Of a stretch of 64,000 bases of DNA, positions 1 through 64,000 are shown piece by piece (positions within the stretch are counted from its first letter, which is position 1; the number at the start of each line of letters is the position of its first letter). Origin of the DNA: Sphingobacteriaceae bacterium (GTDB lineage Bacteria > Bacteroidota > Bacteroidia > Sphingobacteriales > Sphingobacteriaceae); assembly GCA_947463785.1 (NCBI GenBank), contig CANHRG010000003.1, positions 124,001 through 188,000 on the forward strand, in the 5' to 3' direction. Below the pieces are notes generated by a model. The model had not been told where the DNA came from, ran no database searches, and worked only from the letters and a program-made list of their open reading frames with translations. A program made the position numbers and the translations under genes.

Positions 1-1316
1 ACAATGTACGACGAATGAATATCGGTTTTATCGGCCAATAAGCCTTGTAAAGGCGGAATAATTGCACCACCCAAAATCATCATGATTAAAAAAGCCGAAC
101 CCTGACCGGTGTACTTGCCCAAACCCGTAATCGATAAGGCAAAAATACATGGCCACATAATGGAGCAACACAAACCACCACTAATAAAAGCATAAAGAGC
201 TATCTGACCGGTAGTCAATAAGCCAATCAACATGGCGGCAGCGCCCAGTAAACCAAAAACCAGTAAGGTTTTAGCCGGTTTCTCTTGTCCAAAGAAAAAG
301 CCCAATACCAAAACGGCAATGCAAAGCGCATACACATACAAATTGCTCACCTCGTTACCTCGTAAATGGTTCACCAGTAAAATTAAAGCGAAAGCAATAA
401 AAGGAACCAATACGGTTAGAATATTCTTTGCAGATTTAGACAAACTGAAAGCGCTAATGGCACCCGTCCAACGGCCAATCATCAAACTACCCCAATACAA
501 GGAAATAAATTGCGAAATGTGCGACTCGTCATAACCTCCAAACTCAGGTAATTTCAGTAAGGCACCCATATTACTCTGAATCGTAACCTCAACCCCCACA
601 TACACAAAAATGGCCAACATGCCCCACTTCAATTGTGGAAAGTTTAAAGCACCCAAGCCTGGCTCAAAAGCCTCATCAGAAGTTACGCTAGGCAGTTTAG
701 AAACCGCGAAGAAAATAGCCACGGCTAAAAACACACCGGCCAAAATCAGGTATAAAGTAGTAATTGAAGTAATCGAAGCTTCCTGAGCCCCACTTACCGA
801 GCCAAACAGCACAATACTCACAATCAGTGGACCCAATAAAGTTCCAAAAGAATTCACCCCACCAGCCAAGTTCAAACGGTGAGCGCCTCCTGCCGGATCA
901 CCCAGAGCAACCACAAAAGGCTGAGCAGCCGTTTGCTGTAACGAAAAGCCCAAGGCAATCACAAAGAAACTAGTTAGTATAAATGCAAATGAACCCGATT
1001 GTACCGCCGGAATAATTGAAAGCGCACCCACAATAGAAATGAGTAATCCATAAATAATACCCTTCTTATACCCTATTTTATTCAGAATATCTACCCGGGT
1101 AGCCTGAGAAGCGAAATACAAAATCAGCGAGCCGATAAAATAACCCCCATAAAAAGTAAAATCAATCAGTTGCGACTCAAATTGCGTTAAATTAAAATGT
1201 GTTTTACAAAAAGGGATAAAAATACCGTTCGATGCGGCCACGAATCCCCAAAAGAAAAATACAGTAATCAGCGTATACAAAGCGGTACCGTAATTTTTTG
1301 ATGTGTTGGTTTGCAT
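1..1316 (-). CDS. Sugar MFS transporter, FucP/GluP-like (3' end cut by window edge)
   Basis: The frame is open from an ATG at 1316-1314 to the left edge, giving 438 codons without a stop, so the end of the protein is missing. It is a very hydrophobic 12-helix-type protein. The start region reads [20 protein letters not shown], followed by [18 protein letters not shown]. Further on are [14 protein letters not shown] and [14 protein letters not shown], which match the conserved segments of the fucose/glucose/galactose:H+ symporter family (FucP and GluP). The predicted role is proton-coupled uptake of a monosaccharide across the inner membrane; the substrate cannot be read from sequence. The family is about 410-470 residues, so only a short tail is lost. 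It is divergent from the LysE-family gene, with 134 bp between them. Family call is firm, substrate unknown. Confidence 0.85.
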
Positions 1317-1450
1317 AATTGGATAAGGTCTTTTTTGTGTAGCACTAACATAACTATTTTTTAAAGAAAAGAACAACTCATATCAAATAGAGAAAACTTT
1401 GTAGTAGTTTCTCTGCATAAAATCAGATATTAGCTTAATCAATTGCACAA

Positions 1451-2077
1451 ATGGAAGTCATCATTTCTGGCATAGGTATGGGTATTGTGCTCTCGTTTCT
1501 CACGGGACCAGTATTCTTCGCCCTGATCAAAACCAGTATCGAGAAAGGCTTCTATTCAGGTATGGCTTTGGCTGCAGGCGTAGTAATTGCCGATGCCGGC
1601 TACGTAGCCCTCAGCCTGTATGGCTCCAGTTACCTCAAACCCGATAGCGCCTATTTAAACTACATCGGTTATGCCGGAGCAGCCATACTAATGAGCATTG
1701 GCATATTTTACCTGTTTAAAAAGGTGAGCATAAGCTACGAGCCCAGCACTTCCAAAACCAAGAAATTAGGTTACTTTTTAAAAGGATTTGCGATGTGCGT
1801 ATTCAACCCCTCGCTGCTACTGTATTGGGTCAGTGTAACCAGTGGGGTCATTTCTATCGCCGGAGGGTTCAACCCGAAAATTATTCTGCCTTTCTTTGCA
1901 TCAATTTTGCTTACCCAATTTAGCCTCGATACCTTGAAAGCCTATTTTGCCAATAAACTGCGCAAACGGATTACTGAGCAAACTTTACTTCGCCTCAACC
2001 GTATAGCCGGAGGCCTGATCATCATTTTTGCGCTACACCTCATTTACAGTTTGGTGTTTACGCATACACTGATTTAA
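1451..2077 (+). CDS. LysE/RhtB-family amino-acid exporter
   Basis: This 208-residue integral membrane protein has about six hydrophobic segments. The N-terminal stretch GIVLSFLTGPVFFALIKTSI (about residues 10-29) is the hallmark of LysE/RhtB translocators, in which a G-P motif lies in the first helix. The family exports amino acids or related small molecules from the cytoplasm, and the length is normal (about 200-210). The substrate is not predictable. The gene stands alone, and its stop overlaps by 4 bp the stop of the PurF-like gene on the other strand, so the two are convergent with no room for a dedicated terminator between them. Confidence 0.8.
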   Translation: MEVIISGIGMGIVLSFLTGPVFFALIKTSIEKGFYSGMALAAGVVIADAGYVALSLYGSSYLKPDSAYLNYIGYAGAAILMSIGIFYLFKKVSISYEPSTSKTKKLGYFLKGFAMCVFNPSLLLYWVSVTSGVISIAGGFNPKIILPFFASILLTQFSLDTLKAYFANKLRKRITEQTLLRLNRIAGGLIIIFALHLIYSLVFTHTLI

Positions 2078-3972
2078 TACGCACGCTGATTTTTACCCTC
2101 TACCCAGTTCATAAAAGCCTGGTTCACCACCTTATTACCACCCGGCGTAGGATAATTACCCGAAAAATACCAATCGCCCAAATGATTAGGGCAGGCCGTA
2201 TGTAAATTATCAAGCGTTTGGTAAATCAGCTCAACCTCAGCCTCAATGGCTGGCGGAGTAACAATTTTAGCAATACGGGCCGAAATTTGCGCATCAGTAA
2301 ACGGTGCATAAATGGCCTTAACCAAATTTTCTTCCTTCAAACGGTCAGCAGTCTTACGCTTCAAACACTCCTGATACACCTCCTGAATCAAGCCTTCCTT
2401 GCCTTGCTCTTTCAATAAGGAAATAGCCGCCTCAAAAGCCACAAATTCACCCAGTCTAGACATGTCAATACCGTAACAATCCGGATAACGAATTTGCGGA
2501 GCCGACGATACCACAATAATTTTTTTAGGATGCAAGCGATCCAACATGCGCAAAATACTTTGCTTCAAGGTAGTTCCACGCACAATCGAATCGTCCAGCA
2601 CCACCAGCGTGTCGGCTGGCTGAATCACGCCATAGGTTGTATCGTAAACATGCGCCACCATATCCTGGCGATCGGCATCCTGTGTAATAAACGTACGCAG
2701 CTTAGCATCCTTCAAAGCAATTTTTTCTACCCTCGGTGCCAAATTCAACACCCGCTCCAATTCCGCATCACTAATTTTATCGCTGCGGTTCAGCAAAGCC
2801 TCCCGTTGTTTACTATGGATAAACTCATAAACCCCTTCTACCATACCGTAAAAGGCCACCTCTGCCGTATTTGGAATGAACGAAAACACCGTACGTTCCA
2901 AATCACCCTGCACCGCATCCAAAATTTGTGGACACAATAAGCGACCCAATTGCTTACGCTCCTGGTAAATAGCCGCATCGCTACCACGAGAAAAATAAAT
3001 CCGCTCAAACGAACACGAGCGTTGCTCTTCCGGTTCACGGAACAGTTCTTCGCTGATGTGCCCATTCTTTTTCGCAATTAAAGCGTGGCCCGGCTTAATC
3101 TCTTTCACCACGTCTAAAGGCACATTAAAGGCCGTTTGTATAGCAGGTCGCTCCGAAGCTACCACCAGCACTTCCTCATCGTGATAGTAAAATGCCGGAC
3201 GAATTCCCGCCGGATCACGCATTACAAAAGCATCGCCATGCCCAAAAATTCCCTGAATGGTATAACCACCGTCCCAGGTTTTGGCCGAGCGGCGTAAAAT
3301 AGTAGCTACATCCAATTGCTCAGCAATCCGATGCGTAATGTCTACATTACTTAAACCCTTAGGCTTCAGCTCATCAAAAATTGCTTGATTCTCCTCATCC
3401 AAAAAATGACCTATTTTCTCCAATACCGTAACCGTATCTGCCTGCTCCTTCGGGTGTTGGCCAAGCTCATACAACTGCTCCAACAACTCATCCACATTGG
3501 TCATGTTAAAATTGCCCGAAATCACCAGATTACGCGTCATCCAGTTGTTCTGACGTAAAAACGGGTGGCAGGCCTCAATGCTGTTCTTACCATGTGTACC
3601 ATAACGCAAATGGCCCATGAGCACTTCGCCGGTAAAACTGACGTTTTGCTTGAGCCATTCTGCATCCTTCATTTTCTCAGGGTCATGCTGCTGAATGTCG
3701 ACGAACTTCTTTTGCACATACTCAAAAATTTCCGACACCGCCTTCGAACCCATCGCCCGGTACCGACTTATGTAGCGGTTCCCCGGTTTCATATCCAGCT
3801 TAATGGTGGCAATACCGGCCCCATCTTGGCCCCGGTTATGCTGCTTCTCCATCAGCAAATACAGCTTGTTCAGGCCGTACAAAGACGTGCCATATTTTTC
3901 CTGGTAATACGTTAAAGGCTTTAACAAACGAATGAGGGCAATACCGCACTCATGTTTAATTTGGTCGCTCAT
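2074..3972 (-). CDS. PurF-like class II glutamine amidotransferase / phosphoribosyltransferase
   Basis: The N-terminal half is a class II glutaminase: the likely nucleophile is Cys9 in HECGIA, with RGQDGAG and GHLRYGTHG following. The C-terminal half is a type I phosphoribosyltransferase with a PRPP loop, TLVVLDDSIVRGTT, near residue 460. The architecture is that of amidophosphoribosyltransferase, which makes phosphoribosylamine from PRPP and glutamine in the first step of purine synthesis. At about 632 residues it is longer than ordinary PurF (about 470-505), and there are insertions between the domains, so it may be a paralogue with a different acceptor. An ATG at 3993 exists, but the only good -7 element (3991-3998) overlaps it. 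The start at 3972 is therefore preferred and leaves an eight-residue propeptide before Cys9. Glutaminase plus PRTase is clear; true PurF function is inferred. Confidence 0.75.
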   Translation of the reverse strand: MSDQIKHECGIALIRLLKPLTYYQEKYGTSLYGLNKLYLLMEKQHNRGQDGAGIATIKLDMKPGNRYISRYRAMGSKAVSEIFEYVQKKFVDIQQHDPEKMKDAEWLKQNVSFTGEVLMGHLRYGTHGKNSIEACHPFLRQNNWMTRNLVISGNFNMTNVDELLEQLYELGQHPKEQADTVTVLEKIGHFLDEENQAIFDELKPKGLSNVDITHRIAEQLDVATILRRSAKTWDGGYTIQGIFGHGDAFVMRDPAGIRPAFYYHDEEVLVVASERPAIQTAFNVPLDVVKEIKPGHALIAKKNGHISEELFREPEEQRSCSFERIYFSRGSDAAIYQERKQLGRLLCPQILDAVQGDLERTVFSFIPNTAEVAFYGMVEGVYEFIHSKQREALLNRSDKISDAELERVLNLAPRVEKIALKDAKLRTFITQDADRQDMVAHVYDTTYGVIQPADTLVVLDDSIVRGTTLKQSILRMLDRLHPKKIIVVSSAPQIRYPDCYGIDMSRLGEFVAFEAAISLLKEQGKEGLIQEVYQECLKRKTADRLKEENLVKAIYAPFTDAQISARIAKIVTPPAIEAEVELIYQTLDNLHTACPNHLGDWYFSGNYPTPGGNKVVNQAFMNWVEGKNQRAY

Positions 3973-3990
3973 GTGAGATGAATGAGCTAA

Positions 3991-3998
3991 CAAATTTA
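3991..3998 (-). promoter_or_regulatory. -7 promoter element for the PurF-like gene
   Basis: On the minus strand this reads TAAATTTG, an exact match to the Bacteroidota -7 consensus TAnnTTTG. Transcription should begin about 3-5 nt downstream, near 3987, leaving a leader of about 15 nt to the ATG at 3972 and excluding the longer ATG at 3993. No convincing -33 TTG is seen at the usual distance. Confidence 0.5.
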
Positions 3999-4008
3999 AA
4001 ATTTTATT

Positions 4009-4130
4009 GCGGAAAGCAGGTATAAAAAACGAGTTGACTCAAAAACCTACACCTTCCTGCCCCGCTTTCCGCTCATACGCCACCAGCCTTAGCCTGCAGG
4101 CCGGTATCCGCTGCAATCGGGTTTAGGCAC
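4009..4130. repeat. Palindrome-bearing intergenic element, possibly a dispersed repeat
   Basis: This lies in the gap of about 238 bp between the PurF-like and TonB-domain genes. A 9-bp perfect inverted repeat (GCGGAAAGC at 4009-4017, GCTTTCCGC at 4064-4072) is followed by a 10-bp palindrome GCCTGCAGGC at 4092-4101 and the segment TATCCGCTGCAATCGGG. The block is visibly more G+C-rich than the flanking A/T-rich spacer and has no ORF. From general memory it resembles intergenic elements that recur in Sphingobacteriaceae genomes, but only one copy is present here, so repeat status is inference. Nothing else is seen in the gap apart from the promoter element at 3991 and a seven-codon ORF at 4191. 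Confidence 0.4.
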
Positions 4131-4210
4131 ATTGTTTCCGAAAAAATTCGAATTAGCTCAAACAAAAATTAGGCTTTCGTACTTGTAGCTATGAAAAAAA
4201 GAAAAAGCCT

Positions 4211-5047
4211 ATGAAAAAAATAGTAATAACAATCAGTGTAGTTGCACAATTCTCTTTAGTGGCCAACGGACAAGAGATTAAGAAGAGAACTACAAATTTA
4301 AACCCATTCAGAACCGAAGAGTTTCATGTACTCAAGTCAGATAAAAAAGTAAAACACGGTCCATACCGCATAACAACCAATCACAACAAAGTACTTGTAG
4401 AAGAAGGATTTTATAAACTTGGGAAAAAAGATAGTTTATGGAAACGAACACAAGACGGACATATTCACAAAATAGGCTATTACAAGGACGATTTAATGCA
4501 TGGCACTTGGATAACCTATGGTAACATTTACGATGAAAAGCCATTTTTAAGAGATAGCGGCACTTATGCCATGGGGAATAAAACAGGAATCTGGAAATAC
4601 AATAACCTGGATGGGAAACCAGAGTTGATTTATAACTACGACAATAAAGAAGTTATTTTTCAAAAACAAGATACCTTAGAACACTTAATTGTAGTGGGAA
4701 AAGATACTTTAGTTACGACCTTAGAAAACAGCCCTGTTTATTTGGATGGAGGTGACCAATTTTACTACACGCTAACAACTAACCTTAGATTCCCCAACAG
4801 TGTATTTGAAAAAACAAAAGGAATTAAGACAAAGTATTACATCTCCTTCTATGTTTCTGAGAATGGGGAAATGGAAGAAATCCGATCATTAGGCAGAGAA
4901 AATGCTGACTTAACCCAACTGGCAATCATAGCCTTGGAAGCAACCCGCAAAAGTAAATGGCTGCCGGGCCGTTATCAAGGTAAGTCAGTTAGAACGCAAG
5001 TCATCATCCCTTTTGAATTTACCAACAAGGGTATCTTACCAAGATAA
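4211..5047 (+). CDS. TonB C-terminal-domain protein with MORN-like repeats
   Basis: This 278-residue secreted or periplasmic protein has the signal sequence MKKIVITISVVAQFSLVANG. Residues of about 50-150 contain repeated G-x-Y/W units (HGPYRITTN, EEGFYKLGKKDSLW, HGTWITYGN, KTGIWKYNN) of the MORN/YwqK type. Residues of about 195-275 resemble the TonB C-terminal fold, ending in KSKWLPGRYQGKSVRTQVII and PFEF. There is no N-terminal membrane anchor followed by a proline-rich spacer as in a classical energy-transducing TonB, so it is more likely one of the Bacteroidota periplasmic proteins that carry this domain, with unknown function. A seven-codon ORF ends in an ATGA overlap with its start. Domain call fairly good, role unknown. 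Confidence 0.6.
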   Translation: MKKIVITISVVAQFSLVANGQEIKKRTTNLNPFRTEEFHVLKSDKKVKHGPYRITTNHNKVLVEEGFYKLGKKDSLWKRTQDGHIHKIGYYKDDLMHGTWITYGNIYDEKPFLRDSGTYAMGNKTGIWKYNNLDGKPELIYNYDNKEVIFQKQDTLEHLIVVGKDTLVTTLENSPVYLDGGDQFYYTLTTNLRFPNSVFEKTKGIKTKYYISFYVSENGEMEEIRSLGRENADLTQLAIIALEATRKSKWLPGRYQGKSVRTQVIIPFEFTNKGILPR

Positions 5048-5115
5048 AAAGCTATGGTAATGTAAACACCCCTACCAACTAAGCATTGCAAACCTCTTTA
5101 GAAAAAAAAATAAAA

Positions 5116-5922
5116 CTAAGACCAGATGTTGTGCTGTTTCAGGTGAATTTTCTCACCAAAAAAGAGCTTGGTACTCTTTTCAAATGAAGGTGTATAGTCT
5201 GAAACGTAGAATTGGTGGCGTTTAGGCTCAGTAGCATTCAGTAAATCCAAATCCTTGAGCCTTTGCTGCACATACTGCGCCACAATTTCGGCCGTATTGA
5301 TAATTTTCACAGTTTTCTTGTAGTATTCCTCAATTTCGGGCTTAATCAGCGGGTAATGCGTACAGGCCAGTATCAGGCTATCAATAGTTTTGAGCTTAGG
5401 CGAAGAGAGGTACGAATTGATCACCGTTTTACTGATGGTATTGCTAAAAAAACCTTCCTCAATCATGGGAGCCAGCAAAGGAGTAGGCAATGACTTTACC
5501 ACCAATTGGGGCTTTATTGCGTTGATTTTGCGGGCATACACATCGGTTTTGATGGTAGCTTTGGTACCAATTACCCCAATACTGCGGAGTTCCGGCTGAT
5601 GCACCACATAATCTACCACCGGGTCGATCACATTGATAACCGGAATCTGGTCGCCCAAAAAATCTACCAAATCCTGATAAGCCAGTGAAGAAGCCGTATT
5701 ACAAGCAATTACAATCAGCTTACACTGCTTATCCAGCAGAAACTTACCAATCTTTAAACTGAAATACTTGATCGCTTCCGGCGATTTATCGCCATAAGGC
5801 AAATGGGCCGTATCGCCAAAATAAATCAACTCCTCCTTAGGCAAAAGCTGATGAATGGCGCTGGCCACGGTTAGTCCGCCAATGCCCGAATCGAAAATGC
5901 CTATAGGTAAGTTAGAACTCAT
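5116..5922 (-). CDS. murI: Glutamate racemase
   Basis: This 268-residue protein interconverts L- and D-glutamate, supplying D-Glu to MurD in the cytoplasm. The N-terminal FDSGIGGLTV (from residue 10), YFGDTAHLPYG, the first catalytic cysteine C74 in ACNTASS and the second C187 in LACTHYP are all present, and the length is normal. It is the last gene of the bamA cluster but is separated from the upstream ompH gene by a strong hairpin (5934-5967). It may therefore be transcribed in part from its own promoter; a CATTTTTG stretch directly after the hairpin is one mismatch from a -7 element. Confidence 0.96.
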   Translation of the reverse strand: MSSNLPIGIFDSGIGGLTVASAIHQLLPKEELIYFGDTAHLPYGDKSPEAIKYFSLKIGKFLLDKQCKLIVIACNTASSLAYQDLVDFLGDQIPVINVIDPVVDYVVHQPELRSIGVIGTKATIKTDVYARKINAIKPQLVVKSLPTPLLAPMIEEGFFSNTISKTVINSYLSSPKLKTIDSLILACTHYPLIKPEIEEYYKKTVKIINTAEIVAQYVQQRLKDLDLLNATEPKRHQFYVSDYTPSFEKSTKLFFGEKIHLKQHNIWS

Positions 5923-5933
5923 TTAAAACAAAA

Positions 5934-5967
5934 ATGCGAAGTCAAATATGGTAATTTGACTTCGCAT
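5934..5967 (-). terminator. Hairpin terminator between ompH and murI
   Basis: A 14-bp perfect inverted repeat (5934-5947 with 5954-5967) has a 6-nt loop. On the minus strand it is followed by TTTTTGTTTT. This is a classical Rho-independent terminator for the bamA-ompH-ompH transcript. Confidence 0.75.
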
Positions 5968-5988
5968 AAAAAATTATTTAAGCCTTGC

Positions 5989-6609
5989 TTATTTTTTCTT
6001 AGGCGCAGGAGCGGCAGGTTTTGCCGGTGTAGCTGCTGGGGTAGTAGCCGGAGCTGCAGCCGGTGCAGCAGGCGCAGCGGTTGCCGCTAATTTTGCTTTA
6101 ACTACCTCAATAATATCTTCACCGCCATCAAAGTAAACCACACCTGGCTGAGAAACATCAAATACGTACGCATAGCCTTTTTCTTTAGCTACTTGTTTTA
6201 CCGCTTTTTCAGCTCTTTCAAATACAGGCTGGTACAGTTCAGAACGTTTGGCATTCAATTCCTCTTCTGCTTTTTGTTGTGTTTCAGTAATACGCTTTTC
6301 CATATCCTGAATCTCTTTACCTAAAGCTTCTAACTCTTTGCCCAACGATTCTTTATTTGCTTCGCTCAGGTTTTTGTATTTATCCTGATAAACGGCAATT
6401 TTTTTCTGGCGCTCTGCGTCCATCTGCTCTAAAGCGGTCTGCTTAGTTTTTGCATAGGCTTGAAAATTAGCATCGGCCGTTTTCATTTCAGGCATAGACT
6501 GCAGCAAATCGCTGGAATTGATATGGGCAAATTTTTGCTGTGCGTTTACGTAAGAAGCGGCAAAGCTCATTCCAATTGCCAGGATAACTACTTTAATTGA
6601 ATTTTTCAT
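5989..6609 (-). CDS. OmpH/Skp-family periplasmic chaperone with Ala/Pro-rich tail
   Basis: This 206-residue protein has a signal peptide (MKNSIKVVILAIGMSFAASY, then VNAQ) and a long charged coiled coil of about residues 35-140, typical of Skp/OmpH. Skp holds unfolded outer-membrane proteins in the periplasm for the BAM complex. The segment VAKEKGYAYVFDVSQPGVVY matches the conserved body domain. The last 40 or so residues are a low-complexity Ala/Pro/Thr/Lys tail (repeated AAPA units) ending in KKK, which is not part of the Skp fold. It lies directly after another OmpH paralogue and bamA, which supports the chaperone role. Confidence 0.85.
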   Translation of the reverse strand: MKNSIKVVILAIGMSFAASYVNAQQKFAHINSSDLLQSMPEMKTADANFQAYAKTKQTALEQMDAERQKKIAVYQDKYKNLSEANKESLGKELEALGKEIQDMEKRITETQQKAEEELNAKRSELYQPVFERAEKAVKQVAKEKGYAYVFDVSQPGVVYFDGGEDIIEVVKAKLAATAAPAAPAAAPATTPAATPAKPAAPAPKKK

Positions 6610-6655
6610 CTTGATATACTATGGTTAATTATTTACGATGTTACTAAAGATTTTA

Positions 6656-7186
6656 TTATTTAGCAAATGTACCGGGCTTGTATCCCAGGCGTACAATTAC
6701 GTCATTGCTTTTATCTAAACGAGTATTGGCAAACAGCATGGTTACCTCGCTGTTTTTGTCAAAAACCACATCCAGTTGTTGATCTTCGGCTAAAGCCCGT
6801 ATGGCTTTGGCCACCCGCTCTTGTATGGGTTTAATTAGGCGTGAGCGTTGTTGAAATAACTCTCCCTCAAAGCCAAATTTTTGACGCTGAAACTCTTTAG
6901 CCTCCTTCTCTTTGTCCATAATCTCTGTTTCGCGACGTTTACGCATATCGTCTGTTAAGAGCACTTGGTCTGCCTGATAGGCTTTGTATAATTTTTCGAT
7001 ATCTACAAACCGAGCATCCACTTCTTTCTGCCATTGCTCGGAAAGCGCATCCAATTGCTTTTGCGCAGAGTTGTACTCCGGAATATGCTTAAGGATGTAT
7101 TCACTATCTACGTAAACGAAACGCTGGGCTTTGGCAGCAAAACTAACTGCCAGGAGCATCAGTAAACTAACTACTATTTTTTTCAT
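6656..7186 (-). CDS. OmpH/Skp-family periplasmic chaperone
   Basis: About 176 residues from the ATG at 7186; an upstream ATG at 7210 would overlap the bamA stop and precede the signal peptide unnaturally. The signal sequence is MKKIVVSLLMLLAVSFAAKA. The mature part is a charged coiled coil (QKQLDALSEQWQKEVDARF and onward), then the conserved body segment IRALAEDQQLDVVFDKNSEV. It should chaperone outer-membrane proteins in the periplasm. It begins 10 bp after bamA, so co-expression is nearly certain. Two tandem OmpH genes after bamA is a usual Bacteroidota arrangement. Confidence 0.87.
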   Translation of the reverse strand: MKKIVVSLLMLLAVSFAAKAQRFVYVDSEYILKHIPEYNSAQKQLDALSEQWQKEVDARFVDIEKLYKAYQADQVLLTDDMRKRRETEIMDKEKEAKEFQRQKFGFEGELFQQRSRLIKPIQERVAKAIRALAEDQQLDVVFDKNSEVTMLFANTRLDKSNDVIVRLGYKPGTFAK

Positions 7187-7196
7187 GTTGTAAAGA

Positions 7197-9737
7197 TTAG
7201 AATCCTCCACCCATTTGCTGGGCTATACTAAAGTGAAACTGTCCTTTATGTGCATCGGGTAAGCCTGGTATTTGATCGAAACCGTAACCGTAATCTAAAC
7301 CTAACAATCCGAAGATTGGCAAGAAGATACGAGCACCAAAACCCACCGAACGTCTAACATTAAACGGTGAAAACTGTTTGAAGTTATCCCAGGTATTCCC
7401 TCCTTCGGCAAAAGCCAGTAAAAATATGGTAGCCTGCTGGCTGGCAGTTACTGGGTGGCGTAGCTCTAGGGTATACTTATTGAATATTGGGCTACCTGAA
7501 CCTTGTGCAAGGCTTGGATTAGACCCTACCGGGATTACCGAGTTGTTTTGATAACCACGCATACCGATAATTTCGGAACCTTGCAGGAAGTTGAATTGCT
7601 GCATACCATCGCCACCTAACAAGAATCGCTCAAACGGCGATTGGCCAACAGCTTTGTTGTAATAACCTAAGAAACCAAACTGCGCCTGCGCCTTAACCAC
7701 AAATTTTCCATAAATACGCTGATACCATTGTGCCTCAAACTTCCATTTGTGGTACTCGGTATATTTGTAACGCTCTTCGTCGGTTGCGGTTGAGTAATTG
7801 GTTTTATTAAATAATGAATAAGGCGGCGTAAGCTGCACCGTTAACCTCAGGTGAGACCCCGATGTTGGAAAAATTGGTGCATCAACCGAGTTTCTGGAAA
7901 ACTGCTGAGTGATGTTAAAATTGTACGATTTACCGTTTGAGAATAAAAAACGATCAGCATAATTGTTCAAAATATATTGCTGTAAGTTAACCGAACTTAC
8001 CAATTGGAAGTAATCGTCTGGCCATTTTAAACGCTGACCTAAACTGATAGTTACCCCATTCATGCGGATTTTCTGAAGATTGATATCTGCTGAACCTAAT
8101 CCATTGGACTGCAACGATGTAAAGGCACTTACACCAAAGTTAACAGGCTTTTTACCCCCCAACCAAGGCTCTGAAAACGAGAAGGTGTACGATTGGAAAA
8201 ATTTGCCATTGGTTTGTCCGCGTATACTTAATTTTTGACCATCTCCACGTGGTAGGGGTTTCCAGGCCTTACCATTTAATAAGTTACGAGCCGAGAAGTT
8301 GTTGAAGGTTAAACCCAAGGTTCCAATAACACGACCGCCACCGAAACCACCCGAAAGTTCTATCTGGTCAGAAGGTTTTTCTTCAACGGTATACAAAATA
8401 TCTACAGTACCGTCAGCTGGGTTTGGAACCGGTTTTACGTCCGTTTTTTGCTCATCGAAATTGCCCAGTTGTGCAATTTCTCTGGTGGTTCTGATCACAT
8501 CTTCTTTAGAAAATTTCTGACCCGGTTTAGTTCTAATTTCACGGAGTACCACGCGATCGTTGGTAACCTCATTCCCTCTTAATTCGATCTTACTGATGGT
8601 GTATTGAGGTCCTTCATAAACACGAAGTTCCAGATCAATTGTATCTTGATGAACACGCGTTTGTACCGGATCTACATTGAAGGTCAGGTAACCATTATTT
8701 AAATATAGAGAAGATACATCGTCACCATTTTGGCTTCCACTGAGTTTTTTATCTAGCTTTTCCTCACTAAAAATATCGCCTTTTTTAATGGCCAAAATTT
8801 TATCCAAAATTTCTCGGGAGTACTGTGCATTTCCAGACCAAATTATATCTCCAAAATAATATTTAGGCCCTTCGTTAAGCTTGAAATACACGTCAACCGT
8901 ATTGTTATTGAAACGAGTAATGGTATCTTTCAAGATGGCTGCATCGCGGTAGCCCCTCTCCTGCATTTTGGATATCAGTTTTTCTTTGGCTTCATCGTAT
9001 TTTTTCATCATGAACTTACCCGAACCAAAAACGCGGTAAACAGCTCTTTCTTTTATCTTTTTTAGGAATTTTTTTAGCTGTTTGGTCGAGAAATCCTTGT
9101 TGCCTTCGATCTTGATTTCGTGAACTTTAAACTTATCATTCTTGTTCACTTTTACATCCAAAATCACGTTATTCACCTCTGAAGTATCTTTTCTTTGACC
9201 AAAAGAAACATCGGTATACAAATAACCCTTTTCGTTAAAGTGTTTCTTGATGATGGCACTAAGGGTATTGTAGAGATTATCATTTAAGATTTTACCGTTT
9301 CTATCTTTGATTTTATCGTTGATATCAGATACTTCACTGCGCTTTAAACCAATTAAATTAAACCGGCTAACGCGTGGACGTTCCACAACTTCAAGCTCAA
9401 AATAAATGGTATCTTCTTTGATTTTTTCAATATTCAGACTAACATCGTCTAACAAACCTTGTTCCCATAAATTTTTAATCGCATTGGCGGTAGCATCACC
9501 CGGAACGGTAATGCGCTCACCAACGGTTAGCTTAGATATGGTTACCAAAACACCCGCATCGAGGTAATAAGCACCTTTTACGGTAGTACCCCCAATGGTG
9601 TACTCTTTGGGATTGAGGTAATTCACCTGGTCTGATGAAACGCTTCGTGATAAGCCCGGTTGTTTACCCCGCCCAAACTGTGCTAGGGCATTGTATCCGC
9701 TCAGTAATAGTAGAAATAGAAGTAGGAAACGATTCAT
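7197..9737 (-). CDS. bamA: BamA, outer-membrane protein assembly factor
   Basis: This 846-residue protein has the signal peptide MNRFLLLFLLLLSGYNALAQ. The N-terminal 440 or so residues form successive POTRA domains (for example FNLIGLKRSEVSDI, VHEIKIEGNKDFST, YYFGDIIWSGNAQYS, ISKIELRGNEVTNDRV). The C-terminal part is the 16-stranded Omp85 barrel, with FLLGGDGMQQF and the L6 motif IGMRGYQ, ending in a terminal strand GQFHFSIAQQMGGGF. BamA folds and inserts beta-barrel proteins into the outer membrane. Length and domain order are normal. It is followed at once by two Skp-like chaperone genes and preceded by uppS. A short perfect hairpin lies in its leader (9751-9765). Confidence 0.96.
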   Translation of the reverse strand: MNRFLLLFLLLLSGYNALAQFGRGKQPGLSRSVSSDQVNYLNPKEYTIGGTTVKGAYYLDAGVLVTISKLTVGERITVPGDATANAIKNLWEQGLLDDVSLNIEKIKEDTIYFELEVVERPRVSRFNLIGLKRSEVSDINDKIKDRNGKILNDNLYNTLSAIIKKHFNEKGYLYTDVSFGQRKDTSEVNNVILDVKVNKNDKFKVHEIKIEGNKDFSTKQLKKFLKKIKERAVYRVFGSGKFMMKKYDEAKEKLISKMQERGYRDAAILKDTITRFNNNTVDVYFKLNEGPKYYFGDIIWSGNAQYSREILDKILAIKKGDIFSEEKLDKKLSGSQNGDDVSSLYLNNGYLTFNVDPVQTRVHQDTIDLELRVYEGPQYTISKIELRGNEVTNDRVVLREIRTKPGQKFSKEDVIRTTREIAQLGNFDEQKTDVKPVPNPADGTVDILYTVEEKPSDQIELSGGFGGGRVIGTLGLTFNNFSARNLLNGKAWKPLPRGDGQKLSIRGQTNGKFFQSYTFSFSEPWLGGKKPVNFGVSAFTSLQSNGLGSADINLQKIRMNGVTISLGQRLKWPDDYFQLVSSVNLQQYILNNYADRFLFSNGKSYNFNITQQFSRNSVDAPIFPTSGSHLRLTVQLTPPYSLFNKTNYSTATDEERYKYTEYHKWKFEAQWYQRIYGKFVVKAQAQFGFLGYYNKAVGQSPFERFLLGGDGMQQFNFLQGSEIIGMRGYQNNSVIPVGSNPSLAQGSGSPIFNKYTLELRHPVTASQQATIFLLAFAEGGNTWDNFKQFSPFNVRRSVGFGARIFLPIFGLLGLDYGYGFDQIPGLPDAHKGQFHFSIAQQMGGGF

Positions 9738-9797
9738 TTTGTATAATATCCCGCTAAAATAGCGGAATCCTTTGTTAAAAATTGTTAAATGGAAAAA

Positions 9798-10538
9798 TTA
9801 CTTTAGTTGTTCACTGGTCATCCCGAAACGCCGCTCTCTTTTTTGGTAATCCAGAATGGCCTCAAAAAGATCTTCTCTTCTAAAATCGGGCCATAATTTT
9901 GGGGTAAAATACAGTTCTGCATAGGCAAGCTGCCATAACAGGAAATTACTTATTCTCAACTCTCCGCTGGTACGAATCATGAGTTCAGGATCGGGTAAAT
10001 CTGCGGTATTCAACTGCTTACTGATCAAGTTTTCATCAATATCTTGAGGATCTAATTTACCTGCTTTTACCAGTTCTGCAATGTGTTTGGCGGCTTGAGT
10101 CAACTCCCATCTGGAACTATAACTTAAAGCCAGCGTAAGCGTACAGCGCTTGTTTTGGCTGGTTTTGGCCATGGCCTCCTTCAATTCCTGATGGCAGTTT
10201 TTAGGTAATGAATCCAGATCACCGATGGCATTGAGCCTCACCTCATTGTCCATCAAGGTTTTTGTTTCTTTGGTGATGGTAGACACTAAGAGTTCCATGA
10301 GGGCATTTACCTCCAATTGCGGGCGGTTCCAGTTTTCGGTAGAAAAAGCATACAAAGTAAGGTATTGAATTCCCAATTCCACAGCACCTTCAACGGTATC
10401 GCGAACGGCTAAAACACCATTTTGGTGACCAAATACACGAAACTTACCTTTTTCTTTAGCCCAGCGACCATTGCCATCCATAATAATGGCGACGTGTTTG
10501 GGCAGATTATCTTTAGCTATCAACGCAGAAATCCCCAT
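9798..10538 (-). CDS. uppS: Isoprenyl transferase (undecaprenyl diphosphate synthase)
   Basis: About 246 residues from the ATG at 10538 (MGISALIAKDNLPKH); the longer start at 10571 would lie deep inside the preceding gene. The signature HVAIIMDGNGRWAKEKG holds the catalytic Asp at about residue 21. YAFSTENWNRP and the C-terminal RTSGELRISNFLLWQ motif complete the cis-prenyltransferase family. It condenses farnesyl and isopentenyl diphosphates into the C55 lipid carrier for peptidoglycan precursors. It overlaps the upstream beta-barrel gene by 19 bp and sits 60 bp before bamA. Confidence 0.95.
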   Translation of the reverse strand: MGISALIAKDNLPKHVAIIMDGNGRWAKEKGKFRVFGHQNGVLAVRDTVEGAVELGIQYLTLYAFSTENWNRPQLEVNALMELLVSTITKETKTLMDNEVRLNAIGDLDSLPKNCHQELKEAMAKTSQNKRCTLTLALSYSSRWELTQAAKHIAELVKAGKLDPQDIDENLISKQLNTADLPDPELMIRTSGELRISNFLLWQLAYAELYFTPKLWPDFRREDLFEAILDYQKRERRFGMTSEQLK

Positions 10539-11161
10539 CTTCTCTTCCGATTTGTAATAACTGTTGGGCACTTTTTATTCACAAAGGTATAAGATAAGCC
10601 CAAGCTGGCAAACTTATAATTGCTAGCAACTGAATTAAAAGGGAATCCAAATCGATAGCGGTATTCTCCAATTAAATTCCATCTACCAAATGGATTGTAT
10701 TTTACGCCTGCGCCAAAAACAAGTTTTGTAGACTTTAATCCATCGAACTCATTAACGGTTCTTTTCGGTGGAGTTTTGTCTACGTCAATATCAATAACTT
10801 GAACTGCAGCTCCCCCAACTAAATACGGACTAATGGGCGATTTGCTTTCTTCTACACGATAATCTAGAAAATTAAACTCACCTAGGAACGAAAAATCGAT
10901 AATGGTTTTCGTGGTGTTAGCCGTCAAATCCATTTGTGCAGCCAGTGCATCCGCTCTTGCGGACCAATACCCATTGAAGTTCCGCTTGAGATTGATGGCT
11001 GCAAATGGCCCAGCGTAATAAATGAAATCATCTGGGAAACTATTGTACATCGGACCACCAAGACCACCTCCGGCACCTACTTCCCACGTTTGATTTTGGG
11101 CTTTAGCTTGCTGTACGATTAGCAATAAACAGCTAAATAGGATAAAAAGTTTTTTTAACAT
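10520..11161 (-). CDS. DUF6089-like outer-membrane beta-barrel protein
   Basis: This 213-residue protein has a signal peptide (MLKKLFILFSCLLLIVQQAKA, cut after AQ). Alternating strands rich in aromatic and glycine residues follow (WEVGAGGGLGGPMYN, SPYLVGGAAVQVI, WNLIGEYRYRFGF, FASLGLSYTF), as expected of an 8-stranded outer-membrane barrel. In Bacteroidota a barrel protein of this type commonly sits between nadK and uppS. The last 17 or so residues, after the final strand, are basic and continue into the 19-bp overlap with uppS. Function unknown; the neighbours suggest outer-membrane biogenesis or structure. Confidence 0.65.
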   Translation of the reverse strand: MLKKLFILFSCLLLIVQQAKAQNQTWEVGAGGGLGGPMYNSFPDDFIYYAGPFAAINLKRNFNGYWSARADALAAQMDLTANTTKTIIDFSFLGEFNFLDYRVEESKSPISPYLVGGAAVQVIDIDVDKTPPKRTVNEFDGLKSTKLVFGAGVKYNPFGRWNLIGEYRYRFGFPFNSVASNYKFASLGLSYTFVNKKCPTVITNRKRRWGFLR

Positions 11162-11163
11162 AA

Positions 11164-12045
11164 CTAATAATTTCGGGTATCAATTCCCCATAATAGTTTA
11201 TTTCTAAGTGTACTCAAGTAATTCTCGTTAGTTAATCGTATCAAATTAATTTGAAAAGACGCTTTGCGAATAACCGTTTTAACCGATGTGTCTACAACCT
11301 CAGTCCTTGAATCGCAGGAAAGACGGTATTTAGAGCTTCTACCTTCAATTTCGAATGATAGTTCATTGTTATCAGACAAGACAATAGGCCTTACATTGAG
11401 ATTATGAGGAGCAATTGGGGTAAGAATGATGTTACCCGATGCCGGGAATACGATTGGCCCACCACAACTCAATGAATACGCGGTTGAGCCGGTAGGTGTG
11501 GATACAATTAAACCATCGGCCCAATACGAGTTCAAAAATTCATTATTCAAATAGGCATGGATAATAATCATGGCTGAGGTATCACGCTTGTGGAAGGTGA
11601 TATCGTTCAACGCGAAGTTCTCTGTTCCGAATGGATTAAAAGCCGACTCTATGCTCAATAATGAGCGTTTATCTAAACTGTACTCTTTGTTCAGTAAACT
11701 ATCCAACGTGGTTTCAAAATCATCTTTATTGATACTCGCTAGAAAACCTAAACGGCCAAAATTTATACCCAACACCGGAATATTGGAGTCGCGAATTAAG
11801 GTAACAGTATCCAACATGGTTCCATCACCGCCCAAACTGAAGAGCATGTCCACCTTTCCTCTGATATCCTCACTGTTAGCAAAAAGTTGAACAGAGTGCT
11901 TTAAAGTGATTTTATCTGCGATAAAATCATTGAATTTATCGTAAATAACGGTTTCAATGTTCCGAGCTGATAAGGCATCAAAAATTTGCTGTAGAAATGG
12001 AACTACAGAATTGTTGAATTGCCTGCCATAAATTGCGACTCTCAT
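11164..12045 (-). CDS. nadK: NAD kinase
   Basis: This 293-residue protein phosphorylates NAD to NADP in the cytoplasm. The GGDG motif is at residues 72-75 (SLGGDGTMLDT), followed by FGRLGFLA, the NDITFHKRD segment and DGLIVSTPTGSTAYSLSCGG, which is the conserved substrate-binding region. The length is typical. It lies 11 bp after the CBS-domain gene and 2 bp before the barrel gene, so it is part of one transcript. Confidence 0.96.
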   Translation of the reverse strand: MRVAIYGRQFNNSVVPFLQQIFDALSARNIETVIYDKFNDFIADKITLKHSVQLFANSEDIRGKVDMLFSLGGDGTMLDTVTLIRDSNIPVLGINFGRLGFLASINKDDFETTLDSLLNKEYSLDKRSLLSIESAFNPFGTENFALNDITFHKRDTSAMIIIHAYLNNEFLNSYWADGLIVSTPTGSTAYSLSCGGPIVFPASGNIILTPIAPHNLNVRPIVLSDNNELSFEIEGRSSKYRLSCDSRTEVVDTSVKTVIRKASFQINLIRLTNENYLSTLRNKLLWGIDTRNY

Positions 12046-12056
12046 ACAAATAGTTT

Positions 12057-12719
12057 TTAGATATCCAGGTAATTCATCAACTGATCGTATCTGCTGTGAT
12101 GATCATCGTCTATTCTTAAATCGTTAAACACCGCCAAAACTGTATAATTATACCGCTGAAAAGCAGAAATAATGCTACTTATTTCGGTACGGTTCAGTTT
12201 TAAGGTCAATTGCATTCGGGTAGAATCGGGAAAGTTTCGCACATACGAACTCAAAATCTCTGCATGATCTGCCTCAACAATCTGGGCAACGTGCGCCAGC
12301 GAATTATCGCGATGGGTGATCTCCAACACAACAATACTTCCGGTAAGTTCGGCAGAGGTAAGGTTTGCCAAGCCGTCAATCAAACCTTCGTAATCAATTA
12401 AACCCAGGTATTTTTTATCTAAACCAAGCACGGGCAATGCGCTTAACTTTTGCTCATGCATTTGCTTGAGCACATCATAAGCATGCTGATTTTCAAAAAC
12501 AAATGACTGTTGAAGTGAAATGGGAAGTTCTTTGAACTGTTGTTCTTGGTTTTGAATATCGATGAGTGTTTCTTCGCTTAGTAAACCAAGAAATCTGGGA
12601 CCATCAACCAATGGAATATGTTTGAGGTGGAATTCGGTCATGCGCACCAAGGCTTTCTGAACAGAGTCGGACAGCTTTAGTGGCGATATGACCGGATTTA
12701 TGAGTTCACCTGCAAACAT
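12057..12719 (-). CDS. CBS-domain pair with C-terminal ACT-like domain (AcuB-like)
   Basis: This is a 220-residue soluble protein. Residues of about 1-60 and 70-125 each resemble a CBS motif (ALVRMTEFHLKHIPLVDG; VLKQMHEQKLSALPVLGLD). From about residue 128 the pattern of IVVLEITHRDNSLAHVAQIV and a final YNYTVLAVF looks like an ACT domain. CBS pairs bind adenine nucleotides and ACT domains bind small effectors, so it is probably a ligand-sensing regulator or adaptor. The closest known architecture is AcuB. It is first in the nadK-uppS-bamA operon, which makes an adenylate- or NAD-related role plausible but unproven. Confidence 0.7.
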   Translation of the reverse strand: MFAGELINPVISPLKLSDSVQKALVRMTEFHLKHIPLVDGPRFLGLLSEETLIDIQNQEQQFKELPISLQQSFVFENQHAYDVLKQMHEQKLSALPVLGLDKKYLGLIDYEGLIDGLANLTSAELTGSIVVLEITHRDNSLAHVAQIVEADHAEILSSYVRNFPDSTRMQLTLKLNRTEISSIISAFQRYNYTVLAVFNDLRIDDDHHSRYDQLMNYLDI

Positions 12720-12726
12720 TTTAAGC

Positions 12727-13482
12727 TTATATACGATCTAAGAAACGATTTAAGTGTTCGTTAAATAATTCTGGACGTTCCATCATGGGCGCATGGCCAC
12801 ACTGTTCAATCCAATTCAATTCGGCATTTGGCAATAACCTGTTGAATTCTACCGCCACATCTGGCGGGGTAACCACATCGTTTTTGCCCCAAATTAAGCA
12901 AACCGGAATTTGAATATGTTTCAATTCTTTAGCCATATTGTGTCGAATCGCCGATTTAGCCATAGCTAAGATACGGATTACCTTGTGTCTATCGTTCACG
13001 GTTGCATACACTTCATCTACGAGTTCTTTGGTCGCTGTTTTCGGATCAAAGAAGGTGAATTCTACCTTTTCTTTGATGAATTCGTAATTTTCTCGCTTGG
13101 GGAAAGATCCTCCAAATGCGTTTTCGTATAAACCAGAACTTCCGGCAAGCACCAATGCCTTTACGTAATCTTGGTGTTTTAAGGTATATATTAAACCTAC
13201 ATGACCGCCTAAAGAATTCCCTAATAGAACGAATCGATCTAGTTTTTTGTATTTGACAAACTTGTGGAGGAATTTAGACAAGGTTTTGACACCTGTGCTG
13301 ATGATGGGTAAATCATAAATCGGCAGCATGGGTATAATTACCCTATACTTGCCTTTAAACTGGTTGATAACCGATTCCCAATTACTCAATGCACCCATCA
13401 AACCGTGAAGCAATATCAACACTTCTCCTTCACCTTCTTCAACGTACTTAAAACCTTGCTCTTCTTTAATTGAAAACTCCAT
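12727..13482 (-). CDS. Alpha/beta hydrolase
   Basis: This 251-residue protein has the alpha/beta-hydrolase layout: the oxyanion loop LHGLMGALSNW (residues 25-35), the nucleophile elbow GNSLGG with Ser90, a late Asp in IWGKNDVVTPP and the catalytic His in CGHAPMMERPE. There is no signal peptide, so it is cytoplasmic. It probably cleaves an ester or thioester of unknown identity. It ends 7 bp before the CBS-domain gene and may be co-transcribed with the bamA operon. Confidence 0.85.
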   Translation of the reverse strand: MEFSIKEEQGFKYVEEGEGEVLILLHGLMGALSNWESVINQFKGKYRVIIPMLPIYDLPIISTGVKTLSKFLHKFVKYKKLDRFVLLGNSLGGHVGLIYTLKHQDYVKALVLAGSSGLYENAFGGSFPKRENYEFIKEKVEFTFFDPKTATKELVDEVYATVNDRHKVIRILAMAKSAIRHNMAKELKHIQIPVCLIWGKNDVVTPPDVAVEFNRLLPNAELNWIEQCGHAPMMERPELFNEHLNRFLDRI

Positions 13483-13562
13483 AGCTGCCTTTTATCAGTT
13501 TAGGGTAAATCTATTTAAGCTCAATGATACAAAAATTAAAGAATATGATTGATAGTTATCTA

Positions 13563-14012
13563 TCAAGATAACAATTCTTTTAGCAGCTCGGATATGGTCT
13601 TCCCATCAGCCTGACCAGCCAATTCTTTAGAAGCCAGGCCCATAATTTTACCCATATCTTTCATACCAGATGCTCCCTGATCAGTAATTAACTTAGCTAA
13701 ATAGGCCTTAATGCTATCGGCGTCCAATTGCTTAGGCAAATACGCTTCAATTACGGCAATTTCTTCGATTTCAATCGTGTACAAATCGTCTCTGTTTTGG
13801 GCCCGATAAATTTCTGCTGATTCTTTACGCTGTTTAACCAAGCGCTGCAAAACTTTGGTTTCGGCTTCGGTACCTAAGTTTTCTGAAGCTCCCTTTTCGG
13901 TTTTAGCGAGCAATAGCGCAGCTTTTATAGCTCTGAGTCCTCTTAGCCTGGCTTCATCTTTAGCCAACATGGCTGTTTTAATGTCTTGGTCTATTTGTAG
14001 TGATAACGACAT
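13563..14012 (-). CDS. GatB/YqeY-domain protein
   Basis: This 149-residue protein has the YqeY layout: an N-terminal helix MSLSLQIDQDIKTAMLAKDE, then RLRGLRAIKAALLLAKTEKG, VLQRLVKQRKESAEIY, EIAVIEAYLPKQL and a C-terminal GKIMGLASKELAGQADGK. The fold is shared with the tail of the GatB amidotransferase subunit and is thought to touch tRNA, but its own role is unresolved. In many Bacteroidota this gene follows ftsZ; here it follows an SDR gene with a 4-bp gap. Confidence 0.88.
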   Translation of the reverse strand: MSLSLQIDQDIKTAMLAKDEARLRGLRAIKAALLLAKTEKGASENLGTEAETKVLQRLVKQRKESAEIYRAQNRDDLYTIEIEEIAVIEAYLPKQLDADSIKAYLAKLITDQGASGMKDMGKIMGLASKELAGQADGKTISELLKELLS

Positions 14013-14016
14013 GATA

Positions 14017-14778
14017 CTATAGTTTTTTAAGTAGATGACTAGTATTGGCCTGGGCAGTAGGCATGATGATTAAATCGTTGATGTTCACGTGAGCGGGACG
14101 GCTTATCGCAAACCAAATTGCCTCAGCAATATCGGTTGCGATTAAAGGCTCAAAACCTTCGTAAACTTTTTTGGCTCTTTCCGTATCTCCTTTAAATCTT
14201 ACTTCCGAAAATTCGGTTTCCACAGCACCCGGATGGATACCGGTAACTCGTATTCCAAAAGGCAGAAGATCAATACGCATGGCTTTATTTAATGCGTCTA
14301 CAGCGTGTTTTGTGGCACAGTACACATTGCCGTTGGCATAGGTTTCTTTACCCGCTATGGAACCAATATTAACAATGTGCCCGTTTTTGCGTTCCACCAT
14401 CCAGGGAGACACCACACGCGATACGTAGAGCAAGCCCTTGATATTTGTATCGATCATGGTATCCCAATCCGCCAATTTCCCTTCGTGAATAGGATCTAAA
14501 CCCTGACTGAGTCCGGCGTTATTTACCAAAACATCAATGGCCCTCCACGAATCTGCTAAAGCATTCAATTGCACTTCTACTTCTTCAGCCTGACGAACAT
14601 CGAGTTTGATGCATTGGGTTTTAATTCCAAAGCTTGATGTTAATTCGGTTGCGAGGGTTTCAATTTTTTCCAATCGGCGGGCAGCCAGAATCAAATCGTA
14701 ATTATGTTGAGCAAGAATTTTGGCGCAGGCCTCTCCTATTCCTGAACTTGCCCCGGTTATTAGCGCAATTTTCGACAT
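14017..14778 (-). CDS. SDR-family NADP-dependent oxidoreductase (YdfG-like)
   Basis: This 253-residue protein is a classical short-chain dehydrogenase: cofactor motif TGASSGIG (residues 8-15), NNAG at about 86-89, and a catalytic triad of Ser140, Tyr153 and Lys157 (YCATK). Arg residues after strand 2 (LAARRLEKIE) suggest NADP(H). HPGAVETEFSEVRF matches YdfG-type 3-hydroxy acid dehydrogenases. Substrate is unknown. It is located between porT and yqeY on the same strand with short gaps, and is probably in the same transcription unit. Confidence 0.87.
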   Translation of the reverse strand: MSKIALITGASSGIGEACAKILAQHNYDLILAARRLEKIETLATELTSSFGIKTQCIKLDVRQAEEVEVQLNALADSWRAIDVLVNNAGLSQGLDPIHEGKLADWDTMIDTNIKGLLYVSRVVSPWMVERKNGHIVNIGSIAGKETYANGNVYCATKHAVDALNKAMRIDLLPFGIRVTGIHPGAVETEFSEVRFKGDTERAKKVYEGFEPLIATDIAEAIWFAISRPAHVNINDLIIMPTAQANTSHLLKKL

Positions 14779-14810
14779 CTGTTCTTTGATTTATGGTTAT
14801 TACCTAGGTC

Positions 14811-15431
14811 TTATTCGAAAAATAAGCTGAATTGAAAATTCTTTAAATAATGAGGGTTGTAGCCTGGTGACAATTTACTGTCAATAATATTATGGAAGGA
14901 ATTGGTCAATTTCAATTCCGGCGATAGTTTGAAAAATTCCAAGTAAATATCTAATCCAACTCCGGTCTCGTAGGATAAAATATTTCTCATATTCTTTACC
15001 GGGTTATTCTCAAACGTTTCTTTTTTTGTGATATCTCTAGAGTATTTGACTCCTGCAATCATGTACGCCCTGAAATTTCCTTTTTTATCTGATTTCAATT
15101 TAAAACCCAAAGGAAAATCAATAGTCAAGGATTCTATTTTCGTGCTTACACCCGTAATCTCACGATCGGCAAAATTCAACACAGGATTAAATCGAATATT
15201 GGCATTATCTGCAAGTCTTAAATCAGCTAAAAAACCCATTCCAAAGCCCAGAACCCCCTTACTAAGTTTATCTGCCGCACCACCATCTCTAAACTGAGAA
15301 TTAACTGCGTGAAAACTATATCCGAAGTGCAAAGGTTCATCGTCAACACCGCCACCCCAGTTTCCCTGAGCCTGAGCAAATTGCGAATGAGCAATAAGCA
15401 CTAGTATCACTATTAGCGTCTTTAAACTCAT
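14811..15431 (-). CDS. porT: PorT-family outer-membrane protein of type IX secretion
   Basis: About 206 residues from the ATG at 15431 (MSLKTLIVILVLIAHSQFAQ signal peptide). This start gives a 4-bp ATGA overlap with the ubiE stop and is preferred over the longer frame starting at 15479. The mature protein has beta-barrel strands (FGMGFLADLRLADN, FPLGFKLKSDKKGN, ETGVGLDIYLEF). In Bacteroidota PorT is an outer-membrane component needed for T9SS assembly, and from memory it commonly sits beside ubiE and engB, as here. The sequence alone supports an outer-membrane barrel; the PorT call leans on the context and on the T9SS cargo protein at 25.3 kb. Confidence 0.72.
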   Translation of the reverse strand: MSLKTLIVILVLIAHSQFAQAQGNWGGGVDDEPLHFGYSFHAVNSQFRDGGAADKLSKGVLGFGMGFLADLRLADNANIRFNPVLNFADREITGVSTKIESLTIDFPLGFKLKSDKKGNFRAYMIAGVKYSRDITKKETFENNPVKNMRNILSYETGVGLDIYLEFFKLSPELKLTNSFHNIIDSKLSPGYNPHYLKNFQFSLFFE

Positions 15432-16159
15432 TTTTCTCCAGTATAAATTGAACAGATGCCAAACGTAAGTGTTCTGCATGCTGCGGTTTTGAATCCAACT
15501 TTAGTCATTAGTGTTGTAAAATCAGCACCATCCGGAAAAGCTGCAACCGATTCCGGTAAATAAGTATACGCATTTTTATCCTTAGAAAATAGCTTCCCGA
15601 TGGTTGGCGTAATGTATTTAAAATAAAAATTATAGAGTTGCTTAATCGGGAATTTCTTGGGTTTAGAGAACTCCAAGATCAATACCTTAGCTCCCGGTTT
15701 GAGTACTCTCCAAATATCCGATAGTCCTTTTTCAAGGTTTTCAAAATTCCGAACTCCAAACGCTACGGTTACGGCATCAAATGTATCTGAATCAAACAGC
15801 AATTGCTCTGAGTCGCCCAGGCGAACCTGAAAAACTTGAGCCAATCCTCGTTTGGCTATTTTTTCTTCGGCAACATCCAGCATTCCTCTTGAAATATCCA
15901 CCCCAATAATTTGATCTGGTTTGAGAATTTTGATGGCCTCGAAAGCAAAATCTCCGGTACCCGTAGCCACGTCTAACAAGAGTTTTGGCCTATCTTTCAA
16001 CAACATATTGATGGCCGTCTTACGCCAAATAATATCAATACCAAGCGATAAAAAATGATTTAGAAAATCGTAAGTACCTGAAATGTTATTGAACATTCGA
16101 GCTACTTGCTCCTTTTTACCTGCATTAGGGTCTTGATACGGAGTAACGTTTTTAGACAT
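15428..16159 (-). CDS. ubiE: Demethylmenaquinone methyltransferase UbiE/MenG
   Basis: This 243-residue SAM-dependent enzyme methylates the quinone ring in the last step of menaquinone synthesis. MFNNISGTYDFLNHFLSLGI and IIWRKTAI are family signatures, LDVATGTGDFAF is SAM motif I, and VAFGVRNFENLEKGL is the second conserved block. Bacteroidota use menaquinone, so MenG function is expected. The promoter -7 element lies only 4 nt upstream of the ATG. The gene is divergent from engB and overlaps porT by 4 bp. Confidence 0.95.
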   Translation of the reverse strand: MSKNVTPYQDPNAGKKEQVARMFNNISGTYDFLNHFLSLGIDIIWRKTAINMLLKDRPKLLLDVATGTGDFAFEAIKILKPDQIIGVDISRGMLDVAEEKIAKRGLAQVFQVRLGDSEQLLFDSDTFDAVTVAFGVRNFENLEKGLSDIWRVLKPGAKVLILEFSKPKKFPIKQLYNFYFKYITPTIGKLFSKDKNAYTYLPESVAAFPDGADFTTLMTKVGFKTAACRTLTFGICSIYTGEK

Positions 16160-16163
16160 GCTG

Positions 16164-16171
16164 CAAAGATA
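16164..16171 (-). promoter_or_regulatory. -7 promoter element for ubiE-porT, adjacent to the start codon
   Basis: The minus strand reads TATCTTTG, an exact TAnnTTTG match. A TTTG at 16195-16198 (minus strand) is 23 nt further upstream. The element ends 4 nt before the ubiE ATG, so the predicted transcript starts at or next to the start codon. Confidence 0.65.
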
Positions 16172-16247
16172 AGTTTGTGGCTTAGAATAAACACCAAAAT
16201 TCAGTTTAATTTAGCCAAATGCTTAAAATTTCTAATCGCAAAAGCCT

Positions 16248-16255
16248 TAACTTTG
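16248..16255 (+). promoter_or_regulatory. -7 promoter element for engB, adjacent to the start codon
   Basis: TAACTTTG is an exact TAnnTTTG match and ends 4 nt before the engB ATG at 16260. No clear TTG is seen 17-23 nt upstream. It forms a back-to-back pair with the ubiE element in the 100-bp divergent gap. Confidence 0.55.
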
Positions 16256-16259
16256 AACA

Positions 16260-16862
16260 ATGATCATAAAAAGTGCCGCTTTTGTTTGCAGCAATACCCG
16301 AACCGATAAATTACCGCCCCCTGTTAGACCTGAATATGCATTTATCGGGCGGTCAAATGTGGGCAAATCCTCGCTGATTAATATGCTGTTGAATCATAAG
16401 GGATTGGCCAAAACATCACAAAAACCTGGTAAAACTCAATTGATTAACCATTTTATTGTAAATGACAATTGGTATTTGGTCGATTTGCCGGGATACGGTT
16501 ATGCACGCACGTCAAAAACCAACCGGAGCGAATGGGAGCGTTTTATCAGGTATTATCTAAAAAATCGCGAAAGCTTACAATGTGTTTTTGTGTTGATCGA
16601 CAGCAGACTTGAGCCTCAAAAAACAGATCTGGATTTTTGCACCTGGCTGGGTGCCGAGGGCATTCCCTTTCTACTCATCTTTACCAAGGCCGATAAACAA
16701 TCGGCGGTAAAAACGGATCAAAATGTGGCTAAATTCAAAAAAGATCTACTAAAATATTTCGAAGAGGTTCCTCAAATTTTTATCAGTTCTGCCGAAAATA
16801 GATTGGGTAGAGAACCGATTTTAACCTTAATTGATGAACTGAACGCACAATTTACCTTATGA
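16260..16862 (+). CDS. engB: Ribosome-biogenesis GTPase EngB/YsxC
   Basis: This 200-residue GTPase acts in assembly of the large ribosomal subunit. The Walker A/G1 motif GRSNVGKSS is at residues 30-38. G3 is DLPGYGYA, G4 is TKAD, and the C-terminal ISSAEN is G5. The intervening PGKTQLINHFIVN and the EWERFIRYYLKNRESL segment are EngB-specific. Length is normal. It overlaps the next gene by 4 bp (ATGA). Confidence 0.95.
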   Translation: MIIKSAAFVCSNTRTDKLPPPVRPEYAFIGRSNVGKSSLINMLLNHKGLAKTSQKPGKTQLINHFIVNDNWYLVDLPGYGYARTSKTNRSEWERFIRYYLKNRESLQCVFVLIDSRLEPQKTDLDFCTWLGAEGIPFLLIFTKADKQSAVKTDQNVAKFKKDLLKYFEEVPQIFISSAENRLGREPILTLIDELNAQFTL

Positions 16863-17719
16863 AAAAATACGCTTCATTAGTACTGCTGGCCCACAGTATT
16901 TTTGCCCTTCCTTTTGCCTTTATTGGATTTTTCTTGGCCATCAATACCACGGCCAATGATTTTAATTGGCTGAGCTTAATTTTTATGGTACTGTGTATGG
17001 TTTTTGCCCGTAATTCGGCAATGGCCTTCAATCGTTACCTGGATAGGGATTATGATGCTAAAAATCCGAGAACGCAAATTAGAGATATACCATCAGGCCG
17101 CATTTCGGCTAAGGAGGCACTGGCATTTACACTGATTAATGCTGCATTATTCATTCTGACCACTTTTTTCATCAATACACTCTGTTTTTATTTATCGCCC
17201 ATTGCGCTTGCCGTAGTGCTGGGATACAGCTATACCAAACGTTTTACCCCGCTTTGCCACTTGATATTGGGCTTGGGGCTAGCCTTGGCTCCAATTGGTG
17301 CCTATTTGGCGGTAACCGGCGAATTTGCGCTAACACCCATTTTCTTCTCGCTGGCTGTTTTGTGTTGGGTAAGCGGATTCGATATTATTTATGCATTACA
17401 AGATGAGGCCTTCGACCGACAAGAAAATTTACACTCTATTCCTGCATGGTTAGGCGCTAAAAAAGCATTAGGGGTAAGTGCTTGGCTACACGTATTGTCG
17501 GTAGTTTTCATCACGCTGCCCATCTTTTTAACCACGCTGAGCTGGTTTTACATTTGCGGAGTTTTATTTTTTGCACTCCTCCTAATTTATCAGCACAGCC
17601 TGGTTAAGCCCGATGACCTGAGTAAAGTGACCCGAGCGTTTCAAACCACCAATGGTTATGCCTCCATTATTTTTGCACTATTTTATTTTCTTGACGTTTA
17701 TTTAAGAAGTCCGTATTGA
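16859..17719 (+). CDS. UbiA-family prenyltransferase, MqnP-like
   Basis: This 286-residue membrane protein has about eight or nine helices. The first Asp-rich motif is NRYLDRDYD (Asp62, Asp64, Asp66) and is followed by AKNPRT; the second is ALQDEAFDRQENLHSIPA. Both bind the prenyl diphosphate through Mg2+. The motif context FARNSAMAFNRYLDRDYDAK resembles the subgroup attached to the futalosine route of menaquinone synthesis (MqnP) rather than MenA or UbiA proper. Together with ubiE nearby this suggests quinone synthesis. No other mqn or men gene is in the window, so the pathway assignment is inference. Confidence 0.75.
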   Translation: MKKYASLVLLAHSIFALPFAFIGFFLAINTTANDFNWLSLIFMVLCMVFARNSAMAFNRYLDRDYDAKNPRTQIRDIPSGRISAKEALAFTLINAALFILTTFFINTLCFYLSPIALAVVLGYSYTKRFTPLCHLILGLGLALAPIGAYLAVTGEFALTPIFFSLAVLCWVSGFDIIYALQDEAFDRQENLHSIPAWLGAKKALGVSAWLHVLSVVFITLPIFLTTLSWFYICGVLFFALLLIYQHSLVKPDDLSKVTRAFQTTNGYASIIFALFYFLDVYLRSPY

Positions 17720-17728
17720 TTTGCTGCC

Positions 17729-19447
17729 ATGAATAATTTGATCATCAACAAAAAAAACAGAGAATACCTGCCAAAAAATCTGGAAATTAAATGGGAAACA
17801 ATAGAACCAATTTTTCAAGAATTACTCAGCAGAAACTTTAACAATACCACAGACTTAGAGCAATGGCTTCGCGATAGAAGTGAGTTAGAAGCCGCATTGG
17901 AAGAAGATTTTGCCTGGCGATATATCCGGATGACCTGCGATACCAGCAATGAAAAACTAGTTGCCGATTTTCACTATTTCGCCACAGAAATAGAACCCAA
18001 AATGGCCCCATTGACGAATGAATTGAATAAAAAATTCATTCAATGTCCGTTTATAAACGAATTGGACCAAGAAAAATATTTCATCCTGATCAGAGGCACT
18101 AAAAAAGCATTGGAATTATTTAGGGACGAAAATGTTCCCTTGCAAACGGAAATCCAGGTTGAACAGCAAAAATATCAAGCAATTGCCGGAGCAATGTCGG
18201 TTAAGCTTGACGGGCAAGAATACACCTTAGAGCAAGCAGCGGTCCGTTTAAAAGATGTAAATCGATCAATTCGTAAAGAGGCATGGGAAGCAATTAGCAA
18301 ACGTCGTTTACAAGACAAGGAAACACTGAATGATTTATTCGATAAGCTGGTAAAGCTGCGTCATCAGGTTGCATTAAATGCCGGTTTCGCCAATTTCAGA
18401 GATTACATGTTCCAAGCATTGGGACGTTTTGATTATACGCCTGAAGACTGTTTCCGTTTTCACGGAGCTATCGAAAATCAGGTGGTACCTGTCTTGGCAA
18501 AACAAGCCGAGCTCCGCAAAAACGCTTTAAATTTAGCGGATCTAAAACCTTGGGATACTGAAGTAGATATCTCTGGTAAGGTAGCGCTAAAACCGTTTAA
18601 AAATGGACAAGAACTCATCGAGAAAACCATCAGCTGTTTCACAAAATTACATCCTGCTTTAGGTGAACGCATTGAAGTTATGAAAGCAAATGGCCTCTTT
18701 GATGTTGAAAGTCGAAAAGGCAAAGCTCCGGGAGGTTACAATTATCCCTTAGCCGAAACCGGTGCCCCTTTTATTTTCATGAATTCAGCCAATACCTTCC
18801 GCGATTTGACCACAATGGTTCATGAGGGCGGGCACGCGATCCATACCTTTTTAACCGCCGATTTGGAACTAAATGATTTCAAACATTGTCCATCTGAAGT
18901 AGCAGAGTTGGCCTCCATGAGCATGGAATTGATTTCTATGGACGAGTGGGATGCGTATTTTGACAACGAAGAAGAATTGAAACGAGCAAAACGCGATCAG
19001 TTGAAAGATGTGCTCAAAACCCTGCCTTGGGTTGCTACGGTTGATCAATTCCAGCATTGGATTTATACAAATCCGGAACATACCGCCGAAGAGCGAAACA
19101 ATGCCTGGAAAGAGATATTCGTACGTTTTGGTGCTAACTTTACAAACTGGTCTGAATACCCCGATGCCGAGGCTTACCTATGGCAAAAGCAATTGCACAT
19201 TTTCGAAGTACCTTTTTACTACATCGAATATGGCATTGCACAACTGGGTGCTATTGCCGTTTGGAAAAACTATAAAACCAATCCTGAAAAAGGGTTAGCA
19301 AGTTATTTGGATGCGCTCAAATTGGGCTATACTAAAACCATACAAGAAATTTATGCCACAGCAGGCATTCGTTTCGACTTCAGTCCGGATTATGTGCAGG
19401 AACTCATCCAATTTGTACAGGATGAATTGACCAAACTCAATGATTAA
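17729..19447 (+). CDS. pepF: M3-family oligoendopeptidase F
   Basis: This 572-residue cytoplasmic metallopeptidase has the zinc motif HEGGH (His365, Glu366, His369). A downstream third ligand is expected in the SEVAELASMSMELIS segment. The N-terminal helical region contains KEAWEAISKRRLQDKETLND, typical of M3B oligoendopeptidases. It trims short peptides left by other proteases. It begins 10 bp after the prenyltransferase gene and could be in the same transcript. Full length, no anomalies. Confidence 0.92.
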   Translation: MNNLIINKKNREYLPKNLEIKWETIEPIFQELLSRNFNNTTDLEQWLRDRSELEAALEEDFAWRYIRMTCDTSNEKLVADFHYFATEIEPKMAPLTNELNKKFIQCPFINELDQEKYFILIRGTKKALELFRDENVPLQTEIQVEQQKYQAIAGAMSVKLDGQEYTLEQAAVRLKDVNRSIRKEAWEAISKRRLQDKETLNDLFDKLVKLRHQVALNAGFANFRDYMFQALGRFDYTPEDCFRFHGAIENQVVPVLAKQAELRKNALNLADLKPWDTEVDISGKVALKPFKNGQELIEKTISCFTKLHPALGERIEVMKANGLFDVESRKGKAPGGYNYPLAETGAPFIFMNSANTFRDLTTMVHEGGHAIHTFLTADLELNDFKHCPSEVAELASMSMELISMDEWDAYFDNEEELKRAKRDQLKDVLKTLPWVATVDQFQHWIYTNPEHTAEERNNAWKEIFVRFGANFTNWSEYPDAEAYLWQKQLHIFEVPFYYIEYGIAQLGAIAVWKNYKTNPEKGLASYLDALKLGYTKTIQEIYATAGIRFDFSPDYVQELIQFVQDELTKLND

Positions 19448-19475
19448 TTTATATTAGCTTTTAAACCTGAACACC

Positions 19476-21398
19476 TTGAAATCTAAACTTTCCGTTTTTA
19501 AAGAACGTTTTTTTCCGGTAAGCCTGGCTGCCGCCATTATTATTGGTATTTCATTTTTAACAAGAATTGCACTCCTGCTAAAATCAGCAGCCAACTTTGA
19601 CTGGAGTTTGTACAATCTCATTGGCGTTTTCGGCATTGGTTTATTTTTTGATCTGGCAATGATCAGTTATTACATCATTCCGCTAGTTCTTTACGTTTGG
19701 TTCATGCCCGATAAGTGGTATGCTAAAAAAGCAAATCGATTGCTGCTTTATGGTTATTTTTTGGTGGCCATTTTTCTGGGGATTTTCAATGCCGTTTCCG
19801 AATGGTTTTTTTGGGATGAATTTTCAACCCGTTACAACTTCATCGCTGTAGATTACCTGGTTTACACCACCGAGGTAGTAGGAAATATTTGGCAATCTTA
19901 CCCTGTTGGGAAATTACTTATCGGCATTTTGGTCCTATCCGTAATCCTGATCTGGAAATTGAAAAATCCAATTAAAGAATCTACACAACCCAGTGTTCGG
20001 TTCAAAAACCGGACGGCGGTTGCATTAATTCTCCTCTTGCTACCTGTACTTACCTTCTTCGGCGTAAGCAACAAATGGAAGAAATTTAGCGATAACGAGT
20101 ATGCAAACGAACTTTCAGGCAACGGCTTATTCGATTTCGGATCGGCTTTCTGGAATAACGAGCTAGACTACAACAGCTTTTACCTTACCCTGCCAGAAGC
20201 CGAGGTTCTGAAAACCATCAGAGCAACACTACAAGAAAAAAATAGTCGATTTGTAGACAATAATGTCGGCATTGAACGAGAAATTACACAAACTGAGCCT
20301 GAGAAAAAACTGAATGTGGTGCTCATAAGCGTGGAAAGTTTGAGTGCTAATTTCATGGCACATTTCGGTAATACAGGCGGCATTACGCCTAATTTAGACA
20401 GTTTGGCCGATCAAGGAATTTTGTTCACCAAGCTGTATGCTTCGGGTACCCGTACCGTTAGAGGTTTGGAATCACTTTCACTGGCCAGTCCGCCCACTCC
20501 GGGACAATCTATCGTCAAAAGACCGGAGAATGAAGATCTTTTTTCGTTAGGAAATGTGTTCAAAAGCAAGGGATATACCACCCAGTTTATTTACGGCGGA
20601 TATAGCTATTTCGACAATATGGGTTATTTTTTCGCCAACAATGGCTATCAAGCTATTGATCGGGAAGCCATTCGTGAAGAAGACATACACTACGAGAACA
20701 TTTGGGGCGTGGCAGATGAGGATCTATTCACGCTGTCGTTGAAAGAATTGGATAAAAACTTCAAATCTGGAAAGCCTTTCTTTAGCCATATCATGACAGT
20801 TTCTAACCACCGTCCGTTTACGTATCCTGAAGGCAGAATTGATATTCCCTCTCACACCAGCCGAGAAGGTGCGGTAAAATATACAGACTATGCTATCGGC
20901 AAATTCATTCGCGAAGCGCAAACAAAACCTTGGTTTGATCAGACCATTTTTGTGATTGTGGCAGATCATTGTGCATCCAGTGCCGGAAAAGTAGAATTAC
21001 CCGTCGACAAGTATCACATTCCGATGATTATTTACTCGCCTAAAAATGTGAATACTCAAAAATTTGAACGCCTTACTGCTCAAATTGATATTGCACCAAC
21101 ACTGTTAGGTATGCTCAACTTCAATTACCGGAGTAAATTTTTTGGTTACGATATATTCAGATTGGAAGAAGGTCGCGAACGGGTGTTCATCAGCACTTAC
21201 CAAAGCTTAGGCTATATTAAAAACAACGAGCTGATTGTTTTACAACCGAATAGAAAGGTAAGTGCCTACCAACCAGATTTTAGGACCGGGGAATCAAAAC
21301 CAATTGACCTGAACGAGCACTTGAAGAAAGAGGCTATTGCCAATTACCAACAAGCCTCATTCCTGTACAGAAACAAGTTGTATAACAAAATAAACTAG
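19476..21398 (+). CDS. LTA synthase-like membrane sulfatase/phosphotransferase
   Basis: This 640-residue protein has about five N-terminal membrane helices (to residue 200), then an extracytoplasmic alkaline-phosphatase-superfamily domain. Metal-site residues include Glu287 in LISVESLSANF, the probable catalytic Thr in SGTRTVRGLES (Thr325 or Thr327) and ADHC near residue 494. Relatives transfer phosphoglycerol or phosphoethanolamine groups to glycans or lipids. Gram-negative Bacteroidota lack lipoteichoic acid, so modification of a periplasmic glycan or lipid is more likely. The start appears to be TTG at 19476; no ATG precedes the first helix. It ends 39 bp before the APC permease gene. Confidence 0.83.
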   Translation: MKSKLSVFKERFFPVSLAAAIIIGISFLTRIALLLKSAANFDWSLYNLIGVFGIGLFFDLAMISYYIIPLVLYVWFMPDKWYAKKANRLLLYGYFLVAIFLGIFNAVSEWFFWDEFSTRYNFIAVDYLVYTTEVVGNIWQSYPVGKLLIGILVLSVILIWKLKNPIKESTQPSVRFKNRTAVALILLLLPVLTFFGVSNKWKKFSDNEYANELSGNGLFDFGSAFWNNELDYNSFYLTLPEAEVLKTIRATLQEKNSRFVDNNVGIEREITQTEPEKKLNVVLISVESLSANFMAHFGNTGGITPNLDSLADQGILFTKLYASGTRTVRGLESLSLASPPTPGQSIVKRPENEDLFSLGNVFKSKGYTTQFIYGGYSYFDNMGYFFANNGYQAIDREAIREEDIHYENIWGVADEDLFTLSLKELDKNFKSGKPFFSHIMTVSNHRPFTYPEGRIDIPSHTSREGAVKYTDYAIGKFIREAQTKPWFDQTIFVIVADHCASSAGKVELPVDKYHIPMIIYSPKNVNTQKFERLTAQIDIAPTLLGMLNFNYRSKFFGYDIFRLEEGRERVFISTYQSLGYIKNNELIVLQPNRKVSAYQPDFRTGESKPIDLNEHLKKEAIANYQQASFLYRNKLYNKIN

Positions 21399-21437
21399 CA
21401 ATATTTACTATATTGTTCGAAAACCAACACAAGTAGA

Positions 21438-23138
21438 ATGGCCAACTCATTATTTAGAAAGAAATCCATTAGCAACATCCTTAAAGACCAACAAGCGGGC
21501 TTCTCTGATGCCGAATCAGGAGCACACGGTCTTAAGAAAGTTCTAAAAGTAAAAGACCTTACCGCCATGGGAATTGCGGCCGTAATTGGTGCGGGCATTT
21601 TCTCAACCATCGGGACTGCAGCTTACAATGGTGGCCCGGGTGTTTCCATTTTATTTATCATTACCGCCATTACCTGCGGATTTTCTGCCATGTGCTATGC
21701 AGAATTTGCATCCCGGGTTCCGGTTTCAGGCAGTGCTTATACCTACGCATATGTCGCTTTTGGTGAGCTGGTAGCCTGGATTATTGGATGGGCCCTGATT
21801 CTGGAATACGCCATTGGAAATATTGTGGTTGCCATATCCTGGAGCGGCTATTTTAACAATATTTTACAAGGCGCCGGCATTTTCCTACCGGGATGGTTAA
21901 CCATGGACCACACCACTGCGCTACAACGCTACGAAGAAGCAAGTCAGCTGATGGCTTCAGGCAAGGTGTTGGAAGGACGAATGGCAGAGGCTTACCAAGC
22001 TTGGATCAATGCTCCGGCATTTGGCGACTCCAAGTTGTTTTTAAACATTCCAGCCATGCTGATCGTGATTTTCATCACCTGGCTTGCCTATATCGGAATT
22101 AAGGAAAGTAAAAAGAGTACCAATTTCATGGTTGGCTTGAAAATAGCCGTTATCCTCTTTGTGATCTCTTTTGGCTTCTTTTACGTTGATCCTAACAACT
22201 GGACCCCTTTTCTCCCAAATAATTTCAGCGGTGTACTCAGAGGAGTTTCAGCCGTATTTTATGCTTACATCGGTTTTGATGCCATATCCACAACAGCCGA
22301 AGAATGCGAAAATCCTAAACGGGATTTACCCAAAGGGATGATTTATTCACTCTTGATTTGCACGGTGCTGTACATCCTGATTGCTCTGGTATTAACCGGT
22401 ATGGTAAACTACTCCGAGCTAAAAGTTGATGATCCTTTGGCTTTCGTTTTCGAACGCGTAAACAAACCCTGGATTTCCTATGTAATTTCTATCAGTGCGG
22501 TAGTGGCTACCACCAGCGTATTGTTGGTTTTCCAGCTAGGACAACCTAGAATTTGGATGAGCATGAGTCGCGATGGTTTATTACCGAAAGCGTTTGGTAA
22601 AATTCACCCGAAATACCAAACACCTTCATTTGCGACCATCGTAACCGGATTTTTAGTAGCCATTCCCGCTTTATTTTTGGAAAGTAGCTTGGTGACTGAT
22701 CTGACCAGCATTGGTACCTTATTTGCCTTTGTATTGGTTTGTGGTGGGGTACTTTATTTGCCAAAAGACGAAAACCCAGAAGAAAAACGATTTAGAATTC
22801 CATATGTAAACGGCAAATACTTGATTCCGGTATTGGTTATTGCTTGCGGCTGGTTTTTTAGAGAACACATACAAGGCACACTGCAAAGTTTTACTGCGGG
22901 ATGGGAAACCTGGCAACACCACATTCCATTCTACTTGTTCATGATTATTGCAATCATCGTAGCCATTATGGCCTTTGCCAATAGCTTTTCATTGGTACCT
23001 GTTTTAGGCCTATTGAGTTGTTTCTATTTGATGACTGAGATTCCGGTAAAGAACTGGCTGGTATTTACTGTTTGGCTAATTGCTGGCTTATCCATCTATT
23101 TCGGATTTGGACGTAAGAACAGCAAGCTGAATACATAA
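21438..23138 (+). CDS. APC-family amino-acid permease (cationic amino-acid transporter type)
   Basis: This 566-residue inner-membrane protein has 12 or more helices. GIAAVIGAGIFSTIGTAAYN in helix 1 is the APC substrate-site signature, and FYAYIGFDAISTTAEECENP with RDLPKGMIYSLLICT marks helix 6 and the following loop of the CAT subfamily. The family moves amino acids by H+ symport or exchange; the substrate is not predictable. A 34-residue loop-like insertion (about residues 154-190) between early helices is rich in Glu, Ala and Gln. Its stop codon lies inside a 19-bp terminator stem. Confidence 0.87.
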   Translation: MANSLFRKKSISNILKDQQAGFSDAESGAHGLKKVLKVKDLTAMGIAAVIGAGIFSTIGTAAYNGGPGVSILFIITAITCGFSAMCYAEFASRVPVSGSAYTYAYVAFGELVAWIIGWALILEYAIGNIVVAISWSGYFNNILQGAGIFLPGWLTMDHTTALQRYEEASQLMASGKVLEGRMAEAYQAWINAPAFGDSKLFLNIPAMLIVIFITWLAYIGIKESKKSTNFMVGLKIAVILFVISFGFFYVDPNNWTPFLPNNFSGVLRGVSAVFYAYIGFDAISTTAEECENPKRDLPKGMIYSLLICTVLYILIALVLTGMVNYSELKVDDPLAFVFERVNKPWISYVISISAVVATTSVLLVFQLGQPRIWMSMSRDGLLPKAFGKIHPKYQTPSFATIVTGFLVAIPALFLESSLVTDLTSIGTLFAFVLVCGGVLYLPKDENPEEKRFRIPYVNGKYLIPVLVIACGWFFREHIQGTLQSFTAGWETWQHHIPFYLFMIIAIIVAIMAFANSFSLVPVLGLLSCFYLMTEIPVKNWLVFTVWLIAGLSIYFGFGRKNSKLNT

Positions 23139-23174
23139 CAAAAAAGCCCCGAAAATCGGGGCTTTTTTGTTATG
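23134..23174. terminator. Bidirectional 19-bp terminator between the APC permease and kup
   Basis: A perfect 19-bp stem (23134-23152 with 23156-23174) has a 3-nt loop. The arms carry A6 and T6 runs around a GCCCCGA/TCGGGGC core, so it works for both convergent genes. It contains the stop codon of the permease. Confidence 0.9.
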
Positions 23175-23175
23175 C

Positions 23176-25110
23176 TTATATACGTTTCAGTTGCGTATCG
23201 TCCACGGTTGATACAATCAACGGCACACGCTCGATGGTTACAAAACTAGAATCCAGTCCAAAACCCTTTTCTTCAGACAAACTCAACTTCCGAAGAATGA
23301 AGTAGTAATCCATGATAAAGCGCTCTATGAACGGAAGTTTGTTCGATTTAGAAAGCACTTTCTCCAAAACTACAAACTTAAAGTCGCCCACAATTTGGTG
23401 TTTTTGCAGGGAAGGATATTTACTGGTGATGTCGATTTCTTTGTTTTTAACCAGATCTTCTACCACTTTACGGAACAAGACATTAATGCGTTGCTCTACC
23501 CTAAATCCTAATTTAAAATCAATACGGATCAACTTATCCGGAATAAGGAAATCTACCTTGTAATCAGAAGTATAAGGCTCATCAACTACATCAACGTGTA
23601 CCAGCCAATATACATCGGCACGTTTAGGTTGTTTTTGTAAGATGGAGTACATGATTTTGAGTTCAATTTCTGAACTAAAATTAGCACTGGTCAGGTACAC
23701 CAACTGAGATGCATATTTAGGCACCGTTTCGTCTTCACTTAACTCCTTAATTATTGGATAATATTCTTCAATCTCTACAAACCGCACAAAGCGATTCTTA
23801 ATCCGGCGGGCAGACGACCAAGCCCACATCACAGAGAACAAGATGGAGCCCAATACCAATGTAAACCAACCACCGTGGAGAATTTTAGCCAAATTACTCG
23901 CTAAAAAGGTCAATTCAATTACCAAATAAACAGCAAGAAATGTATAAATCAAGTAATTCGGAAACTTTTTACGTTTTAAATAGATGGTGAGTAAAACGGT
24001 AGTCATCAACATGGCAACCGTTATTGACAAACCGTATGCTGCTTCCATTTTTTCGGAAGCCTGGAAAATTAAGACCACGATCAAACAACCGGCCCACAAC
24101 AGCCAATTGATAGAAGGCACATACAATTGTCCTTTTTGATTAGTTGGGTAATTGATTTTAACTTTTGGCCACAAGTTCAAACGGACTGCTTCAGAAATCA
24201 AGGTAAAAGAACCTGAAATTAAAGCCTGACTGGCAATAACCGCGGCGGCAGTTGCAATAGCAATACCAATAATCAGGAACCATTCGGGCATAATTTGGTA
24301 AAATGGATTTTCACCATTTAAGGTAGTTCCTTGGTGTTGCAGCAACCATACCCCTTGTCCCATGTAGTTCAGGAGCAAGCAGGTTTTTACATAAATCCAG
24401 CTGATGCGAATATTAGAACGTCCACAATGCCCCAGATCTGAATAAAGTGCTTCTGCTCCGGTGGTACATAAAAATACAGCACCTAAAATCAAAAAAGACT
24501 CTGGTGCAGAGCTAAGCAAATGATATGCATAATACGGGTTTATTGACTTAAGTACTGCTGGGTATTGTATAACCAATACACTACCCAAAACGGCCATCAT
24601 GGTAAACCAGATGAACATAATTGGACCAAAGGTTTTACCAACCAATGAAGTACCAAATTGTTGTATAATGAACAGGCATGTAATAATGACGATTACAATT
24701 GGAACGGTAGGCAAACCGGGATAAACAATGCTTAAACCCTCAATGGCAGAAGAAACGGTAATGGGTGGTGTAATAATTCCGTCGGCTAGTAAAGCACAAC
24801 CCCCAATCATTGCCGGGATAATGAGCCAGCGGGCCTTTTTTCTCACCAAAGAGAACAATGAGAAAATACCCCCTTCGCCTCTATTATCGGCTCTGAGGGT
24901 GATAATTACATACTTCAGTGTGGTTTGCAGCGTTAAGGTCCAGAAAATACAGGATAAACCGCCAAGTATCAGATCTGGAGTGATCACCATATCGCCCACA
25001 ATGGCTTTAAAAACATAAAGTGGGGAGGTTCCAATATCGCCATAAATGATGCCTAAACTAATTAAAACGCCGGCTGCAGAAAGCTTGTGTAAATGTTTGT
25101 GGTTACTCAC
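23176..25110 (-). CDS. kup: Low-affinity potassium uptake protein Kup
   Basis: This 644-residue protein has 12 membrane helices in the first 430 or so residues and a soluble C-terminal domain. The N-terminal GIIYGDIGTSPLYVFKAIVG and the following ADNRGEGGIFSLFSLVRKKA are Kup/HAK signatures, and ALYSDLGHCGRSNIRISW is a third. It imports K+ with protons. The start is GTG at 25110 (then SNHKHLHK), supported by a -7 element 18 nt upstream. It converges on the APC permease and is divergent from the T9SS-tailed gene. Confidence 0.95.
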   Translation of the reverse strand: MSNHKHLHKLSAAGVLISLGIIYGDIGTSPLYVFKAIVGDMVITPDLILGGLSCIFWTLTLQTTLKYVIITLRADNRGEGGIFSLFSLVRKKARWLIIPAMIGGCALLADGIITPPITVSSAIEGLSIVYPGLPTVPIVIVIITCLFIIQQFGTSLVGKTFGPIMFIWFTMMAVLGSVLVIQYPAVLKSINPYYAYHLLSSAPESFLILGAVFLCTTGAEALYSDLGHCGRSNIRISWIYVKTCLLLNYMGQGVWLLQHQGTTLNGENPFYQIMPEWFLIIGIAIATAAAVIASQALISGSFTLISEAVRLNLWPKVKINYPTNQKGQLYVPSINWLLWAGCLIVVLIFQASEKMEAAYGLSITVAMLMTTVLLTIYLKRKKFPNYLIYTFLAVYLVIELTFLASNLAKILHGGWFTLVLGSILFSVMWAWSSARRIKNRFVRFVEIEEYYPIIKELSEDETVPKYASQLVYLTSANFSSEIELKIMYSILQKQPKRADVYWLVHVDVVDEPYTSDYKVDFLIPDKLIRIDFKLGFRVEQRINVLFRKVVEDLVKNKEIDITSKYPSLQKHQIVGDFKFVVLEKVLSKSNKLPFIERFIMDYYFILRKLSLSEEKGFGLDSSFVTIERVPLIVSTVDDTQLKRI

Positions 25111-25128
25111 TGTTTATCAATTATTCGA

Positions 25129-25136
25129 CAAATGTA
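25129..25136 (-). promoter_or_regulatory. -7 promoter element for kup
   Basis: TACATTTG on the minus strand matches TAnnTTTG exactly and lies 18 nt before the GTG start. The remaining 177 bp of the divergent gap to 25313 is A/T-rich; it contains TACTTTTA at 25291-25298 (one mismatch) 15 nt before the next gene, and nothing else I recognise. Confidence 0.5.
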
Positions 25137-25313
25137 AACTATGGTTGGGTATTAAACAATTTAAAATCAAGCCGCTAATATGTACTGTTTGGTTTATCCC
25201 GTAATACCTTTACATGACGGCTCCGTTGTTAAACTTTGTTAAATATTCGTAAAATGAGTGTTATAAAGACAAAAAACCATAAATAATAGTTACTTTTAAG
25301 TAGAATTTTTTGC

Positions 25314-25853
25314 ATGGTTAAACTTTACTTAAGCTCTTTTTCAAGATTTTTAGTAATCATTACCCTTTTGGGGATGACTGGGGCTACGCATGCATTTTCT
25401 ACTGAAAAGTTAACGCTTCCGCGAGATACAACCAAAGTTCAGCCGGTACCAAAAACTAAAATTACCGATACCCGCAAAGACAAACCACAGGTACTCAAAA
25501 ATGGCCTCAAGGTAACTATTGAACCTTTCAAGCCGGCCCCAATTAAAATCAATACGGCTCTAAAAACTGGAAAAAAATCAGATAACGGAAAACTGTTGAG
25601 CAACGTAAAGGTTTACCCAAACCCTGTTGCAAGTGAAATTAATTTGAGCTATCATCTTAATAAAGAAGTGAATGTGACCATTAAAATCATGGATTTTTTG
25701 GGGAATGAGATCACAACCTTACTTTCTCAAAAAATACCTTCGGGAAATCAGGATCATACCTTCAACATCAGCTCCAAATTAAACAGTGGATTGTATTTCA
25801 TCCGATTCATAGCCGGAAATGAAACCATTGTAAAGCGGATCTCTGTTCTCTAA
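25314..25853 (+). CDS. Small secreted protein with T9SS type A sorting domain
   Basis: This 179-residue protein has an N-terminal hydrophobic signal segment (SSFSRFLVIITLLGMTGATH) and a Lys/Pro/Thr-rich linker of about residues 38-95. A C-terminal T9SS type A sorting domain follows from about residue 100: NVKVYPNPVASEINLSYHL, then VTIKIMDFLGNEI and SGLYFIRFIAGNE, ending KRISVL. Such domains direct cargo through the PorT-containing secretion machine and are normally removed or used to anchor the cargo to the surface. There is almost no passenger domain, which is odd. Divergent from kup; 26 bp before the FAH gene. Confidence 0.8.
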   Translation: MVKLYLSSFSRFLVIITLLGMTGATHAFSTEKLTLPRDTTKVQPVPKTKITDTRKDKPQVLKNGLKVTIEPFKPAPIKINTALKTGKKSDNGKLLSNVKVYPNPVASEINLSYHLNKEVNVTIKIMDFLGNEITTLLSQKIPSGNQDHTFNISSKLNSGLYFIRFIAGNETIVKRISVL

Positions 25854-25879
25854 TTCCGCATTTTTGGTAACTTAGGCAC

Positions 25880-26491
25880 ATGAAAATTATCTGCATTGGC
25901 CGTAATTACGTTGAGCATGCCAAAGAATTAAACAATCCCGTTCCTACGGTACCGGTTATTTTTATGAAACCGGATACGGCAATCTTGAAAGACAATAAAC
26001 CTTTTTACCACCCCGATTTCTCCACGGATATTCACCACGAAATTGAAATCGTTTTGAAGGTTTGTAAGGAAGGAAAACATATCGCCGAAAAATTTGCGGC
26101 TAATTATTACGATGAAATTGGCTTAGGTGTAGATTTCACCGCCAGAGATATCCAACAAAAACACAAAGAAAAAGGGCTACCATGGGAATTGGCCAAAGCA
26201 TTTGACCAATCTGCTCCGGTTAGCAATTTTATACCGAAATCGCAGTTCAGTGATGTGTACAAATTGGATTTCAGGTTGGATGTAAACGGCCAAACTGCGC
26301 AAAAGGGTTCTACCGCCAACCTCATTTTTTCGTTTGAGAACGTAATTGCCTTTGTATCACAATACGTCACTCTAAAAAAAGGTGACTTGATTTTTACCGG
26401 TACCCCAGAGGGCGTGGGAAAAATCAATATTGGCGATCGCTTAACAGCTTATCTCGGAAACGAAAAATTGCTAGATTTTGAAATTAAGTAA
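25880..26491 (+). CDS. Fumarylacetoacetate hydrolase-family protein
   Basis: This 203-residue cytoplasmic enzyme has the FAH C-terminal fold. Metal-binding and active-site segments are visible: KIICIGRNYVEHAKEL at the start, HHEIEIVLKV (Glu ligands), GVDFTARDIQQK, and the terminal GDLIFTGTPEGVGKINIGDR. Short FAH proteins (FAHD1-type) hydrolyse acylpyruvates or decarboxylate oxaloacetate, so one of those reactions is likely. A TAACTTAG sequence ends 4 nt before its ATG. It is followed 8 bp later by the M23 peptidase. Confidence 0.88.
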   Translation: MKIICIGRNYVEHAKELNNPVPTVPVIFMKPDTAILKDNKPFYHPDFSTDIHHEIEIVLKVCKEGKHIAEKFAANYYDEIGLGVDFTARDIQQKHKEKGLPWELAKAFDQSAPVSNFIPKSQFSDVYKLDFRLDVNGQTAQKGSTANLIFSFENVIAFVSQYVTLKKGDLIFTGTPEGVGKINIGDRLTAYLGNEKLLDFEIK

Positions 26492-26498
26492 GTTCAAA

Positions 26499-28190
26499 AT
26501 GAAGTTTAGGCTGATTATTTTAGTACTCCTTGCCTTTTTCCAGTCTGCTGCTCAAGATAAGTACCCTACAAACTATTTTCGTTATCCATTAGACATAAAA
26601 CCCTCATTTTCGGGCAGATTTGCCGATTTGAGACCCAATCATTTTCACTCGGGTTTAGACTTTAGAACCAATCAACGAGAGGGTTATCCAATTTATGCGG
26701 TAGCTGATGGCTACATTTCCCGACTTCGGGTTCAAACTGGCGGTTTTGGGCAAGCCATTTACATCGACCATCCGAACGGCTATACCAGTGTTTACGCACA
26801 TTTAAGGGCTTATGCACCACAAATAGCTAAAACAGTTAAAGATTTTCAGTACCGTTTGCAAAGTTTTGAAGTAGATATCCCGCTAACTTTTTCAGAAATT
26901 CAGGTAAAAAAAGGCGACTTAATTGGCTGGTCGGGGAATACCGGTAGCTCCGGAGGTCCACATCTTCATTTTGAAATCAGAGATACGCAAAGCGAAGAGC
27001 CCATTAATCCGCAGTTATTTGGATTAACCGGTAGCGACCTGATCAAACCTGAAATCAAAGGAGTTTATCTCTACAAATTAAACGGACAAGCTTTTAGCGA
27101 AAAAGTGACGAAGCAATATATTCCGGTTAAAGCGCTCAATGGAAATTACCAAGCACTCAGCAACGAACCCATTGTGTTGAACGGAGAATCTGGATTTGGA
27201 TTAGTTGCATTTGATCGAAATCAGATTCAGGGAACCGCTCACGGCCTGCATCGTATTGAAATGCAATTGGATGGAAAAACCGTTTACGAGGCCAATTTGG
27301 AACGATTCAGCTTCGATGCAACAAAAGCCATCAATAGCCATTTGGATTATCCATCACTAAAAAATTCAGGAATAAACATCCATAAAACATTTGTTGAACC
27401 CGGCAATCCATTACAAATTTATCAGGCAAAAAATAACGGTCGCATAAGTCTGGAAGATGAAAGCGTTCACAATTTGACCTACATTGTTAGTGATGTTGCC
27501 GGCAATCAAAGCATTCTGACCCTAAAAATCAAACAAGGTATTCCGTACCAATCGAGTTCATTCACTGAAAAAGGCACTGTATTTAAATACGATGCCGAAA
27601 ATTATTATTCGAACGAAGAAGTACGGATAAGTATCCCTAAAGGCACTTTGTATAGTGATGTAGATTTTGAATATGCTTCTGCACCTCGAATTGCCGGCAC
27701 ATTTTCCAAGCAGCACCGCATTCACAGATCACGTACTCCAATACACCAAACCTATCAATTAGCCATTAAAGCAGATCTGAGTCTGACCGCAAAATTGCAA
27801 GAAAAAGCCTTAATTGTTGATGCCGGTGGTGCAGCACAAGGCGGAACGTTTAAAAATGGCTTTGTAGAAACCGAGGTAAAATCTTTTGGCACCTTCTTTA
27901 TCAAAGTGGATACCCTAGCGCCAAGAATCACTCCAGTAAACATAAATAATGGCAAAGCGATGACGGGTATCTCTAAAATCATCTTTAAAATTGCCGACAA
28001 TCTTTCAGGTATTGGCTCCTTTATCGGTACAATTGATGGACAATGGGTACTGATGGAATACGATCAAAAAAGTAGCACACTTTGGCATCAGTTCGATGAA
28101 AGAACACAACCTGGAAAACATGTATTTGAATTAATGGTTACTGATAAAAAGGGTAACCAATCTACATTTAAAGCAAGTTTTACTTTATAA
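26499..28190 (+). CDS. M23-family peptidase (periplasmic, LytM-type)
   Basis: About 563 residues from the ATG at 26499 (signal MKFRLIILVLLAFFQSAAQ); a TTG seven codons earlier lies inside the FAH gene. The M23 domain is near the N terminus: His50 and Asp54 in HSGLDF, His101 in YAHLR, and HLH (His155, His157) in GGPHLHFEIRD, so all zinc and catalytic residues are present. The C-terminal 350 or so residues are beta-rich Ig-like modules of unknown purpose. It probably cuts peptidoglycan cross-bridges in the periplasm, or activates amidases. Order and spacing suggest co-transcription with FAH and bcp. Confidence 0.88.
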   Translation: MKFRLIILVLLAFFQSAAQDKYPTNYFRYPLDIKPSFSGRFADLRPNHFHSGLDFRTNQREGYPIYAVADGYISRLRVQTGGFGQAIYIDHPNGYTSVYAHLRAYAPQIAKTVKDFQYRLQSFEVDIPLTFSEIQVKKGDLIGWSGNTGSSGGPHLHFEIRDTQSEEPINPQLFGLTGSDLIKPEIKGVYLYKLNGQAFSEKVTKQYIPVKALNGNYQALSNEPIVLNGESGFGLVAFDRNQIQGTAHGLHRIEMQLDGKTVYEANLERFSFDATKAINSHLDYPSLKNSGINIHKTFVEPGNPLQIYQAKNNGRISLEDESVHNLTYIVSDVAGNQSILTLKIKQGIPYQSSSFTEKGTVFKYDAENYYSNEEVRISIPKGTLYSDVDFEYASAPRIAGTFSKQHRIHRSRTPIHQTYQLAIKADLSLTAKLQEKALIVDAGGAAQGGTFKNGFVETEVKSFGTFFIKVDTLAPRITPVNINNGKAMTGISKIIFKIADNLSGIGSFIGTIDGQWVLMEYDQKSSTLWHQFDERTQPGKHVFELMVTDKKGNQSTFKASFTL

Positions 28191-28199
28191 AATTACAAC

Positions 28200-28661
28200 A
28201 TGGCAGCATTACAAGTAGGTGATTTGGCTCCTGCCTTCACCGCAAAAAATCAAAACGGAGAAAGCGTTTCATTAAGCGATTTCGCAGGTAAAAAAGTGGT
28301 TTTATACTTTTACCCAAAAGACGACACGCCCGGCTGTACCGCCGAAGCTTGTTCATTTAGAGACAATTATCAGTCGCTAATGGGCAAAGGTTTTGAGGTA
28401 ATCGGTGTAAGTACCGACGATGAAAAATCGCATACCAAATTTGTAAATAAGTATCAATTACCCTTCAACCTACTTGCCGATACCGACAAGCAAATTATGG
28501 AAGCCTATGGCGTTTGGGTTGAAAAAAGTATGTATGGCAAAACGTATATGGGCACTGCCCGCAAAACCTTCATCATCGATGAGAATGGTAAAATTGCTAC
28601 AATCATCGACAAAGTAGATACCAAGAATGCCACCCAGCAGGTATTGGGTTTAGTAGGGTAA
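28200..28661 (+). CDS. bcp: Thioredoxin-dependent thiol peroxidase (Bcp/PrxQ)
   Basis: This 153-residue peroxiredoxin has the peroxidatic Cys46 and resolving Cys51 in the motif PGCTAEACSFRD, which is the PrxQ arrangement. It reduces hydroperoxides using thioredoxin in the cytoplasm. FYPKDDTPG and a C-terminal TFIIDENGKI are family features. It starts 9 bp after the M23 gene and is followed by a strong terminator. Confidence 0.95.
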   Translation: MAALQVGDLAPAFTAKNQNGESVSLSDFAGKKVVLYFYPKDDTPGCTAEACSFRDNYQSLMGKGFEVIGVSTDDEKSHTKFVNKYQLPFNLLADTDKQIMEAYGVWVEKSMYGKTYMGTARKTFIIDENGKIATIIDKVDTKNATQQVLGLVG

Positions 28662-28692
28662 ATTTGTGAATAACTAGTGGTGGATGTTAAAA

Positions 28693-28723
28693 ACTAAAGC
28701 CTCCTCATGCCGGAGGCTTTAGT
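28693..28723 (+). terminator. Terminator after bcp
   Basis: A 12-bp perfect stem (28693-28704 with 28712-28723, core AAAGCCTCC) has a 7-nt loop and is followed by TAATTTTG. The T-run after the stem is part of the -7 element of the transketolase gene. Confidence 0.85.
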
Positions 28724-28731
28724 TAATTTTG
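28724..28731 (+). promoter_or_regulatory. -7 promoter element for the transketolase genes, fused to the terminator
   Basis: TAATTTTG matches TAnnTTTG exactly and begins on the base after the upstream terminator stem. The predicted start of transcription is near 28735, leaving about 15 nt before the ATG at 28750. Confidence 0.6.
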
Positions 28732-28749
28732 TAGCAACAAAACTCCCTT

Positions 28750-29595
28750 ATGGCTACAAACATCGAGCAACTCACCAAAACAGCCAGCCAAGTTAGACGA
28801 GATATTTTACGTATGGTACATGCCTGCCAATCCGGTCATCCCGGAGGCTCATTGGGTTGTACCGACTTCTTGGTTGCCTTGTATTTCGACATCATGAACC
28901 ACCGTACCGATTTCAGTATGGATGGTAATGGAGAAGATCTATTTTTCTTGTCGAACGGACACATTTCTCCAGTTTTTTATAGTGTTCTGGCTCGTTCCGG
29001 ATATTTTGATGTAACAGAATTAGCCACCTTCCGTAAGCTAAACAGTCGCTTACAGGGCCACCCAACTACACACGAGCATTTACCGGGTGTAAGAATGGCA
29101 TCCGGTTCATTGGGTCAGGGTTTATCGGTAGCGATTGGTGGTGCTTTGACCAAAAAATTGAATGGGGATGCCTCGCTGGTGTTTTCGCTTCATGGAGATG
29201 GCGAAATTCAGGAAGGTCAGATTTGGGAAGCAGCCATGTATGCTTCGGCAAACAAGGTAGACAACCTGATTGCTACCATTGATGTAAATGGACAGCAAAT
29301 TGATGGCTCTACCGAACAAGTATTATCCTTAGGAAACCTCAAAGCCAAGTGGGAAGCCTTTGGCTGGGACGTGCTGGAGATGAACGGTAACGATATGACC
29401 GATGTGATTCGCGGTTTAAATCTTGCAAAAACTAAAACCAGTAAAGGCAGACCTGTTTTGATCCTCATGCAAACCGAAATGGGCAATGGGGTCGATTTTA
29501 TGATGCACTCTCACAAATGGCACGGCATTGCACCCAACGATGAGCAATTGGCCAATGCCTTAGGACAATTGGAAGAAACATTGGGCGACTATTAA
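28750..29595 (+). CDS. Transketolase, N-terminal (thiamine diphosphate) subunit
   Basis: This 281-residue protein corresponds to the first half of transketolase. The TPP-binding motif starts SLHGDGEIQEGQIWEA, continues to a late Asn, and is preceded by HPGGSLGCTDFLVALYF and GSLGQGLSVAIGGAL. With the next gene it forms a two-subunit transketolase, which transfers two-carbon units in the non-oxidative pentose phosphate pathway. Split transketolases are known in archaea and several bacteria including Bacteroidota, so this is not a frameshift: each half has its own start and stop with 13 bp between them. Confidence 0.93.
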   Translation: MATNIEQLTKTASQVRRDILRMVHACQSGHPGGSLGCTDFLVALYFDIMNHRTDFSMDGNGEDLFFLSNGHISPVFYSVLARSGYFDVTELATFRKLNSRLQGHPTTHEHLPGVRMASGSLGQGLSVAIGGALTKKLNGDASLVFSLHGDGEIQEGQIWEAAMYASANKVDNLIATIDVNGQQIDGSTEQVLSLGNLKAKWEAFGWDVLEMNGNDMTDVIRGLNLAKTKTSKGRPVLILMQTEMGNGVDFMMHSHKWHGIAPNDEQLANALGQLEETLGDY

Positions 29596-29608
29596 TCTCG
29601 AAAGGATC

Positions 29609-30574
29609 ATGAAAAAATACACATATACAGAGAAAAAAGATACCCGTTCGGGATTTGGTGCCGGCTTACTCGAAGCGAGCAAGAAAAATAAAGACGTCGT
29701 TGCACTCTGTGCCGATCTGACCGGCTCTCTAAAAATGGATGCATTTCAGAAAGAGTTCCCGGAGCGCTTTTTCCAAGTGGGTATTGCCGAGGCGAACATG
29801 ATTGGTATTGCTGCAGGTATGACCATTGGCGGTAAAATTCCATTTACCGGAACTTTCGCCAATTTTTCAACCGGGCGTGTGTACGATCAAATTCGCCAAT
29901 CGGTAGCTTACTCTGATAAAAATGTGAAAATTTGTGCCTCTCATGCCGGAATTACTTTGGGTGAAGATGGGGCTACCCACCAAATTTTAGAGGATATCGG
30001 TTTAATGAAAATGCTGCCTGGCATGACGGTAATTAACCCCTGCGATTACAACCAGACCAAAGCCGCAACCCTTGCCATTGCCGAACACGAAGGACCGGTT
30101 TACTTGCGTTTTGGGCGCCCTACAGTACCGGTATTTACCGATCCGGATCAAAAATTCGAAATTGGTAAAGCTTGGATGGTAAATGAAGGAACGGATGTAA
30201 GCATTTTTGCAACTGGCCACCTGGTTTGGAAGGCAATTGAAGCCGGAGAAAAATTAGCTGAAATGGGGATCAATGCCGAAATTATCAATATCCACACCAT
30301 TAAACCTTTAGACGAAAAAGCTATCTTAACATCAGTTGCCAAAACCGGATGTGTAGTTTCTGCAGAAGAACACAACCGCATTGGTGGATTGGGTGATAGC
30401 ATTGCACAGGTATTGGCCCAGCATTTACCAAGCCCGCAAGAGTACGTTGCTGTAAACGACAGCTTCGGCGAAAGTGGCACACCTGATCAATTGATGGAAA
30501 AATACGGCTTAAGTAGCGATGCCATCGTAAAAGCCGTACAAAAAGTACTAGCGAGAAAAAAAGCCGGGAACTAA
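29609..30574 (+). CDS. Transketolase, C-terminal (pyrimidine-binding) subunit
   Basis: This 321-residue protein has the pyrimidine-binding domain with the catalytic Glu region in VGIAEANMIGIAAGM. FTGTFANFSTGRVYDQIRQS follows, and then a C-terminal swivel domain (GTDVSIFATGHLVWKAIEAG, AEEHNRIGGLGDSIAQVL). It pairs with the preceding N-terminal subunit to make an active enzyme at the dimer interface. Full length for a C-terminal half. Weak dyad symmetry (CAGGT/ACCTG, 30578-30591) after the gene is not a convincing terminator. Confidence 0.93.
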   Translation: MKKYTYTEKKDTRSGFGAGLLEASKKNKDVVALCADLTGSLKMDAFQKEFPERFFQVGIAEANMIGIAAGMTIGGKIPFTGTFANFSTGRVYDQIRQSVAYSDKNVKICASHAGITLGEDGATHQILEDIGLMKMLPGMTVINPCDYNQTKAATLAIAEHEGPVYLRFGRPTVPVFTDPDQKFEIGKAWMVNEGTDVSIFATGHLVWKAIEAGEKLAEMGINAEIINIHTIKPLDEKAILTSVAKTGCVVSAEEHNRIGGLGDSIAQVLAQHLPSPQEYVAVNDSFGESGTPDQLMEKYGLSSDAIVKAVQKVLARKKAGN

Positions 30575-30614
30575 GCACAGGTGATTACCTGATTTTAGGT
30601 CCGAAACAACTTAA

Positions 30615-31166
30615 ATGATGGGTATAGCCGATTCCGAAATTCTAGAAAAGTTTTCTCGCGAAAGCACCAAAAATGAAGCTTTTGGTTTATTAATTCAGAA
30701 GTATCAGGAGAAAATCTACTGGTTATGCCGTCGTATGGTTATTGATCATGACGATGCAGATGATCTCGTTCAGGAAGTATTCATCAAGGTTTGGAAAAAT
30801 CTGGATGGTTTTCGTGCCGATGCACAACTTTACAGCTGGATGTACCGCATTGCCAGCAACGAATGTCTTCAATTTCTCAAAAAGCAAAAGCAACGTAACC
30901 AAACTTCGTTAGATGACCTAAACCATCAGTTAGCCGATCAATACGGCTCGTTAGATGTACTGAATGGCGACCAGATTCAAGCCAAACTCTACAGCGCAAT
31001 TGCCACACTTCCCGAAAAACAGAAACTCATTTTCCAGATGAAATATTTTGATGAGCTGAAGTACGAAGAAATCTCAACGATTTTGGGAACTAGCGTGGGC
31101 GGATTAAAAGCATCTTTCCATTTGGCCGTAAAGAAAATTGAAGAACATCTAAAAAATAACGATTAA
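30615..31166 (+). CDS. ECF-type RNA polymerase sigma factor
   Basis: This 183-residue sigma-70-family protein has region 2 with DADDLVQEVFIKVWKNLDGF and YSWMYRIASNECLQFLKKQK. Region 4 has ATLPEKQKLIFQMKYFDELK, YEEISTILGTSVGGLKASF and a terminal HLAVKKIEEHL. It directs RNA polymerase to a small regulon. It is followed by a single-pass membrane protein and a Spy-like periplasmic protein, so control from the envelope is likely. ATG ATG at 30615 and 30618 are both possible starts. Confidence 0.92.
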   Translation: MMGIADSEILEKFSRESTKNEAFGLLIQKYQEKIYWLCRRMVIDHDDADDLVQEVFIKVWKNLDGFRADAQLYSWMYRIASNECLQFLKKQKQRNQTSLDDLNHQLADQYGSLDVLNGDQIQAKLYSAIATLPEKQKLIFQMKYFDELKYEEISTILGTSVGGLKASFHLAVKKIEEHLKNND

Positions 31167-31198
31167 ACCTTTTATCCAATCCAACATCTTAAGGTCGT

Positions 31199-31630
31199 AT
31201 GAATTCAAAACACAGAGAAGTTGAATGGCAAGATTTAGCCCCAAGCTTGGCCAAAATGGAAAAGAAAAATCCGTATTTGGTTCCTGATGGCTATTTCGAA
31301 AACTTGCAATCCCGTATTGAGCAAAAAGTAAATTCAGCGAAAGCACAAAGGTCACGCTCTAATATCATCCCGATGTGGACCAAATATGCTGCAGCTGCTT
31401 GTTTAACTATAGCAATGGGTATCACCTTATACCTGAATTTGAATCAACAAACACCTACGGTCAATTGGGCTGAAATTCCTGAACAAGAAATCGTTAGTTA
31501 TTTGGAACTCCATCTAGACGACAGCGATACGCAATTGCTTTTTGATCAGCTGAATCCCCAGCAAACCAACATACGTATTGAACACATTAATAATCAAGAT
31601 TTAGAAAATTACTTAAACCAACAACTATGA
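31199..31630 (+). CDS. Single-pass membrane protein, putative anti-sigma factor
   Basis: This 143-residue protein has an N-terminal cytoplasmic part with the recurring Bacteroidota motif KKNPYLVPDGYFENLQSRI, one membrane helix (about residues 61-80, YAAAACLTIAMGITLYLNL) and a periplasmic acidic tail. No zinc-binding HxxxCxxC motif is present, so it is not a ZAS-type anti-sigma factor. Its position 32 bp after an ECF sigma gene and its topology make it the probable membrane partner of that sigma factor. It overlaps the next gene by ATGA. The regulatory role is inferred from context. Confidence 0.62.
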   Translation: MNSKHREVEWQDLAPSLAKMEKKNPYLVPDGYFENLQSRIEQKVNSAKAQRSRSNIIPMWTKYAAAACLTIAMGITLYLNLNQQTPTVNWAEIPEQEIVSYLELHLDDSDTQLLFDQLNPQQTNIRIEHINNQDLENYLNQQL

Positions 31631-32148
31631 AAATGTTAAAGAAAGGCACACTACTATTGGGAATCTTGTTAGTGTATGCAGGATTTAGTTTTGCTCAACA
31701 ACCTCAACCTCGTCCAGGCGCTCCAAGACCTGGCATGAACAGAGCTCCAATGAATCAACACGATCGTGAACTGCCTCGTGGTGGTCAGCCCGGACAAGGG
31801 ATGGAGCGATTAGAGGCTACAAAAATTGCTTTTATCAGCCAAAAAATGGATTTAAGCCCTAAAGAAGCCGAAAAATTCTGGCCGATTTATAACCAATACG
31901 AAAAGGAAAATAGAGAGCTGCTGAAACAACGTAGAGAAATGGCTCAATCTAAATCGGATATGAGCCCCGAGAATCGCTTAAACGAACAATTCGAATTCGA
32001 GGAGAGGATGCTTGAAATCCGAAAAAAATACACCAAAGAATTCGGAAAAGCCGTTTCCTCAGACAAAGTATTACGCTTATTTGAAGCAGAAAGGGCATTT
32101 AAAGCCAATTTGGTTAAAGAACTTCAGCAAAGACGTCAACGCAACTAA
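31627..32148 (+). CDS. Spy/CpxP-like periplasmic protein
   Basis: This 173-residue secreted protein has the signal MKMLKKGTLLLGILLVYAGF ending SFA. A Pro/Gly/Arg-rich stretch (about residues 25-55, PRPGAPRPGMN) comes next, then a helical domain with ATKIAFISQKMDLSPKEAEK and FWPIYNQYEKENRELL. The last part resembles Spy/CpxP helical-hairpin chaperones, in which the LTxxQ-type motif appears here as the LSPKEAEKFWP stretch. It probably senses or holds misfolded envelope proteins and completes a sigma/partner/periplasmic-sensor operon. Exact function unproven. Confidence 0.6.
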   Translation: MKMLKKGTLLLGILLVYAGFSFAQQPQPRPGAPRPGMNRAPMNQHDRELPRGGQPGQGMERLEATKIAFISQKMDLSPKEAEKFWPIYNQYEKENRELLKQRREMAQSKSDMSPENRLNEQFEFEERMLEIRKKYTKEFGKAVSSDKVLRLFEAERAFKANLVKELQQRRQRN

Positions 32149-32170
32149 GTGCAAGTCTAAAACTTATTTC

Positions 32171-32198
32171 AAGGCCTTCAGTTTAATCTGAAGGCCTT
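32171..32198 (+). terminator. Terminator after the Spy-like gene
   Basis: An 11-bp perfect stem (32171-32181 with 32188-32198, core AAGGCCTTCAG) has a 6-nt loop and is followed by TT, G and TATTTTTG. The end of the U-tract is shared with the next promoter. Confidence 0.85.
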
Positions 32199-32201
32199 TT
32201 G

Positions 32202-32209
32202 TATTTTTG
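32202..32209 (+). promoter_or_regulatory. -7 promoter element for the aminotransferase gene
   Basis: TATTTTTG is an exact TAnnTTTG match. It begins 3 nt after the terminator stem and ends 3 nt before the ATG at 32213. An in-frame TTG at 32207 lies inside the element and is therefore not the start. Confidence 0.5.
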
Positions 32210-32212
32210 TAC

Positions 32213-33400
32213 ATGCTCAGTCTTAAACAACTGTTTCTTCTAAACACAGCGCAAACTTCTAGTAGTCCAAAATTATTGGAGATTGAGCGTAGTGAGGGCA
32301 TGTACCTCTTTAGTCCGGAGGGCAAACGCTACATGGATTTGATTTCCGGTTTTGCAGTGAGCAATTTAGGTCATCGCCACCCTAAAGTGGTGCAGGCCAT
32401 TAAAGACCAGCTGGATCGGTTCATGCACATTACCGTGTTTGGCGAATACGTGCAGGCTCCACAGGTAAAACTGGCTGAAAAACTGAGCACTCTACTCCCT
32501 GAAAATCTCTCGTCTGTATATTTTGTGAATTCCGGTGCCGAAGCCACAGAAGGAGCATTGAAACTGGCAAAACGTTTCACCAACCGTTCGGAAATTATTG
32601 CGTTTGATAAGGCTTACCATGGCAGCACTCATGGTGCACTCAGCGTAATGGGTAATGAGCAGTACAAGCAGGCTTATCGCCCTTTGTTACCCGATATTCG
32701 ATTTATTAAGTTAAATGATCCAGGAGCATTGGACTGGATAACTGAAAATACTGCTGCAGTAATTTTAGAAACCATTCAAGGGGAAGCGGGTATTCGGGTA
32801 CCAGATCTTGATTATTTGAAAGCTTTACGTAAGCGCTGTAGCGAAAAAGGGGCCTTATTAATTCTGGATGAAATTCAAGCTGGATTTGGTAGAACGGGCA
32901 AATTATTCGCTTTTGAACATTTCGGTATTGTTCCAGACGTGCTCTTGCTGGCTAAAGGCATGGGTGGTGGAATGCCGATTGGTGCGTTCATAGCCAGCAA
33001 AGAAATTATGGGTGTGTTAAAAGAAAATCCAATTTTGGGACATATCACCACGTTTGGCGGGCATCCGGTAAGTTGTGCAGCTAGCTTGGCCACTTTAGAA
33101 ACCATTTTAGAAGAAGAGCTGATTGCCCAAGTTCCTGAAAAGGAAAAATTATTCCGCGACTTGCTTAAACACCCCAAAATTAAAGAAATTAGAGGTAAAG
33201 GCTTAATGCTGGGCATTGATTTGGGAGGATTTTCAAGGGTAGAACAGGTATCCAACTACTGCCAAGATAAAGGATTAATTATCGATTGGTTCTTGCATTA
33301 TGACGGTGCGCTTCGACTTGCACCTCCGCTCATTATTTCTGAAGCAGAAATCCGTGAGGCTTGCCAAATCATTTTAGAAGCGATTGAGCTTACGGATTAA
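32213..33400 (+). CDS. Class III PLP-dependent aminotransferase
   Basis: About 395 residues from the ATG at 32213. The fold-type I PLP site is clear: NSGAEATEGALKLAKRF, LDEIQAGFGRTGKLFAFEHF with Asp219, and the Schiff-base Lys248 in LLLAKGMGGGMPIG. The family includes acetylornithine, ornithine and lysine epsilon aminotransferases. The window gives no other arginine-pathway gene to decide, and 4-aminobutyrate-type activity is also possible. Aminotransferase class firm, substrate open. It is isolated between two terminators. Confidence 0.88.
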   Translation: MLSLKQLFLLNTAQTSSSPKLLEIERSEGMYLFSPEGKRYMDLISGFAVSNLGHRHPKVVQAIKDQLDRFMHITVFGEYVQAPQVKLAEKLSTLLPENLSSVYFVNSGAEATEGALKLAKRFTNRSEIIAFDKAYHGSTHGALSVMGNEQYKQAYRPLLPDIRFIKLNDPGALDWITENTAAVILETIQGEAGIRVPDLDYLKALRKRCSEKGALLILDEIQAGFGRTGKLFAFEHFGIVPDVLLLAKGMGGGMPIGAFIASKEIMGVLKENPILGHITTFGGHPVSCAASLATLETILEEELIAQVPEKEKLFRDLLKHPKIKEIRGKGLMLGIDLGGFSRVEQVSNYCQDKGLIIDWFLHYDGALRLAPPLIISEAEIREACQIILEAIELTD

Positions 33401-33403
33401 AAC

Positions 33404-33431
33404 AAAAAAATCCGGACAGTGCTGCCCGGAT
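33404..33431 (-). terminator. Terminator after trxA
   Basis: The stem ATCCGG-CAG/CTG-CCGGAT (33410-33431), with one symmetric mismatch, is followed on the minus strand by a run of seven T. It serves trxA; on the plus strand it may also stop aminotransferase transcription, but less well. Confidence 0.75.
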
Positions 33432-33454
33432 CTTCACGTGTATCTTAAAAAAGA

Positions 33455-33772
33455 TTAAAGTTGCTTGGTTAATTTTTCTGCCAAAACAGACTTAGGCACA
33501 GCCCCAATCTGCTTGTCTACAATTTCTCCACCTTTAAAGAATAATAAAGCAGGAATATTACGAATTCCGAATTTCATTGAAATTTCCGGATTATGATCTA
33601 CGTTTACTTTACCTACAACAGCTTTACCATCAAAGTCTTTTGCTAATTCTTCTACTACCGGACCCACCATACGGCAAGGACCACACCACTCTGCCCAAAA
33701 ATCTACCAATACCGGTTTATCTGATTTTAATACAACTTCATCGAAGTTTGCATCTGTAATTTCTAATGCCAT
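33455..33772 (-). CDS. trxA: Thioredoxin
   Basis: This 105-residue classical thioredoxin has the active site WCGPC (Cys30, Cys33) in FWAEWCGPCRM. FGIRNIPALLFFKGGEIVDK contains the cis-proline. It reduces cytoplasmic disulfides and would supply electrons to Bcp. It has its own promoter and terminator. Confidence 0.97.
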   Translation of the reverse strand: MALEITDANFDEVVLKSDKPVLVDFWAEWCGPCRMVGPVVEELAKDFDGKAVVGKVNVDHNPEISMKFGIRNIPALLFFKGGEIVDKQIGAVPKSVLAEKLTKQL

Positions 33773-33797
33773 GATTTTATAATTTAATACTAGAATT

Positions 33798-33828
33798 CAA
33801 ATATAAGTTTTCGAAATTTCTTCAGCAA
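33798..33828 (-). promoter_or_regulatory. Promoter of trxA (TTG-20-TATATTTG)
   Basis: On the minus strand a TTG (33826-33828) precedes TATATTTG (33798-33805) by 20 nt, matching the Bacteroidota -33/-7 arrangement. The leader is about 22 nt. Confidence 0.65.
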
Positions 33829-33848
33829 TACATACCCACATTCTGACA

Positions 33849-36800
33849 CTAATTCAACTTATAACTAATGCCGTTGATGCTTTTGATACTGTCCAGAAAT
33901 TCGTTGGTTGGATTGATTTTAGCGCCTTTAGATGGCATATCCAATGAAGTTCCTTCTTCAAAATCAATTAAACGAAAACGCAAATGGCAGTTTCTGTTGG
34001 CGTGTTGTTTGTTGTTTTGCTGCAGGAGTTGCTCCAACTGTAACATCAAACCCTCATCAATAGCCTGAATTGGCAATTGAATGGTGAGGCTTTTTGCCAT
34101 TTTATCTCTAAGTTCAGATAATAACGATATTCCGTTTATTTTAAATTCCCAGTTTCCCGGCTGGCGGAAACGCTCGGTTACTACTCCGCGTAGCTGCAAG
34201 AAATAACCATCCTCCATAAAAGCTTTAAACTTCACGTAATCTTCGCCAAACAGCACCAATTCAACCGATTCGTGGTAATCTTCAAAAACAAACGAACCAA
34301 ATGGTTTTCCTGTTTTTGTGGTACGATGAGCTGCTTTAGAAACCAAGCCACCAACAATTAATTCTCTACCCCTAACGGCATTAAACTCCTGCTGGTCTTC
34401 CTCAATCATCTCACCCGATTTAATTCGGTTTACCAAGCTTAATTGCTTTACCTGATGTGAACAGAAATGATCGATCTCAAAGCGATAATTATCTAATGGA
34501 TGACCGGTTAGGTAAATACCGATTACCTCTTTTTCGTACTTCAATTTCTCTAATAAGGGCCAATCTTCGCACTCAGGCAAGCTTGGTTCTGGAATATGAG
34601 CATCGGAAGTGCCACCAAATAAAGAGTTTTGGTTGGAACTCTGTTGATTGACAAAATCGTTAGCATACTTGATGATACGATCAATGGTATTGATCAAACC
34701 ACCATCTTGTTTTTCAAGAAACTTAGCACGATTGGCTTCAAAACAATCAAATGCACCGCTATAAACCAGGTTTTCGTAAACCTTTTTATTTACGGCTCTC
34801 GGATTAACCCTCCTTGCGAAATCATAAACTGTTGCATAGGGTCCCTTTAGTTTACGCTCCTCCACAATATTTTCTACGGCCTTCTCTCCTACACCCTTAA
34901 TTCCGGCCATACCAAAACGAATTTCACCCTTTTGATTTACTGCAAAATGCAAATCCGATTCGTTGATATCCGGACCGAGTACCGGAATGCCCATTTTACG
35001 GCATTCCTCCATAAAGAAAGAAATCTTATCAATATTCCCCTGGTTGTTCAATACCGCAGCCATGTATTCTGCCGGATAATTGGCTTTCAGATAGGCCGTT
35101 TGGTAAGCTACAAAAGCATAACAGGTAGAGTGCGATTTATTGAATGCATATTGCGCAAAGGCTTCCCAATCGGTCCAAATCTTTTCACAAATCTTTAAAT
35201 CGTGACTATTGGCTTCGCAACCTTGCATAAATTGAGATTTCATTTTATTCAAAACCTCAATCTGCTTCTTACCCATCGCTTTTCGCAATACGTCGGCATC
35301 GCCTTTACTAAAATTGGCTAGTTTCTGCGAAAGTAACATCACTTGCTCTTGATAAACGGTAATACCATACGTTTCCTCAAGGTATTCTTGCATATCGGCT
35401 AGATCGTAGCTTACAGGCTCACGTCCGTGCTTACGGTTGATAAATTTAGGAATGTATTCCATTGGCCCCGGACGATACAGGGCGTTCATGGCAATCAAAT
35501 CTTCAAATTTATCGGGTTTTAATTCACGCAGATACATCTGCATTCCGTCACTTTCAAACTGGAATGTTCCGTTGGTATCGCCACGTTGGTATAAATCAAA
35601 GGTCTTGGAATCGTTAAGCGGAATCGCATCAATGTCAATTTCCAAACCATGATTCTTTTTTATAAGTTGTAGCGCATCTTTAATGATGGTTAAGGTTTTG
35701 AGACCCAAAAAGTCCATCTTGATAACCCCGGCATCCTCAATTACCCGACCATCGTATTGCGTAACCAATAAATCAGACTCTTTTGAAGTAGCTACCGGAA
35801 TGATATTGGTCAAATCGTCTGGAGCAATGATAATTCCAGCCGCATGAATACCTACATTTCGTACAGAGCCCTCCAAAACCATGGCCTCCTTGAGTACTTT
35901 CGACTGGATGGCTTTCTCATCGGCCAAAATTTTGCGCAATTGCTGCACATTCGCTACGTCGTCGTTTACCAAGTCGCCCTTAATGCTTTCAAGAGGGGCA
36001 GTGAGTACTTTAACCAAATTGGTTCCCGGTCTGTCTGGCACGAGCTTGGCTAAAGCATTTGAATCGGCCAAAGGCAAATCAAGCACGCGGGCCACATCCT
36101 TAATACTGGATTTAGCGGCCATGGAACCGTAGGTTATAATTTGTGCAACCTGATTTTTACCGTATTTATCTACCACGTAGTCGATCACTTTCTGTCGACC
36201 AGCATCGTCAAAATCGGTATCAATATCGGGCATTGATTTCCTATCGGGATTCAAAAAACGCTCGAAGAGTAGGTTGTATTTAATTGGATCGATATTGGTG
36301 ATTCCGATGCAATAGGCCACCACCGATCCGGCTGCAGAGCCCCTACCGGGACCAACAAAAACACCTAAATCGCGACCGGCCTGAATAAAATCAGAAACGA
36401 TTAAGAAATACCCTGCAAAACCCATGATTTTGATTGTATTCAATTCAAAATCGATGCGTTCCTGTATTTCTGGGGTAATTTCTACATAACGTTTATGTGC
36501 ACCTTTAAAGGTAATATCTCGTAAATACTCCCATTGGTTCAGCGTATCATCGGCATGTAGTTTAAACTCCTCCGGAATAGGAAAATTAGGCAGCATGATA
36601 TCTCGCTTCAAATCGAGTGTTTCTACCTTATCTACAATTTCATTGGTATAATCTAGAGCCTGGGGCAAATCATGGAACAATTTTTCCATCTCCCCTTTGG
36701 TTTTGAAAAAGAACTGATCATTCGGAAAACCAAAACGAAATCCTCGGCCACCTTCCTCGTCAGTTGCAATTGGCGTACTCTGTACGTCGCCGGTATTTAC

Positions 36801-37472
36801 ACACAATAAAATATCGTGGGCATTGGCATCTTGCTGATCCACGTAGTGTGAATCGTTAGAACAGATTACCGGAACTTGGTATTTTTGGGCAAATTTGAGC
36901 AGCACCTGATTGACTTTTTCCTGCTCAGGGATATCATGGCGCTGTAATTCGATGTAATAATCTTCACCAAAAAGATCCAGCCACCACTTAAACTCCTTCT
37001 CGGCAGCTTCTTCACCTTGCTGCAAAATGGCTTGAGGCACAGCAGCTCCCAAACAACAGGTAGTTGCGATCAAACCCTCATGGTATTGCAAAATCAACTC
37101 CTTGTCAATTCTGGGCCATTTGCTATACAATCCCTCAATGTAGCCCAGTGAACACAATTTCACCAGGTTTTGATACCCTTTGGCATTTTTCGCCAACATT
37201 AGTTGATGAAAACGCTTGTCGCGATTTTCTTTGGTGAATGTTTTCTTATGCCGATCTTCTACCACATAAAATTCACAGCCTACAATTGGTTTAACACCAA
37301 ACTTCTTTGCCTCGGCTACAAATTTAAATGCCCCGAACATGTTTCCATGATCGGTAATGGCCATCGCCTTCATACCATCATCTTGTGCTTTTTGGAACAA
37401 ACGGGTAATGTCTGCTGCGCCGTCGAGCAAAGAAAATTGGGTATGAACGTGTAAATGTGAAAAATTGGGCAT
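33849..37472 (-). CDS. dnaE: DNA polymerase III alpha subunit
   Basis: This 1207-residue replicative polymerase has an N-terminal PHP domain with HVH (8, 10), Asp17, DHG (41-43), Glu67, His89, a Cys at 139/140, and NDSH (Asp207, His209). The polymerase catalytic Asp416 and Asp418 lie in SMPDIDTDFDD, with GPGRGSAAGSVVAYC just before. IKMDFLGLKTL holds the third Asp, and the C-terminal part carries helix-hairpin-helix and OB-fold regions. All PHP metal ligands appear intact, unlike the E. coli enzyme. It is 76 bp upstream of trxA on the same strand. There is no intein or split. Confidence 0.97.
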   Translation of the reverse strand: MPNFSHLHVHTQFSLLDGAADITRLFQKAQDDGMKAMAITDHGNMFGAFKFVAEAKKFGVKPIVGCEFYVVEDRHKKTFTKENRDKRFHQLMLAKNAKGYQNLVKLCSLGYIEGLYSKWPRIDKELILQYHEGLIATTCCLGAAVPQAILQQGEEAAEKEFKWWLDLFGEDYYIELQRHDIPEQEKVNQVLLKFAQKYQVPVICSNDSHYVDQQDANAHDILLCVNTGDVQSTPIATDEEGGRGFRFGFPNDQFFFKTKGEMEKLFHDLPQALDYTNEIVDKVETLDLKRDIMLPNFPIPEEFKLHADDTLNQWEYLRDITFKGAHKRYVEITPEIQERIDFELNTIKIMGFAGYFLIVSDFIQAGRDLGVFVGPGRGSAAGSVVAYCIGITNIDPIKYNLLFERFLNPDRKSMPDIDTDFDDAGRQKVIDYVVDKYGKNQVAQIITYGSMAAKSSIKDVARVLDLPLADSNALAKLVPDRPGTNLVKVLTAPLESIKGDLVNDDVANVQQLRKILADEKAIQSKVLKEAMVLEGSVRNVGIHAAGIIIAPDDLTNIIPVATSKESDLLVTQYDGRVIEDAGVIKMDFLGLKTLTIIKDALQLIKKNHGLEIDIDAIPLNDSKTFDLYQRGDTNGTFQFESDGMQMYLRELKPDKFEDLIAMNALYRPGPMEYIPKFINRKHGREPVSYDLADMQEYLEETYGITVYQEQVMLLSQKLANFSKGDADVLRKAMGKKQIEVLNKMKSQFMQGCEANSHDLKICEKIWTDWEAFAQYAFNKSHSTCYAFVAYQTAYLKANYPAEYMAAVLNNQGNIDKISFFMEECRKMGIPVLGPDINESDLHFAVNQKGEIRFGMAGIKGVGEKAVENIVEERKLKGPYATVYDFARRVNPRAVNKKVYENLVYSGAFDCFEANRAKFLEKQDGGLINTIDRIIKYANDFVNQQSSNQNSLFGGTSDAHIPEPSLPECEDWPLLEKLKYEKEVIGIYLTGHPLDNYRFEIDHFCSHQVKQLSLVNRIKSGEMIEEDQQEFNAVRGRELIVGGLVSKAAHRTTKTGKPFGSFVFEDYHESVELVLFGEDYVKFKAFMEDGYFLQLRGVVTERFRQPGNWEFKINGISLLSELRDKMAKSLTIQLPIQAIDEGLMLQLEQLLQQNNKQHANRNCHLRFRLIDFEEGTSLDMPSKGAKINPTNEFLDSIKSINGISYKLN

Positions 37473-37506
37473 CTAAATCTAAAAAACTAAAATTCTGGGA
37501 ATCGGT

Positions 37507-38196
37507 TTAGAACGTTAGTTCTTTCTGGAAAAGTTTACCGTATTTCCTTCGATCAAACTTATACAACTTGGCGGCACGGTAAGAAACTCCTTTCTGTTTC
37601 TCGTCTAGCTCTTTTAAAATGCCAAAGTTTAGCATCTTCTTTCTGAAGTTTCGCTTATCGAGCTTTTTATTGAGTATAAGCTCGTACAGCATCTGCAATT
37701 GAGAGAGTGTAAATTTCTCTGGTAATAACTCAAAGGCAATAGGTTGGTAGGTAATTTTCCGTTTGATCTTTTGTAAAGCCTTAGCAAAAATCTGACTATG
37801 GTCAAATGCCAACTCAGGCAAATTAGCTACAGGATGCCAGAAGGCCTTTTTGGCATAATTGGTAACTGGCTTTAGCTCCTTAGTGGCATTTAAGCGCAAA
37901 ATGGCGTAATAGGCCACCGTAATAACCCTTCCTTGTGGGTGTCTGTTTACTTCACCAAACGTATAAAATTGTTCCATGAAGATGTCTTTGAGGCCAGTTA
38001 ACTCGTAAAGAATCCGATTTGCAGCAAAATCAATACTTTCATTCTGCTCAACTAAATATCCGGGCAAAGCTAAACAGTCTTTAAACGGTTCTTCATTACG
38101 TTCAATGAGCAATACCTTGAGTTCCCCTTTGTCGAAACCAAAGATTACGCAGTCAATAGAAAAAACTGAATCAAATTTAGGCAGTAGCGCTTCCAA
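37507..38196 (-). CDS. Nudix-related transcriptional regulator (NrtR/AraR-like), degenerate Nudix box
   Basis: This 229-residue protein has a Nudix fold in residues of about 10-150 (FDKGELKVLLIERNEEPFKD, then LPGYLVEQNESIDFAANRIL). The catalytic REUXEEXGU signature is degraded to NRILYELTGL, so hydrolysis is unlikely. The C-terminal 75 or so residues form a winged-helix-like domain (FTLSQLQMLYELILNKKLDK, GVSYRAAKLYKFD). This architecture is that of NrtR-type repressors, which sense nucleotide sugars or ADP-ribose, and of the arabinose regulator AraR in Bacteroides. The start is TTG at 38196. It is divergent from gapA, with a palindrome and tandem repeat between them; control of gapA is an inference. 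Confidence 0.75.
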   Translation of the reverse strand: MEALLPKFDSVFSIDCVIFGFDKGELKVLLIERNEEPFKDCLALPGYLVEQNESIDFAANRILYELTGLKDIFMEQFYTFGEVNRHPQGRVITVAYYAILRLNATKELKPVTNYAKKAFWHPVANLPELAFDHSQIFAKALQKIKRKITYQPIAFELLPEKFTLSQLQMLYELILNKKLDKRNFRKKMLNFGILKELDEKQKGVSYRAAKLYKFDRRKYGKLFQKELTF

Positions 38197-38285
38197 AGTA
38201 AGCTTAGTTATTTGGTATAAATATAACAGTAAATTAAACTCTTAAAAAGGATTATTGAAAAGTATTTAGGGCTAAAAATACTTAG

Positions 38286-38298
38286 TGTACTTTGTACA
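38286..38298. promoter_or_regulatory. Candidate operator palindrome between the Nudix regulator and gapA
   Basis: TGTACTTTGTACA is a perfect 5-3-5 inverted repeat in the divergent spacer. It is a plausible binding site for the neighbouring regulator or another dimeric factor. The remaining spacer is A/T-rich. Confidence 0.4.
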
Positions 38299-38329
38299 AT
38301 ATTAAAGACAAAAATCATACCTTTACTGC

Positions 38330-38357
38330 ATAGTTTAATGTAGTTTAAATGAACTAT
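38330..38357 (+). promoter_or_regulatory. Candidate operator: tandem TAGTTTAA repeats within an inverted repeat, upstream of gapA
   Basis: TAGTTTAATG (38331-38340) is directly repeated as TAGTTTAAATG (38341-38351). The outer arms ATAGTT (38330-38335) and AACTAT (38352-38357) are inverted. The block overlaps the -33 region of the gapA promoter. Confidence 0.4.
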
Positions 38358-38367
38358 ATTGCTTTTA

Positions 38368-38375
38368 TAAATTTG
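38368..38375 (+). promoter_or_regulatory. -7 promoter element for gapA
   Basis: TAAATTTG matches TAnnTTTG exactly, 16 nt before the ATG at 38392. A TTTA at 38344-38347 sits about 20 nt upstream as a weak -33 element. Confidence 0.55.
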
Positions 38376-38376
38376 A

Positions 38377-39390
<1,014 letters not shown>

Positions 39391-39414
39391 ACACATCTGA
39401 TACTCCATTTTCGT

Positions 39415-39445
39415 AAAAGCCTCTGAGTAACCTCAGAGGCTTTTT
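39415..39445 (+). terminator. Terminator after gapA
   Basis: A 13-bp perfect stem (39415-39427 with 39432-39444, core AAAGCCTCTGAG) has a 4-nt loop and is followed by a T-run. The 197-bp gap holds this, a second hairpin at 39538, and nothing else seen. Confidence 0.9.
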
Positions 39446-39537
39446 AATTGTCTACAATCTTTATTACTCTACTGACTCAAACACAAGAAATTGATTAACG
39501 AGCAATCATTGAATACGAATCAAAAATTGAATGCACA

Positions 39538-39570
39538 AAAAAAGGCTCCCGAAATTCGGGAGCCTTTTTA
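39538..39570 (-). terminator. Terminator after the TonB-dependent receptor gene
   Basis: A long inverted repeat with GGCTCCCGAA/TTCGGGAGCC core is flanked by A and T runs on both sides, so it can act on either strand. The nearest gene reading into it is the receptor. Confidence 0.85.
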
Positions 39571-39587
39571 ATTGGAATCTATTGAGA

Positions 39588-42461
39588 TTATTTCAAAAGA
39601 TCATCAAATGTAACTGTGAAATAATACACAGCACCTACCATTGGGTTACCAAAGTTAGTTCTGTAGTATTTGTTCAAGATGTTTGAACCACCTGCTTTCA
39701 ATGTTAATTTCTGAGCAGGGATTCTTAAGCTAACTTGGGCATCCATAGTACCAAACGCTGGAACATCACCAGTTACAAAAGTTGAAGTCCATTTGTAAGC
39801 AGCTTGCCATCTGTATGAAGCACTAGCACTTACATTCTTGAAGAAGAAATTACGTTTTGATAAACCTAAGTTGTAACGCCATTCTGGAGTGTTGAACTCA
39901 CTTTGAAGCACACTAGCAGTTTCTTTTAGTTTATCACTTGATAAGTTAGCAGAGAATTTAAATTCATCCATCAAATAATCAAGGCCAACACCAAAACCGC
40001 TTGCTTGTACTTTATCTGGGTTGTTTACAACTGTACCGTAAGATTTACTTGCAGTTGTAGGCAGACCACCAATCGCGTTACCGTTAGCATCTTCGTTTCT
40101 AAATAAAGCTAAACTTGAGATAAAATTTTGGTAGTTAGTATTGTAGTAATAGGTATCAATCAATAAGTTTTTAGTGATCAATCCTTTATAACCCACTTCA
40201 AATGTCTCAGAAGTTTCAGGTTTTAAGTCAGCGGTGAAATTGTATTTCACAGGAGCACCTGCTACTACACTTTCGCGGGTATAACCCTGACCGATACCGC
40301 TACGTAAGCCTCTCTTATCAAGCATTTCAGCAATACCACCAACTAAAATGGTAGAACCTGTATTCAAATTGATGTACTGGTTTTGAGTAGTTGGGATACG
40401 GAAACCTGTTTGGTAAGAAGCACGTAAGTTGTTGTTTGGAGCAAAAGTGAATACCCCGGTTACTCTTGGAGTAAAACGACCTTTGAAGTTTTGACTCTTA
40501 TCGTAACGAGATGCAGCAGTGAATTTCAACTTATCGGCAAAGAATTTTTTACCAATTTGTAAAAATGCACCGTATTCATCGATAGTAATATCGTGTACTT
40601 TATCATCGAAGATGGTACCGTTAGAGTTCAAATTAAATCTTCTGTAGTTACCACCAATTTGAACCTCAGCAATGTTCTTTAATGCATTGGTTAGGTTGTA
40701 CATACCTTCGTATTGGTTCATAAAGGTTTTGTCGGCGAATTTCGCACCACCTTGACCAATTACTTTAGATGTTAAAACTCCTTTAACCAAATCAAAAGCT
40801 TGTGTTCCTGGAACCAATCTGTTCGCATCAGCTCTTGATCTTGCAAAAGCACTAGCAGCTGCCTCAGAAAGTCCAGCACCACCAACAGCAACAGGTAAAA
40901 TTGCACCTGTGAAGTTTTGGAAGTATGTTGGAACCCACGCTGCAGATGAAGGGCTGTAGGTCTCATTCATAAATGCAGCTAAAGCAGTTGCATTGTATGA
41001 ATCACCAGAATTTTCTCTTGTGGTGTAAGCTCTCAAGAAGAAATCATTTCCTTTTAACTCAAATTTGAATTGATTAATACTGAAGTTTTTGATTGAATAA
41101 CGCTCAGAACCAGTATAAACTGTAGTTCCTGAACCGAAATTCGATTGGAAGATAGCTTCAACTGTATTGCTCACTTTATAATGCAATGAATTCAACATTT
41201 TGAATGATTTGGTATCGTAATCAACCAAGTCATTTTCAGCATAACCTGTACGAGTAATCGTATTCGTAGGATATAAATTGTTTGTATAAGCTAGATAAAT
41301 CGGATAAGCTGCTTTCAATTGCGCATTAGCGTTAATAGCGGCCAAAATTTGGGCTTGTGAAAAGCCTAGACCCACCATTTGCGTAATAGCAGAATTTACT
41401 GCTGAATAGAAAGGTGTAGCAATAGTTCTTAGTGAAGGAATTTGAGTTTCATCACCGTAAACGTTTACACCATCATAACCAGAATCTGTAGCTCTGGTAC
41501 CAGCTTTAGTTTTCTGACCAGCTCTGTCAAAGTTTGAGTAATCACTAGTTTGCCAATCATTAGCTGAAAGGTAAGAAACACTTGACTTAAACGCCCATTT
41601 GTTGTTCCAAGCTTTCGCAAAGCGGAAAGAATAATCGTACAATGGTGAACGCTTAGTAGTACTCAACGTAGTATAAGATTCAACAGGATCGTTGATATGG
41701 TTGATACCTGTTCTCAACTGTACGCTTAAACCTTGATAATTGAAAGGGTTTTTAGATGTCATCAAAACAGTACCGTTCATACCTCCTGAACCATACAATG
41801 CTGAAGAAGCGCCAGGAAGTAATTCCACACTTTCAACATCTAGTTCAGAAAGACCGATAATGTTACCAACAGAGAAGTTCAAACCAGGAGCCTGGTTATC
41901 CATACCATCTGTAAACTGATTAACTCTTACGTTACCGTTAGAATTGAAACCTCTTGTGTTTACTGAACGGAAAGTCAAAGATTGAGAGCTAGTTTCCACA
42001 CCTTTAAGGTTGGCTAAAGCATCATAATAAGAGTTGTTGGCACCTTCTCTGATTGACGCTGCACTCACACGCTCAATTGAAACTGGAGATTCCAGAATTT
42101 TTTCAGGAGTACGAGAAGCAGCAACTACCACCTCTTGTCCTAAAATTGATTGCGGCTCCAACTGAAAATTCAATCCAGCATCAGAACCAGTAACCGTAGC
42201 TTCTACTGTTTTGTAACCAATGTAAGAAACAACAACAGTAAATGGAGTTTTTTCGCTAACCGTTAAGCTAAACTTACCAGATCCATTTGTTGATGTTCCG
42301 ATGGTTTTACCTTTAACAGTAACTGAAACTCCGGGTAAAGTCTCGTTAGAAGACTTATCGGTAACAGTACCAGAAATGGTTACACTCTGAGCCATAGCAA
42401 CTGTAACTGTAAGCATCAGCACAAAAAGCGAACCGGTTAAATGAGTAAAAATTTTACGCAT
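39588..42461 (-). CDS. TonB-dependent outer-membrane receptor with carboxypeptidase-regulatory-like domain
   Basis: About 957 residues from the ATG at 42461 (signal MRKIFTHLTGSLFVLMLTVT, then VAMAQ); an ATG 13 codons earlier lies before the signal peptide and is not needed. Residues of about 25-105 form a CarboxypepD_reg-like beta-sandwich (VTISGTVTDKSSNETLPGVS). A plug domain (VSIERVSAASIREGANNSYY) and a 22-strand barrel follow, ending in GAVYYFTVTFDDLLK. It imports an unknown ligand using TonB energy. No SusD-like lipoprotein follows, so it is not a standard SusC/SusD pair. Its own promoter and terminator isolate it. Confidence 0.9.
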   Translation of the reverse strand: MRKIFTHLTGSLFVLMLTVTVAMAQSVTISGTVTDKSSNETLPGVSVTVKGKTIGTSTNGSGKFSLTVSEKTPFTVVVSYIGYKTVEATVTGSDAGLNFQLEPQSILGQEVVVAASRTPEKILESPVSIERVSAASIREGANNSYYDALANLKGVETSSQSLTFRSVNTRGFNSNGNVRVNQFTDGMDNQAPGLNFSVGNIIGLSELDVESVELLPGASSALYGSGGMNGTVLMTSKNPFNYQGLSVQLRTGINHINDPVESYTTLSTTKRSPLYDYSFRFAKAWNNKWAFKSSVSYLSANDWQTSDYSNFDRAGQKTKAGTRATDSGYDGVNVYGDETQIPSLRTIATPFYSAVNSAITQMVGLGFSQAQILAAINANAQLKAAYPIYLAYTNNLYPTNTITRTGYAENDLVDYDTKSFKMLNSLHYKVSNTVEAIFQSNFGSGTTVYTGSERYSIKNFSINQFKFELKGNDFFLRAYTTRENSGDSYNATALAAFMNETYSPSSAAWVPTYFQNFTGAILPVAVGGAGLSEAAASAFARSRADANRLVPGTQAFDLVKGVLTSKVIGQGGAKFADKTFMNQYEGMYNLTNALKNIAEVQIGGNYRRFNLNSNGTIFDDKVHDITIDEYGAFLQIGKKFFADKLKFTAASRYDKSQNFKGRFTPRVTGVFTFAPNNNLRASYQTGFRIPTTQNQYINLNTGSTILVGGIAEMLDKRGLRSGIGQGYTRESVVAGAPVKYNFTADLKPETSETFEVGYKGLITKNLLIDTYYYNTNYQNFISSLALFRNEDANGNAIGGLPTTASKSYGTVVNNPDKVQASGFGVGLDYLMDEFKFSANLSSDKLKETASVLQSEFNTPEWRYNLGLSKRNFFFKNVSASASYRWQAAYKWTSTFVTGDVPAFGTMDAQVSLRIPAQKLTLKAGGSNILNKYYRTNFGNPMVGAVYYFTVTFDDLLK

Positions 42462-42505
42462 AATGATGATTTTTAGTTTATAATTTGGTATGATTAACAA
42501 TTAAT

Positions 42506-42513
42506 CAAAGATA
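42506..42513 (-). promoter_or_regulatory. -7 promoter element for the TonB-dependent receptor
   Basis: TATCTTTG on the minus strand is an exact TAnnTTTG match 44 nt before the ATG at 42461. The rest of the 212-bp divergent gap is A/T-rich, with a TAGATTTT (one mismatch) at 42643-42650 on the plus strand before the acylase gene. Confidence 0.55.
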
Positions 42514-42673
42514 AACTTAAGACTTATTTAAGACATAGCAAATTTTTTTTAAGGTTTAGTTTTAAAATTTTGAAAATCACAACCAAAACGAATAGACTAT
42601 TCTGGCAATTAATTCTACCGAATAACAGTATAATCACTAAATTAGATTTTTACTTAGCCAAATATCCCATTTA

Positions 42674-45115
42674 ATGAAACCCTTAAAATCACTACTAACA
42701 CTTGCTTTAGCGGGCTTATTAACCTTTTCACTGAATACCAAATGGGGAAGTATCCCGCCTCTAGGTAAATTCATGGATCCATTCCAGGGATTCTGGAAAA
42801 ATGCGGAGAGTAAAACCACCTCATCAGAGCGTGAATTTGCACTTGATGGCCTTAAAGCTGAGGTTAGCGTGCAGTTCGATGACCAACGAATTCCACACAT
42901 ATTTGCCGATAATAACCACGACTTATACTATACGCAGGGTTACTTAACTGCAAAAGACCGACTTTGGCAGATGGACTTTCAAACCCGATTTGCAGCCGGC
43001 CGACTTTCGGAAGTCATTGGACCAAAAGCTTTGGAATTAGACCGTTTTCAACGGAGAATGGGCATGAGCTATGGAGCCGAAAATATGACCCGAGCCATGA
43101 TGGCTGACCCAGAGATTGCTGAAATTATGCAAGCCTATGCCGATGGAGTGAACGCCTATATTAACTCTCTGAAACCTGGAGAGTACCCCATAGAATTCAA
43201 GATATTGGATTATAAGCCTGAGGCATGGACTCCATTAAATTCTGCGTTATTACTCAAATTAATGTCAGCTACGCTAGCGAGTGGCTCCAATGAATTCTAC
43301 ATGTCCAATATTTTAAATAAATATGGCAATGAAGTAGTTGCTGATCTATTCCCAGATTATCCATACCGTGAAGATCCGATTGTACCAAAAGGAACAAAAT
43401 GGCAATTCAACGCCTTAAAAATCCCAAAAGCGCCGGAAGGTAACCCGGTTATTGGAAATGCTACCATCAAAACGAAAGAAAAAGAAGAAGGTATTGGTAG
43501 TAATAACTGGGCACTATCAGCCAGTAAAACTTCAACAGGTTACCCGATGTTAGCCAACGACCCGCACTTGGATTTAACCCTGCCGGCGATCTGGTATCAA
43601 GTGCAATTGGTTAATCCAAGTATGAATGTATGCGGAGTGTCCATTCCCGGTGCACCAGGTGTGATCATTGGCTTCAACCAAAAAGTTGCTTGGGGCGTAA
43701 CCAACGTAGCTTCCGATGTTTTGGATTGGTACCAAGTACAATTCAAAGACAAGAGTCATCAAACCTATCTTTACAATAACGAATGGAAACCGGTTAAAAC
43801 CCGTGTTGAAACCATTCAGGTGCGTGGCGGGGAAACTGTTAGCGATACCGTTTATTATACGCATCATGGCCCGGTAGTTTATTTACAAAACCAAAAGCCG
43901 AAAGACTTTGCTAAAGCGAATAATATTCCTGAAGGCTATGCTTTGCGTTGGATTGCTCATGACGAATCTAACGATGTGCGTACTTTTTACATGTTAAACA
44001 AAGCAAACAATTACGACGACTACCGTAAAGCACTGACTTATTTTACCGCACCGGCACAGAATTTCCTTTTCGCGAGCATTGATAACGATATCGCGATTAC
44101 GCCAAATGGCTATTTCCCCTTGAAATGGAAAACTCAAGGTAAATTCTTGTTAGATGGCGGTAATCCGGCCAACGATTGGCAAGGACGTATACCAGCAGAG
44201 CAAAATCCTACAGTAAAAAACCCACCTCGTGGTTTTGTAAGTTCCGCCAATCAGTTCTCTACCGATCCAACTTACCCGTATTACCTCAATTGGGAGTTTT
44301 CCGGATACGAGCGTGGTCACCGCATCAATAAACGACTAACGGTAATGACTAAAGCTACGGTAGATAGTCTACGAAATTTACAAAACGACAATTACAGCAT
44401 TTTGGCTGAAAACATTTTATCAACGCTTGTTTCTGGAGTTGATCAAACTAAACTGAACGCCGAGGAAAAGAAAGCGTTTAGTCTGGTTAGCAAATGGAAT
44501 AAGTTTTACGATGCCAAAGAGATTGGTGCAAGTATTTTTGAGATTTGGCAAAAACAAGTCCAGAAAGAGATTTGGGATGATGAATTTGGTGGCAAAAACT
44601 CTCCTATGCGTTATCCATCTCGAGACAGAACGGTACAATTACTATTAGCTGAACCTACTTCTAAATGGTACGACAATACCAACACCCCTCAGAAAGAAAC
44701 TAAGAATGATATCCTATTGAAATCATTTAAGTTTTCGGTAGATAGTTTGAAACGAGGCTATGGGCCAATGAGCGACCAATGGCAATGGGCTAATGTTAAA
44801 CACACTCATGTGCCACATTTAGCCAAAATTGCTGGCTTTGGCACTAAAACACTTTTTAATGGTGGTTCTAAAACATCTGTTAATGCCACAAGTGAAAGCA
44901 ATGGTCCATCATGGCGCATGATCATTGCCTTGGGTAAAGATTTAAAGGCCTATGGCGTATATCCTGGTGGCGAATCGGGCAACCCGGGTAGTTTTTATTA
45001 CGACGATATGGTAAATACCTGGAGCGAAGGGAGATTGAATGAATTGGTTTATCTACGCTCTAAAAAAGAATCATCCGAGCGCATCATATCCACTTGGAAA
45101 ATCACAAAAAAATAA
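42674..45115 (+). CDS. Penicillin acylase-family Ntn-hydrolase
   Basis: This 813-residue precursor has an N-terminal export segment (SLLTLALAGLLTFSL). The alpha part holds GYLTAKDRLWQMDFQTRFAA. The autoprocessing site is Gly275-Ser276 in GSNNWALSASKT, where Ser276 becomes the N-terminal nucleophile of the beta chain. NDPHLDLTLPAIWYQVQL follows, as in PvdQ/QuiP and penicillin G acylases. It should hydrolyse an amide such as an acyl-homoserine lactone or another N-acyl compound in the periplasm. Substrate is unknown. A small membrane-protein gene begins 17 bp later. Confidence 0.9.
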   Translation: MKPLKSLLTLALAGLLTFSLNTKWGSIPPLGKFMDPFQGFWKNAESKTTSSEREFALDGLKAEVSVQFDDQRIPHIFADNNHDLYYTQGYLTAKDRLWQMDFQTRFAAGRLSEVIGPKALELDRFQRRMGMSYGAENMTRAMMADPEIAEIMQAYADGVNAYINSLKPGEYPIEFKILDYKPEAWTPLNSALLLKLMSATLASGSNEFYMSNILNKYGNEVVADLFPDYPYREDPIVPKGTKWQFNALKIPKAPEGNPVIGNATIKTKEKEEGIGSNNWALSASKTSTGYPMLANDPHLDLTLPAIWYQVQLVNPSMNVCGVSIPGAPGVIIGFNQKVAWGVTNVASDVLDWYQVQFKDKSHQTYLYNNEWKPVKTRVETIQVRGGETVSDTVYYTHHGPVVYLQNQKPKDFAKANNIPEGYALRWIAHDESNDVRTFYMLNKANNYDDYRKALTYFTAPAQNFLFASIDNDIAITPNGYFPLKWKTQGKFLLDGGNPANDWQGRIPAEQNPTVKNPPRGFVSSANQFSTDPTYPYYLNWEFSGYERGHRINKRLTVMTKATVDSLRNLQNDNYSILAENILSTLVSGVDQTKLNAEEKKAFSLVSKWNKFYDAKEIGASIFEIWQKQVQKEIWDDEFGGKNSPMRYPSRDRTVQLLLAEPTSKWYDNTNTPQKETKNDILLKSFKFSVDSLKRGYGPMSDQWQWANVKHTHVPHLAKIAGFGTKTLFNGGSKTSVNATSESNGPSWRMIIALGKDLKAYGVYPGGESGNPGSFYYDDMVNTWSEGRLNELVYLRSKKESSERIISTWKITKK

Positions 45116-45132
45116 CCTTAAAAGATCAAAAC

Positions 45133-45486
45133 ATGTTATTCATCCTCATACTCCTATTTTCTTTAGTTGCACAATTTTTTCTGCCTTGGTGGGTAATAAC
45201 CCCAATTGCATTTGGTCTGGCTGCCAGAAGTAAGGAAAATGGTAAAAAATCTTTCTGGAATGGTTTTTTCGCCATCTTTATTTTATGGATTTGCATGGCA
45301 TTGTTACGCACCTTGCCTAACGATAACCTATTAGCCAATCGGGTTGCCGAAATGCTGAGTCTACCCGCTTCTAGCTACAACTGGTTAATTTTAGTATTTA
45401 TCACGGGTATTCTTGGTGGCTTGGTAGCTGGAGTTTCCGCTTTCGCGGGATTTCAGTTCCGCAAAGCCTTTTTAAAAGGAAGATAA
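45133..45486 (+). CDS. Small membrane protein of unknown function
   Basis: About 117 residues from the ATG at 45133; an earlier start would fall inside the acylase gene. Three or four hydrophobic segments are seen: LFILILLFSLVAQFFLPWWV, FFAIFILWICMALL, and LILVFITGILGGLVAGVSAF. A short basic loop separates the first two (RSKENGKKS). I do not recognise a family. It follows the acylase gene by 17 bp, so co-expression is likely. It precedes the LuxE-like gene, which has its own promoter element. Confidence 0.6.
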   Translation: MLFILILLFSLVAQFFLPWWVITPIAFGLAARSKENGKKSFWNGFFAIFILWICMALLRTLPNDNLLANRVAEMLSLPASSYNWLILVFITGILGGLVAGVSAFAGFQFRKAFLKGR

Positions 45487-45498
45487 ACCTTCAAATTG

Positions 45499-45506
45499 TA
45501 TCTTTG
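45499..45506 (+). promoter_or_regulatory. -7 promoter element for the LuxE-like gene, adjacent to a GTG start
   Basis: TATCTTTG is an exact TAnnTTTG match and ends 4 nt before GTG at 45511. A TTG that would extend the frame to 45496 lies upstream of the predicted transcription start and is excluded. Confidence 0.5.
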
Positions 45507-45510
45507 TCGA

Positions 45511-46494
45511 GTGAACAACCCCTTGGCCAAAGACATATTTAACCTAAAAAACCTTCAGGACTTTGAAACCAAAGCCTTGGAGGTTTTTGCTTTTCAGGCC
45601 GAACATAATCGGGTGTATCAAGAGTTTATCAAACATCTCGGAATAGATAGCTCATCGATCCACTCCTTAGAACAAATTCCTTTCTTACCCATATCCTTTT
45701 TCAAAAGTCATGCTGTTGTTAGCGGAGCTGCACCAGCTTCCATTACTTTCAGCAGTTCGGGAACTACCGGAAGCCAAACCAGTAAACACTTGGTTAGCGA
45801 TCTAAGCCTTTATGAAAATAGTTTTCTAAATGCTTTTCGATTATTTTACGGAGATATTAGCGAGTATACCCTCCTGGCGCTACTGCCTTCTTATGCTGAA
45901 CGTGAAGGATCCTCACTAATCTATATGGTAGATCATTTGATCGCTAAGGCACAGGCCGGCAGCGGTTATTACTTGTATAACCACCAGGAATTGGCCCATC
46001 ACTTAAACCAACTCAAGGCTGCAAAAAAGAAAGTGATTTTAATCGGTGTTACCTATGCCCTACTCGACTTTGCGGAACAGTTCCAAATCCATTTTCCGGA
46101 ACTAATTGTGATGGAAACCGGAGGAATGAAAGGGAAAAGGAGAGAAATAGTTAGAGAAGAGTTACACGAAACCTTATGCAAAGGCTTTGGAGTTGAACAG
46201 ATTCATTCGGAATACGGAATGACCGAATTGTTATCACAGGCTTACTCCAAAGGAAATGGAATTTTCGAATGCCCGCCCTGGATGCACATACAAATTCGTG
46301 ACACCAACGATCCACTACAACTAGTTGCTCAAGGAAAAACCGGAGGAATTAATGTAATTGATTTGGCGAATATCTATTCCTGTGCTTTTATTGCAACTCA
46401 AGATCTGGGGCGAATAAACAAAGACGGCCGTTTTGAAGTACTGGGCCGATTCGACCACAGCGACGTCAGAGGCTGCAATTTAATGGTGCAGTAA
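45511..46494 (+). CDS. LuxE/PaaK-like acyl-protein synthetase-family protein
   Basis: About 327 residues from GTG at 45511. ITFSSSGTTGSQTSKHLVSD is the AMP-binding P-loop typical of adenylate-forming enzymes of the LuxE/PaaK group. FPELIVMETGGMKGKRREIV and IHSEYGMTELLSQAY follow, matching the adenylation core. It probably activates a carboxylic acid with ATP for transfer to a thiol. LuxE activates fatty acids, but there is no lux reductase here, so the substrate is unknown. The stop is directly abutted by the tyrS stop on the other strand. Confidence 0.78.
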   Translation: MNNPLAKDIFNLKNLQDFETKALEVFAFQAEHNRVYQEFIKHLGIDSSSIHSLEQIPFLPISFFKSHAVVSGAAPASITFSSSGTTGSQTSKHLVSDLSLYENSFLNAFRLFYGDISEYTLLALLPSYAEREGSSLIYMVDHLIAKAQAGSGYYLYNHQELAHHLNQLKAAKKKVILIGVTYALLDFAEQFQIHFPELIVMETGGMKGKRREIVREELHETLCKGFGVEQIHSEYGMTELLSQAYSKGNGIFECPPWMHIQIRDTNDPLQLVAQGKTGGINVIDLANIYSCAFIATQDLGRINKDGRFEVLGRFDHSDVRGCNLMVQ

Positions 46495-47778
46495 CTACTC
46501 GGCTATCAACAAGAAGTAATTCTTTTTGCCTTTTTGAATCACCAGGTATTTTTCTTTGATGAGTTGGCCAGCAGTGATAACTTGACTCGGATCAGCCAAT
46601 TTCTCTTTATTCAATGCAACACCACCACCCTGAATCATCTTACGGGCTTCACTTTTGGATGGGAAAACAGCTGCATGCTCTGAAACCAAATCTGCTAAAG
46701 CTATACCGGGGGTTAAACCTGATTTAGCAATGCTAAACTGAGGGATTCCTTCAAAAACATCCAAAATTTCGGCATCGCTTAATGAAAGCAAGAATTCCAA
46801 AGAGCCATTACCAAATAAAAAGTCGGTGGTTTTTAGCGCAGTTTGCAAAGCAGTCTCGTTATGCGTCCTAATCGTAATGTCTTCGGCTAATGCCTTTTGC
46901 AAAACACGCAAATGCGGAGCTGCATCGTGTTCTTTTTCCAAAGCTTCAATCTCTGCTTTGGTTTTAAGCGTAAAAATACGGATCCAGGTTTTGGCATCGG
47001 CGTCGCTGGCATTTAACCAGAACTGGTAAAATTTAAACGGCGATGTTTTCTTCGGATCTAACCAAACGGCACCCGATTCTGTTTTACCAAATTTTGTACC
47101 GTCGGCTTTTTTAATCAGCTCAGTGGTAATGGCAAATGCAGCACCACCAGCCTTTCGGCGAATCAACTCTGTACCGGTAACCATATTGCCCCATTGATCA
47201 GATCCACCCATTTGCACCAGGCACTTATTTTCTTTCCACAGGTAATAAAAATCGTAACCCTGCACCAATTGGTAACTAAATTCTGTAAACGACATGCCCG
47301 AATCACCTTCTAGGCGTTTTTTTACCGAATCTTTAGCCATCATGTAATTCACCGTGATGTGTTTGCCCACATCGCGAATAAAATCAAGGAAACTGAAATT
47401 CTTAAACCAATCGTAATTGTTCACCATTACCGCACTATTCGCACCGCAATCGAAATCTAAAAATTTCTTTAATTGATTTTCCAAACAGGTAACGTTTTGA
47501 AACAATACCTCTTCCGAAAGCAAATTACGCTCTGCCGATTTACCTGATGGATCGCCCACCATACCAGTTGCACCGCCAACCAAAGCCACCGGCTTATGCC
47601 CGGCACGTTGAAAATGAATCAAGGTCATGATTTGCGTTAAATGGCCCACATGCAGCGAATCGGCAGTTGGATCAAACCCAATATATCCTGAAGTTAATTC
47701 TTTGTTCAGCTGTTCTTCGGTTCCCGGCATCGTATCGTGGAGCATTCCACGCCAGCGTAATTCTTCAATAAAATTCAT
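46495..47778 (-). CDS. tyrS: Tyrosyl-tRNA synthetase
   Basis: This 427-residue class I aminoacyl-tRNA synthetase has [20 protein letters not shown] with the HVGH signature (residues 43-46), [14 protein letters not shown] and [16 protein letters not shown]. The KMSKS-like loop is KFGKT in [14 protein letters not shown]. The C-terminal S4 domain ([20 protein letters not shown]) binds tRNA. Complete and typical. Confidence 0.97.
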
Positions 47779-47801
47779 GTAAATCGGCTTTTAAAGCATA
47801 G

Positions 47802-47809
47802 CAAATATA
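47802..47809 (-). promoter_or_regulatory. -7 promoter element for tyrS
   Basis: TATATTTG on the minus strand is an exact TAnnTTTG match 23 nt before the tyrS ATG. A TATATTTA at 47842-47849 on the plus strand (one mismatch) may serve the next gene. Confidence 0.5.
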
Positions 47810-47859
47810 GTAGAATACCAATAAATGAGCTTCATTTTCCGTATATTTAAGCAAATAGC

Positions 47860-48549
47860 ATGAATTTCCTTTCACATTTTTATTTTGATCAATCTGCAAA
47901 AGATCCGCATTTCATTTTGGGGCTTGTACTACCCGATTTGATCAAGAATGCACACAAGGACTGGAAAATTCACCCGCAAAAACACGAAGAGTTATTTCTA
48001 GCAGATAAAGCTCATCAGGCCATTCTAAATGGATGGAAGAAACACCTTTCGGTGGATAAGTTTTTTCATGGTTCCGATTTTTTTCAGCACCATACACATC
48101 AAATCAAAGAATTAATACAAACCTGGTTAATAAACAGTCGGGTTTGGCCTTCATTTCTGGCACACATCAGCTTAGAATTGATGTTAGATAGTTTGCTGAT
48201 TACCGAAAATCTGGTGAGTGTTGATGATTTTTATCAGCATTTAGAGAAGATAGATCGAGATAAATTAAAACACTTCCTAGTATTGAATCAAATTCCTAAT
48301 CCCGAAATTTTCTTTCAGTTCTACGATCGTTTTGTGGACAGCAAATACTTAAACAGCTACCGAGATAGCCATCAAATCAGCTATGCACTAAACCGCATTT
48401 GCATGCGCTTATGGCCTCAGGGATTGGAGCAGGAAACACAGCATAAACTCAACTCGAGCCTAATCCAGTATTTAGTCGTTTTGAAATCAGATTTTAGGTC
48501 TATTTTCAATCAAATTGAATTGCAATTAGCAGACTCGGCAAAGTGTTAA
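47860..48549 (+). CDS. AcpH-like protein (ACP phosphodiesterase family)
   Basis: This 229-residue soluble protein starts MNFLSHFYFDQSAKDPHFIL and continues GLVLPDLIKN, which matches the opening of AcpH-type acyl-carrier-protein phosphodiesterases (MNFLAHLHLA in E. coli). HQAILNGWKKHLSVDKFFHG and SRVWPSFLAHISLELMLDSL follow with scattered His and Asp residues of an HD-like helical fold. AcpH removes 4'-phosphopantetheine from ACP. Similarity is weaker after the N terminus, so the enzymatic role is uncertain. It is followed 18 bp later by ligA. Confidence 0.55.
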   Translation: MNFLSHFYFDQSAKDPHFILGLVLPDLIKNAHKDWKIHPQKHEELFLADKAHQAILNGWKKHLSVDKFFHGSDFFQHHTHQIKELIQTWLINSRVWPSFLAHISLELMLDSLLITENLVSVDDFYQHLEKIDRDKLKHFLVLNQIPNPEIFFQFYDRFVDSKYLNSYRDSHQISYALNRICMRLWPQGLEQETQHKLNSSLIQYLVVLKSDFRSIFNQIELQLADSAKC

Positions 48550-50583
<2,034 letters not shown>

Positions 50584-50612
50584 TTAATTTAGAACTACGA
50601 AAGCACAGAAAG

Positions 50613-51491
50613 ATGAATAAATTTTACGGAACTGGTGTTGCCATGGTTACACCCTTCAAAGCAGATGGTTCAGTTGATTTTCCCGGATTAAAAAAGCTGA
50701 TTGATCATATTATTGACGGCGGTGTAGAGTACCTGGTGAGTTTAGGTACTACCGGCGAAACAGCTACTTTAACCAAGGAAGAAAAGCAAGATATATGGGA
50801 TTTTACCATCGAAACTGTTGCGGGCCGTGTTCCATTAGTTGCTGGCATTGGCGGAAATAATACCGCAGAGATTGAAGAAACCCTTAGGAACTTCAATCCC
50901 GAAGGTTTTGATGCCATTCTTTCTGTAAGTCCCTACTACAATAAACCTAGCCAGGAAGGAATTTACCAGCATTATAAAGCAATTGCCGAGGCATCACCAC
51001 TTCCTATTATTTTATACAATGTACCAGGCAGAACGGGAAGCATGGTTAGTGCAGAAACCATTATCCGATTAGCCAATGATTTTAAAAATATCATTGCAGT
51101 AAAGGAAGCTTCAGCCAATTTCGATCAGTTTAATAAAATTGCGAAAGAGAAACCAGAAGATTTTATGTTGATCTCTGGCGACGACCCAATTACCTTACCC
51201 ATGATTGCTTTAGGAGCAGTTGGGGTAATTTCAGTTGTGGGTAACGCCTTGCCAAAAGCATTTTCTACCATGGTGAGGATGTGCTTGGCTGGCAATTTTG
51301 TGGAAGCCCAACCCCTACATTACAGCTTACTGGAGTTTACTAATCTGTGTTTTGTAGAAGGCAATCCTGCAGGAGTGAAATCAGCTTTAAAACAGCTCAA
51401 GGTATGTGACGATTACCTCAGATTACCCCTAGTACCTGTGAGTAACTCAACCAAAGATAAAATTTCAAAAGAATTAAGTCTCTTTAACTGA
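50613..51491 (+). CDS. dapA: 4-hydroxy-tetrahydrodipicolinate synthase
   Basis: This 292-residue TIM-barrel aldolase condenses pyruvate with aspartate semialdehyde, the committed step to lysine and meso-diaminopimelate. GTTGETATLTKEEKQ is the pyruvate-binding motif. The Tyr in ILYNVPGRTG and the Schiff-base Lys in NIIAVKEASANF are present. It supplies the diaminopimelate added by MurE at the other end of the window. A terminator follows. Confidence 0.95.
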   Translation: MNKFYGTGVAMVTPFKADGSVDFPGLKKLIDHIIDGGVEYLVSLGTTGETATLTKEEKQDIWDFTIETVAGRVPLVAGIGGNNTAEIEETLRNFNPEGFDAILSVSPYYNKPSQEGIYQHYKAIAEASPLPIILYNVPGRTGSMVSAETIIRLANDFKNIIAVKEASANFDQFNKIAKEKPEDFMLISGDDPITLPMIALGAVGVISVVGNALPKAFSTMVRMCLAGNFVEAQPLHYSLLEFTNLCFVEGNPAGVKSALKQLKVCDDYLRLPLVPVSNSTKDKISKELSLFN

Positions 51492-51505
51492 TTTAAACCA
51501 ACAAC

Positions 51506-51538
51506 AAAAAAGGCTCACTGAATCAGTGAGCCTTTTTT
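51506..51538. terminator. Bidirectional terminator between dapA and the histone-like gene
   Basis: An inverted repeat with AAAAAAGGCTCACTG and CAGTGAGCCTTTTTT arms (loop 3 nt) lies between two convergent genes. A- and T-runs on both sides make it functional in either direction. Confidence 0.88.
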
Positions 51539-51556
51539 ATGTGTTAAGCAAGTAAA

Positions 51557-51736
51557 TTACTTTGCTTTGTTTTTAGTTGCTTGAACTTCTAAACGGATAG
51601 CCTGAGCTAAGTTTTTTAAGTCTTGCATACCTTTACGAACACGGGTACCAGCAGCGCTGTTACCTTTGTTGTAGAACTTGTCAGCATCACCTTCTAAGGC
51701 AGCCACTAAAGCTTTGAATTCGTTGAATTTTTTCAT
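51557..51736 (-). CDS. Histone H1-like small protein
   Basis: This 59-residue ORF starts ATG at 51736 and stops TAA at 51557. It begins MKKFNEFKALVAALEGDADK, continues FYNKGNSAAGTRVRKGMQDL, and ends in a Lys-rich tail (QATKNKAK). It is like the small Bacteroidota proteins named histone H1 (Hc1-like), in which a short helical pair carries basic residues for DNA binding. The pattern of alternating charged and small residues argues for a real gene, as does its own terminator. It is too short for common ORF cut-offs. Role (nucleoid binding) is inferred from the family. Confidence 0.8.
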   Translation of the reverse strand: MKKFNEFKALVAALEGDADKFYNKGNSAAGTRVRKGMQDLKNLAQAIRLEVQATKNKAK

Positions 51737-51950
51737 TTTGCTATTTAATTAATGTTGTTTAATAAGGTTATTTGGTAATAACGTTGAGCTAATGTAGAGT
51801 CTTTTTATTTAAAAAAGAATAGCTTGAAGAAATAAAAATCGCTGTTTTCAGTGGTTTTTTTCCACATTTTTTAGGATTCTCCACAATAATAAATTAATTT
51901 TCAGTTATAATTTATTGATAATCAATTATTTGTATTGAAATACTAAACAA

Positions 51951-51984
51951 AAAAAGCCCCTCAGCTAGCACTGAGAGGCTTTTT
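51951..51984 (-). terminator. Terminator after the alpha-oxoamine synthase gene
   Basis: The stem AAAAAGCC-CTCAG/CTGAG-GGCTTTTT has one mismatch and a 6-nt loop. On the minus strand it is followed by TTTAGTA after the A/T-run. The 214 bp between this and the histone-like gene (51737-51950) is A/T-rich; a TACATTAG (one mismatch to -7) is the only possible promoter seen. Confidence 0.85.
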
Positions 51985-52000
51985 GAAAATCACTAAAAAA

Positions 52001-53242
52001 TTAAGCGTTTACTGCTTTTTGTTCGCGGTAATAGCCATTTTTTAAACGTTCGCCCACTTCGCTAAATGCATCCAGCGTACGTTGAACATCTTCTAGGGTG
52101 TGTACCGCAGTTGGGATTAAGCGTAATTCAATCAATCCTTTTGGAATAACTGGGTATACCACAATAGAACAGAATATACCGTAGTTCTCACGCAAATCCA
52201 TGGTAATACCCGTTGCTTCTGATAATTCTCCCTTCAAAAACACAGGAGTCACAACGGTGTTGGTAACACCGATATCAAAACCACGTTCTTTAAGGCCATT
52301 TTGTAGTGCTTTAGCAATGGTCCATAATTTTTCACGCAATTGCGGCTCTGCTTTTAGTATTTCTAAACGTTTACGCAAACCAACTACCATTGGCATTGGC
52401 AAAGCTTTTGCAAAAGTTTGAGAACGCATGTTGTAACGCAAGTAATTTACAATCTCTTCTGAAGAAGCCACAAACCCACCAATACCAGCCATAGACTTGG
52501 CGAAAGTGCCAAAATACACATCGATACCCTCAATACAGTTTTGAGCTTCGTGAGTTCCGGCTCCGGTTGGGCCCATCGTACCAAAACCATGTGCATCATC
52601 AATCAATAATCGGAAATTGAACTGTTTTTTAAGATCTACGATCTCTTTCAGTTTACCTTGAGCACCAGACATACCGAATACACCCTCTGTAATCACCAAA
52701 ATACCGCCTCCGCTTTGTTCAACCAATTTGGTTGCACGCTCCATTTGTTTTTTGAAGCTATCGATATCGTTATGCTGATAAACAAAACGTTTACCCATGT
52801 GCAAACGCAAACCATCAATAATGCAGGCATGCGACTCGGCATCGTACACAATTACGTCATTACGATCGACTAGGGCATCAATAGCTGACATGATTCCCTG
52901 ATATCCGTAATTCAATAGAAAAGCATCTTCCTTACCCACAAACTCGGCCAGCTCCTTTTCAAGGGCTTCGTGGTGATTGGAATTACCCGACATCATACGT
53001 GCACCCATCGGATAGGCCATACCATACTCTTCAGCAGCTTGGGCATCAGCCTTGCGTACCTCAGGGTGATTGGCTAATCCTAAATAGTTATTTAAACTCC
53101 ATACCAAATGCTCTTTACCACGAAATTTCATGTGTGGAGCAATCTCCCCTTCTAATTTTGGGAATGCAAAATATCCATGTGCCATTTTTTGGTGCTGACC
53201 AATTGGGCCCATGTGTTTCTTGATCTTATCAAAAATATCCAA
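52001..53242 (-). CDS. Alpha-oxoamine synthase-family PLP enzyme (Kbl/BioF/SPT-like)
   Basis: This 413-residue fold-type I PLP enzyme has SLNNYLGLANHPEV, a His138 stacking residue in AESHACIIDG, DDAHGFGTMGPTGAG with Asp215 and His218, and the Schiff-base Lys249 in FGTFAKSMAGIGG. The family joins an acyl thioester to an amino acid. Known members are glycine C-acetyltransferase, 7-keto-8-aminopelargonate synthase, serine palmitoyltransferase and the cysteate acyltransferase of sulfonolipid synthesis. It is not obviously any one of them: GMAYPMGARMMSGNSNHHEA differs from the usual TGGSRL-type loop. The start is TTG at 53242; an in-frame stop lies just upstream and the next ATG is 10 codons in. 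Sphingolipid or related lipid synthesis is a reasonable but unproven guess. Confidence 0.72.
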   Translation of the reverse strand: MDIFDKIKKHMGPIGQHQKMAHGYFAFPKLEGEIAPHMKFRGKEHLVWSLNNYLGLANHPEVRKADAQAAEEYGMAYPMGARMMSGNSNHHEALEKELAEFVGKEDAFLLNYGYQGIMSAIDALVDRNDVIVYDAESHACIIDGLRLHMGKRFVYQHNDIDSFKKQMERATKLVEQSGGGILVITEGVFGMSGAQGKLKEIVDLKKQFNFRLLIDDAHGFGTMGPTGAGTHEAQNCIEGIDVYFGTFAKSMAGIGGFVASSEEIVNYLRYNMRSQTFAKALPMPMVVGLRKRLEILKAEPQLREKLWTIAKALQNGLKERGFDIGVTNTVVTPVFLKGELSEATGITMDLRENYGIFCSIVVYPVIPKGLIELRLIPTAVHTLEDVQRTLDAFSEVGERLKNGYYREQKAVNA

Positions 53243-53273
53243 TGTACTACTTGTTAAAGGTTATAAATTGAAA

Positions 53274-53304
53274 CAAATTTACGATTTAGCAGCCTGAAAA
53301 TCAA
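53274..53304 (-). promoter_or_regulatory. Promoter of the alpha-oxoamine synthase gene (TTG-20-TAAATTTG)
   Basis: On the minus strand TTG (53302-53304) precedes TAAATTTG (53274-53281) by 20 nt. Transcription should start near 53270, leaving a leader of about 28 nt to the TTG start codon. Confidence 0.6.
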
Positions 53305-53337
53305 TTAATGCAGTCCTGACTAGCTGAAATAAGAAAA

Positions 53338-53356
53338 GCCCCCGTTTTGAGGGGGC
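53338..53356 (-). terminator. Terminator at the end of the dcw cluster (after ftsZ)
   Basis: A GCCCCC/GGGGGC stem (53338-53343 with 53351-53356) with a 7-nt loop is followed on the minus strand by TTTTCTTATTTC. It separates ftsZ from the alpha-oxoamine synthase gene. Confidence 0.8.
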
Positions 53357-53365
53357 CCTCTATGT

Positions 53366-54988
53366 TTAATCTACGTTATCGTGTAAAAACGAATTATTTG
53401 GTCTGATTTCGGTTATTCCCTCTTCATTTGATAAGGTAAAACGTGAAACCTGAGATTCTGAAGAATGTGGAACATCGTCTAATGACATCTGCTTGCGCTT
53501 GTAGGCTGGCTCGTTTTCAAGTTCTTGCAAACCATTTGCAGTGCGCAGCTTCATGCTTAAATCTTTCAAACGCATAATTCGTTCTTTAGATCTGCGCAAT
53601 TGCTCTTCAACAGATTCATCTGTTTGTGCAGGGGCCTCATATACCTGAATTTCTGGCTCGGCATCAAACAGCTCGCTTGGCTCTGTTTCTGTTTCAAGGC
53701 TTTCTTCCTGTTCCTCAACAACTTCTACCGACTCTTCAACCTTTAATTCGAAATCGAACATGGTGGAAGTTGATGGTGTTTCTTCCAGCTGCTCTGTTTC
53801 AACTTGAAAAACAAAAGGCTCGGCCGGCGTTTCAACAGGTTCTGGAGCCGTAATGGCTTCCACTCCTGCAAACAGATCTAATACACTGGTATTTAATATC
53901 GGTTCTTCTAAATCTTCTACTTCTTTCTCTTCAATAAAGGAGTTTACACGCTCTACAGGTTTTACTAGCGGTGCATTTTCTACTTCGAAACTTGACTTTC
54001 TCTCTTGAGTTCTGTTTACCTGACGTTCTTCGCTGGTTTGGAATCCGGTAGCGATTATCGTAACCGATAACTTGTCTCCCAAACTCTCATCGGTACAATT
54101 ACCCCAAATTAAATCGGCTGCTAAACCAGCTTCTTGTTGAATGTAATCGGTAATTACAGATACTTCATCCATGGTTACTTCTTTACTTCCCGAAGTAATA
54201 TTTAATAGGATATAGCGTGCTCCTTCAATTTCATTATCCTCTAATAATGGTGAATTCAAGGCGCCTTCCACCGCTTTTAATGCTCTATTTTCACCTTCGG
54301 CAGCATAACTTCCCATGATGGATACGCCGCTGTCTTTCATTACGGTGCGCACATCTTTGAAGTCGACGTTGATATAACCCGGTATGGTAATGATCTCAGC
54401 AATACCCTTGGCTGCTGTTGTTAAAATATCGTCTGCTTGACCGAAAGCTGAACCTAAAGTCAGGTTACCAAAAATTTCACGTAAGCGATCGTTTGAAATA
54501 ACCAGGAAAGAGTCCACATATTTCTTAATCTCTTCCAAACCTTCTTCGGCCTGCATTTTACGACGCTTTCCTTCAAAAGAAAAAGGGGTAGTTACAATGG
54601 CAACGGTCAGGATGTCCATTTCCTTTGCAGCTTTGGCGATAATTGGGCTGGCTCCGGTACCGGTTCCTCCACCCATTCCGGCGGTAATAAAAAGCATTTT
54701 GGTATTTGTGCCCAACATCTGCTTGATATCATCAATATTCTCAATCGCCGAATTTTTCCCTACTTCAGGTATTGAGCCTGCTCCCATCCCTTCGGTTAAG
54801 CTAGCGCCTAATTGTACTTTATTCGGAATTGGACTTAGCTCTAAAGCTTGCGCATCTGTGTTACAGATTATGAAATCTACTCCAGTTATTCCCTGACGGT
54901 ACATATGATTAACGGCATTACCGCCACCCCCGCCTACACCAATCACCTTAATAATCGATGATTTTTCTTTTAACATTTCAAACTGCAT
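53366..54988 (-). CDS. ftsZ: Cell-division GTPase FtsZ with long acidic linker
   Basis: This 540-residue tubulin homologue builds the cytokinetic ring. The GTP motif GGGTGTG is at residues 106-112 and the T7-loop region includes GYINVDFKDV. The globular core ends near residue 325. The C-terminal extension is over 200 residues, very acidic, and carries three related hydrophobic motifs (DLFAG at 371, MFDFE at 410, LFDAE at 440). A basic helix near 460-485 and the terminal peptide IRPNNSFLHDNVD complete the tail. Typical FtsZ is about 380-400 residues; long linkers are usual in Bacteroidota. Last gene of the dcw cluster. Confidence 0.96.
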   Translation of the reverse strand: MQFEMLKEKSSIIKVIGVGGGGGNAVNHMYRQGITGVDFIICNTDAQALELSPIPNKVQLGASLTEGMGAGSIPEVGKNSAIENIDDIKQMLGTNTKMLFITAGMGGGTGTGASPIIAKAAKEMDILTVAIVTTPFSFEGKRRKMQAEEGLEEIKKYVDSFLVISNDRLREIFGNLTLGSAFGQADDILTTAAKGIAEIITIPGYINVDFKDVRTVMKDSGVSIMGSYAAEGENRALKAVEGALNSPLLEDNEIEGARYILLNITSGSKEVTMDEVSVITDYIQQEAGLAADLIWGNCTDESLGDKLSVTIIATGFQTSEERQVNRTQERKSSFEVENAPLVKPVERVNSFIEEKEVEDLEEPILNTSVLDLFAGVEAITAPEPVETPAEPFVFQVETEQLEETPSTSTMFDFELKVEESVEVVEEQEESLETETEPSELFDAEPEIQVYEAPAQTDESVEEQLRRSKERIMRLKDLSMKLRTANGLQELENEPAYKRKQMSLDDVPHSSESQVSRFTLSNEEGITEIRPNNSFLHDNVD

Positions 54989-55114
54989 ATTTATATTCTT
55001 TGTGTATTGTTCTAATGCTTTCAGTTTAACTCTACGGTAATACTAATCATTTTTAAAAAGTAGTTTTCCACAATGATTCAAAATGTGGAAAAACACCTTT
55101 CGTGTTGAAAATTA

Positions 55115-56458
55115 CTACAAGTAATCTTCGTCTTTGATATCGTCTTTGATGAATTCTTTACCCTTCTTCAAGAGCTTGTCGAATAACCCAAATCCTGTTT
55201 TTTCTTCTTCTTCATAACGTGGAGTTTCGTCATTCACAATCACTTCTTGTTTAACTGTTACTTCCTCAGCAGACTGAACTCCTTTAATCAATAAACCAAT
55301 ACTGGTTGCGTACATTGGGCTCTTTAAATCGTCGTAAGTTCCTTTAGGAAGTACTTCATTTTTTGCCAAATGCTCATTCGGGTAACCAACGCGGCAATCT
55401 AAACCGGTAACGTACTCCACCAACTGTGGCAAATGCTTCAATTGCGCACCACCACCGGTAATTACGATACCTGCAATCAGTTTTTTCTCGTATCCGGATG
55501 ACTTGATTTCGTAATAAACGTGCTCGATGATTTCTTCCATACGAGCTTGGATTACGTAAGCCAGATTTTTTACTGAGATCTCTTTTGGCTCTCTGCCTCT
55601 CAATCCAGGTACACTGATGATTTCGTTGTCTTTGTTCTCTTCGGCCAAAGCAGATCCGAAACGAGTTTTGAGCAATTCAGCCTGATTGCGCATCACCGAA
55701 CATCCTTCTCTGATATCTTCCGTTACACTGTTACCACCAAATGGAATTACGGCAGTATGACGGATAATGCCCTCATGGAAAATGGCAATATCTGTTGTTC
55801 CACCGCCTATATCAACCAATACTACACCTGCTTCTTTTTCTTCATCACTCAATACCGCTTCTGAAGAAGCCAAAGGCTCCAAAATCAAGTCATCGGCCTC
55901 TAAATCGGCGTTATTTACGCATTTAATGATATTTTTCACGGCACTTACGTGACCGGAAATGATATGGAAATTAGCTTCCAAGCGTACACCAGCCATACCG
56001 ATCGGATCTTTAATTCCCGGCTCATTATCTACCGTAAATTCTTGCGGTAATACGTGAATAATTTCTTCGCCAGGAGGCATAACCAATTTGTACATATCGG
56101 CTACCAACTTATCGATATCGTTTTTATGAATCTCGGTATTCAGATCTTTACGGGTTAGGATACCGCGATGCTGTAAGCTTTTGATGTGCTGACCGGCGAT
56201 ACCCACATTAACCACTTTAATGTCGACATTAGATTGTACGCTAGCCTCTTCAACGGCAGCAACAATACCTTGAACGGTTTTCTGGATATTGGAAACCACC
56301 CCTCGGGTTACTCCAGAGGATTCGGCTTTTCCAATTCCGATCACTTCAATTTTACCATAATCGCTGCGTCGACCAACAATGGCACAAATTTTAGTGGTAC
56401 CGATGTCTAATCCGACAACGATTGGTGAATTTTTGGCTGATGAAAAATTTGCTTCCAT
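55115..56458 (-). CDS. ftsA: Cell-division protein FtsA
   Basis: This 447-residue actin-like ATPase tethers FtsZ to the membrane. Phosphate-1 motif PIVVGLDIGTTKICAIVG is at the N terminus. The second phosphate motif GVVLVDIGGGTTDIAIFHEG and adenosine motif AGIVITGGGAQLKHLPQLVE follow. The C-terminal FDKLLKKGKEFIKDD may be the amphipathic membrane-targeting helix. It lies 126 bp upstream of ftsZ and 14 bp after ftsQ. Confidence 0.95.
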   Translation of the reverse strand: MEANFSSAKNSPIVVGLDIGTTKICAIVGRRSDYGKIEVIGIGKAESSGVTRGVVSNIQKTVQGIVAAVEEASVQSNVDIKVVNVGIAGQHIKSLQHRGILTRKDLNTEIHKNDIDKLVADMYKLVMPPGEEIIHVLPQEFTVDNEPGIKDPIGMAGVRLEANFHIISGHVSAVKNIIKCVNNADLEADDLILEPLASSEAVLSDEEKEAGVVLVDIGGGTTDIAIFHEGIIRHTAVIPFGGNSVTEDIREGCSVMRNQAELLKTRFGSALAEENKDNEIISVPGLRGREPKEISVKNLAYVIQARMEEIIEHVYYEIKSSGYEKKLIAGIVITGGGAQLKHLPQLVEYVTGLDCRVGYPNEHLAKNEVLPKGTYDDLKSPMYATSIGLLIKGVQSAEEVTVKQEVIVNDETPRYEEEEKTGFGLFDKLLKKGKEFIKDDIKDEDYL

Positions 56459-56472
56459 GATATTTAACTGTA

Positions 56473-57339
56473 TTAATTTTTTACTGTTGCTTGTACTGTT
56501 TTTAAGGTGTCTGTTTTCGTACTATCTGCTACAACGATCGCCCTCGACAAGGTATCAGGGGCAATACCGCTCTTTTTACAGATAATCTGATTTAAGTATT
56601 TTACATTGATGGTTTTATAGGTGTTCCAGCCTACTTTTGGCATGGCTTTTTTATAAAACAGTAATAGATTTTTGAACTTACGTTCTAGTGAATCTGCATC
56701 ACCGATGATGATTTGATGATCGCCTACTCGAGGCACCAATTGAATTTCCGAATTGGCATTCACATAGATTTGCTCAATTTGCTCACTCCAGAGCGTATCT
56801 TGTTGAATAAACTTAGCCAGCTTAAACAAATCTTTTGCCATCGGTGTCCTCAAACCTCTCACCTTACTTTCTAAATCTTCGGTAATGTTTCCATTAGCCA
56901 CCAAAACCTGAGCGGTAAAATTTGGACTCACGGGGATTTTCATCCCATCCTGATCGATATAGAAATCTTGATTTTTGATATTTATTACCCGTAAAACCGG
57001 TTCTCTTTGCTCTATTCTCACCCGGATTACACCGTTCATATCTGCATAAACTTTTGCTGTTCGGATAAATGCATTCATCTTAATTGCATCTTCCAAATTC
57101 TGCGTATTGATGGTAGTTAAATCTTTACCCTTCAATTGCCCGCCTACACTCCACAAAATGCGATCAATTTCTTGGCGATTGACAAAAGTTTGATTACCGG
57201 GGATGTAAACCTTCACGTCTGTACATTGCTGTGCCGATTTCTCATGCTCGATGAAACTCATCAATACGATCAATCCACTGAGTGAGATTACCCAGAGAAA
57301 TCCAATTCCTATTGCTTTCCAATTGATCCGCTTAAGCAT
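56473..57339 (-). CDS. ftsQ: Cell-division protein FtsQ
   Basis: This 288-residue bitopic protein has a short cytoplasmic part and one helix (GIGFLWVISLSGLIVLMSF). A periplasmic POTRA domain follows (VDVYIPGNQTFVNRQEI in the QQCTDVKV region is its first strand), then a beta domain. FtsQ links early and late divisome proteins in the periplasm. It overlaps the murC stop by 8 bp. Confidence 0.85.
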   Translation of the reverse strand: MLKRINWKAIGIGFLWVISLSGLIVLMSFIEHEKSAQQCTDVKVYIPGNQTFVNRQEIDRILWSVGGQLKGKDLTTINTQNLEDAIKMNAFIRTAKVYADMNGVIRVRIEQREPVLRVINIKNQDFYIDQDGMKIPVSPNFTAQVLVANGNITEDLESKVRGLRTPMAKDLFKLAKFIQQDTLWSEQIEQIYVNANSEIQLVPRVGDHQIIIGDADSLERKFKNLLLFYKKAMPKVGWNTYKTINVKYLNQIICKKSGIAPDTLSRAIVVADSTKTDTLKTVQATVKN

Positions 57340-58687
57340 TTTTTAAACTATTTTTAAGAGGTTCAACCAAGGTATCAATATCACCTGCTCCAACGGTTAG
57401 CAACACTTCAGGAGCATTATTTTTTACCCTTTCCAACACGTCTTGCTTCGAAACCAGCTGCTTCGATTTCAAGTTCATACGGTCCAAAATCATCTGAGAG
57501 TTTACACCTTCAATTGGCAGCTCTCTGGCCGGATAAATATCCAGCATCCACAATTCATCACAAGCCTCCAGGGCCTCAGCAAAGCCATCGGCAAAATCTC
57601 GGGTACGGGTAAACAAATGCGGCTGAAAAACTGCTGTCAATTTCTTAGTTGGATAGAGCGTTTTAACGGCGCTAATACACGCTTTTAATTCTTCAGGATG
57701 GTGCGCATAATCGTCGATATACACGTGGCGATCTGTTTTAACGATGTACTCAAAACGTCTTTTTACACCTTTAAAACCTGCTAATGCCTCTTTAATTTTG
57801 TCTTCCGGCAATTGCAACAGTAAAGCAACTTGAATGGCTGCCAATGCATTTTCCACATTGTGTAAACCTGGAAGGCCTAAAACGATATTCGGAATTTGAA
57901 CAGATTCAGCAACATAATCAAATACGAAATTGCCATTTTCAACACGTGTATTTTTTGCTTGAATGGCTGCTGATTCTGAAACGGAATAGGTAATTCCGTC
58001 TTCCAAAGCCAAACCTGAGCGGTGAATTAATTGTCCACCTTTTTTAAGCTGAGCTGCAAAAAGCTGGAAAGATTCTGTTAAATGACTTGCATCGCCATAG
58101 ATATCCAAATGATCGGCATCCATTGAGGTTACAACCGCAAGATCAGGATGTAAGGTTAAGAAAGAACGATCGTATTCATCGGCCTCTACTACAACTACCT
58201 GATTTAAACCAAATAACACGTTCGTATTGTAATTCGAAGCTATTCCACCCAAGAAAGCTGAGCAATCGTTTCCGGCATGCCGTAAAACATGAGCAATCAT
58301 GCTCGAGGTGGTGGTTTTTCCATGCGTACCCGCTACCGCGATACAAAACATGCCTTTACTGATGATCCCCAAGACTTCAGATCGTTTTTTCAAGGCAAAA
58401 CCGCCATCTTTAAAATAATTCAGAATGGAAGAATCTTTTGGAATGGCTGGGGTATAAATGATTAGTGTTTCCGCATCGTTTTCCTGGAAGGCAAATGGGA
58501 TGTAATTGCTGTCGTCTTTAAATACGATGGCAATACCTTCATTCATCAAACTATCCGTAAGCGGAGTTTCGGTACGATCATAGCCACATACAATGGCACC
58601 ACGTTTATGGAAATAACGTGCCAGGCCACTCATGCCAATTCCACCAATACCAATCAGGTAAACACGTTTAATCTTATCGAGTTCCAT
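57332..58687 (-). CDS. murC: UDP-N-acetylmuramate-L-alanine ligase
   Basis: About 451 residues from the ATG at 58687 (MELDKIKRVYLIGIGGIGMS); a longer frame to 58729 lies inside murG. The N-terminal Rossmann motif GIGGIGMSGLA, the ATP motif GTHGKTTTSSM and DDYAHHPEEL near the ligase centre are all present. It adds L-Ala to UDP-MurNAc. It overlaps murG by 14 bp and ftsQ by 8 bp. Confidence 0.95.
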   Translation of the reverse strand: MELDKIKRVYLIGIGGIGMSGLARYFHKRGAIVCGYDRTETPLTDSLMNEGIAIVFKDDSNYIPFAFQENDAETLIIYTPAIPKDSSILNYFKDGGFALKKRSEVLGIISKGMFCIAVAGTHGKTTTSSMIAHVLRHAGNDCSAFLGGIASNYNTNVLFGLNQVVVVEADEYDRSFLTLHPDLAVVTSMDADHLDIYGDASHLTESFQLFAAQLKKGGQLIHRSGLALEDGITYSVSESAAIQAKNTRVENGNFVFDYVAESVQIPNIVLGLPGLHNVENALAAIQVALLLQLPEDKIKEALAGFKGVKRRFEYIVKTDRHVYIDDYAHHPEELKACISAVKTLYPTKKLTAVFQPHLFTRTRDFADGFAEALEACDELWMLDIYPARELPIEGVNSQMILDRMNLKSKQLVSKQDVLERVKNNAPEVLLTVGAGDIDTLVEPLKNSLKNA

Positions 58688-59795
58688 GTGCCTCCTTTCT
58701 TTCCATGAGCTGGAAAATTTCTTTTGCAATCACTACATCTGCATCGCTAATGGCCAATTTGGCAATATGCTTACTCAAACTAAGTGCACCAGATTCATCT
58801 TGTAGTAAAGCCAGTGCATTGGGCACGAGGTTTACTGCTGCATCCGCGTCTTTAACTAAAATGGCAGCATTTTTCTCTACCAAAGACTGTGCATTTTTAG
58901 TTTGATGATCTTCGGCAACGTTTGGCGAAGGGACCAAAATCACTGGTTTTTTAACTACACACAATTCTGCAATGGTACCCGCCCCGGCTCTAGAAATAAT
59001 TACATCTGCCATCGCGTAAGCCAAATCCATACGGTTTAAGAACTCTACGATTTTGATAGACTCAGGAATTCGATTACCTAAATCGCTTACGATAGATTGG
59101 TAATAAAATTTACCAGTTTGCCAGATCAACTGAACGTCTGCGTCAATTAGTTTTTGTAAATCTTTTCTTATTGCCTGATTGAGTGTTCCTGCACCCAAAC
59201 TGCCACCGGTAAGCAGGATAGTTTTTTTGTTTGATGACAATCCGAAGAACCTAGCCGCCTCTTCGCGTTTTCCTTCAATAGCTACAGACTCTTTGCGAAT
59301 CGGATTACCCGTAAGCATGAGTTTCTCTGTTGGAAAATATGCATCCATACCTTCAAAGGCCACACAAATTTTGGCTGCCTGTTTAGCCAACCATTTATTG
59401 GTTAAGCCGGCATACGAATTTTGTTCTTGGATGAGGTAAGGAACCCCGGCATTAGCCGCCGCAAACAATAATGGACCAGAAGCGTAACCTCCTACTCCAA
59501 CAGCCACATCGGGTTTAAAGTCTTTGATAATTTGTCGAGCTTTCCAAACACTCTTCAGCAGTTTGAAAGGCAAAGTCAGGTTCTTCCAGAGTGCTTTTCG
59601 CTGAATGCCCTGAATCTCCAATCCAATAATTTGATAACCGGCCGCGGGCACTTTTTCCATTTCCATTCGGCCTTTGGCACCTACAAAAAGAATCTCAACA
59701 GTATTGTCCAGACTTTGTAAAGCCCGTGCAATTGCCAAAGCCGGGAAGATGTGTCCTCCCGTTCCGCCACCGCTGATAATTACTCTTTTTGCCAT
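58674..59795 (-). CDS. murG: Undecaprenyldiphospho-muramoylpentapeptide N-acetylglucosaminyltransferase
   Basis: This 373-residue GT-B glycosyltransferase adds GlcNAc to lipid I to make lipid II on the inner face of the membrane. SGGGTGGHIFPALAIAR is the first G-loop, GVGGYASGPLLFAAANAGVP the next, and the UDP-GlcNAc site includes LTGGSLGAGTLNQ and ISRAGAGTIAELC. Complete. There is 1 bp between it and ftsW. Confidence 0.95.
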   Translation of the reverse strand: MAKRVIISGGGTGGHIFPALAIARALQSLDNTVEILFVGAKGRMEMEKVPAAGYQIIGLEIQGIQRKALWKNLTLPFKLLKSVWKARQIIKDFKPDVAVGVGGYASGPLLFAAANAGVPYLIQEQNSYAGLTNKWLAKQAAKICVAFEGMDAYFPTEKLMLTGNPIRKESVAIEGKREEAARFFGLSSNKKTILLTGGSLGAGTLNQAIRKDLQKLIDADVQLIWQTGKFYYQSIVSDLGNRIPESIKIVEFLNRMDLAYAMADVIISRAGAGTIAELCVVKKPVILVPSPNVAEDHQTKNAQSLVEKNAAILVKDADAAVNLVPNALALLQDESGALSLSKHIAKLAISDADVVIAKEIFQLMERKEAHGTR

Positions 59796-59796
59796 A

Positions 59797-60951
59797 TTAT
59801 ACTTCGCCTACAACTACTTTTTGACGATCTTTTTGCTTATTCTCTTCCACATCACGGCTCACACTCAAAATAATTCCAAATGCCACACTGGTAAACAATA
59901 TCGATGTACCTCCCATGCTGACTAATGGTAGCGGCACCCCGGTAACCGGACCTAAACCCACGGCTACAGCCATATTGGCAAATGCCTGAATGGTTAAACT
60001 GAAACTCAGACCTGCCGCCAATAAAGCACCAAATGCTTTGGGACTGTAGGTTACAATCAATACACATCGGTATAGAAATACCAAATAAATAATAATGAGA
60101 ATGACGCCACCAACTGCTCCGTACTCTTCCACAATAAGGGCATACACAAAGTCGGAATATGGGTGCGGTAAATAGTTACGTTGTACACTATTGCCCGGTC
60201 CTTTACCAAATAAACCCCCAATAGCAATGGCAATTTTTGCTTGGTTTGCCTGAAAAGATTTATCAGGATCAACTTTTTCAGGATGCATGAAGGTGTTGAT
60301 TCGTGAAATATAAGTTTGTCTACGTGGACCTAAAAACAATACACAAGCTAATAACACAATCCCCGCAAGCGAAACAGCTGCTATTTGCTTAAAACTTATT
60401 CTACCAATAATCAACAACAAAATACTTACGCCAAAAAGCATCAATGCGGTTGACAGATTCGCTAATGCGATTAGGATAAAAACGATACAAACCGAACCCA
60501 TAATAGGAATGAATGCTTTTTTCACATCCTTGATATTTTCCTGTTTACGGGTTAATGTTCTGGCCAAAAAAGTGATTAGAGCCAGCTTGGCCATATCCGA
60601 TGTTTGAAAAGTCTGATTGATGATCGGTATGGTTACCCACCGACTGGCATCGTTTACGTTTGCTCCAAAAATGAGGGTATACAACAAAAGTGGAATGGTG
60701 ATTACCATCAATAACTTGGATATTCCGGCATAATGGCGGTAATCCAATAAATGAGAGAAATACATCAGCGCCAGGCCACCAACAATAAAAATAAAGTGCT
60801 TGATTAAATAGGATTCAGAGCCTACCCCTTTCTTGTAGGCAATGGTTCCAGTTGCGCTGTAAACCGCCATCAACGACCAAATGGATAACAGGATCACGAT
60901 GATCCAGATCCAACGATCGCCTTTAGTTTTATTGATGATTCTCTGTATCAT
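59797..60951 (-). CDS. ftsW: Lipid II polymerase FtsW (SEDS family)
   Basis: This 384-residue membrane protein has about 10 helices. SLMAVYSATGTIAYKKGVGS starts the SEDS fold. FVYALIVEEYGAVGGVILI and the final GLGPVTGVPLPLVSMGGTSI are highly conserved SEDS segments that contain active-site loop residues. FtsW polymerises glycan at the septum together with a class B PBP, which is not in the window. Same operon as murG and murD. Confidence 0.92.
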   Translation of the reverse strand: MIQRIINKTKGDRWIWIIVILLSIWSLMAVYSATGTIAYKKGVGSESYLIKHFIFIVGGLALMYFSHLLDYRHYAGISKLLMVITIPLLLYTLIFGANVNDASRWVTIPIINQTFQTSDMAKLALITFLARTLTRKQENIKDVKKAFIPIMGSVCIVFILIALANLSTALMLFGVSILLLIIGRISFKQIAAVSLAGIVLLACVLFLGPRRQTYISRINTFMHPEKVDPDKSFQANQAKIAIAIGGLFGKGPGNSVQRNYLPHPYSDFVYALIVEEYGAVGGVILIIIYLVFLYRCVLIVTYSPKAFGALLAAGLSFSLTIQAFANMAVAVGLGPVTGVPLPLVSMGGTSILFTSVAFGIILSVSRDVEENKQKDRQKVVVGEV

Positions 60952-60966
60952 TTTTTACAAATACGC

Positions 60967-62319
60967 TTAGAGTTCTTTTACTGCTTTTTTGAATTGCGCA
61001 CCACGATCTTCGTAGTTTTTGAACAAATCGAAGCTGGCACAAGCCGGAGAAAGCAATACGGTATCTCCTTTTTTGGCTAAGTGATAGGCAATTTGTACGG
61101 CTTCCTCTGCAGAGAACGTATTCACAATTACTTCCACATCGTCTTCAAAAGCCTCGTGGATACGGTGATTATCCTTACCCAAGCACACTATGGCTTTCAC
61201 CTTGGTTTTTACCAAGTCTTTCAACATTTGGTAATCGTTGCCTTTGTCTACACCTCCCATGATCAATACCACATCGGTATTCATGCTTTCAAGGGCATAC
61301 CAAGTTGAGTTTACATTTGTTGCTTTCGAATCGTTGATGAATTCGATTCCCGAAATGCGGGCTACATGCTCCAAGCGGTGCTCGATATTGGTAAAATTGC
61401 CCATGCTTTCGCGGATAGACTCGTTACGCAATTCCAATACCTTGGCTACAATACCCGAAGCCATGGAGTTGTAGAGATTGTGTTTGCCTTGTAAGGCTAA
61501 TTCGGTAATTAACATTTCGAATGGTTTTTGAAAGGGTTGATTAAGATTAATGATCACTTGCTGTTCGTCGAGGTAAGCCCCGGGTTCCTGCTTGTGTTTT
61601 ATAGAAAAAGGATAAGTTTTAGCCTCGGCGGTAAAGCGTTCCAAGCCTTTGATCGTTTCGGGATCATCGGCACAATAGATAAATACATCTGCTTCAGCTT
61701 GATTTTGGATAATCCGGAATTTAGAATTCACATACTTATCCATTTGGTATTCGTATCGATCAAGATGATCGGGAGTTATATTCAGTAATACGGCAATATC
61801 GGCCTTGAAGGCGTACATATTGTCCAACATGAAACTGCTGATCTCCAATACATAATGATCGAATGTTTCGTCTGCCACTTGTTTGGCAAAACTCTGTCCG
61901 ATATTACCTGCCAAGCCCACGTTTAATCCTGCATTTTTGAGAATATGGTAGGTCAGCATGGTGGTGGTAGATTTCCCGTTCGAACCGGTAATCGCGATTA
62001 GCTTCGCATCGGTATAGCGAGCTGCAAATTCGATTTCAGAAATAATCGGAATTTGCTTTTCAAGTAGTTTTTTAATAATTGGAGCCTTATCGGGAATACC
62101 CGGACTCTTCACCACTTCAGCAGCTTGTAAAATAGCGGCCTCTGTATGTTGATTTTCCTCATACGGGATTTTTAATCGATCTAGTTCTTGCTTATATGCA
62201 GGAGCAATAGCGCCAAAATCGGACACAAAAACCTCATAACCCTGCTTTTGGGCAAGATATGCCGCTCCCACCCCGCTTTCGCCGGCACCCAAAATCACGA
62301 TATAAGGCTTTGAACTCAT
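60967..62319 (-). CDS. murD: UDP-N-acetylmuramoyl-L-alanine-D-glutamate ligase
   Basis: This 450-residue Mur ligase adds the D-Glu made by MurI. LGAGESGVGAAYLAQKQGYE is the N-terminal nucleotide-like fold, ITGSNGKSTTTMLTYHIL the ATP site, and NDSKATNVNSTWYALES the conserved acceptor region. Its start codon shares one base with the mraY stop (TAATG). Confidence 0.95.
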   Translation of the reverse strand: MSSKPYIVILGAGESGVGAAYLAQKQGYEVFVSDFGAIAPAYKQELDRLKIPYEENQHTEAAILQAAEVVKSPGIPDKAPIIKKLLEKQIPIISEIEFAARYTDAKLIAITGSNGKSTTTMLTYHILKNAGLNVGLAGNIGQSFAKQVADETFDHYVLEISSFMLDNMYAFKADIAVLLNITPDHLDRYEYQMDKYVNSKFRIIQNQAEADVFIYCADDPETIKGLERFTAEAKTYPFSIKHKQEPGAYLDEQQVIINLNQPFQKPFEMLITELALQGKHNLYNSMASGIVAKVLELRNESIRESMGNFTNIEHRLEHVARISGIEFINDSKATNVNSTWYALESMNTDVVLIMGGVDKGNDYQMLKDLVKTKVKAIVCLGKDNHRIHEAFEDDVEVIVNTFSAEEAVQIAYHLAKKGDTVLLSPACASFDLFKNYEDRGAQFKKAVKEL

Positions 62320-63560
62320 TAACGTAGCTTGAGGGTTACAATGGTTAAAATGGCCAAGAGAATACCCATAATCCAGAAACGGGTTACAATTTTGGCTTCG
62401 TGGTATCCTTTTTTCTGATAATGGTGGTGCAATGGCGACATCAAGAACACGCGTCTGCCTTCACCGTATTTCTTTTTGGTGTATTTAAACCAGCTTACCT
62501 GGATAATCACCGACAAATTTTCAACCAAGAAAATTCCACAGAGTACCGGTATCAATAATTCTTTACGAATCATGATGGCAAAAGCAGCGATAATACCGCC
62601 AATAGCTAAACTGCCTGTATCGCCCATAAATACTTGTGCCGGATAGGAATTGTACCAGAGGAAGCCTACGCACGCTCCAACAAAAGCTCCGGCAAAAATT
62701 ACCAGCTCACCCGAATTCGGGATGTACATGATATTGAGGTAATCGGCAATAATGGCGTTACCAGATACGTAAGCAAGTACCGCCAGGGTGATACCCACAA
62801 TCGCTGAAGTTCCGGTAGCTAAACCATCTATACCGTCAGTAATGTTTGCTCCATTAGATACTGCAGTAATGATTACAATTACAAAAAGCATGAATACGAG
62901 CAGGGCATATTTTTCATAACCCTCACCCATAAACTTCAATACCTTGGCGTAATCAAACTCGTTGTTTTTGTAGAAAGGAACATTGGTAATGGTCGATTTA
63001 ACATCCTGAGTGTAGGATACCTTGTTATCAACCATGTGAGACTGAACTACTCCAGTGGCAAGTGCCGGATTAGCCACTTGTTCTCTTACCACAATATTGG
63101 GGTGGAAATACATGGTCCAACCAATAATTAGTGCCAAACCCACTTGTCCCATAATTTTAAACCTACCCGCTAATCCTTCTTTATCTTTTTTAAATACCTT
63201 GATGTAATCATCTAAAAAGCCAATAATTCCCATCCATACGGTGGTTATTAACATCAGGATGATGTAAATATTTTCCAGCTTTGCCAATAATAAAGTAGGA
63301 ATGAGGATACCCATCAGGATAATGATTCCGCCCATGGTTGGTGTGCCTTGTTTCTCCAACTGGCCTTCTAAACCCAGGTTACGAACCGTTTCTCCTACTT
63401 GCTGGGCCCGAAGGAAATTGATTAATCGGCTACCGAATACTGTAGTGATGATTAAGGATAAAATAACCGCCATTCCGGTACGGAAGGAGATGTATTGAAA
63501 CAAACCCGCTCCGGGGAAATCGTATAATTTATCTAACCAAGTGAATAGGTAATACAGCAT
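62319..63560 (-). CDS. mraY: Phospho-N-acetylmuramoyl-pentapeptide transferase MraY
   Basis: This 413-residue polytopic enzyme attaches phospho-MurNAc-pentapeptide to undecaprenyl phosphate, giving lipid [30 protein letters not shown] with catalytic Asp117/118 and [15 protein letters not shown] with the Mg-binding Asp residues are present. The C-terminal [19 protein letters not shown] is the His motif. It is about 50 residues longer than E. coli MraY because of an extracytoplasmic insertion at about residues 155-212. This length is usual in Bacteroidota. Overlaps murE by one base (TGATG). Confidence 0.96.
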
Positions 63561-64000
63561 CAGTTCATCAGGTTTAGGTTATCGGATAATATTTCTTTGT
63601 CATCAAATGGATATTTTACACCATTGATTTCTTGGTATTTCTCATGACCTTTTCCGGCTAAGAGAATGATATCTCCAGGCTTGGCTAAATGGCAAGCCGT
63701 TTTGATGGCTTCTTTGCGGTCGGTTATTGAAATTGCTTTTTTACGGTTGCTTGGACTTACACCCGCTTCCATCTCCTTAATTATTTGCTCGGGATCTTCT
63801 GTACGTGGATTATCCGAAGTCAGGATTACTTTATCGCTACCCTCACATGCCACTTGTGCCATAATTGGGCGTTTGGTTTTATCTCTGTCGCCACCACAAC
63901 CAATAATGGTGATGACTTGCTCATTTCCTTTTCGGATATCGCGAACGGTATTTAACACATTTAGCACAGCATCTGGCGTGTGCGCATAATCAACAATTCC
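63560..64000 (-). CDS. murE: UDP-N-acetylmuramoyl-tripeptide synthetase MurE (5' part cut by window edge)
   Basis: Only the last 146 residues are in the window; the frame is open to the right edge, so an internal Met at 63967 is not the start. [16 protein letters not shown] is the conserved segment leading to the ligase C-terminal domain, [13 protein letters not shown] follows, and [10 protein letters not shown] is the DNPR motif that selects meso-diaminopimelate over lysine. It fits the dapA gene in the window. It adds the third residue of the peptidoglycan stem peptide. First visible gene of the dcw cluster. Confidence 0.92.

Follow-up and report, generated by a model that had tools for sequence, protein, structure and literature searches.

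In Proteobacteria and Firmicutes, regulators that govern glycolysis as a whole at the level of transcription have been described in detail. Cra/FruR of enterobacteria and PckR, GapR and GluR of Alphaproteobacteria belong, like CceR, to the LacI family, and HexR is of the RpiR family (PMC4052901, PMC5507952). A search of the open-access literature found no global glycolysis regulator named for Sphingobacteriaceae or Bacteroidetes. The described protein that most resembles the regulator studied here is BtAraR (BT0354; PDB 5bs6, 5dd4, 5ddg, 5deq), a local arabinose regulator in which a Nudix domain is joined to a winged helix. In the BtAraR–DNA crystal the operator strand contains ...GTGTTACTTTTACAC..., the co-crystal operator being GTGT-TACTTTT-ACAC, and residues K179, R180, N181, K184, K204 and R205 define GTGT (PMC4666351). 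The ADP-ribose-responsive NAD regulator NrtR (PDB 3gz5, 3gz6) has the same fold and domain order. XylR (BT0791) of Bacteroides is a local xylose regulator of the NrtR family that likewise stands in a sugar-gene context (PMC3878776), and is set beside our regulator by description only.

The window, the whole 64,000-nucleotide stretch of DNA that was analysed, carries at 37507..38196 on the minus strand the gene of a 229-aa Nudix-fold transcription factor of the NrtR/AraR family, listed with a TTG start. It is the only NrtR-type gene in the window's own genome. Its neighbour at 38392..39390 on the plus strand is gapA, encoding type I glyceraldehyde-3-phosphate dehydrogenase (TIGR01534, 1e-138, above cut-off), which is the directly adjacent predicted target. 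The regulator matches the Pfam families NrtR_WHD (4e-28), AraR_C (1e-15) and NUDIX (1e-9), all above the gathering scores, and so combines the N-terminal Nudix domain and the C-terminal NrtR/AraR winged helix by which the family is defined. Its best PDB sequence match is the BtAraR entry 5bs6 (E 8e-54), with 43% identity between the two proteins, and its AlphaFold model (pLDDT 84) has AraR structures as top fold matches, followed by NrtR, over the full length. The Nudix box is broken: REUXEE of the hydrolase signature is replaced by RILYEL and the first Gly of the box by Tyr. The Pfam matches, the PDB match and the model thus agree with the earlier note, which had read this gene as a Nudix fold with a lost catalytic box and an NrtR/AraR winged helix.

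In a tree the regulator fell in a clade of its own (support 93-94, with long branches flagged by the tree tool), apart from BtAraR, from araBAD-linked AraR and from NrtR linked to nicotinamide phosphoribosyltransferase. Orthology to AraR was rejected on account of this separate clade and of the neighbouring genes, which are pfkA/gapA instead of araBAD. Orthology to the NAD regulator NrtR was rejected because the phosphate-contact positions are E, L and Q and no nad genes adjoin. Finally, the domains (Nudix plus NrtR_WHD/AraR_C) led to the rejection of a Cra/FruR orthologue of the LacI family.

The spacer between regulator and gapA measures 195 bp and has 22% G+C. The palindrome TGTAC-TTT-GTACA (38286..38298, read directly; the exact 13-mer is unique in the genome) is present in it, as are the tandem TAGTTTAATG / TAGTTTAAATG (38331..38351, plus strand) with its TAGTTTAA copies at 38331-38338 and 38341-38348, the inverted pair ATAGTT (38330-38335) and AACTAT (38352-38357), and the string TAAATTTG (38368-38375), all exactly where the earlier note had placed them. 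Such elements were, however, close to what chance would give: inverted repeats with arms of at least 5 bases numbered 5 in the spacer against 5.3 expected, 6-bp inverted pairs 6 against 6.2, and of order-1 Markov spacers 53% contained a 5-3-5 palindrome and 14% contained an 8-mer tandem pair. The case therefore rests on the comparison between genomes, and it is conservation, not the bare pattern, that sets the palindrome above chance. These counts are also what could be said for a purely local explanation, in which the tandem TAGTTTAA and ATAGTT repeats act on gapA or all the motifs arose by chance in AT-rich DNA. Yet the tandem and the ATAGTT pair were absent, by eye, from the same spacer in three genomes of the same genus, whereas the operator described below is kept throughout the family and also stands before genes unlinked to the regulator, which leaves this explanation scarcely credible. 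The tandem repeat was rejected as a second regulatory element for its lack of conservation in the genus, and chance patterning as an account of the palindrome is refuted by the family-wide conservation of the operator.

The palindrome forms the core of a predicted 23-bp operator CTTAGTGTACTTTGTACAATATT at 38281..38303 (centre 38292), of the type CTTAGTGTA-N5-TACA(C)(TAAG). Together with the preceding G it contains the left half-site GTGT, and the right half-site reads ACAA instead of ACAC. When the window's genus was left out of the training of the matrix, 38281-38303 still ranked first among 63,978 window positions with 14.8 bits, the runner-up having 10.0. In Bacteroidota the -7 box is TAnnTTTG. 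A TAnnTTT[G/A] match, TACCTTTA at 38318..38325 on the plus strand, lies +26 from the operator centre and is the likely gapA -7 element, and in four genus members such a match occurs at +26, +27, +28 or +30. The earlier note had chosen TAAATTTG at 38368 and had laid the repeats over its -33 region. That placement was about 50 bp off and was rejected in favour of the 38318 match, which is kept in all four genus members. Because the best-supported -7 box is at 38318, the repeats would lie downstream of the likely gapA start site, in the presumed 5' UTR and outside the conserved system, and it is the operator that covers the -33 region. On the minus strand TATATTTA (38218..38225) may be the -7 element of the regulator gene; inspection by eye of several relatives showed a TAAATATA-like string recurring close to where the regulator gene starts. 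Two hairpin-plus-T-run terminators (39419-39445 and 39540-39570) separate gapA from a convergent TonB-dependent receptor gene, the first of which, GCCTCTGAG-TAA-CCTCAGAGGC-TTTTT on the plus strand by direct reading, is the probable intrinsic gapA terminator.

The locus was followed through named genomes of the Sphingobacteriaceae (Pedobacter, Mucilaginibacter, Daejeonella, Hufsiella and others), in which 80 regulator loci were scanned. The regulator was divergent to pfkA(-kinase)-gapA in 75 of the 80 genomes, the facing genes being pfkA-gapA in 47 loci, pfkA-kinase-gapA in 27, gapA alone in two, pfkA alone in one and none of these in three. The same picture was given by 20 larger regions of relatives, in most of which pfkA, a BadF-type kinase and gapA stand opposite the orthologue. 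In the window's genus gapA is the sole gene left there and is faced directly; the pfkA of the window's genome is a different copy, located elsewhere and 60% identical to the operon-type pfkA. An operator of more than 12 bits was found in the divergent spacer of 74 of the 80 loci and in none of the 80 reversed spacers. Among the six low-scoring loci, three are without facing genes and two have pfkA more than 500 bp off, outside the scanned stretch. The common motif, CTTAGTGTA-N5-TACAC, is followed directly by the pfkA -7 box TATATTCG, which starts 10 bp past the operator centre in 69 of the 80 loci. Exact TTAGTGTA-N5-TACAC occurred 29 times in ten genomes and the reversed pattern not once. The footprinting that the earlier note had proposed as a check therefore divided its motifs: the palindrome is kept wherever the regulator–glycolysis pair is kept, and so withstands the refuting condition that the note had set, but the tandem and ATAGTT repeats are missing in the genus. 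Outside the Sphingobacteriaceae, in genome G038, a homologue (52-56%) also faces pfkA, with a BadF-type kinase further down.

The half-sites and spacing of the predicted operator, GTGTA-N5-TACAC, equal the GTGT-N7-ACAC core of the BtAraR crystal. The residues that would read it are likewise those of AraR, since D178, K179, R180, N181, R183, K184 and R205, which make up the base-reading helix and the wing arginine, were AraR-identical in 29 of 29 orthologues. Only the minor-groove contact K204 is replaced among the residues that define GTGT, being Tyr, Phe or His in the regulator clade. From NrtR, in contrast, the regulator differs in its DNA-reading residues as well as in its phosphate-contact residues. 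On this sequence comparison it is very probable that the Nudix-type regulator binds the palindrome between its gene and gapA.

To see how far the operator extends, the matrix trained on regulator spacers only was applied to the eno, fbp, pyk and pckA promoter regions of as many as 30 genomes. Sites above 12 bits were present in regulator-bearing genomes at 17 of 21 eno, 18 of 22 pyk and 13 of 21 fbp promoters, against 0/5, 1/5 and 0/3 (together 1/13) in genomes in which no regulator was detected; the reversed and the intragenic controls of the eno, pyk and fbp scan gave no sites. For pckA, sites above 10 bits were found in 13 of 15 regulator genomes versus none of six genomes without a close orthologue. 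Pooled, the sites amount to 61/79 versus 1/19 (Fisher p ~7e-9), a value that overstates independence as the genomes are related. In the window's own genome, where sites were located by pattern searches and scored with the spacer-trained matrix, the values were 22.2 bits at a susCDE-type starch locus, 21.7 at eno, 20.5 at gapA, 19.9 at pyk, 18.4 at fbp, 17.8 at gdh, 14.7 at a GlcNAc-kinase-like gene (the PDB relatives of its product are N-acetylglucosamine kinases) and 12.8 at pckA. The GH13 - beta-phosphoglucomutase - GH65 - GH13 operon, part of that starch/maltose locus, bears a site of 16.1 bits, and the own-genome pfkA a weak one of 11.6 bits. The few further matches, inside genes or at unrelated genes, are probably chance. 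In another member of the genus, G003, the gapA and fbp sites are weak and eno has none. Taken across genera, one operator thus stands at pfkA, gapA, eno, pyk, fbp and pckA. The search for the same motif before other sugar genes that the earlier note had recommended was borne out at pfkA, the BadF-type kinase, eno, pyk, fbp, pckA and the starch/maltose locus, and gdh also belongs to the predicted set. Its proposal that the regulator controls GAPDH is in keeping with the predicted gapA site but was drawn too narrowly, the predicted set being global.

It could be argued that the operator is genuine but serves a different transcription factor encoded elsewhere, with the Nudix gene as a bystander. 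Some sites do persist where no regulator was found, as pyk, gapA and pfkA still bear them in G036. However, the sites track the regulator across genomes in the pooled proportions given above, the core and spacing are those of the AraR crystal operator and the contact residues are invariant, so that a bystander role appears highly improbable. The sister genome G014 has a 43% homologue, and therefore another paralogue or an assembly gap may explain the sites of G036. Operators at gapA, pfkA and pyk were observed in these two genomes (L247, L248, L295, L296), the regulator being remote in G014 and not found in G036.

The place of the operator relative to the promoter differs between genes. At pfkA it touches the -7 box (+10 from the centre), at eno the -7 lies at about -31 or +8 from the operator centre and at some pyk promoters at +8. 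These operators touch or directly follow the -7 box, which fits repression. In seven genomes the pckA operator is centred 56-58 bp before a -7 match, and this far upstream position is an activator-type place. The gapA operator of the window fits repression or activation. At fbp the operator is ~15 bp before the start codon and no recognisable -7 box was found nearby. The arrangement suggests that pfkA, eno and pyk are repressed and pckA is activated, a Cra-like logic achieved by a member of the NrtR/AraR family. Repression at every site would not be Cra-like. It would hold if the same regulator acted on the same operator as a plain sugar-induced repressor, without activation of pckA, and both gene sets were derepressed when carbon is abundant. 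The literature presents both AraR and NrtR as repressors (PMC4666351), the majority of the sites lie over or after the -7 box, and catabolic and gluconeogenic genes alike bear the site. The constant pckA spacing in seven genomes is nevertheless difficult to reconcile with promoter occlusion and is in keeping with an activator, and plain repression is considered rather unlikely, albeit the strongest of the competing explanations.

The effector pocket was compared with those of both families. R34, R86 and H131, the triad that holds arabinose in AraR, are invariant in the regulator orthologues. Phe36 of BtAraR is mostly replaced by Glu (26 of 29 orthologues) and Gly48 by Tyr, Asn, Phe or Leu. The SoNrtR residues N43, K76 and R98, which contact the phosphates of ADP-ribose, are not conserved and correspond to E, L and Q. 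The pocket residues would thus favour a sugar over ADP-ribose. This bears on the idea of a canonical NrtR, whose effector would be ADP-ribose or another NAD-derived ligand and would tie glycolysis to the NAD status via GAPDH. The closest NCBIfam model is indeed that of the ADP-ribose-responsive NrtR, with a score below cut-off, and R34 and H131 are common to NrtR. Against this, besides the exchanged phosphate contacts, the neighbours and predicted targets are sugar genes and not nad genes, and G018 has a separate homologue beside a nicotinamide phosphoribosyltransferase-like gene that falls in a different clade. A canonical NrtR is accordingly thought improbable. For a sugar-responsive regulator a free hexose (e.g. 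glucose) is the first guess, because a GlcNAc/hexose-kinase-like gene and maltose-phosphorylase operons are near the sites; such operons are also found beside distant homologues in G014 and G027. The effector is perhaps a free hexose such as glucose.

With good confidence, though from sequence comparison, we consider the palindrome to be the operator of the regulator, and the regulator to act in Sphingobacteriaceae as a sugar-released, Cra/FruR-like global switch between glycolysis and gluconeogenesis. Its dimer would read the GTGTA-N5-TACAC half-sites via the winged helices, as BtAraR does. Without effector it would sit on and block the promoters of pfkA-kinase-gapA, eno, pyk, the starch/maltose genes and gapA of the window, and ~60-70 bp upstream of the pckA start it would probably activate. 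With sugar in ample supply, the Nudix pocket would take up a small effector, for which a free hexose such as glucose is the likeliest candidate, and the DNA would be released. In this explanation we infer the binding itself, whether a given gene is repressed or activated, and the effector. More tentatively, and at slightly less than even confidence, an AraR-like Nudix regulator may have become independently a Cra-type dual switch that senses free hexose and not a glycolytic phosphate, in Sphingobacteriaceae and perhaps in neighbouring families. The global control of gapA, eno, pyk and pckA with its logic of repression and activation, here predicted, is shared with Cra/FruR, PckR, GapR, GluR, HexR and CceR, which are of unrelated families and use other operators, whereas the present regulator is of the NrtR/AraR type and from Bacteroidota. 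Unlike the local regulator AraR, it has a predicted regulon in central metabolism. This speaks for a master switch, not described so far, that governs central sugar metabolism in Bacteroidota. Pedobacter, Mucilaginibacter and their relatives are common polysaccharide degraders, and if the explanation is true, they use a Nudix-type protein for the job of the LacI-type Cra in E. coli. The prediction is a sharp one, with a 23-bp site, named promoters and few candidate effectors.

Several further operators were observed. In the starch/maltose locus (G000:C3:21836-38825, L379), which comprises susC, susD, a SusE/F-like gene, MFS-GH13, GH13, GH65 phosphorylase, beta-phosphoglucomutase and GH13, an operator precedes both divergent ends. 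An operator-like site lies upstream of the glutamate dehydrogenase gene in two genus members (G000:C3:103050, L126; and L100 of G001), hinting at a coupling of carbon and nitrogen. In G010 (L137) an exact operator precedes an adhE-like alcohol/aldehyde dehydrogenase gene by 95 bp; this gene lies beside pyruvate formate-lyase activation genes. Finally, in G014 and G027 (L246, L254) a distant regulator homologue faces a BadF-type kinase - beta-phosphoglucomutase - GH65 operon that carries a CTTATTGTA-N5-TACAATAAG-like site, which suggests that a sister regulator uses a somewhat altered operator.
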